From Mycteria americana (taxonomy: Eukaryota > Chordata > Aves > Ciconiiformes > Ciconiidae): a stretch of DNA of 64,000 nt. Shown here in pieces: positions 1 through 64,000 of the stretch. A model generated the notes under the pieces. The model had not been told where the DNA came from, ran no database searches, and worked only from the letters and a program-made list of their open reading frames with translations. The translations under genes and the position numbers were made by a program. Position 1 is the first letter of the stretch. Every line of letters starts with the position of its first letter. The stretch is taken from positions 220,489,887 to 220,553,886 of the forward strand of contig NC_134365.1 of NCBI RefSeq assembly GCF_035582795.1, read 5' to 3'.

Positions 1-3000
1 TCTCTCTCTCCATCTCCGAGACAGGGTTTGGGCAGCAGTAGCACCTCCGGTTAGCATGACCCGGGAAGCCCCCAGCCCCACCTTGCCCCTTGGCAGCGTG
101 ATGGAAAAGCGCTGGGCACGGCAAGGAGACCGGAGACACGGCCCTGAATATATCCCAGTTTTACCACCATCCTCCAAGGTTTTGCTCAGAAAAGAGCTCT
201 GCAGTCAGGACGTGCATTTCAGATGGGGTCACACGCAAGGGACACCTTGAGGGGCCAAGCCTGCCCCTTAACACCAGGTTTCTGCCCTCGTGGCGAGGTC
301 CTAGGAAATTTAGCAGTATGGCAAGCCTAGACATGAACCTCAAATCCTCTCCAAGCTCTTAAGTGACCTGCTCCAGGATTAGACCTACTTCCCGACAGCC
401 TCGTGGAGCACTTGGTGCATCAGCCCACCACCTTCAGGTACCAACGCCAACCGCTAGCCACGGGGCTGTATTTCAGACCATCTCCAGGTCTGAAAATTTA
501 ATACACTGTATTTGTTTTGCTGCAATTCTGCAGTAGGCAACCAGGCCATTGACATGATTTTAGACTCAGGCAATTTGATTTATGATTAGGTGACTGTCAA
601 CTCAAGAGATTCATCAATACAAGATAAGTGGCCCAAGATATAATCCAATAGAGTGGCTCAGAAGAACACTCGGACATTGAAGGGTACAGCCAGTCCATTA
701 CATCTTTTTAAATGCTACACCCAAAATACCTATTAAAGGAAACTCTGGTCTTCACCTTGTGCTATTTAAGTCAGATGCAAGATGCTTTCCCTGAGCAACC
801 TGTGCAAATGTGAGCCTGAAACTCGGCGCAGCTAAAAACAGCTGACGACCAGAATATTTCTGCACTGTGCATCTAACCTCAGGCTGGGGGAGGGAGAAGT
901 TCCGTTTCAGCTCACCAAGGGGGGGGGGGGGGGGAAGGGAAGCAAAATGCAGGGACCAGACATTTATAAAGAGATTGTACAGGTTACAGCAGAGTTTTAA
1001 GAGAAATGGCAGGATTTAAAAAATAAATAAATAAAAAATTAAAGGCAAGCTTGCTTTAAGGGGAAAAGCGCAAGATAAAAGCTGCTTCAGAACAGTGCCA
1101 CATGGTAAATCTGAAAGTGAAACAGATCCTTTTGAACATTCCCAGACAAGAACAGCATAAACTTACAGTCAATCACCTCCAAGTCCTCGGGGATCCAGCA
1201 ACCTGGACCCCAAGCACCAGGCAAAGCCTCCCAGAAAGCCTGGCTCCCAAGCAGCCGGCGACACAGGGGACGCGGTGGTTAAAGAGCAGGAGGATTCAAT
1301 TTTGTCATGACTAAAGAATTACGTTAAAACCAGTACGAGCTATTTCCAAGGAAGAGATTAGCCGCCAGCCGGACGCTGCACAGATGTGGGAGCCTGGTGA
1401 CGGAGCTGCCCAGATTTGTGCATCACCCAAGGCGAGGTGCTGTTTGCCTCCCTCCTATCCCCATCCCACCCTTCATCCAGCAGAAAAAAAAAAAAATACC
1501 AGCCCACTTCATCAATACCTGGATCAAAAGCCACCAAAAAAAAAAAAAAAACCAACACACAAAACCCAAAAAAACACCAGTGCAAAAAAGTATTCACAAA
1601 AGAAACATTTTTCATAAAGCTGATCCTGCCCAAAGACCGGGCGGGCAAAAGAGACAGAGCTCAATCACAACGTGTAATGGATTCAGTATGTGAAAACACG
1701 CGATGCGTCGAGATAGGCATGAGCACGGAAAAATTTCCAATTGCCACCCAAGGAGGTCCTTGTCTGAGTATCCTTCAGGGGAACACTCTGTACCTTGAAA
1801 CCGCTCCTTGGCAGAAATCTTATACAAATATTTAATTACATATAAAAATAAGGCTTTTTTCAGGTTATTGAGCAATGACAGGCTATTTAACCAAATATTC
1901 AGGCAGTTGTCCTGCCAGTATCTGTGGGTATTTTTGGAGGAAGTGGGGAGAACACAGTGGTTAGCTAAAGAGAAAAAAGCAGCAAAGCCAAACACCAGTG
2001 CGCAGCTTTTTATTTTGAAAGTCAAGACATGCATTCAAGTAGCTGTATCTAATCACTGTTTATAGAGGGGCTGGCAGGCAAAAGCAACGGCTATAAACAG
2101 TCTTTTAAATCCCTTTTCCCAGCATCATGCTTAGAATATTCCTACAAAGGGCTGTTAAACACCGGCAGTGTACTCGGAGTAAGGGAAAACCAGCAGGGAA
2201 CGGAGCTGGAAGGGGAATATTTCGCTTGGGGAAGAAGGGAGGGGGAATAAGGTGCCCGGGTCCCACACCCACACTGGATATTGCACCCCTGCAAGACCCT
2301 CCTGGACCCCTGGGTGGGCAAAGGTTGTCATCTCCATGCGTATTTTAGCACGGTTAAGGAAGCAGCTCGTTGGTGTGACACTGCCCTCTCCTGAGCAGAA
2401 GGAACCGTTCAGCTTCACGCCCAGCTCGGTACAACGATCTTGGGGAGCAACAGCCCTGAGCAAGCACCCTGCTACAAGGGGAGAAGCCAAGACACCACTC
2501 ACCCCACAAGAGCTGGAGTCGGCACCGGCAAAGCCCAAAGCAGCTACAGCCTCCTCGACACCAACAGCACTTGCTATTTTTCTGCACAAGGGTGAACTAC
2601 CCCCATTTGGTCTCCTTGAAGCATAATTATCAGCTGCTGCAGCCTAACGAAGACTCTTTATGGCCACAGCCAAGTGGCTGCCAGGTGGATCCCACCACTC
2701 CATCTCCATATCAGCAAGAAGGTGCAAAGCATCTCACGAAAGGGCTTTTGGGCAGGAGCACAGCCTCTCTGGATGCATCTTCTCAAGAAAAAGGAGTTTC
2801 ACACCAGCATCACAGCCTCCAGGGAAAGCACGTTTCTACACCCCATGTTTGTAGGAGAGCTGCTCTCAGGAAGAACCCTAAGTGCCCATCCACATCCAAC
2901 CCCAAAACTCTTAATGTTGATGATAACCACACCTTCACACAAAAGCCTGTAGCTGTACAGCAGCAATGCCATGAGTATTTCAAAGGTGCAACCATACCCT

Positions 3001-5400
3001 TTTTATCTTCACCCTCGGGAAGGCTTAAAAGCAAGTTAAAGGACAATATTCCCTGCAGGTGTGTCTGTTAAAAGGGGACCCAGATCTAACTTCCACCACC
3101 TGTGAGCATCAAAGTGCCTCTAAGCAAACAACAGGGTGAATGAGCCATCTGCTACCGGCACCTTGACCTCAACCTACGACACCGTTTGCAACCGTGAGTT
3201 ACTGTAACCCACGCATTAAAAAAAAAAAAAAAAAAAAAAAACCAATAAAACCCTAAATATACTTATTTCGGCATTGAGCGGTGTGAAACACTACGGCAAT
3301 TTTAATGCAGTTACTTGAGATCAAATATGCATGGCAGTTTATGGATAGAAGTGCAACAAATAGTCCCTGGCCCTTGCAGCTGGTTCAGTATCTCATTATA
3401 ATCTTCCTGGTTCATCAAAGCAATGTGTTGCCTTGCAAAAACTAAACCCTTTATCATTAATTCCGAGCCAGCAGTTTCTGAATCTACAACCCGACACCAA
3501 ATAAATTGATCGAACCAGAACTCATTTTCTTTGCGCTGCTCATTGTCGACGCACAAGACAAACATCAGTCATGCTTCGCCTTCAAGTACGGGATTCATCG
3601 CAGGGAAGAGCGTAACGTGCAGAACATGCTTATTTAATAGAAGAAGTACAGCTTGACAGAGACACCCACTCTAAAATTAACTCTGCCTCAAAGCAGAGCT
3701 TATATTTGCCACTGAAGAAGCACCTCCTAAATCACAGAGAAATATTCTGCAGCTAAATATGGCTGGCATATTGGTGAAGATGCTTCAAGTCTTGACGGAG
3801 GAAAATAAATATGTTAAAACAGCAGGCTTTGAGGATTCAGGATGCATCACTGCTCAGGTGGATAAAGGCTGTATAATGTATTAATGGACCACTTTCCGTA
3901 GCAATCTGATGACTGGTGAACATAGACATGCCAGACAAAATGCAAGGCAGGAAATCCACTTACTTCAGCTTTTCCCCAGCCACACCTGCCAAGTGCAAGC
4001 TAGCAATTTATAAGAAGGAAAGAAGGTAGAAGGCATTTATCGTGAATCACTGTGTGATCCAAACCCAAAAAAGCTCTTTAAGAATAAGCACCGGTCTAAC
4101 TTTTGCTCGCTAATAAGCAACAGTCTAAATTTCTTGGCAGCTGGGAGCATCCCGAGGAGAATACAGCATCCGAACGGCACCATCAGGTTTAATGTTCTTC
4201 ATACACGGCATAACTTTCTAACAGAGAAAAACCTGTACGGGCTTACTGAGCAAGCACTCGTTTTCCTTCATACAGGGACAAAGAGCTAGCAAAAAGAATC
4301 ATAATTCCATTTTTTTTAATTTCACATGCAGCGTGGTCATGACTATTCCGATCATCTAGCCGTAATCCCTTTCCAGCCCCAAAATAACCCTTAAGTCAAC
4401 ACGATTACAAGTAATAACAGTGGCTGTACAGACCCACCCCTGAAAACCCAAAGCATGGCGAGTTTGACAAAGCCAGGTTTTTTCTGGCTGAAGAGTCCCC
4501 ATTTCCATCTCGCCAGGGGTGAAATTTCACAGCTTCAACATCAGGAATTGCTACAACAGACCTTTTCCAGAGGAAGGCTCACATTTCGACTGCAACTCCT
4601 CAACGCCCAGTTTTCTAGGCGGTGAATATACAGGACTTGGGAGAGAGCTTCAATAAAACAGCAATAAGATTATTTTTTTCCCTCTTTTTTTCCTGAATTA
4701 TTCCTTTTTCCAAGCAATTTCTTTGCCAAGCATCAAGACAAAATAATACCCTCTACGTTCACCGTATTTCACCCTCTCTGCTCAGTGCTGGCAAGAAATT
4801 TGGGGTCCTTAACAGAGGGCTTTGCTCCGGGGGGGGATATCCCCAAGAGCCATCCAGGACATCCCTATTGCATCCTCAGAGGGTGCCAGGAGAGCTTGGG
4901 TGCTCCTCCAGCTGGGCAAGCAGCAATAAATCGCTCTTGGGATTTTGCTGCCTCAGGATTTTAGGCGCCGGACAACCCGGGTGTAAAGCCCTGGGGCCGC
5001 GGGACACTGCAGATGCCATTATTTTGAGAGCGGTGTATAAAAATGAAGCATTACCTGTAAAACAAGTATGGCCTAAAGGAGAAAAAGGGGTGGCCAGATC
5101 CACGCCCTGGCAACTTGGGGGGGTGGGGGGTGTCTTGGGGACCCGAGGGGGTACCCCGGGACCTCTCCCCAGGTGGGTGCCCACCCATGACCCTCACTAC
5201 ATGGTAGCACCTCCTCACCTCCCAACTTTGCCTGGGATCCTCCCGGCCAGGTAAGCCACCATGGGCGGGGGGGGGGGGGGGCACACACTGTTTTGGGGGG
5301 CACGGAGGGCAAAGAAACATCTTTTGGGTAAGGAAGCACCTTTGGGGGAAAGAAAGACCTTTTTGGACAACAGAGCACCTTTTGGGGGTCAGACCCGGCG
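1..5400. other. Gene-poor stretch; possible intron
   Basis: I see no convincing exon here. The open frames are short and carry no recognised domain or splice framing. The stretch holds a G16 run (919-934), two A-rich runs near 1483-1550, a poly(A) run near 3219-3241 that may be the tail of an old retroposed copy, and further G runs from 4830 on. If the CpG island at 5.5-5.9 kb is a minus-strand first exon, this stretch would be the start of its first intron. That is inference only. Confidence 0.4.
5264..5281. repeat. Poly(dG) run
   Basis: A long uninterrupted G run sits just outside the CpG island. Others lie at about 5484-5508. Such runs can fold into G-quadruplexes and are often miscounted by sequencing, so their exact length is doubtful. 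Confidence 0.7.
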
Positions 5401-5555
5401 TATCTGTCACACACCCAACACCCCGCCCCGGCTCAGCATCATCCCCCCCCACCCCCCCTGGGAACCCTGCACCCCCCTCGCCGGGGGGGGGGGGGGCGGG
5501 GGGGGGATGCAAAAGGCCACCCCTTTCTCCCAGTCCAACCAGTCCAACCCTTTAC

Positions 5556-5815
5556 CTGCTGCCGCTGGGAGATCCTCCAGGTCGCCGAGCCCCGAGGGAG
5601 GGGGATCCCTGCCCCGCCGAGCGATGCTCCCCCCGGCAGCGAGGCCGGCGGGGGAGCCGTCCCCTGGCAGAGGGTGGGATGGGGACAGCGAAGGGCCGGG
5701 AGGGAGGTGGCACCACCGCGTCCCCGTCCCCGTCCCCGCAGCCCGGTGCGACTCGGCTCGGCTCCGCCGCCCGCTCCCGGGAGCGGGGCGGGGGCTGGGG
5801 CGGGCGGCTCCGCCC
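5556..5815 (-). other. Candidate non-coding first exon
   Basis: Reading the minus strand, GC-rich sequence from about 5815 down to 5556 ends in CAGCAG followed by GTAAAG, close to the ideal splice donor. The upstream end is a guess, set at the GC boxes and the polypyrimidine face of the homopurine tract. No start codon with a recognisable protein is seen, so it would be 5' UTR. It may belong to GDPD5 by synteny. It may also be an unrelated non-coding transcript or chance. Confidence 0.3.
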
Positions 5816-5835
5816 CGGACAGCGGCAGCGGCAGG

Positions 5836-5877
5836 AGGAGGAAGAAGAGGAGGAGGAGGAAGAGGAGGAGGAGGAGG
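5836..5877 (+). repeat. Homopurine GGA-type tract
   Basis: About 42 bases of uninterrupted purines (GGAGGA/GGAAGA units) lie at the edge of the CpG island. Such tracts can form triplex H-DNA and are common close to bird and mammal promoters. In one frame it encodes a run of glutamates, which I take as chance. Confidence 0.8.
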
Positions 5878-6167
5878 CAGGCTACACCCAAAGGCTTGTA
5901 GCCCCTCTTTTTGGGGTGTCCCTGCGGGGATGCGCCCGGCTGCGAGCAAGCCCCTCCGCGGTGGGGTGTCCCGAGGGTCGGGGGGTCCCCTGCCAAGGGA
6001 AATGTTGGAGCCATCCCTGCCAAGGGAAGAGCCTTGCCCCCTCCATGGTGCTGCCCCAGACCTCGACCCTGGGAGTTCCGGGGGGCTGGGAAAGCCGTGG
6101 GGTGCTTGGCACTATACCAGGGGGGTTGGAAACGCTGAGCCCCAAAAGGGCAGTGAACGCCCGGCTT

Positions 6168-6636
6168 CACAGAATCACAGAATCACAGAATCGTAGAGGT
6201 TGGAAAAGACCTTTAAGATCATCAAGTCCAACTGTAAACCTAACACTGCCAAGCCCACCACTACACCATGTCCCTAAGCACCTCATCCAAACGTCCTTTA
6301 AATACCTCCAGGGATGGCGACTCCACCACTGCCCTGGGCAGTCTGTTCCAATGCTGGACAACCCTTTCGGTGAAGAAAAATTTCCTAATATCCAGTCTAA
6401 ACCTCCCCTGGCGCAACTTGAGGCCGTTTCCTCTTGTCCTACCACTTGTTACCTGGGAGAAGAGACCGACCCCACCTCTCTACCCCCTCCTTTCAGGTAG
6501 CTGTAGAGAGCGATGAGGTCTCCCCTCAGCCTCCGCTTCTCCAGGCTGAACAACCCCAGGTCCCTCAGCCGCTCCCCATCAGCCTTGTGCTCCAGACCCT
6601 TCACCAGCTTCGTTGCTCTTCTTTGGACATGCTTCA
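6168..6636 (-). mobile_element. CR1 LINE 3' fragment
   Basis: The + strand begins with three copies of the ATCACAGA tail unit. It then runs through the CR1 3' UTR and the end of the reverse transcriptase frame, in reverse orientation. It is 5'-truncated, as is usual for CR1, and lacks the upstream endonuclease and most of the polymerase. It is by eye nearly the same as the copy at 38.9-39.4 kb. The outer end fades into a short repeat of CATCACACAT-type sequence. Short minus-strand frames inside are remnants of the CR1 polymerase, not host genes. Confidence 0.95.
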
Positions 6637-7775
6637 TCACACATCTTCATCACACATCACCTCCGTCATCCTCCTCTGAACCAGGATGTCTGGGAATTGT
6701 CCACCCCGGGGAGCAACATGTACCCACACACACAGGGTGTAGCTAAAATAGAAAGCTAACCTGGAAAATCTCTGCAAGTTAGGGCAAATATATGGCCCTA
6801 TATGCCCCGGCCTGTTGTTAACTGGGCACCAGTAAATCCCCACTTGGCAGCAGGGAGCATAGTAGTCATGAGGGAAAATACATCATTCATATTTTTATTT
6901 TTTGGGTATTTATATCGAAGGCAATCATGTCTCAAAGCCTGCTAGGAGGGATGTTTTGCGCAGCGGGGTGTTCCCACTTGGGTGGGTGGAGGAGGATGAA
7001 AAGGGCCAGGTACAGATTTGGGCTTTGCAGACTCCCGATTTCTCCTGCTCCTGTAAATGTGCCCTTTCCAACCCACCCATCATTTCTTTTTCCATCCACT
7101 TTCATCACCTGCACTTGGTCTTACATTAGCTCCTGATCTCCCAAGCGTGTAGGTGCACCATGGACGGGTCCCCTGGACCTGATCTACACGCTATGGGCAT
7201 TCTGGCACAGGGTCCTCAAGTTGTAGCGGTTTGGGGAAAGGATGAGTGTTTTGATGTGTCTACGCCATGCTCAGGACTTGTCTTCTGCACGCTGCAACAG
7301 CGCGGGTGAACCAGGGTGAGAAGGATGTCCAGGGCTGCCCAGCACTGTGGACAAAACTGAACTGTATCCTTGGTGTGAATTTTTCGCACTTCTTGAAGCA
7401 AGGTGGCAAAATACTCACCTGAGAGGAACGGATCCCTTTCTTTCTGCAACTTGGCCGTTTTCCACCGTTTTGGCCCGTGCTCGGAGCCAGGCCTGGAGGA
7501 GTGCATGGTCCAAACAGTGCAAAAGGAGGGGCTGTGCTGTCAAAATAGCAAGCAAGTGCGAGACAGATGCCAGGCTCATTTTTATGGAGACAGACGAAGC
7601 CAATAGCTCGCTGGCAACTGTCTCTCTTTTCCTAAGAGGCGTAGAAATAACCCAAGAAGCTGCACCCACCAGCAGGGAAACCTCGCCTGCAGGAAAAGAC
7701 TGGAGGCGAAAAATCAGAATATAAAGACTGATCCAAAGTGACGATCCCCAGCCCCAGAAGAAGAGACGCGGGGTT

Positions 7776-7799
7776 GCGTTACAGGCAGCGTTACAGGCA
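7776..7799. repeat. 12-bp direct repeat, two copies
   Basis: The unit GCGTTACAGGCA occurs twice head to tail with no mismatch, then a partial third start. It is a small slippage duplication with no visible function. Confidence 0.85.
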
Positions 7800-10700
7800 G
7801 CGGTCCTGGTAGCTGTTTGCCAAATGCTTTTCCTTACAACACTGCTGACGGCAAGCATTTCAAAATCAGAAGTCCCTCAGAGCTGTGATTATCTTAAATC
7901 TGGTGAAAATATATCCTGTGGGAGCATTTTTTTCACCGCCTCGTTGCTGGGTCCATTGCAGAGCTTTAGGATGTGTTTTCCCGCAGGCTCGAGGGGGGAT
8001 GCGCAGGGGGGTACGGGGCAGATGCAGGTATTTCGAGGCACATAACAAAGTCGTGACCATTGGTCCCTGTGACTTGGCCAGACTTTAAACACGGGGATGA
8101 AATTTTACATGCTTGGGTGTCTGCCTAGGGATGGTCTCCTTTTAATTTCAGCAGAAAGAGTTCAGCCGTTTGTAAGATCAAGGGAAAAATATTTTCTTCT
8201 GGCACTGGGAGAAAATATTCTTCTAATTCGTCAGGTTCCAGAAACACTGCAGCTGCTCCTAACGTCAGCCAGTAATTTGCTTTTTACCATCCATTTGCTG
8301 AGCAAAATGCCTCTGAAAAGAATTGGAGTTTGCACATTTTCAGAATATTTCTCCGACTTGGCCAGTTGAATCCGACACAGGCTCCCGCTGGGGATGCAGG
8401 GCTGGGGAAGGTTTCCTTTTCAAGCCACCTCCAAGCAGCTGTGAGAGAGGAATGAAGAGCAGAAAGACCATCTTTCCCTGCTGCTAGCAGCACTTTGGCT
8501 GCTAAAGGCTGTGCAATGTCAAAAAAAAGTCATGGAGTGGCCAACAGAAGGAAATTTCACATGGATTTCAAGACAGGTTCTAGGAAAATAGATGCAATTT
8601 TGGATTGGGAAAGTTGTTTTCAGATTTAAAAGTTCCTTATCCCACGCTTAGAGCCTTGAGTCCTCAAAGCTATTCTAAATATCTCCCTTCGACATGGCTA
8701 GGATGTCTGCTGTGCTCATGCCTCACCGTATATCCCCAGCCACATTCATTTCAAAACGATGCACCTATAAAACCCTCATTAAAACCCTTTTTACTCCAGT
8801 GACACTTCACAGCATGTGATCACTTTTTAAGCTGCTCCATATTAGGACCCGGCTCAGCGCCGACGCTTTAAACTAGAGTCGAGTTTCAGGCGTAGGCAGA
8901 TTTCACACCACATCCTGAGAGCGTTTCGTTATACGCTTATAGAAGGGAAAAATTGGTCCAGAAGGGAAATTTTTGTTTTCTGGCAGGGAAATACAAGACT
9001 GGAGATCTGGCGATGCAGAAGGGCATCATGTGCAAAGTCTTAGAGGAGGCGGCGCTTTGGTATTTCATGTGGGGGGACGGTGAAGGAGATGCTGCCGTTT
9101 CCTGCGGGAGTGGGAACAGAGGGAAGGGGGTGAACAGTCCTTAACCACAGCATCACCCTCCTCCACGCAAAACTGTGTTTTCATCCCTTCTGTAGGTAGA
9201 GGAAAATCCTCTTTTCCTCCTTCCAGGCTCATGGGAGGGAAGTCTTTGCTGGAGAAACACTTGCCTGAGCCCTTCTGATGACCCAGCCAAGGCTCTCTTC
9301 TGGTGTTTTGTTCCTCCCCAATGTCAGAGCATCTTCGGATGTTCTTTTTTTGCATATGCTGCTGTGGTCAGGGGTGGGAAGGTAACCACAGGAAGGTTTG
9401 GGAAACAAGACAGGGTATGGTGAAAGCGCAGCAGATTCCTCCATGGCTAGCTTTTTGGGGAAGAGCAAGGAACATCCAATTAATTGACGATGTAACCCAT
9501 GCCACATCTGGATGGAGGGCCCTGAGCAAGGCTTGGAGATTTGCGATACTATCTCCATTTTGTAGAGGAAGAAAATGAAGCATGAAAAAAGCAAGGCCAA
9601 ATTTATCGAGAAGATGTCTGGCAGGAAGCGAGCCAAGACGCGTACATCTGTCTGTCTGCCTGCCTGTGCGTGGCAGCGAAGCCGGCGGGAGGTAAATCCC
9701 CGTCGTGGCTGCCCCATAGCCCGCAGCATCCGACCAGCCCTGGGCGAGGGGAAGGAAGCGTGGTAAGGGACACGCTATTGTTTTGCCTATGCAAATACTC
9801 GGGGAATGCAGGGCAAACAGGAGGGAGATCTGCGCTTTCCTGTGTTTGTGCTGCGAATATTTTCATTAAGGTGCTTTTTCCTAACTCTTTCTCCAAGGCC
9901 TTTGTGCCTCTAATAAGTGTAAGGAGGGTGTTGATTGCAAGCATCCCCTTAGGCACATTTATTTTACCACAATAACATTTACAGGGAGAACTTGCAGAGC
10001 TATTTTACTATTTTAACCTCCGTATTTCAACCTCTCCTTCACCCTGTTTTTCTCATCCATCTGCCCCAACAAGCCCAGGCAAGGTATCCATCCCTGCAGC
10101 AAGAGCAGTGGTGGCCTTGTGAGCCCTGAAGAGATCACTGAGGGCGAACATGTGAATGTTTGATGTTACCCAGCAACTAGAGACGAAGATATCATTTGTC
10201 CGCTAAGTCAGGAAACACTTTGCCTGTTTGCACAATAGCTGTGTTTGCCTGCTCTGTGGTAGGTTAACCAGCAGCCCCGCAACCCTTTCAGGAGATAAGA
10301 TGAATGTACTTAAATAGGAGGAAAGTCACTGGCACGGATTATCGCTGTAGGTAAATCAAGTCCCAGACGCCCTCAGTCTCCCCTAATCACTGCACTAAAG
10401 TCTTCCAGCATGGCGGAGAAACTGTGACCATATCGAGGGTCCAAACGGTCATGAAAAAAAAAAAAAAAAAAAGGACTAATTTTGTCCTGGCACAGCCTGG
10501 AAGAGAGAATTACAGTCAGCGCCCTGCATCCTTTCCTCACCATCAGAATAAAATCCGTTGTGGCGTGTCATCAGTACAAAATTAGCCCTGAGCACATCTT
10601 CACACAGACCGAGCGGCTGGAAGTCAACAACAAAGTCAATTGAGAAGACAAACGAGCATTTTTTTTAGCTGTTAGGAGAAACGACGGGGGAAAGTGATAA

Positions 10701-13700
10701 ACAGAAGCAGAACTCTCCCCATTTGATGTCTTTATTGCAAACTGGGTGCTCCTCCGCTGCAGGGATGGTATTTAAATATAGGCTGTTTTATATAAATAAA
10801 TGCAGAATATGATATAAGGCATATTATCAGGTTGGTCATATGAGGTATTTCCTCTTCTTTCATATCTGAAAGGTGCAGCCGAGCCCTTGAACAGGCAAGT
10901 GGAGTACACCTGGGCAAAGGTTAACCCGCGTTTGATCACGCCGTTGGCTATCACAGCCCCATCTCCCCCCGCGGACAGCCTCTCCACCACCGTCCTCAAA
11001 ATCAATTCCTCAGGAGCAAACTATGAACTTTCCCAGCGAGTGACTCTGTAAACTCAGAAGCAGCAGCTTTACTTTCCAAACAGAGTAAGGATAAAGCTGG
11101 CAAAGTCCAAAGAGTTGCAGGAAGCATCAATTGTCTTCAGATGCGCGAAGAGGCAACATAAGGATGGAGGAGGGGGAGAGGTTGGTTGTCAAAAGATGAG
11201 AACATCTGGAGGAGCCAGGAGGAGTCTTTGTGGTGATGGTGGTCCAATGGCAAGGTCAGGGATGTCTGCCTCCATTGAGGTTTCTCAGGAGGAAGAGCAC
11301 CCTGTGCCCTCCTTTCCCTCTGAAGCCCTAAAGGACATTGCCCTGTAGCAATGTCTTATGCAAACAGCTCCTGGACTGGCACCACAGCCCTTCAAAGAGC
11401 TTGCTTGGAGAAACGAGGGTCTGATCAGTCTATCCACAGCCTCCTGGATGGAGGTGAGGTGGGAAGTGGTGCATGATCTTGTGCAGACCTCTTAATTGAC
11501 AAGGACAGCCATTGCCACAAAGGGTAACCACAACTGAGTTGATGGCAAGTCTCAGTCTGGTAGCCCAAGCTTTTGAACTTTTATTTGGGGGCATTTTTTC
11601 CCACATTAAGTACTCACAATTGGAAGTAATGAACCCATCTATAACCCTCATCTCCTGCTTTCAGTCTGAGGCTCAGGATAAATCCAGGTCTGTTACAGGG
11701 GAAAAAAATAGGCATGCATTAGTACAAAATCCCATATTGACTTGCACATCGGCCTTCGTTACCAAAGGTCTACGAGTGCCAGAGACATTCATGGCTGTGT
11801 TCAATTAGTGGAGCAGTAAAACAGATATTTGGATGTAAGCCTGGACTAGTGGCTCCCCTTCCAGCTCATCTGAGGGGCAGGGACTTAGACCAGACATCTC
11901 GCTCCCCATCCACCTATGGTCTGCAGCTGGCCTCGCTGATGAAACACATGCCTGTTGACTACACCCACATGTTGTTAGCAGAAAGAGTACATCTGGTGTC
12001 TGCATGAAGATCTTTGGAGGAGGGAGGCATCTTCTCTAGTGAGCAGAAAACCAAAGTGACTGAGCATGCTGACTCAGCCAGCAGCACTTGTCGCTGGGAT
12101 GCGATGCACGGCAGTCCCAAGACCTGTCTGTGCATCCTCCTGGTACCAAGGAGCTGTTTCCATCTCTTTTCCTCCCCTCTAGCCACACAAACCAGCAGCA
12201 GGCAGATGATAAGTGTATGGATGGGACAGGTCTTTGGTCCTGCTATTCCACTCTAGGTGCTCAAGGGTCAGGAGGACACAGCCAGACCACTCTGAGATGG
12301 TTATACACAAAATCATATATGAAAAGGGTTTAATTAAGATCATATTGAAGCTCTTGGAAGGAAACATATAGGCACCACCAAGGGTCCTTTTCCTCCCTGT
12401 TCTAAAGCCATTAAACCAGCATCCTCCTCACTATCTGGTGATTCCCTGAATGAAGGTAGTTTAAAGGAGGAAAATCCAGTCCTGAATATATAATTGGTGG
12501 CAAACGAGACAATTTCAAGTCTGCAACTCCTATTTTGAAATGTGCATTTAGCTGTAGGTGGGAATAGCCACTGCCAGACTGGTTTTAGATATATTGTGAG
12601 AACTTCAGGGCATGTAGGTAAAGCCATCTCTGAACTAATGAGTCAAAATGACTGTGTCTAACAGCATTTTCTAGATCCTAGATTGTGGTCCACTTAATCA
12701 ACAAAAGTGGCTGAAACAGCAAGGAAAGAAATATATTTGTCATCATGTGAAGCAAGCTTTCCCTGCCCTTGTGAGAAGGAGATTTACCAGAGATGCCTCT
12801 GATACCATCTGGCCCGAAGAGTCAGAGAGGATGAGTATGAAGGCCAAGCCTTGTTTGCATCGAAATCACAGTGGGTTTTGCTGGAGGAGCTCCCATCACA
12901 CCCACCCTGGAAAGCAAACCCCAGCATCCTCCCAAGAGCCGCTCGCCGGCTTCCCCGTGCAAACAGGGCTGCATTGTTTCCTTTTGCTCCCTGCCTGCCC
13001 GCCGCTTGTTTTCTCTTAACCGAAACATTAATCAGAGGCTTTTCGATGATGCCTTTGTTCTGTGCCTGCACATCACCGAGCACGGGAAGGTCTGGGCTCA
13101 TGGTTTATGTTCCCAGTGCCAACAAAGAAATCTATCTTTATTGACAAAAACGATCATCGATACAGCTCCCTCCAGGAGGACTTTCACCTGCTCCAGCCTG
13201 TGCAAGGCTTTAGCCACATTAATATGACTTTAGAGGTGATGTTTATATATAAACACAGATAGGCACACAGTCAAACCTTTCATAGATGTGCGCTGGTCCA
13301 GTTAATATTAAACACCTTCAGGTGATATCTCTCCATTTCTCCCGACCGAGAGGAACCCACCACATTCTTCTCATAGCTTCTTTGCAGGTAGCTGAAATAA
13401 AATCTCTTGCAAGCGGCCCTGCCACAAACCTGACCTGTATCCCTGAACAAAGCCTCTCTTATTCAGCGAGGCAAAGGGGAACATCGGTTTTCTGATTATC
13501 TCCATCCCGGAGTTTTCTCGGCCAGAGACGCAGGGTTTGAAGGTCTCTGTTTGGTGACCCCATAACAGGGGCTTTATCTGCAGGCTGGGATGAAAGACCC
13601 ATCACAGCCTCTGGCTAAGTCTGTCTGTGATGGAGCGTGTTTGCGCAAACAATGCTGAAATTAAACCCCCGGAGTTCAAAATCTCTTTGTCTGAAAAATG

Positions 13701-13931
13701 CTACGTGAATCCATTTCCCTCCCTTTCTAATAAAGAAGCAACGTATTTTCTTCCTGCTGCAATATAATGTGGTTCTACATGATGCTGTTCCAGTGGTTTA
13801 CACAAATTTAACCTGTAAATTGCTTTTTGATGGGTGAAACACAGCACGTGGGATGCATCTGAGTTCAGTTGTCCAAGCATCAGTAACTACGCACAAACAG
13901 ACTCCTCTACTGATGTCAGACTGGCATTTTG

Positions 13932-13983
13932 GGGCTTTAATATAAGCTTTTAATATAAAGTCCCATCAGGGCTTTAATATAAG
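13932..13983. repeat. Short repeats of GGGCTTTAATATAAG
   Basis: The 15-base unit appears at 13932-13946 and again at about 13969-13983. A related CTTTTAATATAAAG, itself nearly palindromic, lies between them. It is AT-rich and likely arose by local duplication. Confidence 0.7.
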
Positions 13984-16900
13984 ATCTTGGAAAGACGAGT
14001 CCTCCTTGCAGAGCACCACTAGTGCTAGCCAGCATTTGGGTGGCCTGGGCTCACGGAGAGGATTTTAAGCAGAGTGGAGCGGTCAGTGTCAGAGCTGACG
14101 TTGCCTGAAGGCTGGGTGCACTTGAAAGGTTCAACACCCCAAAAAACCCACCACTAATAAATCAGGACCACTCTCCTCTTCTGCTGCAGAGTGTTACAAC
14201 CTACTGCAGAGAGTGTTAACCATATAAAGCCAATTAACCAGTTCGCACAGGAAGGATAAATGCAGGAATGGATGAAGGGGGTCACCCCTCATCATGCAAA
14301 ACTAGTCTGAGCTTAACTGTGGCGTTGGAGCCCGGGTTTGTGTGTCAGAGCCAGGGAGGACTCAGAGCTCGTGTGGTGGGAACCGGACGAGCAGTGACTC
14401 GGGACTAAGAGTGAGCAAGACCCTCTGTGCCGGGGAGGACATGTGCATGGAGACAGCACGAGCGCCTTAAAATAGCTGGAGGTGAGTCAAAGGGCAGAAC
14501 TGCCTGTGTGCTGCCTGCCCTTCCCTGGAGCAGCTCAAGATCTCCGGCCCCAACTCCTCCATGAAGACTTTTCCTGGGAGATTTCTAGGGCCACATTAAG
14601 AGCTGAGACCACACAGCTCTTCCCAATGCTTCGCTGCTCCGTTTGCATCGCGAATGTGCCACGCTCGCTACCCACACGGGTTTATCCCTGTGTTCGAGCC
14701 CAGAGTCCTTAGGCAGCGTCTGTGCTCTCCGAGATGAAATCGAAGCGGGGTGTGAAATGGCAGGAGGAGGCAAAGGGCCTGGACATAGCAAGGATTTCAC
14801 TTCTGCAACCCAACTGTGCTGGCAGAGCTCCTGCTACCTCCTCATGGTCACCAGTAGCAAAACGGTCCCATTGAACTGGGGGCACTGGTTGGGCCAGGGC
14901 TGAGCCAGCACTTAGCTGCAAGGGCTCCTCATCGCTGGGGTCCTGCAGTGCCAGGGCAGGATGAAACCCAAGGGAGTTTCAGCAATTATCATACAAATCC
15001 CTAGGGATGCAAGACAGGCGGGATGGGTAGGGCTGGCTGCCTGGCCGGGGACAGCAGCAATGACTATTCCCAGCCCGTGGTCAGAGCAGGGTTGGGCAAA
15101 GCAGCGTCAGAGCATCCCGCATTCCTGAGGTGGGAGCATGGGCTGCGCCCCCGGCTGCGGGGACAAGCCCGTGTCTTATGGCTGGATTTTGCTAGCCTCA
15201 AAGATGGAAGGCATTTTTGCCTTCATCCCCTGGACTGCAAAATCTACCAGTGCCCGTGACACTGGGACACTTTGCGCCAGCCCCAGTGGGAAGGAGGTAG
15301 TGATGTGGGAGCAGCATCCTTCTTTCCAACCAGCTCGTGCTGGGCTCCATGGAGCAGATGTGAGCTAACTCAGTCCTGGCAGATTAAAATAACTCGAGGG
15401 TCCCCACATTCAATGTAGTAGGTTGTCCTCGAGGGACAAGAAGGAGGGCATCATAGGCAAGACCTATGCATCCTGCCATCGCTTGTGCACATGAGTCCAA
15501 ACCATCTCCCAAGCAAGGTCTGGACTCACTCTGAAGGTGTCACAGCCGGTAAGGCCCGTGCAAAAATCCTTCTTCGAACCAGGTTTGTAAAAGCCCCCAA
15601 AGTGCTCATTTTGGCCCACTTCATGCCTAGCTAGCTCAGCTCAGCACCTCGCGCTTCGGCAGAGGGTGGATCCCAGGTCAGGTATGTAGCTGCCATCTGA
15701 GAGGCTCTCACAGCCCCAGCAGCATGCAGAAACTGTTGGTCTCGTCTCGCTTCCAGCTTCCTGCTCAACCTGCCAAGAGCCAATCCCAGGAGGAGGCATC
15801 TCACCCGGACAGCCTCCTTGCCTGCTGGAAGCATGGTGAGAGCAGAGTAACATATTCAGCCTCTCCTTCTTTCCTCCCGGGACCAGACCTGCCCTGTCTT
15901 CTGCTGGTTTCATCTTGAGTTTCCCTTCCTCTTCCTGGCCTTAGGAGGCTTTTTCCTGCTTCGAATGCTCTCTGGCGTTTCTGATGCTGTAAACACACCT
16001 CTTTATCCTCCCATTGCCAGTCCTCCAACCCAGAAGCTGTTGCGTGTCATTGGCAGACACCCCAAGCCCCACGTGGGGTTAGCAGCCACCCCAGCAATCA
16101 CCGCGGTCCTCTACACCATGGGGGGACTGGTGCAAATACACTCATTTTCAGCAGCACAGCAGGTATGGAGCAAGGGCATCTCCACTCCTTGGAGCATATT
16201 TCCCCTCCTGGTTTGCAGGACAGGTCGGAGAGGCCACAGGATATTTGCTTTGAACATGAGGTAACGTCTGGGGTGGAAAGGTTACAACAAAGACGCTTCC
16301 AGTATTTACGCTAGCGAGACCAGCAGCCACCAGCAAGCTGTGCCGGGCAGCGGTGTTGTAATGAGGAAAGCAAATATTATGTTATATAGGTGTAATGAGC
16401 TGCTGCTGCTTTTTAATGCTGGGCCCATCCAGACAGAAAAGCCTCCTTAAATAGTTGGGATTCCTCCGACCAGCATAGGGATGAGAGGAATAATATTTGG
16501 GAGAGGAACACACCCCAGATAACGGCGTCTGCGTGCTGGGTGGAAAGCAGAGAGCAGCCGGCATCTCCCGGCCACAGATGGTTCCCATCAAGACGAACTT
16601 TTTCTTGTTAATCCCCAAACAAGCTTGAGATATATTTTTATTTCAGAGTTAAGTGAAGGAAAAAAGAAATTCCAACATGACCCCGTTTTTCTGGCCTCAC
16701 TCCCTGCTTGGCCTCTGCTCTGAGCAAGCAGAGAAAATTAATTTCATGTTAAAGGCAGGTCCTAGCAGAGACCCTGAGACCAAAAATTCCTGGGGTGGTT
16801 CTTCCAGCTCTTCTTGACCTGGAAATTTATCCCGTTGAAGCTGGAAATGGAGGTGAAAATCTAAAGCCAGGACTACCTCACTCTATTACTGAACTTAACC

Positions 16901-19517
16901 AGAACAGGGAACCTGAAAGGAGTATTGAACTCGGACAAGAGCGAAAAAGTCAACCTAAATCTATTTGGGGTTTGTACCCCTGTCATGCGTGTGCGTCCTG
17001 CCTGTGGCCTGCTTTTCAGGAGGAGGAGAGGGTGAAGAGAAAGGAAGCCACATATGAGAAAACAAATAGGTTAACTCCCAGATAGGATGAAGGGAGGAAG
17101 ATCTTCTGGAGGAAGATCTGGCTCTGCCGTGGTGCAGATGAGCTCCCACCGTACCTGTGGAGGGAAAGGTCCCCCTCACTGTCCCTCCTGAACCTGTCAT
17201 CATCCTAGGAGCTCATTTTTTCCCCATTTTGTAGCTGAAAGAAAGGAGAGAGGAAATCAAGGGCTTGATAAAAATAACCAGGACTCCTTCAGGCTGGCTG
17301 TGAGGAGTGTCCCTACAGCCAGCAAGTACTTGGCAAGAGAGAGGGTGATTTGGGGACGTGTATTTAAAGCATCCCCTGGTGCACTCTGTGCTGTTCATCA
17401 AGGGACCGATGATATTCGGGTGTCTGTGGGGGTGTCAGCAAGGGTGGCCAGCACGGAGGACCTGCCCGTGCTGCAACTCTCACCTTTAAATCTTAAACCT
17501 GCTTTGAGCATCAGGGATGAAGTCCTGAGTTAATCCATGCCTGAAGCCATCACATGCGCTCAGGAGCATCTTTACCAAAAAAAAAAAAAACCCAGTGATA
17601 CAAACCGCATCGGTGGGGGCAGTGGGATTTAGTTATACTCAAAAGACATCCCAAAAGCCCTGCTTTGTGGACGTGCCAGTCATTCCTCCATGGCCTCCCT
17701 GCCAGTACGGCATGTTGGACAGCATGGTTCCCCAGACTCGGTGTGATGAAGCTACCAAGAGGCACCCCTTTGCATGTCGCAGGACAGGTCTGCAAGGGCA
17801 GCCATGGGTTAGGGATGCGGCACACCTCCCGAATGATGAGCTGTGGGCCATCTGAAAGGATTCGGACGGAGGCAGGGCCAGGCAATAACCTTTCCTCATG
17901 GTGTGACACTTCTAGTCCATAGTGGTCCTGCTAGAAGCAACCCTACAAGGTGGTGACCTGTCCTTGATAGCTCAGTGGGCTTCATTAATAGGAATATTTT
18001 TCAGACAGATCTTCTTCCTGGGACATTTACATCCCCCGATGAGGCTGGGCATCCTCCCCTCCTCTCTGGCACCTCCCTGCAGTGACTCAGCACGTGGAAA
18101 CGCTGACTCATCGCAATCTCCCAGCAGTGTCGGACTTCCCACGCGCTCCAAGACAGGGTGGTGGGAGGATGAAAATGCTCCGTTTGCCCTTCCCTGTGCC
18201 TTGAGGACACGTCAGAGGGCATTGCAGACACATCAGCAGGGTGAGGAAGCTGGGGCAGGCTGGGGCAGCGCAAGGACTCTTCTTCTGGACGAGGGGTGTA
18301 CAGAGATAAAGTGATCTGGTCTGGGAGTTGCTGCCCAGCATGGGAACGGGTTGCCAACCATCAGCCAACACGCAGTGGGACCTGCTCTCCAGGACGTGCT
18401 CTTCTGGCTGAGGAGAAGGGCCAGGGGTAGGTTTAGGGAGAAGGATTTGCAGAGGTGAGGAAGAGGACGGGTAAAGCCAGGGTTGGTGTCTTACTTTGGG
18501 GTCTGCGATGGGTGGTGGCACAGACCTTGTAAAGTTAGGGAGCTCGGCTGCACGTATCACAGATTTCAGCACAGCCATCAGGAGATGATTATTCCATACA
18601 AGGATAAAAATAAGTGGTTTCTGCAGCAAACAGCACCACTGAAAAGGCTGCCAAGCTCTCAAGTCTGTGACCACCCACTGCAAAATTACGGAGAAACCTG
18701 CATTCACTTGCCAGGGATGAGGTGGACTGCTCTCCTGGAGATCTGCAATGTAGATGGTCATCCTGAAACAGATATATAGATGGTCACCCTAAAAAAGATG
18801 CTCCTTTGTGCCATTCCAAGTTGTGGGGGACAATGCTCTCTGACCTGTTTCGTATGTGAGTCAGAGCAGACGAACAAGATGCTCCCTTCCAGACCGAACA
18901 AATAAGCTTTAGAAAGCATCCCAGGTATTTCACCTGAAAGATCCTGTGATGAGGGTGTCTTGGTGCGGTTGTGGTCCAAGTGTCTACCACACCTGCATGG
19001 ACAGACAGACACCATTAGCAAAAGACCGGGATGCAGTGTGGCTGGGCACTGCCTGTCAGTGAGGCACTTCACACCAGAAGTGGTTGCATCCTCAAGGACC
19101 TCTTCTTGCCCAGTGTGACCAGCCCCACCACATCTCACAGAGATGCACCCAGTCTCAGGTTTTTCCATGCCCAGGGCTGTATCTCATTCATTTACAGCAC
19201 GACGTTTGTTTTTTCTGCTCTATTAGTCCTGGGCGATGGTCTGGCAGTCAGCTGTGCGTGGCCTGGGGCCATGGAGCTGGGGAACTGCAGCAATGGGTCC
19301 ATCACCCTTCTGCTCCATGACCTGTTCTTGCCACCCACTCCCTCCTTTCCCATTTCACGTGGGCTTCAAACAGCCCAGGAGAAACCTGGGAGAGGTCTGG
19401 ACACATGCAGCAGCAGACAGCAGGGTCCTTTCCCTGCTGCTCCGAGGGGCCAGGCCTGGAGCTGGGACAGATCTCCAGGTGGTACCACCACATTACCCGC
19501 TCAACACTGAACCTGGG

Positions 19518-19588
19518 CTGCCAACACCAGCTGGCCCGGTGGGATTTCAGCTGCCAACACCAGCTGGCCCTTTGGCCCGGTGGGATTT
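19518..19588. repeat. Tandem duplication, unit about 33-38 bp
   Basis: The unit starting CTGCCAACACCAGCTGGCCC is repeated once. The second copy carries an extra short CCTTTGG insertion before the shared CCCGGTGGGATTTC end. It is a minisatellite seed with no gene association. Confidence 0.85.
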
Positions 19589-22500
19589 CTTCAGCAGGGT
19601 GATTTCTAGCCACTTAGCAACCTTTCTACCTTTGGCTTTCATGGCTGGTTAAATTACTCTATTAATTATGCTCTTCTGAATTAATGACCCAATTAGGAAC
19701 TCCAAAGTGTCTTACCTGGAGATGAAGCCTCCAGATTTACCCGTGTATAACCATCCTTTCAACACCATCTCTGGAATATTCTTCCACCGTGGGTTTAGTA
19801 GCGCATTGTGTTTTAGATGTCCTTGGACTATTTTTGGAGTGAGGGATGCTCTCAGCACGTGGTACCACTGCGTCAAACCCAGGACAGGCTGTGGGCCATA
19901 GAGGCTTTCTGCCATGTGGATTCTCTAGTGCCTCATAAAGGGTTGTGCTCGTATTCAAGCCTTTTCCCCATGGGTCAGTTATAACTTCTCTCTGCCTGCC
20001 CAGTTTCACAAAGCTTGAAGGCTGCCACCGCCCATCGAGTGTGGCTGAAATTGGCCGCAAAAGTGGGTTGGATGGGGCAAAGAAGCAGAAAGCGAGCCCA
20101 CCTGAGCCCCGTTTTCCCTTCCCAGCAGAGGCAGGAAGGATGTGCAATGCAGCACCAATGCCTGTTGCTGGCCACTACAGATTACAGGCTAGTCCAGAGC
20201 AGAAGGATTGTAGGAGTCAATCCCATTTAAGCCTTTCTATTTAAAGGAATAACCTACCCAGGAAAAGCAGCCTAAGATTAGAAACTCGCAGGATTTCCTC
20301 AAATTCCAGCCATCAGCCAGAGATTCAGCCTAGGAGGTGGTCTGTTATTTTCCCGGTGCATGAAACCTGCACCCCAGCAAAGTTAAGCACAGATTACGCT
20401 CTGCAGCTCCATCACAGAACCAAAGCCCCCACTCAAAGCTTGTTTAATGCTACTCCCTCTCTGCCTAAAACATCTCTGGTATCGCCTGATTGACAAATAG
20501 TGTTTTAGGCAGGAGCATTTTGGCTTTGCTGGAGAGGCACGAGCAGGGGATGTTTCCTACAAAGTGCATGCAATGCTTTGGTGCTCAGAAGGAGACTCTT
20601 GTGCAGGAGGATCTTTCAGAAAATTTAATACTAAACAGAGTGGGAAGCAGAAATAAATGCAGTGGTACGATTGCTTCCCACAGTCAGCGATAAAGCACGA
20701 ATGCGGGGAGGCGGATGGTGAGTTTTGCCTGGTCTCGAGGCAAAATGCCACAAAAGTAAATGTGAAATGGAGGAAGAGCTGATAGGGAAAAACCCAGAGG
20801 GTTGGAGAGGTGATCACTGCAGGGGTAAGGAGGGGTTTGGTGGGGATGCAGACCTTGCTGTGTTATGGCACTGGTACGGCGTAGCACCGACCGCTGCGTC
20901 CAGGCCGGGAGGATGCTCCCAGACCCAGCAGCACAGATAAACCTTTGTGCCCGACTACCAGCGGCTGTGAGCAAACACTTTGGGTGCTGTGTCTACAAAC
21001 CGGGGTAGTGTCTCTCCAGGAGCTGGGAAGGAAAATGTTGTTTGTATCCTGCGAAGTGCTGGGGTTTTGGCACTTGTGCAGTTGGTCTGGGACAAAAAAA
21101 AAAAAAAAACAACAAAAAAAACCCCGAGGGATGTGGGTAAAATAGAAAAAGTCACCCTATGCTTTGTGCCTTCCTAGCTAGGAATTGGGCAGTCATTTGG
21201 GATTTGATTCCGAGCTCTGCGGCTCCTCCCCAACCTGGGTGAAACTCCAGCCTAAAAATTCTCCCCTTATCTTAGAGCAGAAAAAACATAAAGCCTGTTC
21301 CTAATGGAAATGTGTTGGAACCTGGTAAGCACCATACAGGCTCACAGACGTGTATGCAAGGGCGAGTTCAACCAATTAGCATTTTCTGAAGAAAACATTT
21401 TGGAAAAAACAAAACAAAACAAAACACCAAAAATCAACCGTGTTGGTGGCTCCCCCTCACTTCTGTGTTTAGGCTAGAAATGTCTGGAGGCTGGGAGCGT
21501 GTATACAGCAGCTTCCGCAGCACGGCCCACCGGCAGCTCGCTCCCATGCAGCAGTCCTACCCCTAACCCGGGAACCGGAGGGACTGAGGTTCCCCGTGGG
21601 TGGCCGCTTCGAAACGCACTGAGCACAGCAGGAATAGTCCTGCTTGGGGAAGCAATCTTACACCAGCCTGGCTCCCCCAAAGAGATCCTTTCCCTCTTTC
21701 CTTCTCCTGATCCCACAGTGTAAATGCCACCAGGCGCTTTGGTGTGATGCTGGGGCAGAGGCTGATGCACAGGAGAAGGAGTTGCAGCCTCCCAGCAAAC
21801 GCTCAGCCCTGCCGTGCATCCCCGTTAAAACCAAGCGAGCAAAAAAAATGTGATCCCAAAGGAACCGGCGAGCCCTTCTTCCCCCCGAGCGCCGCAGCAG
21901 GATGGGAAGCAGTTGCCAGTGGTTGCTTTTTCCAGGCATAGCTGTGCACGCGGAGCGTGACTCATCCCCGGCAGGAATTTCCATCTCACCCTGTCCCCTC
22001 CGTGGGAGCGCTCCAGCCCCTCTCTCTGCCTGGAGATTTTCAGCCATCCCCCGGAAAGCAACGAGGAGGAGTCGCAGGGGTGAAGGCAAGCTGTCAAGAG
22101 CAGCCAAGAAGCAGAGACCTTCTCTGGCCCCAACTGTCAGCAGCTGTGCAGGGATGTATCCAAGAGGCCCCCAAGGTCTCCATTCTCTCCCAGCTGCCAA
22201 ATGCATGTTTTGGAAAGGAGGAGAGGTGAAATACTGAAACACTGGGGACAGCTGCCCCATCACGAGGGATAGAGGACTGGTCATCAACAGAGAGACATCA
22301 CATGTGCAAATTGTCCCGATGATGGTCCCTAGGTGCAGCCAGGGCTTTTGTGGTCCCCAGGGCTGGGCAAGGCACGATGAGGGACCTCAACCCTCCCAGG
22401 AAGCCTTGGGTCTATTTGCAAGCTCAGATTAGCTGCATACGCACAGACAGGTCCAGCCATGTGCTAAGAAAGAGACATGCAGGGATGACCACACTACCAG

Positions 22501-22992
22501 GTAGCCCATGACTCACGGGATAACCACATCCCTCATCTGGGTAAGCTGCAGTCACTCACCCTCTGCCTCCATTTCTCCTTCAAGACAAGCAGAAAACCCA
22601 CAAGAGCAGGACCTGCCTCTTGCTGTGCCTGCAGAGCACACCCCGGTCCTGCAGCCCATGTCGCACTGATGCTGCAGCAGCTGCTGATGTGGTACAAGAC
22701 CTTCAGTTCACCACACAAGAGCAATAAACCCAACCCTGCGTGATTTACAGTGCTGATGTAGGTCTAGGGTAGCCTCGGGGGCAAGCCTTGATTTCTCAAG
22801 GGGAGCGTAAGGTGCAGAGCCTGAAAGGAGATCTTGGAAAGCTGAAGGTGGAAGGAAAGAGTCCAGATGTGGACATCATTTGCAGCAAAATAGCAGAGAG
22901 GTCACCAACATAGAGGGACAGAGCAGCCAGCTGCAGCAGGATGGTCCTGTCTGAGCTGGGCCAGATGTTTGCAGCCCCAGTCACAGCTTGTG

Positions 22993-23136
22993 CTGGCTGG
23001 GACGTGTTTGACTTATTAACGACATTTGGGCAATGCCCTTAATAATACGCTTTAACTTTTGGTTAGCCCTGAAGTGGTCAGGCAGTTGGACTAGATGATC
23101 GTTGTAGGTCCCTTACAACTGAACTAATCTATTTTA
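22993..23136 (+). mobile_element. CR1 3' end, older subfamily
   Basis: The segment with GGACTAGATGATCGTTGTAG and the preceding GAAGTGGTCAGGCAGTTGG is the CR1 3' UTR signature. It differs from the copies at 6 kb and 39 kb, so it is another CR1 subfamily. It is heavily 5'-truncated and ends in a decayed tail. Confidence 0.85.
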
Positions 23137-23529
23137 ATGCTCGAGGGTTATGCTTACTAGGAGACACCTTCCATATGAGTCTGCTCATGGTTGCAGCAAG
23201 CCTGAGCTATGCTGAAACCATAGTTAGTCCTATGTTGAAACCATACAAAATTCAGGGCCTTCCACGGTTTCATCAAATGTTTTCACTGAGCTTCATTAAG
23301 GGCTCAACAGGAATTTGGAAAACTGGGCGCAGTCCTCAGTTGCACCAGGGCATGTAACCTCACCCAGAGACTGCTGGGCTCCTCCTTGAGTGAGTCTGGT
23401 TTTCTCAGTTCCCCACTTTGGGAGGCAGAGAAGATCCTTGCTGCCATGAACGGGACCTTCTGATGCTCAGAGTCCTCCTCCTGCCTAGCCATCACCCAGG
23501 CTAATCCATATACTGTCCCAAAGTTGTCT

Positions 23530-24080
23530 CAAAGTCACTTTTTTTTCTCTCCAGTGTGTTTACTACCCCTTCCCTCTCCAGACTCCCTACATATTTATAG
23601 ACAGTGATGGCTCATGCTTTGTTTTCCTAGACTAAACAAACCATTTTCACTTGGAACCACAGAGCCCTCAAAAAGCCACCGAGACATCCCTTGCCCCAGG
23701 CAGGCCCAGCTATGGTATGTGTTTATCTACCATGTGCTTTAAGACCTCCAGCGATGGGAACTGCAAGCCCTCTCCAGCCTCCTCTCTCTTCATCCTTATA
23801 ATTTTTCCCTAACGTATGACCTTAATTGGTAGGATTTAAACCTGTAACATCTCCTCCTATGTATCCTGGGCACGGAAAAGTTTATTCCTTTCCTCTTTGT
23901 ACCAGCTTTTTCTATGTATTTGAAGGCCATTTTATGTCTCCACTTGGTTTCTTGTGGCTAAAAATCCCATTTCAATCCATCTTTCCCCAGAAATTGCATT
24001 TTCCTAATTGCCAGTCCCTCCCATCATTTTTTTCCCAGTCTCTCGTTGGTCCCCCCCGTTTTGATATCTGCACTAGGCTG
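23530..24080 (-). mobile_element. Ancient degraded CR1 remnants
   Basis: Scattered motifs match the antisense CR1 3' region: a run near 23620-23645 (CCTAGACTAAACAAACC), one near 23738-23760 (ACCTCCAGCGATGGGAACT) and one near 23915-23970 (TTGAAGGCCATTTTATGTCT). They are far more diverged than the 6 kb and 39 kb copies, so this is an old insertion, perhaps two overlapping ones. Limits are approximate. Confidence 0.6.
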
Positions 24081-25540
24081 CATACAGCTCACCAGCCAAA
24101 GGCTCTCCAAGGCAGACAACAGAAGGCAGACTGTTAGCAGGACTCGCATCCCAGGATGATGCTGGCCTTTTTTTCACATCAACACCATCTTCTTTGCCTG
24201 GTATCCAGCGAGTGATACATCAATGTCCCCTCTCCAAACCTGCCATGTCTTGAAGAACCCATCACTGCTCAACAGCACTCACTCCAGGTTGACTTGATTT
24301 TTCTTGATCCTTGCAGGAACTGTACACGGCATTTCAAGTGAACATTAGTAGGGCCTGGTACAACGGCAATAGTATTTCCCCGTTCCCTTAGAAATACTTT
24401 TTATGAAAATTATAGAGTTTAAGGCTGCAGATTACAGTTGGCCAACTCAGCGTAGAGTCAACCCAAAAAAACCATCCACTTGGGACAATCGAAAGAGGGC
24501 TGAAACAGCTCTGAGCTCAAGCAGCTGTGAACTGAACCCAAGAACACATCTGCTATATGCCCACCTGAGCTTTCTTTTTAGTGTAAGCTGTGCATTTTAT
24601 GAAAGAGCTTTAGATTCAGCAGCCTGTATGTGAAGCCGGCATCTGATCCAATTAGGAATGGAAGTTCAGATCTCAGTACCAAATTCAAATCTCTGCCTTG
24701 CTCAAATGTATCTCCAGGTTGATCCTGGAGCTGCCAGTGTGGGATTGGCAGGTCAGGGGAGACGATGGCTGAGCATTTAGAGCACTAGAATGGGCATTGG
24801 ATGCTTGAATTCACACTCCTGCTCTGTCAGACTCCCTGGATGTGCAAATCAGTCTCTGACAGCCATTGGGAGCAGCAGGAGTTTGGTCCCTCCAAGGATT
24901 TGGGCTGGTCTCTCCGTGCCACCAGCAAAGGGTCTGTGCCGTGGCTCTAACCCTTCTCTGATCTGCTGAGAACACCCTTCCAGATGCATCTGGGGATTTG
25001 CCTTTTGCTCGTGCAGAATCACAGACTTAAACATCTTGTGATCACCCAGAGTCTCCCAGCCGTCTCCTCCTCCTCCTTATGTCCTCCAGATGAGCTCAGA
25101 ACTGACGGGGCTGGTGTCCACCCCCCAGCATGGGACGTGCACACTGGCAAGTGCATTACTCCAGCCCTCGATGGCATCTAACTCTGCTGGACAAGGGCAT
25201 GGCCTTCTCTGCTCTGCCAGTGCCTCCCAGGCTTGTGCCATCCCTTCCCACCATCACAGCTGGTGCGCACCCCAGAGCTGGTCGCATCCTATGCAAACCC
25301 CGGTCAGGGTATAACAACAAGTCCTTTGATCTCCTAGAGGGAAAAGCTGTTTAAACACTAAAAAGTATTACGCAGCGTGGGATAGGGCCTCCCTCCATCG
25401 TGGTACTGATCTTCAGCTCTGCTTTGAGAAGCTTTCTCTGTACAGTGCTCACGCTGGCTGCTCAGAAGAGAATTTTCTATGGGAATAAAGAGAGGTCTTC
25501 GTAGTCCCAGCCCATCTGACTCTACCCAGGAGAAAAGGCT
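24081..25540. other. Unannotated intergenic DNA
   Basis: I see no gene, RNA or repeat I can name here. Confidence 0.5.
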
Positions 25541-25547
25541 GCAGGTA

Positions 25548-25870
25548 GAATCACAGAATGGTTTGGGTTGGAAGGGACCTTCAAGATCATCTAGTCCAAC
25601 CCCCCTGCCATGGCCAGGGACACCTTCCACTAGATCAGGTTGCTCAGAGCCCTATCTGACCTGGCCTTGAAGGGGAACATAACTTATCTCCTCCATCCTG
25701 TGGATGGGGCATCCACAACTTCTCTGGGCAACCTGTCCCAGTGTCTCACCATCCTCACAGTAAAGAATTTCTTCCTAATATCTAATCTAAATCTACGCTC
25801 TTTTGGTTTATAACCATTACACCTCATCCTATCACTACACTCCCTGATAAAGACCATAGCAGATAGTGAT
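25548..25870 (-). mobile_element. CR1 LINE 3' fragment
   Basis: The + strand reads AGAATCACAGAATGG, then GGACCTTCAAGATCATCTAG and on through the antisense CR1 3' UTR to a decayed piece of the polymerase end (CAGTAAAGAATTTCTTCCTA). It contains the stretch AACTTATCTCCTCC, which also occurs in the CR1 part of the inverted arms. That suggests related subfamilies. It is 5'-truncated and more diverged than the copies at 6 kb and 39 kb. Confidence 0.9.
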
Positions 25871-27985
25871 ATAGGTATGGCAGAGACATGCCCCATCTCC
25901 TGGGACACTGGCTGGTGTGCTTTTCATTCACCAGTTACGAAAAACATACCAGCTCGCCCTTTTTTTTTTTCCCCTCCACCCTGTGCAGACACAGATTGAA
26001 TGTCAGTGGAAAATAATTCTTTTAATGAGTGTGCTGGGATAGATCAGCTGACTGGGTTTGCTTCAGTAAATCTCGTGGTCACACAGCCCTAAATGTGCAG
26101 CAGTGTCTGTCTAAGCCTTTCCGTTTATAGGACAGAGGTGGGAGCCAAGAGGATGGAAATAAAGTGTTTGCAAGGAAAAGGCCATAGGGTTTAGAGGTGG
26201 AACAAGACTCCCCAGGGGAAATGGGCTGCGGCTGCAGAGAGGTTTGCAGGGTGGGTAGCAAGCACATATCCAAACATGAAAGGGAGCTGGTTGAACATCC
26301 CTACATGCATCTAATAAGTCTTCTGCACAGAGGTCAGGGGAAGGGCTGTGCTGTGCAATGAGCTCTGGGCACCAGGAGAAAAGCACTGGGGTTCCTTCGG
26401 GAAGGCAAAGCCCCAGCAGGTCTGGGACCTGCCTTCCAGGTTGGGTTGGGGATGCGATGTTGGAGTGGTTACAGGAGGGGATGCTGGAAGCGTGAAACCA
26501 CCTCCCTGTCTCCTTGATGCAGCCTGTCTCATCTCTTCGACCCCACGTCTCACCACCCCATCGCACAGAAGCAGAAATCCAGCTCCGGAATAAATCACAG
26601 CTGTCTCCGAGGCAGGGTGCAGTGTTGGCTTTCCCTGGGCGAGCTGCCACGCCATGATAAAGCCGATCCTCCCTCGAAGGTGAGACTCGGAGCTCTTGCT
26701 CCTTGGGAAGCCGGCCTGTTGATGAACTGTGTCAGTGAATAACATATGCCTTTAATTCCCCCTTCATTCAGCAGATCCCTGTGGGAAGCATCATGTCCTT
26801 AAGAAAGGCAAGTGTGAGGCACCCAGAGATGTGTGCATAGGCACTCAGATGCCTAGTAAATCACCACAGACAGGCTGTAATAATCATGACAGGCTCTAAT
26901 TTCTCTGTCCTGGATATATATAGGGTAAAACTTATTGCTTCAGTTGATTATTCCAATGCAAGGGGCTGTTAGAGCAGGTCTGAGTTACTCTGCAGGGATT
27001 TTCCTCACCGCTAGCAATTGCAAAGTCAGGAGAGGAGGGGATCTGAGCAGGAACTGCTCCTGATGTTTTGTTTAAAATGTCCATTCCCTGAGCATGAAAT
27101 GTTTCATGTCAGATCTGTAGGGGTTTTTCAGGTCGATCGGCAGGTTTTGCTGGCATTTGCACCAACACCACTGAGGCTGTCAGCTCCTATCAGGCACTGC
27201 ACGGCTCAGGGCTCACTAGCGATTGAGAAAATGTTTGGTGTCCATCCAGTTCAGATCGAACTAATTACAGAAAATAAAACACTTCCCTACAAGCCAAAAC
27301 CCCCCTTTCTGGTTGGCGTTTGATGTGAGGCTGCAGTGCTGGATCAGACCTGAGTGGGAGACCATAAGCGTATCACTGCAACCCCCCTCTGATGGCTCCA
27401 GCCTTTTTTTTTTCCGGTTCCTAGTGCCTTGTAGGAAGCCAGCCCTTCCCATCCCCTGCTAAAGGTATTGCTTGCTGCTTGGCTTGGGCTGTGCACGCCG
27501 GCACGTCCCTCAAGGACACATGGATGTGCCCCAGAAGCAGGAGACCTGGCACCTCACGGCATAGCGACCAACAGCTCCAGCAAGGGAGGGCAGCACGTCC
27601 CTCTTCTCAATATAGCCAGCAATTTTGAAGCACATTGGGATACCCAGAAGATGCCTGGAGCTTGATTTTTCCACCCAAAAGGATTGACAATCCAGAATAG
27701 GGAAAAAACAGTGCACAGCAGATACAACCAACGCCATCATCCTGACACCAGGGCTTAAATTGCACATACCCTGAGCCACCCGTGAGGTGGCACATGGTGG
27801 GATGTGGCCTTTTCTTCTCTTTGCATCATTCAGAAATGCTCTGAGCTCCACGTTGGCTCCAACACTGGGTGTTAAAGGGTTTCTGTGACTGCAGGATTGG
27901 CCCTCCAGCTCCCGAGGGGCTGCCGCCGGCTCTACAGGGGGTTCGTTCCTCCAGCCAAGCTTATAGAAAAGGGCTGCAAGGTGGG
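25871..27985. other. Unannotated intergenic DNA
   Basis: No gene is recognised. Minus-strand frames of 144 and 179 codons near 26.1-26.7 kb overlap one another and look like chance. Confidence 0.5.
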
Positions 27986-29145
27986 AAGAGAGACCATTGG
28001 AAAGAGATGGATTTAAAAATAGTAGAGACAGAGGAGATGGGCTGGATGAGATTCAGTGGCTAACAGAGAGATGGGAGCACAGCGATCAAATCAGCGTGCT
28101 GCAGGATTAAGTTAGACCCCGTTCCTCCATGGGGGGTGAGACACCAGCCCTGGGCAGGGCTTTCCCCTGCAGAGACTCCCCCCCGCCCGTGGCCCTGCTG
28201 CCTCTGCCCCGCGGGTTCCCGGCCGAGCAGCGTCCAAGCACGGCTCCCACCCAGCTCCGCCATGTCCCCCTTCTGCGGAGCACCGCGTCCCCCCTCAACC
28301 CACCCGACGTCCCTCTCCGCAGAGCTCGGGGCTGCCAGGGCCCCAAGTCTTGTCCCCCGGGGAAGCTCTCCCCTGGCTGCCGGGAGCCTGGAGACCTGCG
28401 GCTGCCCTGGGCCGGGGGAAACGCACTCATCCTGCCCCACGTCCCGCGTTACGGTCTCGCTGCTCCCCCCGCCGCCCAGCTCCTGCACCGCGCCTCCGGG
28501 TGCGCGGCCCGGCCGTCTCCAGCCTTCCCCCTCCACAGCCCCCGCCGCCGCGGGCTTGGGACCTCGGCACCAAGGAGGACGAGCCGGGCACTTGGCCTCC
28601 ACCGCGCAACCCCCGCCTGCCCCGCGGCTGGTGGCGGCACGGGGCTCCCGTGGCCGCGTTGCCTGCAGGCCCCAGCCTGCACCAGGGCGGGGGTAAAGAC
28701 AGACCTCCCGGCCCCCGCGTGCAGGGCACAGGCGTCTCTCCTCCCACTCGCCCTGGGAACCGCGCTCCTCCCGCTCAGTCCTCTCCGCTGCACTGGGAGC
28801 AGACCAAAGAGCCGGCCGGGGCCCGGCAGCAGACGGGGCCCGGCCTTCCCGCTGCAGGAACCGGAGCTCTGGGGCTCCGCTTGCAGCCGTTGTTTCTTGG
28901 CCCTGGCATCCTTGGGCAGAGGGGCTGATGTTGCTCCCACCCGTGGCGTTGTGCCTCGGCTCCCGGCCAAGGGCTGCCTGCAGACTCCTGAGCAGCTCCT
29001 GCGCTCTGACCCCACTGTGTCACCCTCTCTGCTGGGCGAGTCACCAGGGACCTGCCACGAAGCCTCTGTGGTTTTGATAATGGTCAAGGACGGAGGAGAT
29101 AAGTTACGTTCTCCTTCAAGGCCAGCTTGGATGGGGCTTTGAACA
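27986..29145 (+). repeat. Inverted repeat, left arm (about 1.16 kb)
   Basis: This segment is repeated in reverse complement at 31309-32467. By eye only about five differences exist in roughly 1,157 bases: three single-base changes in the GC-rich core, plus one change and one G-run length change near 28127-28135. Identity is thus about 99.6%. The arm is GC- and CpG-rich in the middle, less so at the ends. Its right end lies inside a CR1 3' piece that continues unbroken past the arm to about 29262. Long overlapping frames on both strands (up to 337 codons) are expected in such GC-rich DNA and match no family I know. Confidence 0.95.
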
Positions 29146-29262
29146 ACCTGATCTAGTGGAAGGTGTCCCTGCCCATGGCGGGGGGGGGTTGGCAGTAGAT
29201 GATCTTTAAGGTCCCTTCCAACCCAAACCATTCCGTGACTCTATGATTCTATGATTTTATAT
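29085..29262 (+). mobile_element. CR1 3' end crossing the arm boundary
   Basis: The segment has the usual CR1 3' order: CAAGGCCAGCTTGGATGGGG, GTGTCCCTGCCCATGG, TAGATGATCTTTAAGG, then ATTCTATGATTTTAT-type tail units. It runs straight across the end of the left arm at 29145. The right arm holds only the first part, so the arm copy was cut inside this element. Confidence 0.9.
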
Positions 29263-31308
29263 GAGAGAGCTGCTCTAAGTCCCTCCTGTCCTACGCTCTT
29301 CCTGCAAGGTTCTCCTGCAGATCCCAGCTGCTCCCTGCCTCTCTTTCCCTCCCTGCATGCGAAAGAGATGAACGGTTCAGCGACTCCTCATGGCAATTGG
29401 GATTTGGGCAGCCTGGGGAACCCTCTTCAAGAGAAGCGGATCCTGCAGGTGCTTCAGACAGAAGGAGAAGGACTCCCTCTCTCTGCCTTCTAGCAGAACA
29501 GCAGCATCGACCAAAGCTTTTAAAATGAAACCTGAAAAGACATACGGAAGCTCCCGGCGTGCTGCATGCTGGTCGGGCACCCATTCGATGCTGCACAATT
29601 TGGGGTCCTCATCATCTGAAGGGGCATGGGATTATCTATACTATCATTGCCTTCTTTCTAGTGTTAACTCCTATAAATCACATTTTAAATAATACTTTAC
29701 GGAGTCGGAGTGTCTTTCTTACCAGGATGAACCAGGAGAGAAGATGAATGCAGAGCCCTAGGGCATCACTCACATCTGTGCTCCCCCCCCTGCTAGATGC
29801 TGGGCCAAAGTAATCCCAATTCATGGAAATCCACCCCATTACCCCCAAAAATAAACTGATATTATAGCCAGGGGTATTGCAGCCAGGAGGATTACCCCTG
29901 GCTCACAGCTCAAGCTGGGCTCTGAGGGTGCCCCAGATACGTCACAGCGCACAATTTGCAGCAGAATGGGGAAAACATCCTTTCAAGTTCCCATCAGCTT
30001 GGAGCCAGCACTTGCAGGGACAAGGACTGCAGCCCCCCCTGTTCTCCTGCCCCCCAAACCTGTAGCATCAGAGCAGCATCAGGCCCCAGGGCTGCAGTTG
30101 TCCCCGATAGCGTCACCCTGCCAGAGCGGCTAGAGGCTGGGTGAGTGCCCAGGTTGCTTTAGCCTCCCTCCGGCTGGGGAGTCACAGGTCTGGCTGTCCC
30201 TCCTGGGAAGGCCAGCAGTGTGCGTTGTCCCCAAAATGTCCCCTTTAGCTATGCAACACCCTGCACCAACCGAGCAGCACATCAAGGAGTCACGGGGGAG
30301 TGTCATGGATGCTATGAACAAGCATGGCTGGGAGATTAATCTGCAGCGAGCACAGCAATCCCGCACTGTTAAATGGGAATGGTGTTTCCATGCAGGCAAA
30401 GCCAGGTGCCTGCAAAATCAGTGCCTGTTCCTCTTCCCGCCAGGCTCCTCTCCAATGTCAGCAGAAATATCTGCTGACAACTACATAAATACCACGAGCT
30501 GTTCTTGCCACCAAGAATAATTTACCACCAGGCTGGCTACCCCAGGGATGCTGAGAGCTCTGTGCATCACCAGGAGCCTGCAGGCATTTGCAGAGCCAAT
30601 GCAACGAGCAGTGAGCCGACCCGAGCTTCAGGAATCAGCTAGAAAGGAGAAAGCCAAGGATGTGAGGGCAGAGGATGGGAGAGGATGGTCCCATCAAGAA
30701 GTAAGGAGAAGAAAATGGTCCCTGTGAAATGTGGTGCATGCATCCATCTTTGCTTCATTTTTTTTCTCCCTCCTGGCCCCAGCCAGTCTTGCTACTGCGC
30801 TTGGCTCGGAAATACAGATCCCTTCTGGTGTCACTGGCCCCTGCTGCACCCAGGAACAGCCCTGGGGGCTGCACCAGCCCGTGGTCCCTCTCATCCTGCG
30901 TCCCCCTGCTCAGGAGCTCCGCTGTCACATCGTGCCTCTGTTCTTCCACCCTGCATCAGTACAGGAGAGGCAGAAACATTTCATTCTGCACAGATAAACT
31001 GCTTGTTCCTAATGTCTATATGGACCTTTGGTTACACCAGACAAAAAGACAAGCAGAAGTAAAACAACTTAGTCATAGCCACTTGGTTATGAAGAAAAAT
31101 GTGGTTACAACTAAATCAAGGACAAAAAAAACTAAGCTTCAGGCAGCTCAAGACAAGTTCAGACAAAGCAGGACTGGCAAACCCCATTCCCAAGGTCCTA
31201 AAACCCAGCACAAAGCCTGCAACCTGGCCCTAGCAGTGGCAATGCTGCATTTACTGGGCTATAGCACCCATAATGAAGAAGGAGCCCATGTAAGACCTTC
31301 ACCAGGTC
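29263..31308. other. Spacer between the inverted arms
   Basis: About 2 kb of moderate-GC unique sequence separates the arms. Frames of up to 213 codons exist on the + strand (30729-31370), but the end of that frame runs into the right arm and it shows no family signature. No RNA gene or other repeat is recognised. Confidence 0.6.
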
Positions 31309-32467
31309 TGTTCAAAGCCCCATCCAAGCTGGCCTTGAAGGAGAACGTAACTTATCTCCTCCGTCCTTGACCATTATCAAAACCACAGAGGCTTCGTGGC
31401 AGGTCCCTGGTGACTCGCCCAGCAGAGAGGGTGACACAGTGGGGTCAGAGCGCAGGAGCTGCTCAGGAGTCTGCAGGCAGCCCTTGGCCGGGAGCCGAGG
31501 CACAACGCCACGGGTGGGAGCAACATCAGCCCCTCTGCCCAAGGATGCCAGGGCCAAGAAACAACGGCTGCAAGCGGAGCCCCAGAGCTCCGGTTCCTGC
31601 AGCGGGAAGGCCGGGCCCCGTCTGCTGCCGGGCCCCGGCCGGCTCTTTGGTCTGCTCCCAGTGCAGCGGAGAGGACTGAGCGGGAGGAGCGCGGTTCCCA
31701 GGGCGAGTGGGAGGAGAGACGCCTGTGCCCTGCACGCGGGGGCCGGGAGGTCTGTCTTTACCCCCGCCCTGGTGCAGGCTGGGGCCTGCAGGCAACGCGG
31801 CCACGGGAGCCCCGTGCCGCCACCAGCCGCGGGGCAGGCGGGGGTTGCGCGGTGGAGGCCAAGTGCCCGGCTCGTCCTCCTTGGTGCCGAGGTCCCAAGC
31901 CCGCGGCGGCGGGGGCTGTGGAGGGGGAAGGCTGGAGACGGCCGGGCCGCGCACCCGGAGGCGCGGTGCAGGAGCTGGGCGGCGGGGGGAGCAGCGAGAC
32001 CGTAACGCGGGACGTGGGGCAGGATGAGTGCGTTTCCCCCGGCCCAGGGCAGCCGCAGGTCTCCAGGCTCCCGGCAGCCAGGGGAGAGCTTCCCCGGGGG
32101 ACAAGACTTAGGGCCCTGGCAGCCCCGAGCTCTGCGGAGAGGGACGTCGGGTGGGTTGAGGGGGGACGCGGTGCTCGGCAGAAGGGGGACGTGGCGGAGC
32201 TGGGTGGGAGCCGTGCTTGGACGCTGCTCGGCCGGGAACCCGCGGGGCAGAGGCAGCAGGGCCACGGGCGGGGGGGAGTCTCTGCAGGGGAAAGCCCTGC
32301 CCAGGGCTGGTGTCTCACCCCCATGTAGGAACGGGGTCTAACTTAATCCTGCAGCACGCTGATTTGATCGCTGTGCTCCCATCTCTCTGTTAGCCACTGA
32401 ATCTCATCCAGCCCATCTCCTCTGTCTCTACTATTTTTAAATCCATCTCTTTCCAATGGTCTCTCTT
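31309..32467 (-). repeat. Inverted repeat, right arm (about 1.16 kb)
   Basis: This is the reverse complement of 27986-29145. The outer end stops at 32467, where both flanks become unrelated. The inner end stops at 31309 inside CR1-like sequence (TTCAAAGCCCCATCCAAGCT), without the rest of the CR1 tail. The missing tail suggests that this arm is the derived copy and the left one the source. Three of the differences change the residues of the shared long frame, so there is no sign of selection on that frame. Confidence 0.95.
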
Positions 32468-34529
32468 GCTTTGGTGTAGCCTTTTCCATACGCTTCGCTG
32501 ACACTTACAGCCCGGAAAGTCCTCCTAAATACAGTTGTTCTCCCAAGGGTAGGCATCAGCTCCACCAGGGATCAGAGGGAGCTCAGAGACAGCAGCACAG
32601 GGATTGCTGTTTCTTGTGGTTTTCTGGCACTTTTTGAAGCATGGGAAGCTGTCAGCCGTGACCACACGCAGCCCAAAGCGTATTCCCAGTGCAGGATACG
32701 GGGCACGGGACTGGGGCTAGGACAGACAAGAGAAAACCTGGCAGCAGTCAAGGCTGGGGGAGGTTTTCGCCTTGATCTCACCCTCGAGGACAGTGATCGT
32801 GCCAGCCCAGGGAAGCAGAGGTGACATCAAGGCACACAATTTTCTGTTTATCTGAAGCAAGACAGCTGAGGTTCTCCAGCTAATGGGAAAACGCAGGTGA
32901 TGAGGTCCTACAGGACCTGCTGGAGAACACGGTGCTGTAATGTCTAGTGCTTCTCTGAAACCTCATGTCCATGAGGATTTATTTGCACTATCATCAGCCC
33001 TGTGATGCCCAAGCTGGTTCCTGCAGGGCTTTTGGGGTGTCTCCCCACCCTGCTGCCCAAGTGACCCACCTCCCACTTCATAGCCCCTTCCACGCGGTGA
33101 CCGCAGACCTTCCTGCCAACGCTGCGGCTCAGCCTGCCATCAGGAAAGCTTGAGGCAGCGGTGCATCGCTGGATTCAAAGGTACGTGGTGACTCAGTGGC
33201 AGAGCCCAGAGCGGATTCATCATGCATCCCACATTTTATGAACTTGCCTTCAGCAGATCCAATTATTCTATTAGCTGGAATTAGGGAGAAAATCATTGTT
33301 AAATAGTTAACTCATCAAGACAGGCGCTGTCACAGGGACTGAAGATATTTCTGAATTTGGGGTGTGTTTGAAAAATGAAGACAAAAATGGGGGAAAACCA
33401 ACTAAGCAGTTTGTTTTGATGTCTTTAATTTGTTTTCATTTTCTTTGTCTGAAAATGATATTTGAGGCTACATTTAGCCCTTTTCTACTTCAGAAGAATA
33501 GTGAAACAAAAAAAAACCCCAAAATGTTTCCTTCAAATTAAGTGCTGTGGATTTCCCTTTTGGCCAGAAAATTGCCCCTTCTGACTTTATTTGTCCCAAA
33601 TGAACAACGAATTTGATCTCCTGGAGTGACCCTTGGGACAAAAACTCCACTCCTCCTAAAGCTGTGCCTGTAACGTTGGAGAAGGTTTGTGCAGCTCCTC
33701 CACCATCAACAGAGAGCCATTTCTAGCAGGTAATTCTTCCCACCGTGGGCACGCAGGATAAATAACCAACCCCAGCAATGAAAGGAGATTTGATGAAACA
33801 TCTAACATTGCATTTTGAAAGCCACATGAGCTGTGCAGGGTCATGATGTCCTACAGATACTTCCACCACCTCTGAGATCACTAAAACTTACTGTGCTGGG
33901 GTGTCTCTCTGGTTTGCAGAGGAGGGATGAGAAACCAGCTTCATCCATACCCAGCATCCAATACCTGCCAGCCTCCAGCTGCTCACCACTCAGCAGACTT
34001 TTGCTCCAGACCAGTGAGTAGCCCCCAGCAAGCCCCACATGGGTTCAGCTTTCTGCATGCCCAGAGATGGGGCTGACCCTATCCCAGGGGACCCGATTTT
34101 GTGACCTCAGTGACCACATCAGTGACATCCGAGGCACGTGGGTGCTGCACACATCAGTTTGCCTTTGTTTTTATGAGGTTGGGCTAAGAGCTTTCCACCA
34201 ACATGGCAAGAGTAGGCTGGAAACATGAGCCACCAGCTCTCAGGCACTGCTCTTTTAGCCTATTCTTGCTGCTGCACCCACATGTTTACCTCTCGCTCCA
34301 CCTGAGATCCAAATTTGCCTGTTTGGAAGATACATCCCAATTACAACTCAATTCTCTTTGGTGACCACTGAATGAATCAAACACAGCGAGACCTTCCCAG
34401 CACCAAGACCAACTCTGGCACCCAAAAGCACTGTCGGCAATTTTTTCCACGGGAAAAAATCCAAATGTTTCCGTCCTGGGTTTCTAAATGCCCTGGACTC
34501 TGCTACCACATCCCAGGGTGACTGTGTGA
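32468..34529. other. Unannotated intergenic DNA
   Basis: I see no gene or named repeat. The part from 33.2 to 33.6 kb is AT-rich. Confidence 0.5.
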
Positions 34530-34702
34530 TCCCTGGAAGTATTTAAAAGTATCCCTGGAAGTATTTAACAGACGTTTGGATGAGGTGCTTAGGGACATGG
34601 TGTAGTGGTGGGCTTGGCAGTGTTAGGTTTGTGGTTGGACTCGATGATCTTAAAGGTCTTTTCCAACCTATACAATTCTGTGATTCTGTGATTCTGTGAT
34701 GG
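34530..34702 (+). mobile_element. CR1 LINE 3' end fragment
   Basis: The segment reads through GACGTTTGGATGAGGTGCTT and GTTGGACTCGATGATCTTAA to three TGTGATTC tail units, the 3' end of the same CR1 type as at 6 kb and 39 kb but in forward orientation. Its first part holds a small internal duplication of ATCCCTGGAAGTATTTAA. It is only about 170 bases long, so strongly 5'-truncated. Confidence 0.93.
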
Positions 34703-37700
34703 TGATGCCACAGGAAAATCGAGACCCACCCACCAGCTCTTAAGATATACAGGCAACCCAGTCATCTGCCTGCACTTCCTAACACCAGCAACAACCAAGT
34801 AATTCACCAAATCAACTCGCAAGCGGCTTACCCCTGGATTTGCATGAACAGGATGTGGTGTGAAGAAGAATGAAGGTGGAGTGGGGATAAGGGAGAAGGA
34901 ACAGGGCAGCCCCTTTGGAGAGCAATCCCACCAGGTTTGGTGTGATGCAGGTGCTCACGGAGTCTCAGCAGGGATGGGGAAATGATGTCCTTCTCACAGC
35001 TTTGCTGTGCCAAGCGCCTACCCTTGATGTGCACCAGAATCAATGAAAGGTCAATGCCAGGCAAGCCTCCGTTTTCACTGCACCATAAGATGTTCCCTGG
35101 CATTCAATGTTCACTCCCCAATAGCTGCTGATATGAATTCTCCAGGGGTACAATGCTCCCAGACTTCAGGCGTGCCAAGATGCACCATCACAGGGGAAAA
35201 ACATAATCCAGCCTGGAGGTGGATTAGCAGCTGGAGGTCAAGCCTAGAAAGAGGGTCTACATGTGCTTTAACATGAGACCTGATCTCAGACTTCCTCCAT
35301 GGTCCGAAGAGGGACCTAGATTAATCTCTCAAGGTTCCCGTCTCTTGGGAGAGACCCACGCATTTAATTTAGATGCTTGAAAGATTCTGAGACCTTTGGA
35401 TCTGTTAACCAAAGTGAAAGCGACAGCCCAATGTGTCCTCTCTGCGATTTATCCCCCGCTAGCTGCTATGCGGGAAGTGCACGATAGGAGTCCCACCACA
35501 GACGCATGCTCAAAGCAGAGGCACATGGAATAGATGAAGAAATGGCTTTTCTTTAACTCCTGTCATGGTGTCCAGACAAAGAATGGGAAAGGGTTGGGAA
35601 AAAAAAAAAAAACCACTTCAAAAGTTGAAAACCAAAAGCAAGCAGAAAGAAAAAAATGGAGACAAAGAGATGCTCATGGGGGATTCCTGAAAAAAAAAAG
35701 TGAAGTCAAACCTGGAAATGTGGCATTGGAGGGTGTTCATGAATCAAGGTGAACAGGAGACACCAAATGTTCTGCATTTTACTCTGCAAACCCCTCATCA
35801 CAAGTGTGTTCACTGAGAAAACAGATTCCCATGCCACTGCGAATTCCCACATGGATGCTGTGTCTGAAGAGGTGCCAGGGAGTTCTCCTAGAAGAGGACC
35901 ATGAAAGGAGTGCTTGTTAGGTGGGTTACAGCTCCCAGACACAGCATCAAGGGAGGCTGCTGGGGCAGGAACCATTTATGGGCTTGAACAGAAACTGGGA
36001 TTTTGGATCTGGAGATCTTCTAACTGTCTCCACCTGGAAGCAAATTTGGCTTGTTTACAATTTGTACAATGTACAAATTATGGTTTCTCCACGATTCTGC
36101 ATGTCCAGCACATAGCTTTGCCCTTGGAAACTGCAGCCAACAATAACCACAGCTGGGTGGTACCATACCCAACAGATACCTGTGGCCTTGGAAGTTTAGG
36201 ATTTGTGTTTCCCTTTAAATAAACTGCAGCCCTTGATTCACATCCTGAACTATTCAAAGCTCAGGAGCTGCCTTTCATTCTTTCCTGCTTCTTCTCTATG
36301 TTCGGGCAGCAAATGAGCTTGAAACAAATCCCAGCTGGATGGGCTTGAGCCAGGTCCATGCAGGAGAGGAGAAGGGCATCTGTAAGAGGCTTTGATTCAC
36401 ACGTGTCTTTCTAACCACTCCATCCCCCTGGGTACCAAACCAGGAGTGACCACAGGGGGATACAGGTCTTGTAGTCAAAGTCAAGAGTCCAGAAGTGCAA
36501 ATTATTTTGAAAGACTGAATCCAAGCCATTTGTCCATGGCTGGTAAACATCCAGCATCCCCCTGAAGGTAATCAGGAGTGAAACAACGGTCCTCATTCAT
36601 CTAGGCCTCCTACCCCATCTCTCCCACGCTTGCCCAACCACCCCTGCCCCACACTGAACAAGAAACCTTGTGTGCAAAACCAAGTTCATCAGCACCGATA
36701 CCTCCTCCAGTGTTGGAAACAGCCTGTCAAACCCTGGGTGCTATGCAAGAAATGTTTAATTCGCTGTGCGTTGGGCCAAGAGCATGAATGGTGCTGCCTT
36801 TGGGCAGCCCGGTAGCTGGAGGTGAAAAGAGAGGCAGTTTGTGCATCTCCTCCCGCTGTAGAAAACAGACAGCTCCTTGCTTAAAGCAAAATCTGGGCAT
36901 CCACATCGGAGAAGGGTCATTGATCATGGTCCCGTGGTGCTAGGGGCTACAAAAACACAAAGCAAGAGCCTGTTCCTGCCTGGGATTTATGACAGACTGA
37001 CCAGAAGGTGGGAGAGAAGACAAGGATGCAGAGGGCTGCTCTGTGGCTGTGAGGACCATGTAGCTTGCCTGGCCATGAGATCCATCTCTGCTGGATGAGG
37101 TTGGAGCTGGGGTAATCACAGGGGCTGAGCCCTGCTTAGGTGCAGCTGGCAAAGAGCAGCTCAGCATCCCAGGGTACCAGCCCTTCAGGCAGACGATCCG
37201 TCCAGGGAGCGAGAGGAGATGCCTCTGTGGCTCCCTGTAAAGTACTCAGCATCCTTTTGGGGAAGGAACGCAGCAGAAGGAATGCAGAATCCTTTTGCAG
37301 AAGGAAACCAGTAAAACTGGTCCAGGACTCATGGTGCAGGATGCTTGGCTTCTGGTTCTGCCCCAGACTTGTCCTCTGTGCCTCAGTTTCCCCAACTCTT
37401 AAGCCAGGACAATCAACCTTGCCCAATTTCATAACATTTTTGGACATCTGCAGATGCAGATCTTCATACGCGATGAGTCAGATCTTCTCTTGTGTGACTC
37501 AGCTCGCAGATGCTGAGCCCTGCGTCAGCATGGCCATCTCCCACTGACCAGCTACAGGGCTTCCCCTGCTCTAGGATCTGTATTTGCTAGCCTTACTGCA
37601 GCAACGCAGCCACACACATCTCCTGAGCGTCTGACTGTTCCCGCAACTAAATATTTCGGTGAGTTTCTAGACCCATTTGGGAAGACCAGGAAAAAAATCC

Positions 37701-38930
37701 TTCCTAGGTTAAACACTTCTGTTAGCAATACAGGGGTCATCGCAACGTCTTCATCAGCGTGTTATGAACGAATGTAACCTCTGGTCTATGCAATGCTGTA
37801 GGAGAGAGATAAAGGCCAGGGTATATTTACCTGCAGTGGCCAAACTGCTGCCCATGCCCACAGTAGCCAATTTAACTACAGGAACAGCCAAAAGGCACTT
37901 CCATCCCCTCTGTTCCATCCCAGGTACCTGCCAAGACCTTCAGGTTCCCGGTGGCCGGGACACCAGCTGAGCGTAACAAGACTCAGCCACACGCGCAGCT
38001 CAGACCCTGCAAGACTTGCTGTGTCCGATGGCCAGAGGGCGATTTGAGAGGAAGAAGCGAAGAAGAAACGTTTGCAAAGGCTGGATGGACTTTTTTTTTG
38101 TGTGTGTGCTTTTAGCGAAGACTGCGGCAGCTGTGGTTAATTCTAAAGTGAGAAATAGAGAAAAGTTCATTGGATGATGAACGGCTTTCCTCCCTGCAAG
38201 TTATAAAAGAAGGAAAATGGAAATCTAACAGTGGCTTTCGCTTCTAAAATTAACATAATTCTCCCTGACGCATGAATGTGGCTCTGCAATGAGAGCAGCA
38301 CAAACCCCGGTGCTCTGGCAGGACAGAGACCTGACCCTGGAAAAGTCTTTAATGTGTGGATGCAGCCCGTTAACATCTGGAGCAAAACGCTAGTGGCTCC
38401 TTCTAAAGATTGCACTAGCAGACGTCGCTCTGCAAGAATGCATCAGGGTTGCATCATGTGGGCTCCTTGAATTTTCCAGAAATCCTGCCTGCCACCTCTT
38501 TCCTGCCAAGTTTTCACTGCAAATCTATGCAGTAGCTAGGAAATACACACTGCAATTCTCTGCTGGCATATTTTAAACAGGCAGGAGTATTTAGGCTAAG
38601 CATAGTATGTGGTTTTTGATGCACAGGGACGTACGAAAGAGGTCCCTTTTTGCTAAGGGTCGCACATGCAGAACCAGTAGTCCGGGATATAGGAAACTTC
38701 AGAGAGAGGGAAATACATGGTTCAATGTATTAAACTTTACGTGTGACACTACGTATCTATCACGCACTGCAAAATGACATCAGAATTGGCGTTAAAGTTG
38801 CAAAAAGCACTAGAAAGCTTGGAAAGGCCAAATTAAGTTCAACTGGGTAACTTTCACTTGAGCTCAACCACTCTTATGACAGAGAGCAAAGAAACCCTCG
38901 AATACCTTCTCTCTGTTCTCATCGATGCAT
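34703..38930. other. Unannotated intergenic DNA
   Basis: No gene is recognised. Poly(A) runs lie near 35600 and 35690. Frames are short and overlapping. Confidence 0.5.
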
Positions 38931-38934
38931 GCTC

Positions 38935-39422
38935 ACAGAATCAGAATCACAGAATCACAGAATCGTATAGGTTGGAAAAGACCTTTAAGATCATCGAGTC
39001 CAACCCTAAACCTAACACTGCCAAGCCCACCACTACACCATGTCCCTGAGCACCTCATCCAAACGTCCTTTAAATACCTCCAGGGATGGCGACTCCACCA
39101 CTTCCCTGGGCAGCCTGTTCCAGTGCTGGACAACCCTTTCAGTGAAGAAAAATTTCCTAATATCCAGTCTAAACCTCCCCTGGCGCAACTTGAGGCCATT
39201 TCCTCTCGTCCTATCACTTGTTACCTGGGAGAAGAGACCGACCCCACCTCTCTACACCCTCCTTTCAGGCAGCTGTAGAGAGCGATGAGGTCTCCCCTCA
39301 GCCTCCTTTTCTCCAGGCTGAACAACCCCAGGTCCCTCAGCCGCTCCCCATCAGCCTTGTGCTCCAGACCCTTCACCAGCTTCGTTGCCCTTCTCTGGAC
39401 ACGCTCCAGCACCTCAATCCTC
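38935..39422 (-). mobile_element. CR1 LINE 3' fragment
   Basis: The + strand begins with ATCACAGA tail units and runs through antisense CR1 3' UTR into the end of the polymerase frame. The order matches the 6.2 kb copy for about 460 bases with only scattered changes by eye. It is 5'-truncated. Minus-strand frames here (for example 39221-39412) are remnants of the CR1 polymerase C-terminus. The two copies lie in the same orientation, 33 kb apart. Confidence 0.95.
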
Positions 39423-42400
39423 CACCAGCCAGTCCCCGTGCCTTGGAGACTGGTCTTGGCCTTTTGCAGGTACCTCCTAAACTGCCACGAGGGTTATGGT
39501 CCTCACCCAATTTGGACCTGCATGAAGGGACCCGACCGGTGTGACATTTGCCTCCCGTGTGGGTGCGTTGCGTCATCCCAAGCAAAGACGCAGCGACTCG
39601 GATCTAGACACAAACTGGTTTGGTCCCACCAGATCAGCACAACAAGGTCACCAGGGTTGGGGCAACCAAGAGCCTGTGGTCCCTGGACCCTGGGAAGGAT
39701 GAAGCCCTTTCTCCTGTTGTATCTCTCTGGGCAGATTTTCCATTGCCTCTGTTAAGAGCAGAAAAGACGAAGAGGCTGCCAAGCCCCTTCCTAAGCATCC
39801 CTTTGCTTACACATCCGCAGCACGTGGGCGACGAGAGATGTACGTGCTGTTTGTTCCTGCTGGACTGCTGCCCGGTGCAGGGGGGGTGCTGAGCCCAGCA
39901 TGTCTTTTCTCAGATTCATCTCTCCCCTCCTCCTTTTCTGCCTTAAAACTGCTGCATCAAGCACCCCCAAGCCCACAACGCAGCAAAAACGCCAGCCTCA
40001 GCCCCGTCCTGCATTCGGCTCCCCCATCCCATCGGCATCACCAGTGGGAGAGTTGTTGGGGACCTGATTTCCAACAACCAAGGCACTTTGAGGGACACGG
40101 GGAAGATCGGTGAGACAGGCAGTTGTGTAACTTGTGTGCCTACACGCAAGCGGGCATGCACACGCGTGCACATGCGTGCACACGCGTGTGCACACGCTGA
40201 ACCCGCCCCACTGCCCGCCCCAGCGCAGCGCCGAGCTGGAAGCAGAAGATTGGCTGGCGAAGGATCTCTCTCCAAGCCAGGGTCGGTTTTAGGGGCGTTT
40301 CTGTTCCCTCAGCTGGCTCCAGAATAAATGGTTTCCTTTTACATCCCGTTTCCTTCGAAGAGGCCTGAAACGTTGCTGCGCTGCAGGGGCGGGGGGGGGC
40401 ATGTGGGTCTGCACCTCCTCTCAGCTTTCTGACAGCTTCAACCAAATTTAAAGGAGAGGCAGAGAGCTCAAACCTTTTAAGTTCCCATATGCTTCTTGAA
40501 AACAGGCAGCCAGGAAGAGACGAGGAAGAGCTTTAACGTCGCAGCGGATGGGAACTCGGCTTTTAACGAGCCATCAGAGATTCCCCCTCGCAGCTGCGCT
40601 CCGTGCATGACTCTGAGCAGACCGACCTCCCCGTTCCTGGGCCTTTTCTGCTCATATTTGGTAATAAAGGGTAAAAAACTAGAAATGGCACATTCCTTGG
40701 TGCCTGCCTCAGGCTCCTCACAGTGGGGAAACTGAAGCTACAGCATCCCAAATCACTGGTCTCACCCTGCTCTCGCAGCCTGCCCTTGAGATGGCCCTGG
40801 CGTTCGTGGGGCTGACGTGGCTGAAAAACTAACCGCTTTCTTTTTCTTTCGGTTAACTTTCGGGTGGATTCAGACAGTCCCAGTCACTGCGAGGCAGAAG
40901 GGAGGGGCTGAGGAGTGCGTATCGCCAGTCCAAGACAGCTCATCCAGACGGCCTGGAAAGGGTACCCCGGAGTCCTGTTGGTTTGCCACGACCCCAAATC
41001 AGAGCTCCTGTATCAGTGTAGAAAGAGCACAGGACCCGGCGACCACGGGGGTCCTCCCAGCTTGCTGCCCAGGGATGGCAAACTCCTGTCCCCAAGCTGC
41101 GGCTGTCCACAAGGACCCCATCTCCTCCACCCGGCTCCCGGGAAGGTACAGGATGCAGGGCTTTGCAATCAGATCTGCTGTCACCCGTGCTGGACCTCCG
41201 CCGAGGCCGCGCAGATGCCATTCTTTCCACCCGAAAGCACGGGAGGAATTTCCACCTCCCCCCCCCACCTCCACGTGTTGGCAGGAGACCCTGTGGATTT
41301 TGAACTTTTCTCTGGGCGTATTAAACAGGGATTACAAGCTGGGATCAAGGGAGTCTCTCTCCTCTATGCCCTGTGGGAAAGCTGCAGCTGGGGCCTCGCT
41401 AGCCTGTCGTTCCTTGCTCTTGCATCACGGCATACCTGCGTGATACCGCGGATGGAGAATTCGCCCCCCTCTAGGGCAATCACAGTTCTTTCCCTCTTCC
41501 TTTTTCTCCTCCATCACATCTGCTGAAGAAGCAGAAGCTGACCGGTGCTTTGCAGAGGATGCGCGCATCCACAGGCTGAATTTGCACCCTTAGGGCACAG
41601 AACCCCACCCTGTGACCTCCCAGAAAGCCAGGGGCCGGCATCCCCAGCTCCGGGCTGGGGATGAGGCTAGCAGAGATGAGTTTGGCTCGTCAATGCAGCA
41701 GACCAGACAGGCCAGGGCACAGATCCACGGGACACTCAGCCTTTCAGCTTCACTGCCATCCTTTGTGTGCTGTCTATTCAGACAAAGCTGGTCCCTTCCA
41801 GCTGCAGCCAAACCGGGACCCGGGCATGGGTGCAAGCCAGAGAGAGGGAAACAGGCTGCGATTCTCCCTGAGTCCGAGACATTGCAGGCAGCAAAGCCAT
41901 TGCTCCGTCATGCCTTGAGCTGCATGAATGAGTTCAGAGTGGCAAAGGAGGAGGTTGCAAGGGGAAAATTAAAGCGCCAATCCTGAACTTGCCCTTGAGC
42001 TGAGCAGAGAAGCAGAATCCCCCCCCAAAGCCTTTGCATGTGGGTACCCAGAGAACCAGGTGAGCTCTGACTAGCTCTGGATGGGGAACCCCTCATCCAA
42101 CACACGCTTGGTTTGCCTAGAGATGAAGCCATGGTGTTTGAGCGCTACTGGGAACTCACCTGAGCCTAGAGTCGTACTGGTTGCCACCAGCCCCAGCCCC
42201 CATGGCTCTTCACATGGCTCTGGGAGATGACCTTGGGCTGGATCCTAAGGCCACAGCTGCTTCCAGGCTCCATCCAGAACCGTTTGCTCTGGTTTGGGGA
42301 GAGATTTGGCTGATGAAACTGAGACACACGCAAGTTCCTCTGCAATCCCAGCTGCATCAGTGATAACACTGCTCCTGGGATTGAGAAACGGTCTGGGGAG

Positions 42401-45273
42401 GGTTGAACTGATTTGAGAAGGTTTGAGCTCACCTAGGGAGGGATTCTTTAAGGCTGGTTCACCTTCTCTGTCCATTCCTGCTCATTAGGTGAGAAAACGA
42501 TGCCCAGCAGATGCGGGCAGGAGAAGCGAGAAGCGGTGCAGAGGCAGGGAGCATTCACATCAGGGCTGCCTTTGTCTCACCCTTGCAGGCAGGTGAGATC
42601 ACGCTGTCACCAGGATGGGGGACACAACGGGGACATGCAAATTCGGGAATTTGACGGTATCAAGGAGTCTCGCAGGCTTGTTGCATCCTCTGCGGGAAGA
42701 CTAGATGCATTCAAGGTGGAGGCTGCAAAGAGCATCAGTATCACCTTGGCTGCCCCCACCATGATCTTTGCAGGTCCCATGGTATTTAATCCTCCAAGAC
42801 CTAATCCTGCCATGTGCTGTGCTCCCTCCAAGAGATGTTCAGCACCAGGACTGCTTCTCAGCTGCTCTTCAGTGCCAGACCCATGCTGGCTCTGAGCATC
42901 CCTGCCTTCCTCATCTGCAGCACAGAGAAACCCCAGAGGTGAATGAGTTACCCAGAGGGGGAGGTGAGGCTCATAAACTCTGAGGCTCATAAGGATGTAC
43001 AAAATGTCCTACTAGGCCAGCGTGGTCCACCTAGCTCTGCTCCACCAGCGGCCACGGGAGAGGCAAGCACTTTTAGGGCAAGCAACTGGTTCCAGCTTGC
43101 CTGTGGTCCATTGCGCTTGTGCCACCCCAGCACCCAGGCCTGCTGGATTAGGGATGTTCAGCGTACATCCCCATTAGTATCTACTTCTGGAACTAATTAG
43201 TGTAATTTGTCTAAGCCTTTTAGCTTGGATCCCATCTGCCTCCTGTGGATGCAACTGCATGAAAAAAGGACTGCCTGGGATCTGTTTTAAAATGATCTCC
43301 TGCTAGCTTCTACCCAGCTCCATGCTCTTAACTGTGGGATCTGGTGAACAGCTTTAATCCCCCGCCCCATTAAAGCTGAGAGTTACAAGAAGGGGCTACG
43401 TATCTCCGCTCTACAAATTGCCTTCACTGCTATCCTTGCTACAGACCATGCTTGATCCTGGAACGCAGAAATCCTGCACCAGCACTGCTTCATGCCAGCT
43501 TAGAAGATGACAGACTCTGCAACTGATACAGGAAAACAAGGGTCAGGCTCCTGGGTCACTGTAGCCTACAGGAAAGGCTGAGTGTGCAAAGCTGCTGGAG
43601 TTTATATTTAAAAAGTCGTGTCCAAAGAGCCTGTTAGACTGCAGTGTTTGCTTTCATTTGCCTTTGCAGAAATAAAAGCGCTCCTTTAATATATAATCAA
43701 GTGAATTAGTAACACCGCTTTAAATAAGACAAGCCAAACGACCACGACAGCATCAGTCCAGATGTTTTACAGCTGGGCATGGGTTGTATACCGCAGAGCC
43801 GGGTGTAGGACTCCCAGTACCAGTCGGATTTCACTGTCCTCCACCCCAGCAGCTCCCCCACACCCGGCCCAGGCACTGCGACAAGAGGCTGCAAATCTCC
43901 GTCCAGTTTGTCGGGGCGTGTAGGATCAGACCCATATCACAAACTCTTTGGGTTTTTTTTAATTAAAGTATGTTATAGCTCAGCAGATCTGCAGCCACCG
44001 AAATCCAAAGGCTCCCCAGGGAGCGTAACCACACTCGAAATAACTCGCGACAAAAGAAACGTAAGTTTTTGCCCTACACGCAAGTGCGTTTTAAAGCTGG
44101 GCGGCTGGAGGGGAGGAGTTGGGCTGGAGAAGTGGATGTGTCTTTTGGCAGCTGGGCCCTCTCATTAAAGGAGCAGAGAAGACGGAAGAAGGCAACTCCC
44201 AGTATCGCTCCCCCTTCCCGGTCCTCTCCCCCATCCCACTGCTGTAGGATCTCCTACGTGGCACTGTGGGGGCAGGGACCGCTGGCCAGAGCCCCTGCAA
44301 AGTCCAATTGCACTTGGAAATCACTCGATAGCAACAGAAGTCTTCCCCTGCAATGCAGATCAGCCCGATTCCTAGCACTTTTACCCTGGAAAATATGTTC
44401 ACGGTCAAGACGAAGCTGTTTGCTGACATTTGGGCAGAATCTACTCATTTTCTGCATATTCACATCCTAAACCTCTGTAGATTTATCGTGGCTGTCTTAG
44501 AGCAATGCACCCAGAGTTGTGTTGTCTGGGGGGAAGAATTAGTAGTGTGGGACAGTTAGCGATAGCAGGAATAGGGGGGAATAGACATTTAAAAATCAGG
44601 CAAAAATTTGAAATACCTTTATGCTGGGCTGCCTGTCCTCAAACACAAAGAACTATTTTTATTCAACTCCCAATTCCCATTATTGAGGCAAAGCCATTTA
44701 AAAGGACTGAAGCACAGAGCCCTGCACTTGTGTCAAAGGAGTTTGGTGCTGGGAGGCATTGAAAGAGATCAAGATTAAAAGTTTTAGAGTTTATTTTAAA
44801 TTTCACTAGGAAGAAAAAAAAAAAATCTTACATGGGAAGTAATTACACAGAAGGGTTTGAAGGTGGAGCAATTCAGAGCTTGGCAGAGAAGACAGGCTGA
44901 CACTGGAAGTTTAAAGGAGCTTTTCTCTTTTCTCAGCTGGTATATGCTGCTGGTACAGACCAGTAACTTTTCACCTGCGTATTGATTGTTTGCTATCAGC
45001 AAATTCTTTTTTTGCTATAGCAACATAGTAATAAAGCAAAGATTGTGCTATAAAAACCCTGGGGCCACATTCTGATCATTTATGCAGACACAAAGCCAAG
45101 AAAACTGCTCCAAATATACACTAGCGTACACAAAAATACGATGCTTAAGGTACTTCAAACCTCTCTTTCCCACTGACTCCCTCCCAGAAGGAAGCTGATC
45201 TCTGAACATCACGGCTGCGAGGCCACGAGGACCGTTTAGGCACGTTAGCATTAAAGACTGCAGCGTAAGGTAC
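39423..45273. other. Intergenic DNA without recognised genes
   Basis: Apart from the alternating purine-pyrimidine run at 40154-40197, I see no feature I can name. Frames of about 200 codons on the + strand at 40.8-41.5 kb overlap in two frames and resemble no family known to me. Confidence 0.5.
40154..40197. repeat. Alternating purine-pyrimidine tract
   Basis: For 44 bases purine and pyrimidine alternate without a break, made of GCATGC, CACGCG and GTGCAC units. GC-rich tracts of this kind are the classic Z-DNA formers. The tract is also rich in short palindromes such as ACGCGT and GTGCAC. Confidence 0.9.
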
Positions 45274-45353
45274 CTGCTTGAATGCAAAATGCCCAGGGAA
45301 GATGTCAGCTGGAAACGTGGTTTGTTCGGGTATTTCTTTCTCCACACGCACCA
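45274..45353 (-). other. Exon-like segment with strong splice sites
   Basis: On the minus strand a long pyrimidine tract with a TTTAAC branch-like site leads to CAG just above 45353. Eighty bases later AAGCAG|GTACCT forms a good donor. The segment is open in two of three frames; one starts VRVEKEIPEQTTFPADIFPG. I recognise no protein in either frame. It could be an extra upstream exon of a leftward gene such as the one starting at 5.8 kb only if that gene starts further right. Otherwise it may be an exon of a non-coding RNA, or chance. Confidence 0.3.
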
Positions 45354-46945
45354 CTGAAAAAGAAAACCAAAAAAGTTAAATAAATCACACAAAGCTAGGA
45401 GCCTTCAGGCAGCTGAAATGACTTCATGCTTGGCGCCCAAAAGGTCGCCCAGCGAAAGAGACCCCTTGGCACTTTTCCCCTGTAACAGCTTTTGTGCAAA
45501 CGACACCGCCATAATATCCATCAGCCATAATAAAGGCTATTGGGAATGGATGAACGGGACAATCTTTCTCACAGCCAGAAGCAAACACCCAGTGACCAGA
45601 ACAAACCTCCCGTTATCTGCTAACCGCTGTTATCAAGGTCTTGTCGCTGCAATCGGTGCTGGGAGCGAAATCATCGTAGAAACGCACATTTTGGTTTGCT
45701 ATTAAGAGTTCTGGGGAGCTGGGTTATTGCAGCTGGTAGGAAATTTTGTACAGGGAGGGCTCAAAGACCTCTCCTCATTTGAGGTGCGGAGTATCTATTC
45801 GCATGGCATCATCTGAACGGTTTAGACAGAAGAAAAATGTCACTTTTCGATGCCATCTTCTAGAAGCAGTGGATGGATGTTGTGCAGGGAAATGGACGGC
45901 GGAAAGATGAGATGATCCCATTGCAAGGTGCTTGCAAGACAAGAACCCAGGTCTGAGGGCAGAATATTCAAAGCCAGAAGACTAAATCAGATGCTGTTTT
46001 CTACTATAGCAAGAGGTAGCAACCTGCTGAGACCCATCTTGTGAGGGAAGGAGAGAAACTTGCAGAGCCAAACCCATCATTAATGGGGGGGGGGGGGGGG
46101 AATGAACTTGCTTGGTGATTAGAAGCAAGGGAAGACACAGACATCAGTTAAACAACACAATGATGCGGCATCCTTCTGCTAATGTGGTAACCATCAATGA
46201 GGATGATGCTTAAGTACTGGGGGGTACCTAGAATATCACTATATCCCAGATTGCCATTAAAAAAAAAATCCCATGCCCGCTTAAAATATGACAGGGTTGA
46301 AACCGAGCAGCGTTCAATACTCGTGACTCAGCGCGGAAACTTCTCTATGGCACATACTTTGCTGCAAGCGCTCTCAGCCAGGCAGTCTGGCACTGGGCGG
46401 CATGAGCATTTAACTCCTTCAACATTACTTTGGGGCCACGAATATTTGCTGCCATAACGCTTTTCTAAACTGCGTACGTTTGCCGGACACGAGGGTTTTG
46501 CCACCGTGTTGTGCTACAATGAAGAACAGCCCCCAACCGACCTGCTCATCTCACGCCTACGATGCAGGGGGAAATTTGGAAGTATGGAAGATGCGATGGG
46601 TAAGAGGTTCACCCCTCCATCAGCCCAGCTGCTGGGGAAAAGGAGAGGTGGGTATTAGCGCAGGTGGGGAGATGGATGGAAAACCAGTGTCTGTGGGATA
46701 CAGCAATATGAGGAAGTTCTCCAGCTGCCCGTAACTTGGCCATCAGGTCCCTGCAGAGCGCACGCAGGTCCTCTTGGGTATCACCAAAGAGGGGGGCATT
46801 TCAGATGGCAAGATGTGGCTCGACCCAGGTGCAGATGGTAGAACATTCGCTGCCTGTGACTGCTCCGGTCGTGGCTGAAGCCCTCTGCAACACTCTCGAC
46901 TTCATGGAGGATGCCACCTTAGGAAAAAATAAATAACTTCCCCGC
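45354..46945. other. Upstream flank of SERPINH1
   Basis: No exon is seen. A G16 run lies at 46085-46100. GC content rises from about 46.95 kb towards the SERPINH1 promoter. Confidence 0.5.
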
Positions 46946-47273
46946 CTCATTCACCAACAACCACCCAGCCTCAAGAGGTGCCGGGGGGGGGAATAAGATG
47001 CACCAGAGCCTTGTAAAAATGCAAAAGCACCGTTTGGGCTTGGGAGAGCCTCCCATAGCCCTGCTGTGAGGCTGGCTGGGGGCAGGCAGAGAGGCAGCTC
47101 CGGCCGTGCCGGCAGAAGGAGGGACCGCGCGTCCCCCCAGCCCCGCCGGACCCCCCCGTGCAGCAGCAGCGGGGCCGGGCGCTCCCTGCCATTGGCGGGA
47201 GGTCGGGAGAGCTTTATCGGATCCTCCCCTTCCTCTCCCTCCCCAGGCGTTTTTAAGAGGTTTTTTCCCAACT

Positions 47274-47286
47274 TTCCAGAAGTTTC
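47274..47286 (+). promoter_or_regulatory. SERPINH1: Heat-shock element
   Basis: TTCcaGAAgtTTC is a perfect set of three alternating nTTCn/nGAAn units, the minimal binding site of the HSF1 trimer. It ends 12 bases before the TATA box. HSP47 is a heat-inducible ER protein, so this fits its known regulation. Confidence 0.9.
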
Positions 47287-47298
47287 TCCCCGGCCCCT

Positions 47299-47304
47299 TA
47301 TATA
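47299..47304 (+). promoter_or_regulatory. SERPINH1: TATA box of SERPINH1
   Basis: TATATA lies about 30 bases before the expected start of transcription near 47330. Confidence 0.85.
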
Positions 47305-47329
47305 CCCCCTCCGCGGGACGGCGAGGTGC

Positions 47330-47380
47330 ACAGGGGAGCCGAGCAAAGCAGCGTCCCAGCCCCGCACCGCCCCGCCGCAG
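47330..47380 (+). other. SERPINH1: SERPINH1 exon 1, non-coding
   Basis: The start is inferred from the TATA box. The end is fixed by CCGCAG|GTAAGG at 47380/47381. It holds no start codon, in line with the known non-coding first exon of HSP47 genes. The intron (47381-50030, about 2.65 kb) opens with an unusual G run right after the donor. Confidence 0.75.
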
Positions 47381-47384
47381 GTAA

Positions 47385-47408
47385 GGGGGGGGGGGGGGGG
47401 GGGGGGGG
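47385..47408 (+). repeat. Poly(dG)24 next to the exon 1 donor
   Basis: Twenty-four G residues follow GTAA of the SERPINH1 intron 1 donor, then four GGGAC-type units. The run is a strong G-quadruplex candidate overlapping a splice site, and its exact length is uncertain in any assembly. Confidence 0.85.
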
Positions 47409-50030
47409 ACGGGACGGGACGGACACGACACCGGGGCAGCCCCGGTTCGCAGGACCGCTGCCAGGCAGGGATGCGGCCAAGCTGAGATTGCAGCAGGCCG
47501 GGTGTTATTTTGGGGTCCTGCGTGCTCCTGGTTGGCCCCACAGGGCAGGGAAGTCGGGGGGGGGGGGGGTATTGCATGGGGGGGAAGAGAGTTGCATGGG
47601 GGAAGAGGGTGGCATGGGGGGTAGGTTGCATTGGGGTGGGTTGCGATTGGGGATGTGTGTAGGGTACGGACTGCCCCACAAGTTGGCTCTATTTTTGGAG
47701 AAAAGATATTAAAAGATCCCCACCATCACCACCTCCAGTTTGCTAAAGACGGTTGCAGCGAAGCTGCACCCTGGGTTTGCACCCAGGAGAAATTTTCAGG
47801 GGGTGAAGAAAGAGAAGAGGGGGTAAGGGAAGCACCAACTTGGTCCGAGTGGTCCCGGAGCAACCCTGGCTGGAGAAAGCCTTCAGCCCCTGCTCCTGCC
47901 CAGCCTGGGAGCCTCCGGGACCCTGGGCACCGGCCCAGCGCAGGAGGAAGAGCTCTCACTACAGCCTCCCTGCGACGAGACTGACTAACCCTGTCCTTCT
48001 GCCTGCCGTAACGAAGCCTCACGTCCCTCTGCTGACATGGAAACGGCCTTTTGCTTGCATGCCTCCGTCCTGCGGCTTTGTCTTGGTCATGGGAGAAATA
48101 CAGTCCTCGAAGGGGTGCGTGCCTCTGGCTGGCCGTCGTGGGCGATGGCACCTCCAAATCCTGCCGGGAGAGCAGGTCCCCGCCAGCCCCGAGGAGGTCT
48201 GCAGGATGCCACGTTGGCACAGGGCATCCCTTTGCAGGGCTGGGCTGGACCAACGCAAGAGAGGATGTTACGTTCCCCCAGATTCCCTCTATTTTCACCC
48301 TGAGTTATGAATTCACCAATAATCTCAGCCGTAATCCAAGGATGGGCAAAATTTCCCTGTCTCGCCGCCATGGGCTGCGTCACTCATGGCAGCCCAGCGC
48401 ACCCGGCCAAATTTCTCACCAGTCTCTGAAGTAATGAACCTTTTTTAAGCTGAGGATGTAAGCGGCATGGGCCGCCCGTTGCTTGCAAGAGAACTACTCC
48501 ATGTATCTGTTTTCTTTCAGAATGAAAAAGGCAAACGTTGACCTCACTATGAAAGAGTTTCAAGGTATCTTTAGAAATAAAAGGGAAGAAAAAGAAAAAA
48601 AAAACAAAAGAAAACCTTTCAGATTTTAAATGCTTGCCGCACCCAGTGCTGTCTGCACCTTAAAAGTGCATCAAGGGCAGTTTTGAGCCTGTTGCCCAAG
48701 TCTTTGCTCTTAGGTAGCCGGGATGGCTCTTCCTTTCAACGGAAGGCTTGCTCCCAAAAGGATTTTAGGATACCAATTGCCTCCCTCTCTGAGGCTACGT
48801 AATTCCCCACTCTGGCAACTGGTCCCTGGTGCAACTGCGCACTCTCTTTGCTTCGGGCTATGTGCGTGTTTCCTTCCATATGTAATCCCAGCGGGCCCTT
48901 CGCTTCCTGCTCTGTTTGCTTTAACCCTGAAGCTGCCCTGTTGCAGCCCTCTCTTGTCTCCGCACGCAAGGAGCAGCCTCTGAGGCTGGCCCGGAGCAGG
49001 GTGGGAGGAGAGGACTGAGGAACGCAACTTCATTGTAGCCTTAGGCGTGATCCAGCCTGTCGAGGAAAAGCTCGCTTTGGGCGCGAAGGTGGAATTTAAG
49101 CCCTGGGGATCTGCGATATGGAAGGTTTGCTGTGAGCAGTGGGAAGTTAGGAGGGAGGGAAGGTCTGGGGACAGGTTAAAGCCTTGGAGGCAGGCGGGAT
49201 GAGCTCCAAAGAGCTTTCAGGCACAGCATTTAGGACTGGGCAGCCTGCAGATTTATCGACACTAGTAGCTCAGAGCCCTCACTGGGGATGGGTGCACCTA
49301 CGTTGTGATGAGACGCATCTACCTAACGTATGAACATATTAGGAAGGGGCTCTGCTGGGGGAAAGGAGGGGTCCACCACCTTCCTCTGTCCCGCTGCCTC
49401 CCTGGCAGGGCTGTACAGGCAAAAACTAAGTCAGACAGAGCTGACCAGACAGCGTTGGATCTTCTCAAGGGGCCCTCTGACTTATTGGTGGAAGCTCATG
49501 GGCTCCATCTAGTGTCTGGAAAGCTGAGCTTTTGGCTACTAAGCTGGGGTCCCCAGGGAGGACGATCCCTGCCGTATGCTGACCGTGATAGCAGAGCCCT
49601 GCCCGTCAATCCAGGGGCTATGCGGCCCCTAGGCAGCAGAAATATCCCGCTTTTAGCTTTTCCTGACCAGGGCAGAAGTTTGACCTGCTACCCTGGGGAC
49701 AGAAATATCTGTTGTTTCCATTCCCTGGCCCCTCCTTAAATCATTTACTGTACATGAACATAGAGTAATACAGTAAAATTGCTTATAAGGGAAGCTTTCA
49801 TTCAAAATGCACAGGCTCTGCATGCCAGAGTGCAGCCTGGACTCTTGAAGATTAATTGTTGCTCAGGGGAAAGCCCAATGTGGACTTGGGATCGTTGCAC
49901 CCCAAGTGAAGCGTTGATGCAGATGCTCTGTCTATCACTGGAGCAGGTTTCACTGGAAGAGCCCCTGGGGTCTCTGCATGCTCCAGGAAGGGAGTGAATC
50001 ATGCTGACGGTGAGCTCTTCTTCCCAGCAG
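47409..50030 (+). other. SERPINH1: SERPINH1 intron 1
   Basis: The 2.6 kb intron holds further G runs near 47556-47569 and no recognised repeat or RNA gene. It ends in TTCTTCCCAGCAG, giving an acceptor at 50030 (the AG three bases earlier is a possible alternative). Confidence 0.75.
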
Positions 50031-50061
50031 GTCCTCAGAGGCGTCTGGTGCTGCTGAAACC
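50031..50061 (+). other. SERPINH1: SERPINH1 exon 2, 5' UTR part
   Basis: The 31 bases between the acceptor and the start codon complete the 5' leader. No upstream start codon lies in them. Confidence 0.8.
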
Positions 50062-52071
50062 ATGTGGACTATTCTGGTGCTTGCTCTCTGCGGCCTCGCT
50101 GCAGCCGTGCCCTCAGAGGACAGGAAGCTGAGCGACAAGGCAACAACGCTGGCTGACCGCAGCACGACGCTAGCCTTCAACCTCTACCATGCCATGGCAA
50201 AAGACAAGAACATGGAGAACATCCTGCTGTCCCCCGTGGTTGTTGCCTCTTCACTCGGCCTCGTGTCCCTCGGGGGCAAGGCCACAACCGCCTCCCAAGC
50301 CAAGGCAGTGCTCAGCGCAGATAAACTGAACGACGACTACATGCACAGTGGGTTGTCCGAGCTCCTGAACGAGGTCAGCAACAGCACAGCCCGCAACGTC
50401 ACCTGGAAGATCGGCAACCGCTTGTACGGCCCTGCCTCCATCAACTTTGCCGATGACTTTGTGAAGAACAGCAAGAAACACTACAACTACGAGCACTCCA
50501 AGATCAACTTCCGAGACAAGAGGAGCGCCCTGAAATCCATTAACGAGTGGGCAGCCCAGACCACGGATGGGAAACTCCCAGAGGTCACGAAAGACGTTGA
50601 GAAAACTGATGGGGCCCTGATTGTCAATGCCATGTTCTTCAAGCGTAAGTTCTACCTTCAATTCTTGATACAAGTGACCCAAAACCTAGCGTGAGCCAAT
50701 ACAGAGCAGCCCAAATGGGAAGATGAACAAATCCTAGGTCCACTGGAGGCGTGCTCTTTTTCAGAGCGAGTAGTTAGGAACTGTGCATGTAATTACCAGT
50801 CATTCCCTTTTCTTACAAGCTGAATTTCTCTCTCCTGTAGCTCACTGGGATGAGAAGTTCCATCATAAGATGGTGGACAACCGTGGCTTCATGGTGACCC
50901 GTTCCTACACTGTGGGAGTTCCCATGATGCATCGCACAGGTACGTTGCAAACCTCCTGCCCCATGTCAAGACCAACCGGAGTTAATGCTCATTGCTGCTC
51001 CGTTACCCAGTTTTCCACCAACTGCTTCCAAGATTGGTTTGCCTCACGGTCAACGAGTGAGAGGGAACAAAGCAGAGTGTGCTTGTTCTGCTGACTCAAT
51101 CTCTCTGTGAGCAGAGAGAATCCATGTTTACTATTGGGTGGCTTGGCTGTTAGGAATAAATCCTAGCTCACCACGCAAACGAGAGCCGCAGTTTTGAGTT
51201 GTTGCCAAGTCCAATAATGCTGGGCCAGATCCCAAAACAGTGTTCAGACTCGCTTCCCTTGCTGGTCAGGGAAAGTCCAAGGTGAATTCACAACAAGGTT
51301 GTGGGTAACTTTGCCTCTGCTCCACATCTCACCATTTCCTGCTTCTGATTTCAAGGTCTCTACAATTACTATGATGATGAGACAGAGAAACTCCAGGTGG
51401 TAGAGATGCCACTTGCTCACAAGCTCTCCAGCATGATCTTTATCATGCCAAACCATGTGGAGCCTCTGGAGAGAGTTGAGAAACTGCTGAACAGGGAGCA
51501 GCTAAAGGCCTGGGCCGGCAAGATGAAGAAGAGATCAGTGGCCATCTCGCTGCCTAAAGTCATCCTGGAAGTCAGCCACGACCTTCAGGTAAAGGAGGTC
51601 CTTAAAGAAAACAGTTGGGCCTTACAGTTCTTTGGGGTGGGAGAGAAGATAGTGGGATGATGGGTTATCTGTGCCTGTCATCCTTTTTCCAGCGGCTAGC
51701 CTAACCATGGCTGGAAAGGATTGTAGTGTCATCTCTGGGAGGGTTGCTGACCTCTTTTCTCCTCCTAGAAACACTTGGCTGATCTGGGCCTGACAGAAGC
51801 CATTGACAAAACCAAGGCTGACTTGTCAAAGATCTCTGGCAAGAAAGACCTTTACCTGTCCAACGTCTTCCACGCTGCTGCTCTTGAATGGGACACAGAA
51901 GGGAACCCCTACGATGCTGACATCTACGGCCGAGAGGAGATGAGGAACCCCAAGCTCTTCTATGCTGACCACCCCTTCATCTTCATGATCAAGGACAATA
52001 AAACCAACTCCATTCTCTTCATCGGCAGACTCGTGAGGCCCAAAGGGGACAAGATGCGTGATGAGTTGTAG
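50062..52071 (+). CDS. SERPINH1: Serpin H1 (HSP47), collagen chaperone
   Basis: HSP47 binds folded procollagen triple helices in the endoplasmic reticulum and releases them in the Golgi as pH falls; it is a serpin that does not inhibit proteases. Coding exons are 50062-50644, 50841-50939, 51356-51588 and 51769-52071, all with GT/AG borders and phases that join cleanly (583, 99, 233 and 303 bases). They give 405 residues, the length I recall for chicken HSP47. Residues 1-15 are a signal peptide ([15 protein letters not shown]). N-glycosylation sites are N107-S-T and N112-V-T. The collagen-contact residues known in mammals have counterparts at Arg209, Tyr370 and Asp372. The C-terminus is RDEL, an ER-retrieval signal. 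The start codon follows GAAACC and opens the only signal peptide. The second and third residues differ from chicken as I recall it. Nothing is broken. Confidence 0.98.
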
Positions 52072-54225
52072 TTAGTTTTTTTTTTTTTTTCCCCAGAGCT
52101 TTGGTTTGTGTTTTTTAGTGGGAGATTTCAAAAAAGGGGAAACACTATTTTGTATCCTTCTCGAACTATGGGTGCTATTCAGACCAGGGTGCATTGTGAT
52201 GAGAAACCAGCATACACTTTTACCTCACCCCAAAATACTTATTGCACAAACCCACCTCCAGAGAGGAACAGGGGAGCCTGGCACAAGAGGGTCACCAGGA
52301 GTGCAAGGGAACTGGCATGCACTGTCTCAGCTACTGGCATCCTCAGCTGAGATGTTCAGGCTGATGCCTAGCTCTTCCCTGCACTAGAGTTAAACCTCCT
52401 GCTAAGTACCTTGCTGCTACCATCGGCCCTGCGAAGGCACAAGCCCTCCACCCTTCCATCGCAAATGCTTCTGCACGTTCAGCTCTGCCACTTACTTTTC
52501 TCCCCCTTTGATGCTATGCGGCACCACACCAGAGCGGCTCTGGTCGCTTTGCAGTTGTTCCTTGCTTCTCTCTTCTATCTTCAGTGGTATATAACAGAGC
52601 ACGAAGGGCCAATTCTGCGGTCCAGCCCCCTCTATGGCCCTGGGAGCAGAGCAGGACCATGACAGCATGTAAGAACGGAGATTGTACGGAGTTGTGCCTT
52701 TCCGTCCTGCCTAACCCTGCTCTGGATGACTGTTAGATGCTTCAACTGCAGCAGGTCATCAGCTCCTTAGCTAGAACATTCACTGCAAAGCCAAGTGCAG
52801 CTTTGCTCAACACTTCACAGAGAAGTAAGTGGCTTGGGGTGTCAGCAGAGAGGCCAAAGAGCAGATGGGCTTCTAGAAAGATAAACCTGAGGTGCCTTCA
52901 ACACTCCTGCATGGCAGGAATGGCTGTGCTCCACCCCTCTGGGGATCACGAAGGGGGCTCTTGGGCCAACATCTGGAATTAAACATCCTGTACCAGGCAA
53001 AGAGAGGAACTCCGCTTCTCTCAGTGCTTCTGCATCAGCACATAGGGCTGGGAAAGAGACAGTTACCACTGTGAAGGTTCTCCCAATTATGACCAGGGCT
53101 GGTACCCATCAGCTCCCGTAGCAGGCCAAGGGACTCCTGCTGGCTTCTCACAGGGAGGTGGATCAGGTTCACTTCCACTTTCTTGTTTAAATACAAAGCT
53201 TTAGAGCTGCCGTTACCTGACTTCCTAATGACCCTTTTCTGAAGCTCCTCTCCTCCATGATGCTTTAGCTCCCTGTTGGCTGACCTGGATAAGGGCACAC
53301 TGAAAAACAAATGTATTTATAGTTATACTCGTATTTATGTCTGATAATTAGCAAGTTTCACGGCCTGCTCCAGCCTAGACTTGGAGGCTATTCCTATCTT
53401 CTTCTCTTTAAGGGATATCATCAGGTTAATATTATTTAAAGAAGTAACTGATATGATCCCATGAGCGTTGAAGCACGGGTCAGGTAAGCCTTGCTACGCA
53501 CTGAGAGACATCACAAAGCAAGTAATGACAAGATTATTGAAATGAGAGAAATCTGGGCATCACAATTTAAGTGCCAGTTATTTGAAACCAGCAAGGACAG
53601 TGACTGCATTGCTTTGCTGTTTTATTTCCCTGCCAATGTGCTTGCTGTCAGGTTGCTACATAGAAGCCAAATACTGCATTTTTTCAGACCATACACAGCA
53701 CTAATTCCACTTATTTATTAAAGTTACAACCACAAAGTCTCCTATTAGGTGTTTCCTACAGGCAAAAATACAGCAGCTTGTGCCCCCAAGTTTGACCCGA
53801 CCATGCCTTCTCCAGGTTTGCAAGGTTACACAGTTGCAGAAAAGCTTGTCTGCCCTAATTCCTATCCAAGCCAGCCAGAATGGGAGATCTTGTCCCTACT
53901 CTCTTCCCAAAGTGCTTTCCCCACCGTGTTGGGAGGTAGGAGGCAATCCACAAGGACATACCCAAATGCACAGGAAGCCTAAAGCCCAGCTAGACACTAC
54001 CCGCTGAATCAGCGCACTGAAACCCACATGCTGTAGCACGTTATGGAGGATTGGGGGGGGCGGGGGGGGGGGTAAAAGGGGTGGGCAAGGCAAGAACACA
54101 CTGTGGGATATTGTGAATAATTTGCATCATGTGGATGCAGGCGTCTGATGGCTTTTATTGTCTGTTCTTGTACCACACAATGACAGTTGTATAATTTTGC
54201 AATAAAACTTTTTCAATGAACCTCT
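52072..54225 (+). other. SERPINH1: SERPINH1 3' UTR
   Basis: After the stop a U-rich tract follows, and no good AATAAA is seen until 54201. The long 3' UTR of about 2.15 kb gives an mRNA of roughly 3.4 kb, in line with the long HSP47 message I remember for chicken. ATTAAA near 53717 could serve as a minor site. A G run with one C break lies near 54052-54071. Open frames here are chance. Confidence 0.75.
54201..54206 (+). terminator. SERPINH1: SERPINH1 polyadenylation signal
   Basis: AATAAA is followed by ACTTTTTCAATG, with cleavage expected near 54220. The complementary strand has its own AATAAA (TTTATT near 54155), but RPS3 already ends far upstream, so the + strand reading is preferred. Confidence 0.75.
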
Positions 54226-57205
54226 GGCAGCCACAGTCACTTGCAGGGTTTGGGTGGAAAAAAATACTCTTAAAGAGCTTGGAGAGGTTCCTTGTCATCC
54301 TTAAATCCAACACACCTTTCTTAATCTGGTAATTATGGACCAAAATTAGACTTAATGCACAACAACACGTGAATTCCCATGACATCTGTGTCGTGGGAAG
54401 GGAACACTAATTAGCAGATTGGCTTTTCACTTTAACATTTTTCTCCTGAAACTGCAAGTATCCAGCATCTTTAATGCTTCACAGTCAAGAGGACCTACTG
54501 CCTTTCCCTGCTCTGACATTTAACAGAGCAGCAAATAGCTCAGTTAAAGAGAAAATATGGCAGTGTAGGAATAAAACTGAGGTGTTAGCCACAGGGACCA
54601 GCCTTTCCAACCCTATGACCTAAAGCTTCTCTAGCTGAGATCCAGTCGAGATAAATAGGGGAAAAAAGAACCACAAGAACCTGCACTATGGCTGTGGGAA
54701 TACAGCTAAATCTTGGAAAATCCAGCAGCGTCAGACCCTGCTGGCCCACGTCCTTCCACTGCTGGAAATGGATTAACCTGCTGTCCATTCAAGCATGCAG
54801 CCTTCTGCTACTCAGAAGCAAAACTAAAACCACAGACATCTCCCCTTCTCCCTGTGCCAAAACAGCACGTATCTGGGATAGGCAGGCACACACATCCTCA
54901 TGCAGCTCCTCACAGACTGAAAAAGCACCATATGCTTGCCAGATCAGTCTTCCACTGCAGAAAATTACAGCAGCCATCTCCAGCACTGTGGCAACCCAGG
55001 AACACCACCAACCTGGAACAGCAATATTGCAAGGAACTGAAAAGCTTTCCAGAGCTCCTGAGCCCATCCTAGCCCCAGCTCGTCTTGCAAGCAGCTTTAA
55101 ATACTTGTGGTTTTCATCCTAGGGAAGACAGCACCCTCAAGACACAGGGAACTGAACGAGTCCCCTGCCTCTCCTTTAGGAGCTTCTTCAAACAGCTCAC
55201 GGTGGTGGCATGCCCCAACCAATGCATGCTAGAAAGGTATTCAGTTCACACATGCAAACCTCAACCATTATGGGATAATCCTTGATGTTGTCCTCAACTT
55301 CTCACAACACGATGGGTGTAGCGAGATAAAATACCACTCAAACACACTGCTTGCACATCTCTTGATCTTACACGCAAGCAACTAAATATCTCTTGATTCT
55401 ACCAGTGATCAGCACTGATGGACCAGGTCAGAGGGCTCTAAACCAGAAAAAGAGTTGAGTGATCTCCAGGAAAGCCAGGCCTCACTGGAGGATTGCAGGA
55501 GAAATTTCCAGCTGATCATCATCTAGTATAGAGGGACTTTTAAGAATTTAGATACAACATGCAAGGCCTTGCACTGTGTGTCACCCTTCTACTGCTTCAG
55601 GCCTTCCAGCTTTCACACATTTCCTGCTCCTGCGAAGTGACAAAGCTGGTCTGTCACCTTTCTTTGGATTTTTTTTTTTCAAAATTCAAATTCATATTAA
55701 AAAATTTTAAAAAATTAATGTTGGTATCGCTTACTCTAACACTTAACATGTCATAACTTTTTTTTAAAGCTTTCCACTGAAAGACGTACACAGAAACCTG
55801 AAATCTGACTCATTCTCTGACACCCTGAGAAGGCACATCTGTCTCTGACAGACTTAACCAGCTTCCCAGCCAGCACCCTGCTAGGCTGGGTTTCCAGGAA
55901 GCCTGCCAGAGAAGCTGGGAACAGGAAGGCTGAGGCTCACACATCCAAACACGTTGGCAGACAGACCAGTTCCTGACACCATCAGTTTGAAATTCCATTT
56001 CATAAGTTACCTGCCCAGCTCTGCCAGAGGAGCCTCCTGAAAATGGAAATCTGGATGTAAAAGCTATTCCTAAGCAGCAAATTTTGCAGATTTGTACAAT
56101 TTTTGTCAATGCAACAAATAGATTCTGAATTTCTTGAAATCTGAACAAAACAAAGCCTTGATCCTGTACACAACATGATGTCTTATGCGCGTGCGTAACA
56201 GTCTCTTCCCATTAGTGCACCGGACTTGGAAAAACACACTGGGAAAGGAGCTGACAGAACTGGAATCTCTGTCTGAAACTTAACCAAATGCTCGGTCTCA
56301 CTGCTTCAGCTACAGGGCTTTAACTTGACCGCAGCAGACAAGAACAGCATCAAAAGCAACTCATACAGCAACAGAAGAGAAGTGAAAACACATCCCTGCC
56401 TACAGACTATGCATTTTAATAGTGTAAGTAGCCCTGTCATCTTATTATCAACTTCAGGATCTACTTATGTTATCCTACAGCTCATTAAAGCCAGTTATTA
56501 ATACAGTGACATATTAATGCACTATCTACTCAAGCTCAAATGAAGACAAGTTTTTTCCCCAATCGCTTAAATATCGCTTTTTCCCCATCTCAAAGCTTAG
56601 GACAGAAGGTTTGAAATCCAGAGTGTACACTTCCCCCCCCCCCCCCCCCAATGTGTAAATACCTACTCAGAAGTTTGTCTCACTCCCTATCTCCACCAAC
56701 TAAGGTTACCTGACCCTAACAGGAGCTATAATGTTCCTATATGGTCTACGGCCCGGAAAGTCACATAGTGAACGTCTTTTTAGTGATAAGGGAAATGGAT
56801 GTATGGATGTGAAAAAAGCATTTAGTAGAATATAGTACTTCACGTGAGAATATAGCATTCACATGAAGCCAGAAAGGTATAAACCACCGCAACTGCTTTG
56901 GACATTGCTAAAAAGCTCCCTCTTCTGGAAACCTCGGAGAAAGGGATTGGTATGTACCTGAAGTGTTACCAGTACTACTCCAGTTCATAGAGTGTCATTC
57001 ATGACCCTCTAAACACCGGATTGCTGCTCCAGCTCTACCTAGAAATCAGCATTTTGTCCCTACTTTGTTTAGATCAGGATCTGGTAAGTTCACTCCAAAA
57101 GGGTAACACAAGCTGGAAGAAATGCAACAGAATTCCTTCCATACCAAAGGCGGGAGCAAGGCTTTCCTGGAATACATCTTGCAAAAAAAAAAAAGCACCT
57201 CCACA
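54226..57205. other. Intergenic DNA between the two tail-to-tail genes
   Basis: This 3 kb stretch has no recognised gene or repeat. A C17 run lies at 56633-56649. Short AT-rich parts occur at 55670-55770. Confidence 0.6.
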
Positions 57206-57210
57206 AACAC

Positions 57211-57279
57211 TGTCTTTTGTGATTTTATTAAGAGATGTTTTCAGGACAGTCAAGCTTCTGGTTGCAGATGTTACAAACC
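57211..57279 (-). other. RPS3: RPS3 exon 7, 3' UTR only
   Basis: On the minus strand a pyrimidine tract ending TTTTTTGTTGTAG precedes 57279. The exon then reads through GGTTTGTAACATC to an AATAAA at 57224-57229 and ends near 57211. A U/G-rich stretch follows. The exon is under 75 bases and holds no coding sequence, since the stop codon lies in exon 6. Confidence 0.85.
57224..57229 (-). terminator. RPS3: RPS3 polyadenylation signal
   Basis: TTTATT on the + strand is AATAAA on the minus strand, placed about 50 bases into the last exon and followed by a GTGTTTGTGG-type downstream element. Confidence 0.85.
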
Positions 57280-57685
57280 CTACAACAAAAAACAAAATAC
57301 TGAGTGAGATGGTGGCAAACCATTTCCCATGACCATTCTCCTACCCAAAATGCTGAACAAACAGGCTCCAAGAGTTCAAATTAAACAGCATCTCTCACTT
57401 CTTGCATTTTAGCCATTGTTTTCTGCTTTCTGTTTTCTGCAGGTCTCAGACAATTTCAAGCTATCAATTTCTGCCTTAGAAGCTACTCGTTCAGGGAGAC
57501 AGGATTTCAAACCTTGATTATTTACTTACAAAACTAGCCTACATATTGTGCTCAACATTATTGGCTTTCAAGTCTTATCCCAAACTGGATCCCGTGGGGG
57601 GGAGTATATGAGGAATAAATACCCTGTGCTGTCAACCGCACACTGGTAGTAGGTGGTACAATGTTAAAACATCCAAGGCACTGAA

Positions 57686-57826
57686 CCCTTCTCAGACAAA
57701 TGGCCTCTAAATCACTCAAATTGTGACCCAAGGTCCCCATATCCATGCTGTAGAACACAACACGAAACAGGGCACTTGGACAAGAATATTCCCTTTCAGA
57801 CTCGTCATCTCATCTTCACTGAAGGG
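57686..57826 (-). ncRNA. SNORD15: SNORD15-like copy in RPS3 intron 6, degenerate
   Basis: This is the most diverged of three U15 copies in this gene. It keeps the CCCUUC/GAAGGG end stem, the GATGACGAGTC block and box D (CTGA, 57692-57695). Its box C reads GTGAAGA (57813-57819) instead of GTGATGA. In the rRNA-pairing stretch before box D it has one extra base compared with the other two copies (GAGGCCATTTGT, not GAGGCATTTGT). It may be a failing copy or one with a changed target. It lies in the last intron, upstream of the 3' UTR exon. Confidence 0.75.
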
Positions 57827-58039
57827 CATGCTTAGCTGGTTCGCAGCATGCCTTAAACCATGCCCCCTTCAGCCAGGGCAATACTCTAAATCCAACCCAG
57901 CTGATCACTGCACCTGGTACAATGCAGCAGCTTTTCCTTCCAGTACCCCAGCTACCTGACAGCTTTTTTGGTGACATGACACCTTTTCCGCATGGATCCT
58001 CACCAAAGCTACTTCCCACCGCTCGCAGGCACTTACCCC

Positions 58040-63121
<5,082 letters not shown>

Positions 63122-63124
<3 letters not shown>

Positions 63125-63134
63125 CTTGCGCCGC
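63122..63134 (-). promoter_or_regulatory. RPS3: YY1-type site at the RPS3 start codon
   Basis: CGCAAGATGGCGG, read on the minus strand, is the classic YY1 site that in ribosomal protein genes overlaps the start codon. Confidence 0.65.
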
Positions 63135-63144
63135 GCCGCCCGGC

Positions 63145-63153
63145 GGAAAGGAG
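63145..63153 (-). promoter_or_regulatory. RPS3: TOP-type start of RPS3 mRNA
   Basis: CTCCTTTCC on the minus strand, about 25 bases before the start codon, is the pyrimidine tract expected at the 5' end of ribosomal protein mRNAs. It puts them under mTOR/LARP1 translation control. A TATA-like GATATAG lies roughly 25-30 bases upstream (about 63176-63182). Confidence 0.7.
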
Positions 63154-63242
63154 GGAGCGGGCCCTGGAGGGAGGGCTATATCTGCCTTCCGCCGCTCCCC
63201 ATTGGGCCGGCGGGATCACGTGGGCTGGCGGGCGGGGGCCGA

Positions 63243-63255
63243 TGGGAAATGTAGT
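63243..63255 (-). promoter_or_regulatory. ZNF143/THAP11-type site
   Basis: Read on the minus strand this is ACTACATTTCCCA, matching the ACTACAnnTCCCA consensus of ZNF143 and THAP11. Such sites are typical of CpG-island promoters, often two-way ones. It lies about 90 bases upstream of the RPS3 start, with another GCCGCCAT core to its right. Confidence 0.65.
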
Positions 63256-63259
63256 CTTC

Positions 63260-63309
63260 CCGGTGCGCTGGCGCGCCGCCATGTTGGGGAGGCTTAACCC
63301 TACCGCTGT
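63260..63309 (+). other. Candidate divergent first exon
   Basis: To the right of the ZNF143-type site the + strand reads GCCGCCATGTTGGG and soon meets TCA|GTGAGT, a fair donor after 63309. A short frame starts MLGRLNPTAV. This could be the first exon of a divergent gene or of a non-coding promoter transcript. No downstream exon can be seen before the window ends. Confidence 0.2.
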
Positions 63310-64000
63310 CAGTGAGTTTTTCCGCCCTGCCAGGCTGCTGTGAACGCCCACAGCCGGCATTAAACCGGCTATAAAACCGGTATAAACGGGCACAGGAGTT
63401 AGCAGCACGATAATTCATCCCGATTTTCTATCTGGAGGCCCGCTCTGGTGGTAAAGAGGCCCTCCCCTCACAGCACTGCGACCAGCCACCCCAGGCGTGA
63501 GGGGAGCACAGCTCGCAGGCCGGTGGGAGATGAGGAGAGCAGCAGAGCCCCCCTCCTAACAGGCTGCTTCTGTCGTTTTAACCTATTTTTTAGGCAGTCA
63601 CAGATAAAGGAAACACCCATCAGGAAAAAGGTGTGAAAATCACGGACAGGCTATTTGGTTATTTCCAGGGAAACACCAGGAGTCTTTGCTGCCAGATGAT
63701 GCTATACTGTTATCCAGTAATTTGCTGCTTTATGTAGATTTTAACAATAGCTATTAACCATTTATAGTTAACCGTAAATATAGATGATAGTTAACTGTAA
63801 ACTTAAAGCTATTTATTGCAGGTCTTTCCTACTGTATGCGTGCAGCATCTTGAGCAACAGGGCTGTGGTCCCTATGCCTCGCTGCAAGACAAATGATTCA
63901 GTAAATAGGACAGTTGGGGCTCCGGGGCAGATCTTCTGTGGTTTTTTTTTCCTCCTACCACGGCATCATCACCTCTGCAGTCTGGGCACTGGGTTAAATT
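63310..64000. other. Unannotated right edge
   Basis: I see no exon or named repeat. The stretch at 63720-63810 is AT-rich with repeated TAGTTAAC/TAACCGTAAA-like words. Confidence 0.5.

Follow-up and report, generated by a model that had tools for sequence, protein, structure and literature searches.

Segments that span 1 kb or more, share at least 90% identity and are present as two inverted, non-dispersed copies are classed as inverted segmental duplications. Of long inverted repeats, 61, each of more than 500 bp, were used in a study of human chromosome 21 (PMC6044046, in the part considered here). In human fold-back inverted duplications the unduplicated spacers measure 766 to 70,466 bp, with a median of 3,428 bp, and 13 junctions carry a microhomology of 2–8 bp (PMC3907307, in the sections drawn on here). 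The arms of primate X palindromes exceed their flanks in GC, according to the portion of PMC8981503 used for comparison.

The window analysed here is a stretch of 64,000 nucleotides from Mycteria americana (C1:220489887-220553886), located in a contig of 223 Mb (C1) that belongs to an assembly of 1.35 Gb and 279 contigs. Positions without prefix refer to this window. Alignment of the two arms of the inverted repeat at 27986-32467 from end to end gave 1,155 identical columns out of 1,160 (99.6%), above the length and identity that define the class. The differences consist of four substitutions, at left-arm positions 28127, 28263, 28277 and 28344, and one 1-bp indel within a G run at left-arm position 28131, whereas the innermost 801 bp show none. 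The dimensions given in the earlier note (1,157 bases per arm, about five differences, a 2.2 kb spacer and outer limits at 27986 and 32467) are correct according to this alignment, and the inverted repeat is genuine. Its parts are as follows.

27986-29145, plus strand: left arm, 1,160 bp; its inner edge holds an uninterrupted CR1-type repeat and is taken as the ancestral inner edge
31309-32467, minus strand: right arm, the inverted copy, 1,159 bp; the CR1-type repeat is severed at its inner edge
29146-31308, no strand: spacer, 2,163 bp
29115 to about 29250, plus strand: CR1-type repeat, 5'-truncated, which crosses the left arm's inner edge
28051-29000, no strand: CpG island of the left arm, GC 0.72, CpG observed/expected 0.65
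31451-32400, no strand: CpG island of the right arm, GC 0.72, CpG observed/expected 0.67
27952-27985, plus strand: flank outside the left arm, imperfectly similar to the one outside the right arm (23 of 34 columns)
32468-32500, minus strand: flank outside the right arm, paired with 27952-27985

For comparison, inverted pairs of at least 100 bp and no more than 20 kb apart were collected at E values up to 1e-10 from 263 kb of the same chromosome. Ten pairs were found; the one described here has the greatest length, and no other above 300 bp is more than 90% identical. The second longest is 88% identical, its arms lie 14 kb apart and match additional places, and three shorter pairs (146–267 bp) are 93–95% identical. 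The pairing of the arms is far beyond chance for these 263 kb.

A search of the 1.35-Gb assembly with the inner 1,014 bp of the arm returned two matches and a 59-bp piece of a CR1-type dispersed repeat, and the outer 215 bp returned two matches and none elsewhere; this search passes over very frequent words, and the count of two is its outcome, not an absolute proof. The arm sequence thus appears as two copies of high identity, inverted and not dispersed. Among the best 40 of 103 candidates scored, positions 29260-31302 of the spacer were matched over their full length solely at their own place, and they include stretches of old dispersed repeats that are 68–81% identical to the other copies listed. 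The region had been called unique intergenic DNA, a description that suits the arms and the DNA separating the identified coding parts of the flanking genes; the spacer holds the old repeats just named. Elsewhere in the window, 6167-6640, 34551-34699 and 38942-39412 are copies of one dispersed repeat, mutually 94–96% identical, with more copies in adjacent DNA.

At 29145 the left arm ends within the dispersed repeat that runs from 29115 to about 29250, which we take to be of CR1 type. Among the best 40 of 1,364 candidates scored, this repeat was found at 38 other places with an identity of 88–95%, starting at the same base in 36 of them, 2 bases later in one and 28 bases earlier in one. Beside the left arm it extends into the spacer, and in the right arm it ends at the arm edge. 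Because it is intact at one inner edge and cut at the other, the simplest reading is that the ancestral junction is the one beside the left arm and that the other inner junction is new, although the remainder of the repeat may instead have been lost from the right inner edge through a later deletion. Crossing-over between the arms could possibly occur at this locus; it would flip the spacer and move the remainder of the CR1-type repeat to the other arm, and therefore the repeat is silent on which outer flank is ancestral. The earlier note, in stating that no transposon ends or target-site copies were evident, overlooked this transposon-derived repeat but was right about the target site: exact direct matches between the flanks reach no more than 4 and 6 bp, and 200 of 1,000 random pairs attain 6 bp or more.

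A closer view of the outer junction showed that 23 of 34 columns still match past the arm ends, a weak similarity that the earlier note had also overlooked. Its score of 11 was reached by only one of 14,901 random pairs drawn from the 263 kb; in a smaller control, with 1,500 pairs taken from the window, one reached 10 and none reached 12. Past these 34 columns the similarity stops and nothing further was detected, and the genome search gave no other match for either flank. At the inner junction the match resumes as CAGGT after one additional base, and its score of 3, equalled or bettered by 860 of the 14,901 random pairs, is not significant.

The arms have a GC content of 68%, against 50–52% in the flanks and the spacer, and the CpG ratio of the spacer and flanks is 0.25–0.36. 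The GC is uneven along the arm, so that their earlier description as GC-rich fits positions 28118-28850 (74–76%) but not the outermost 132 bp (45%). The CpG island probably predates the duplication and was carried along with it. A second GC-rich patch (GC 0.68, CpG ratio 0.55) lies at 5315-6214 and overlaps an open frame of 430 aa (5208-6497) without Pfam match.

The locus is real and represents an ordinary inverted segmental duplication in which a CpG island was copied, and its age is probably recent, in line with one of the two readings offered in the earlier note; two genome copies, near-identity of the arms and a CR1-type repeat cut in one of them all support that reading. If bird DNA changes at about 2e-9 substitutions per site per year and no conversion took place, four substitutions in 1,159 bp would be equivalent to about 0.9 million years, a figure that is an estimate and not a measured date.

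As to its origin, a CpG-island segment of about 1.16 kb that existed as a single copy was most likely duplicated once, in inverted orientation and about 2.2 kb away, through a template switch during replication or repair. Fold-back or template-switch repair is favoured because the CR1-type repeat cut in one copy and the partly alike outer flanks both fit it, and the two full inverted copies found in 1.35 Gb and the lack of a target-site duplication also agree with it. We infer a route in which a 3' end that had broken or stalled on the far side of the spacer would fold back and prime within the CR1-type repeat at the short match CAGGT; the island would then be copied outwards, and the nascent strand would rejoin the original chromosome at the approximately 34 bp of partly similar sequence. 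The spacer of 2,163 bp is inside the range of about 0.8–70 kb seen for unduplicated spacers in the human cases, as far as these are covered by the sections of PMC3907307 considered. On the other side, the match at the inner junction is not significant, the human duplications are large and come with terminal deletions, translocations or rings, unlike an insertion of 1 kb, and the cut repeat admits the later deletion mentioned above.

The clustering of the differences between the arms also suits another explanation better than a template switch. All five are confined to 218 of the 1,160 bp, for which uniform placement gives a p of about 0.005, rising to about 0.022 when the two adjacent differences count as a single event (four events), in a test that was made post hoc. 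The arms could then be an old inverted repeat held near-identical by arm-to-arm gene conversion, the outer 34 bp being what is left, unconverted and decayed, of arms that were once longer, and part of the high GC a product of GC-biased conversion. Such an origin is unlikely, though it deserves to be weighed before the others. Similarity of the outer flanks would be expected from it, and the GC excess of the arms recalls the palindromes of the primate X chromosome (PMC8981503, in the portion used). However, the outer similarity ends at 34 bp, the 132 bp at the outer end of the arm are identical at just 45% GC, and the other GC-rich patch, of 900 bp from 5315, is not part of a comparable inverted pair. 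The continuing conversion suggested in the earlier note thus finds a weak indication in the clustering, as a hint of conversion along the remainder of the arm, although a mutation cluster or chance would also fit; judged from the sequence, the arms may have exchanged tracts at least once after the duplication.

That the repeat would have arisen in assembly, from a fold-back read or by false duplication, is improbable. Near-identical arms are what such an error would produce, and one of the five differences, the length change in a G run, is of a kind common among sequencing errors. A missed-adapter fold-back would show no spacer. Against an artefact stand the four substitutions, the unique 2.2 kb spacer, the differing outer flanks, the repeat cut at one edge only and the absence of any N in the 263 kb.

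With respect to the genes around it, the left arm lies about 90 kb upstream of the start-codon exon of GDPD5, which is on the minus strand and ends at C1:220427919; the exons of this gene were located with a human query sequence. Consistent with these exon matches, a search for the GDPD family gave a single match (E 0.024), on the minus strand and 155 kb to the left of the window. On the other side, about 17.7 kb from the right arm, the plus-strand open frame 50014-50691 matches the serpin family (residues 50-222, Pfam E 6.3e-40); from gene order we take it to be SERPINH1. The repeat therefore lies between divergent coding genes, GDPD5 and the serpin, unless GDPD5 has a 5' untranslated exon as far upstream as the repeat, which is possible. 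The gene order and the CR1-type repeats are both in keeping with a bird. Farther right are the exons of RPS3 (58.0-62.2 kb, minus strand) and three SNORD15 genes inside or adjoining it (57687-60180, minus strand), the latter being the sole Rfam matches at gathering score in the whole window. A PDB search with one open frame of the RPS3 region gave one match at chance level (E 0.34).

In the arms themselves no Pfam or Rfam family was found at cut-off. Ten open frames in and around the repeat gave a single sub-threshold Pfam match, to PID_2 (E 0.0027; its 18.1 bits fall short of the cut-off of 25.4). It covers about 30948-31178, in the spacer part of an open frame (30705-31370) that continues into the right arm; the similarity is probably due to chance, and about 30892-31264 resembles an old dispersed repeat. 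None of 117 more open frames from both strands of 27.3-39.3 kb (at least 55 aa on the plus strand and at least 50 aa on the minus, leaving aside the ten already scanned and a few overlapping ones) matched Pfam at E 0.01. Outside 27-39 kb the scans covered the plus strand, with no Pfam match for 138 open frames of the first 27.6 kb and the serpin as the sole family, in 4 of 85, at 39-57 kb; short exons would escape these scans everywhere. ARAGORN found no tRNA. The sequence searches gave no sign of a function of its own for the repeat at 27986-32467.

A pair maintained for its function, as mirrored CpG-island promoters or as the source of a hairpin RNA, would agree with the presence of an island in each arm and with the position between divergent genes, but no RNA or protein family is seen in the arms and we hold it to be very improbable. 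The same low probability applies to a more elaborate version, an invertible regulatory segment in which the mirrored islands would be homogenised by ongoing GC-biased conversion while the 2.2 kb spacer flips in the population. Formation of a hairpin or of double-stranded RNA and a regulatory role are possibilities that the arrangement would allow. A mobile element whose ends are long and inverted, or a repeat family of which two members had inserted here in opposing orientations, is the least credible explanation, for which only the inverted arms on either side of the spacer speak: a transposon family is unlikely because the arm sequence was found at two places only (the 59-bp CR1-type piece aside), neither dispersed copies nor a target-site duplication were seen, and no Pfam family reached cut-off in the open frames scanned in and around the repeat.

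The locus is a clean bird case of a small inverted duplication: the repeat severed at one edge tells in which direction the copying went, and the outer flanks hint at the way the copy was joined to the chromosome again. No new mechanism is indicated, and the site would be useful for studying spacer inversion and conversion between arms. The literature search for GDPD5, SERPINH1 and an inverted repeat in combination found no report joining the three. With the sex-chromosome palindromes subject to gene conversion, as presented in the part of PMC8981503 considered, the locus shares GC-rich arms of more than 99% identity; its arms, in contrast, are of 1.2 kb, lie on the contig that carries GDPD5 and RPS3, contain no genes that could be found and give a weak indication of conversion. 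It resembles the human fold-back duplications with disomic spacer, in the sections of PMC3907307 compared, in having an inverted copy, an unduplicated spacer of a few kb and a short inverted match at the spacer edge, but here only about 1.16 kb was copied, without terminal deletion and with both outer flanks kept, and the inner match is not significant. From long inverted repeats and small inverted segmental duplications, with which it shares two near-identical inverted arms of more than 500 bp, it shows no essential difference, apart from a direction that can be read.
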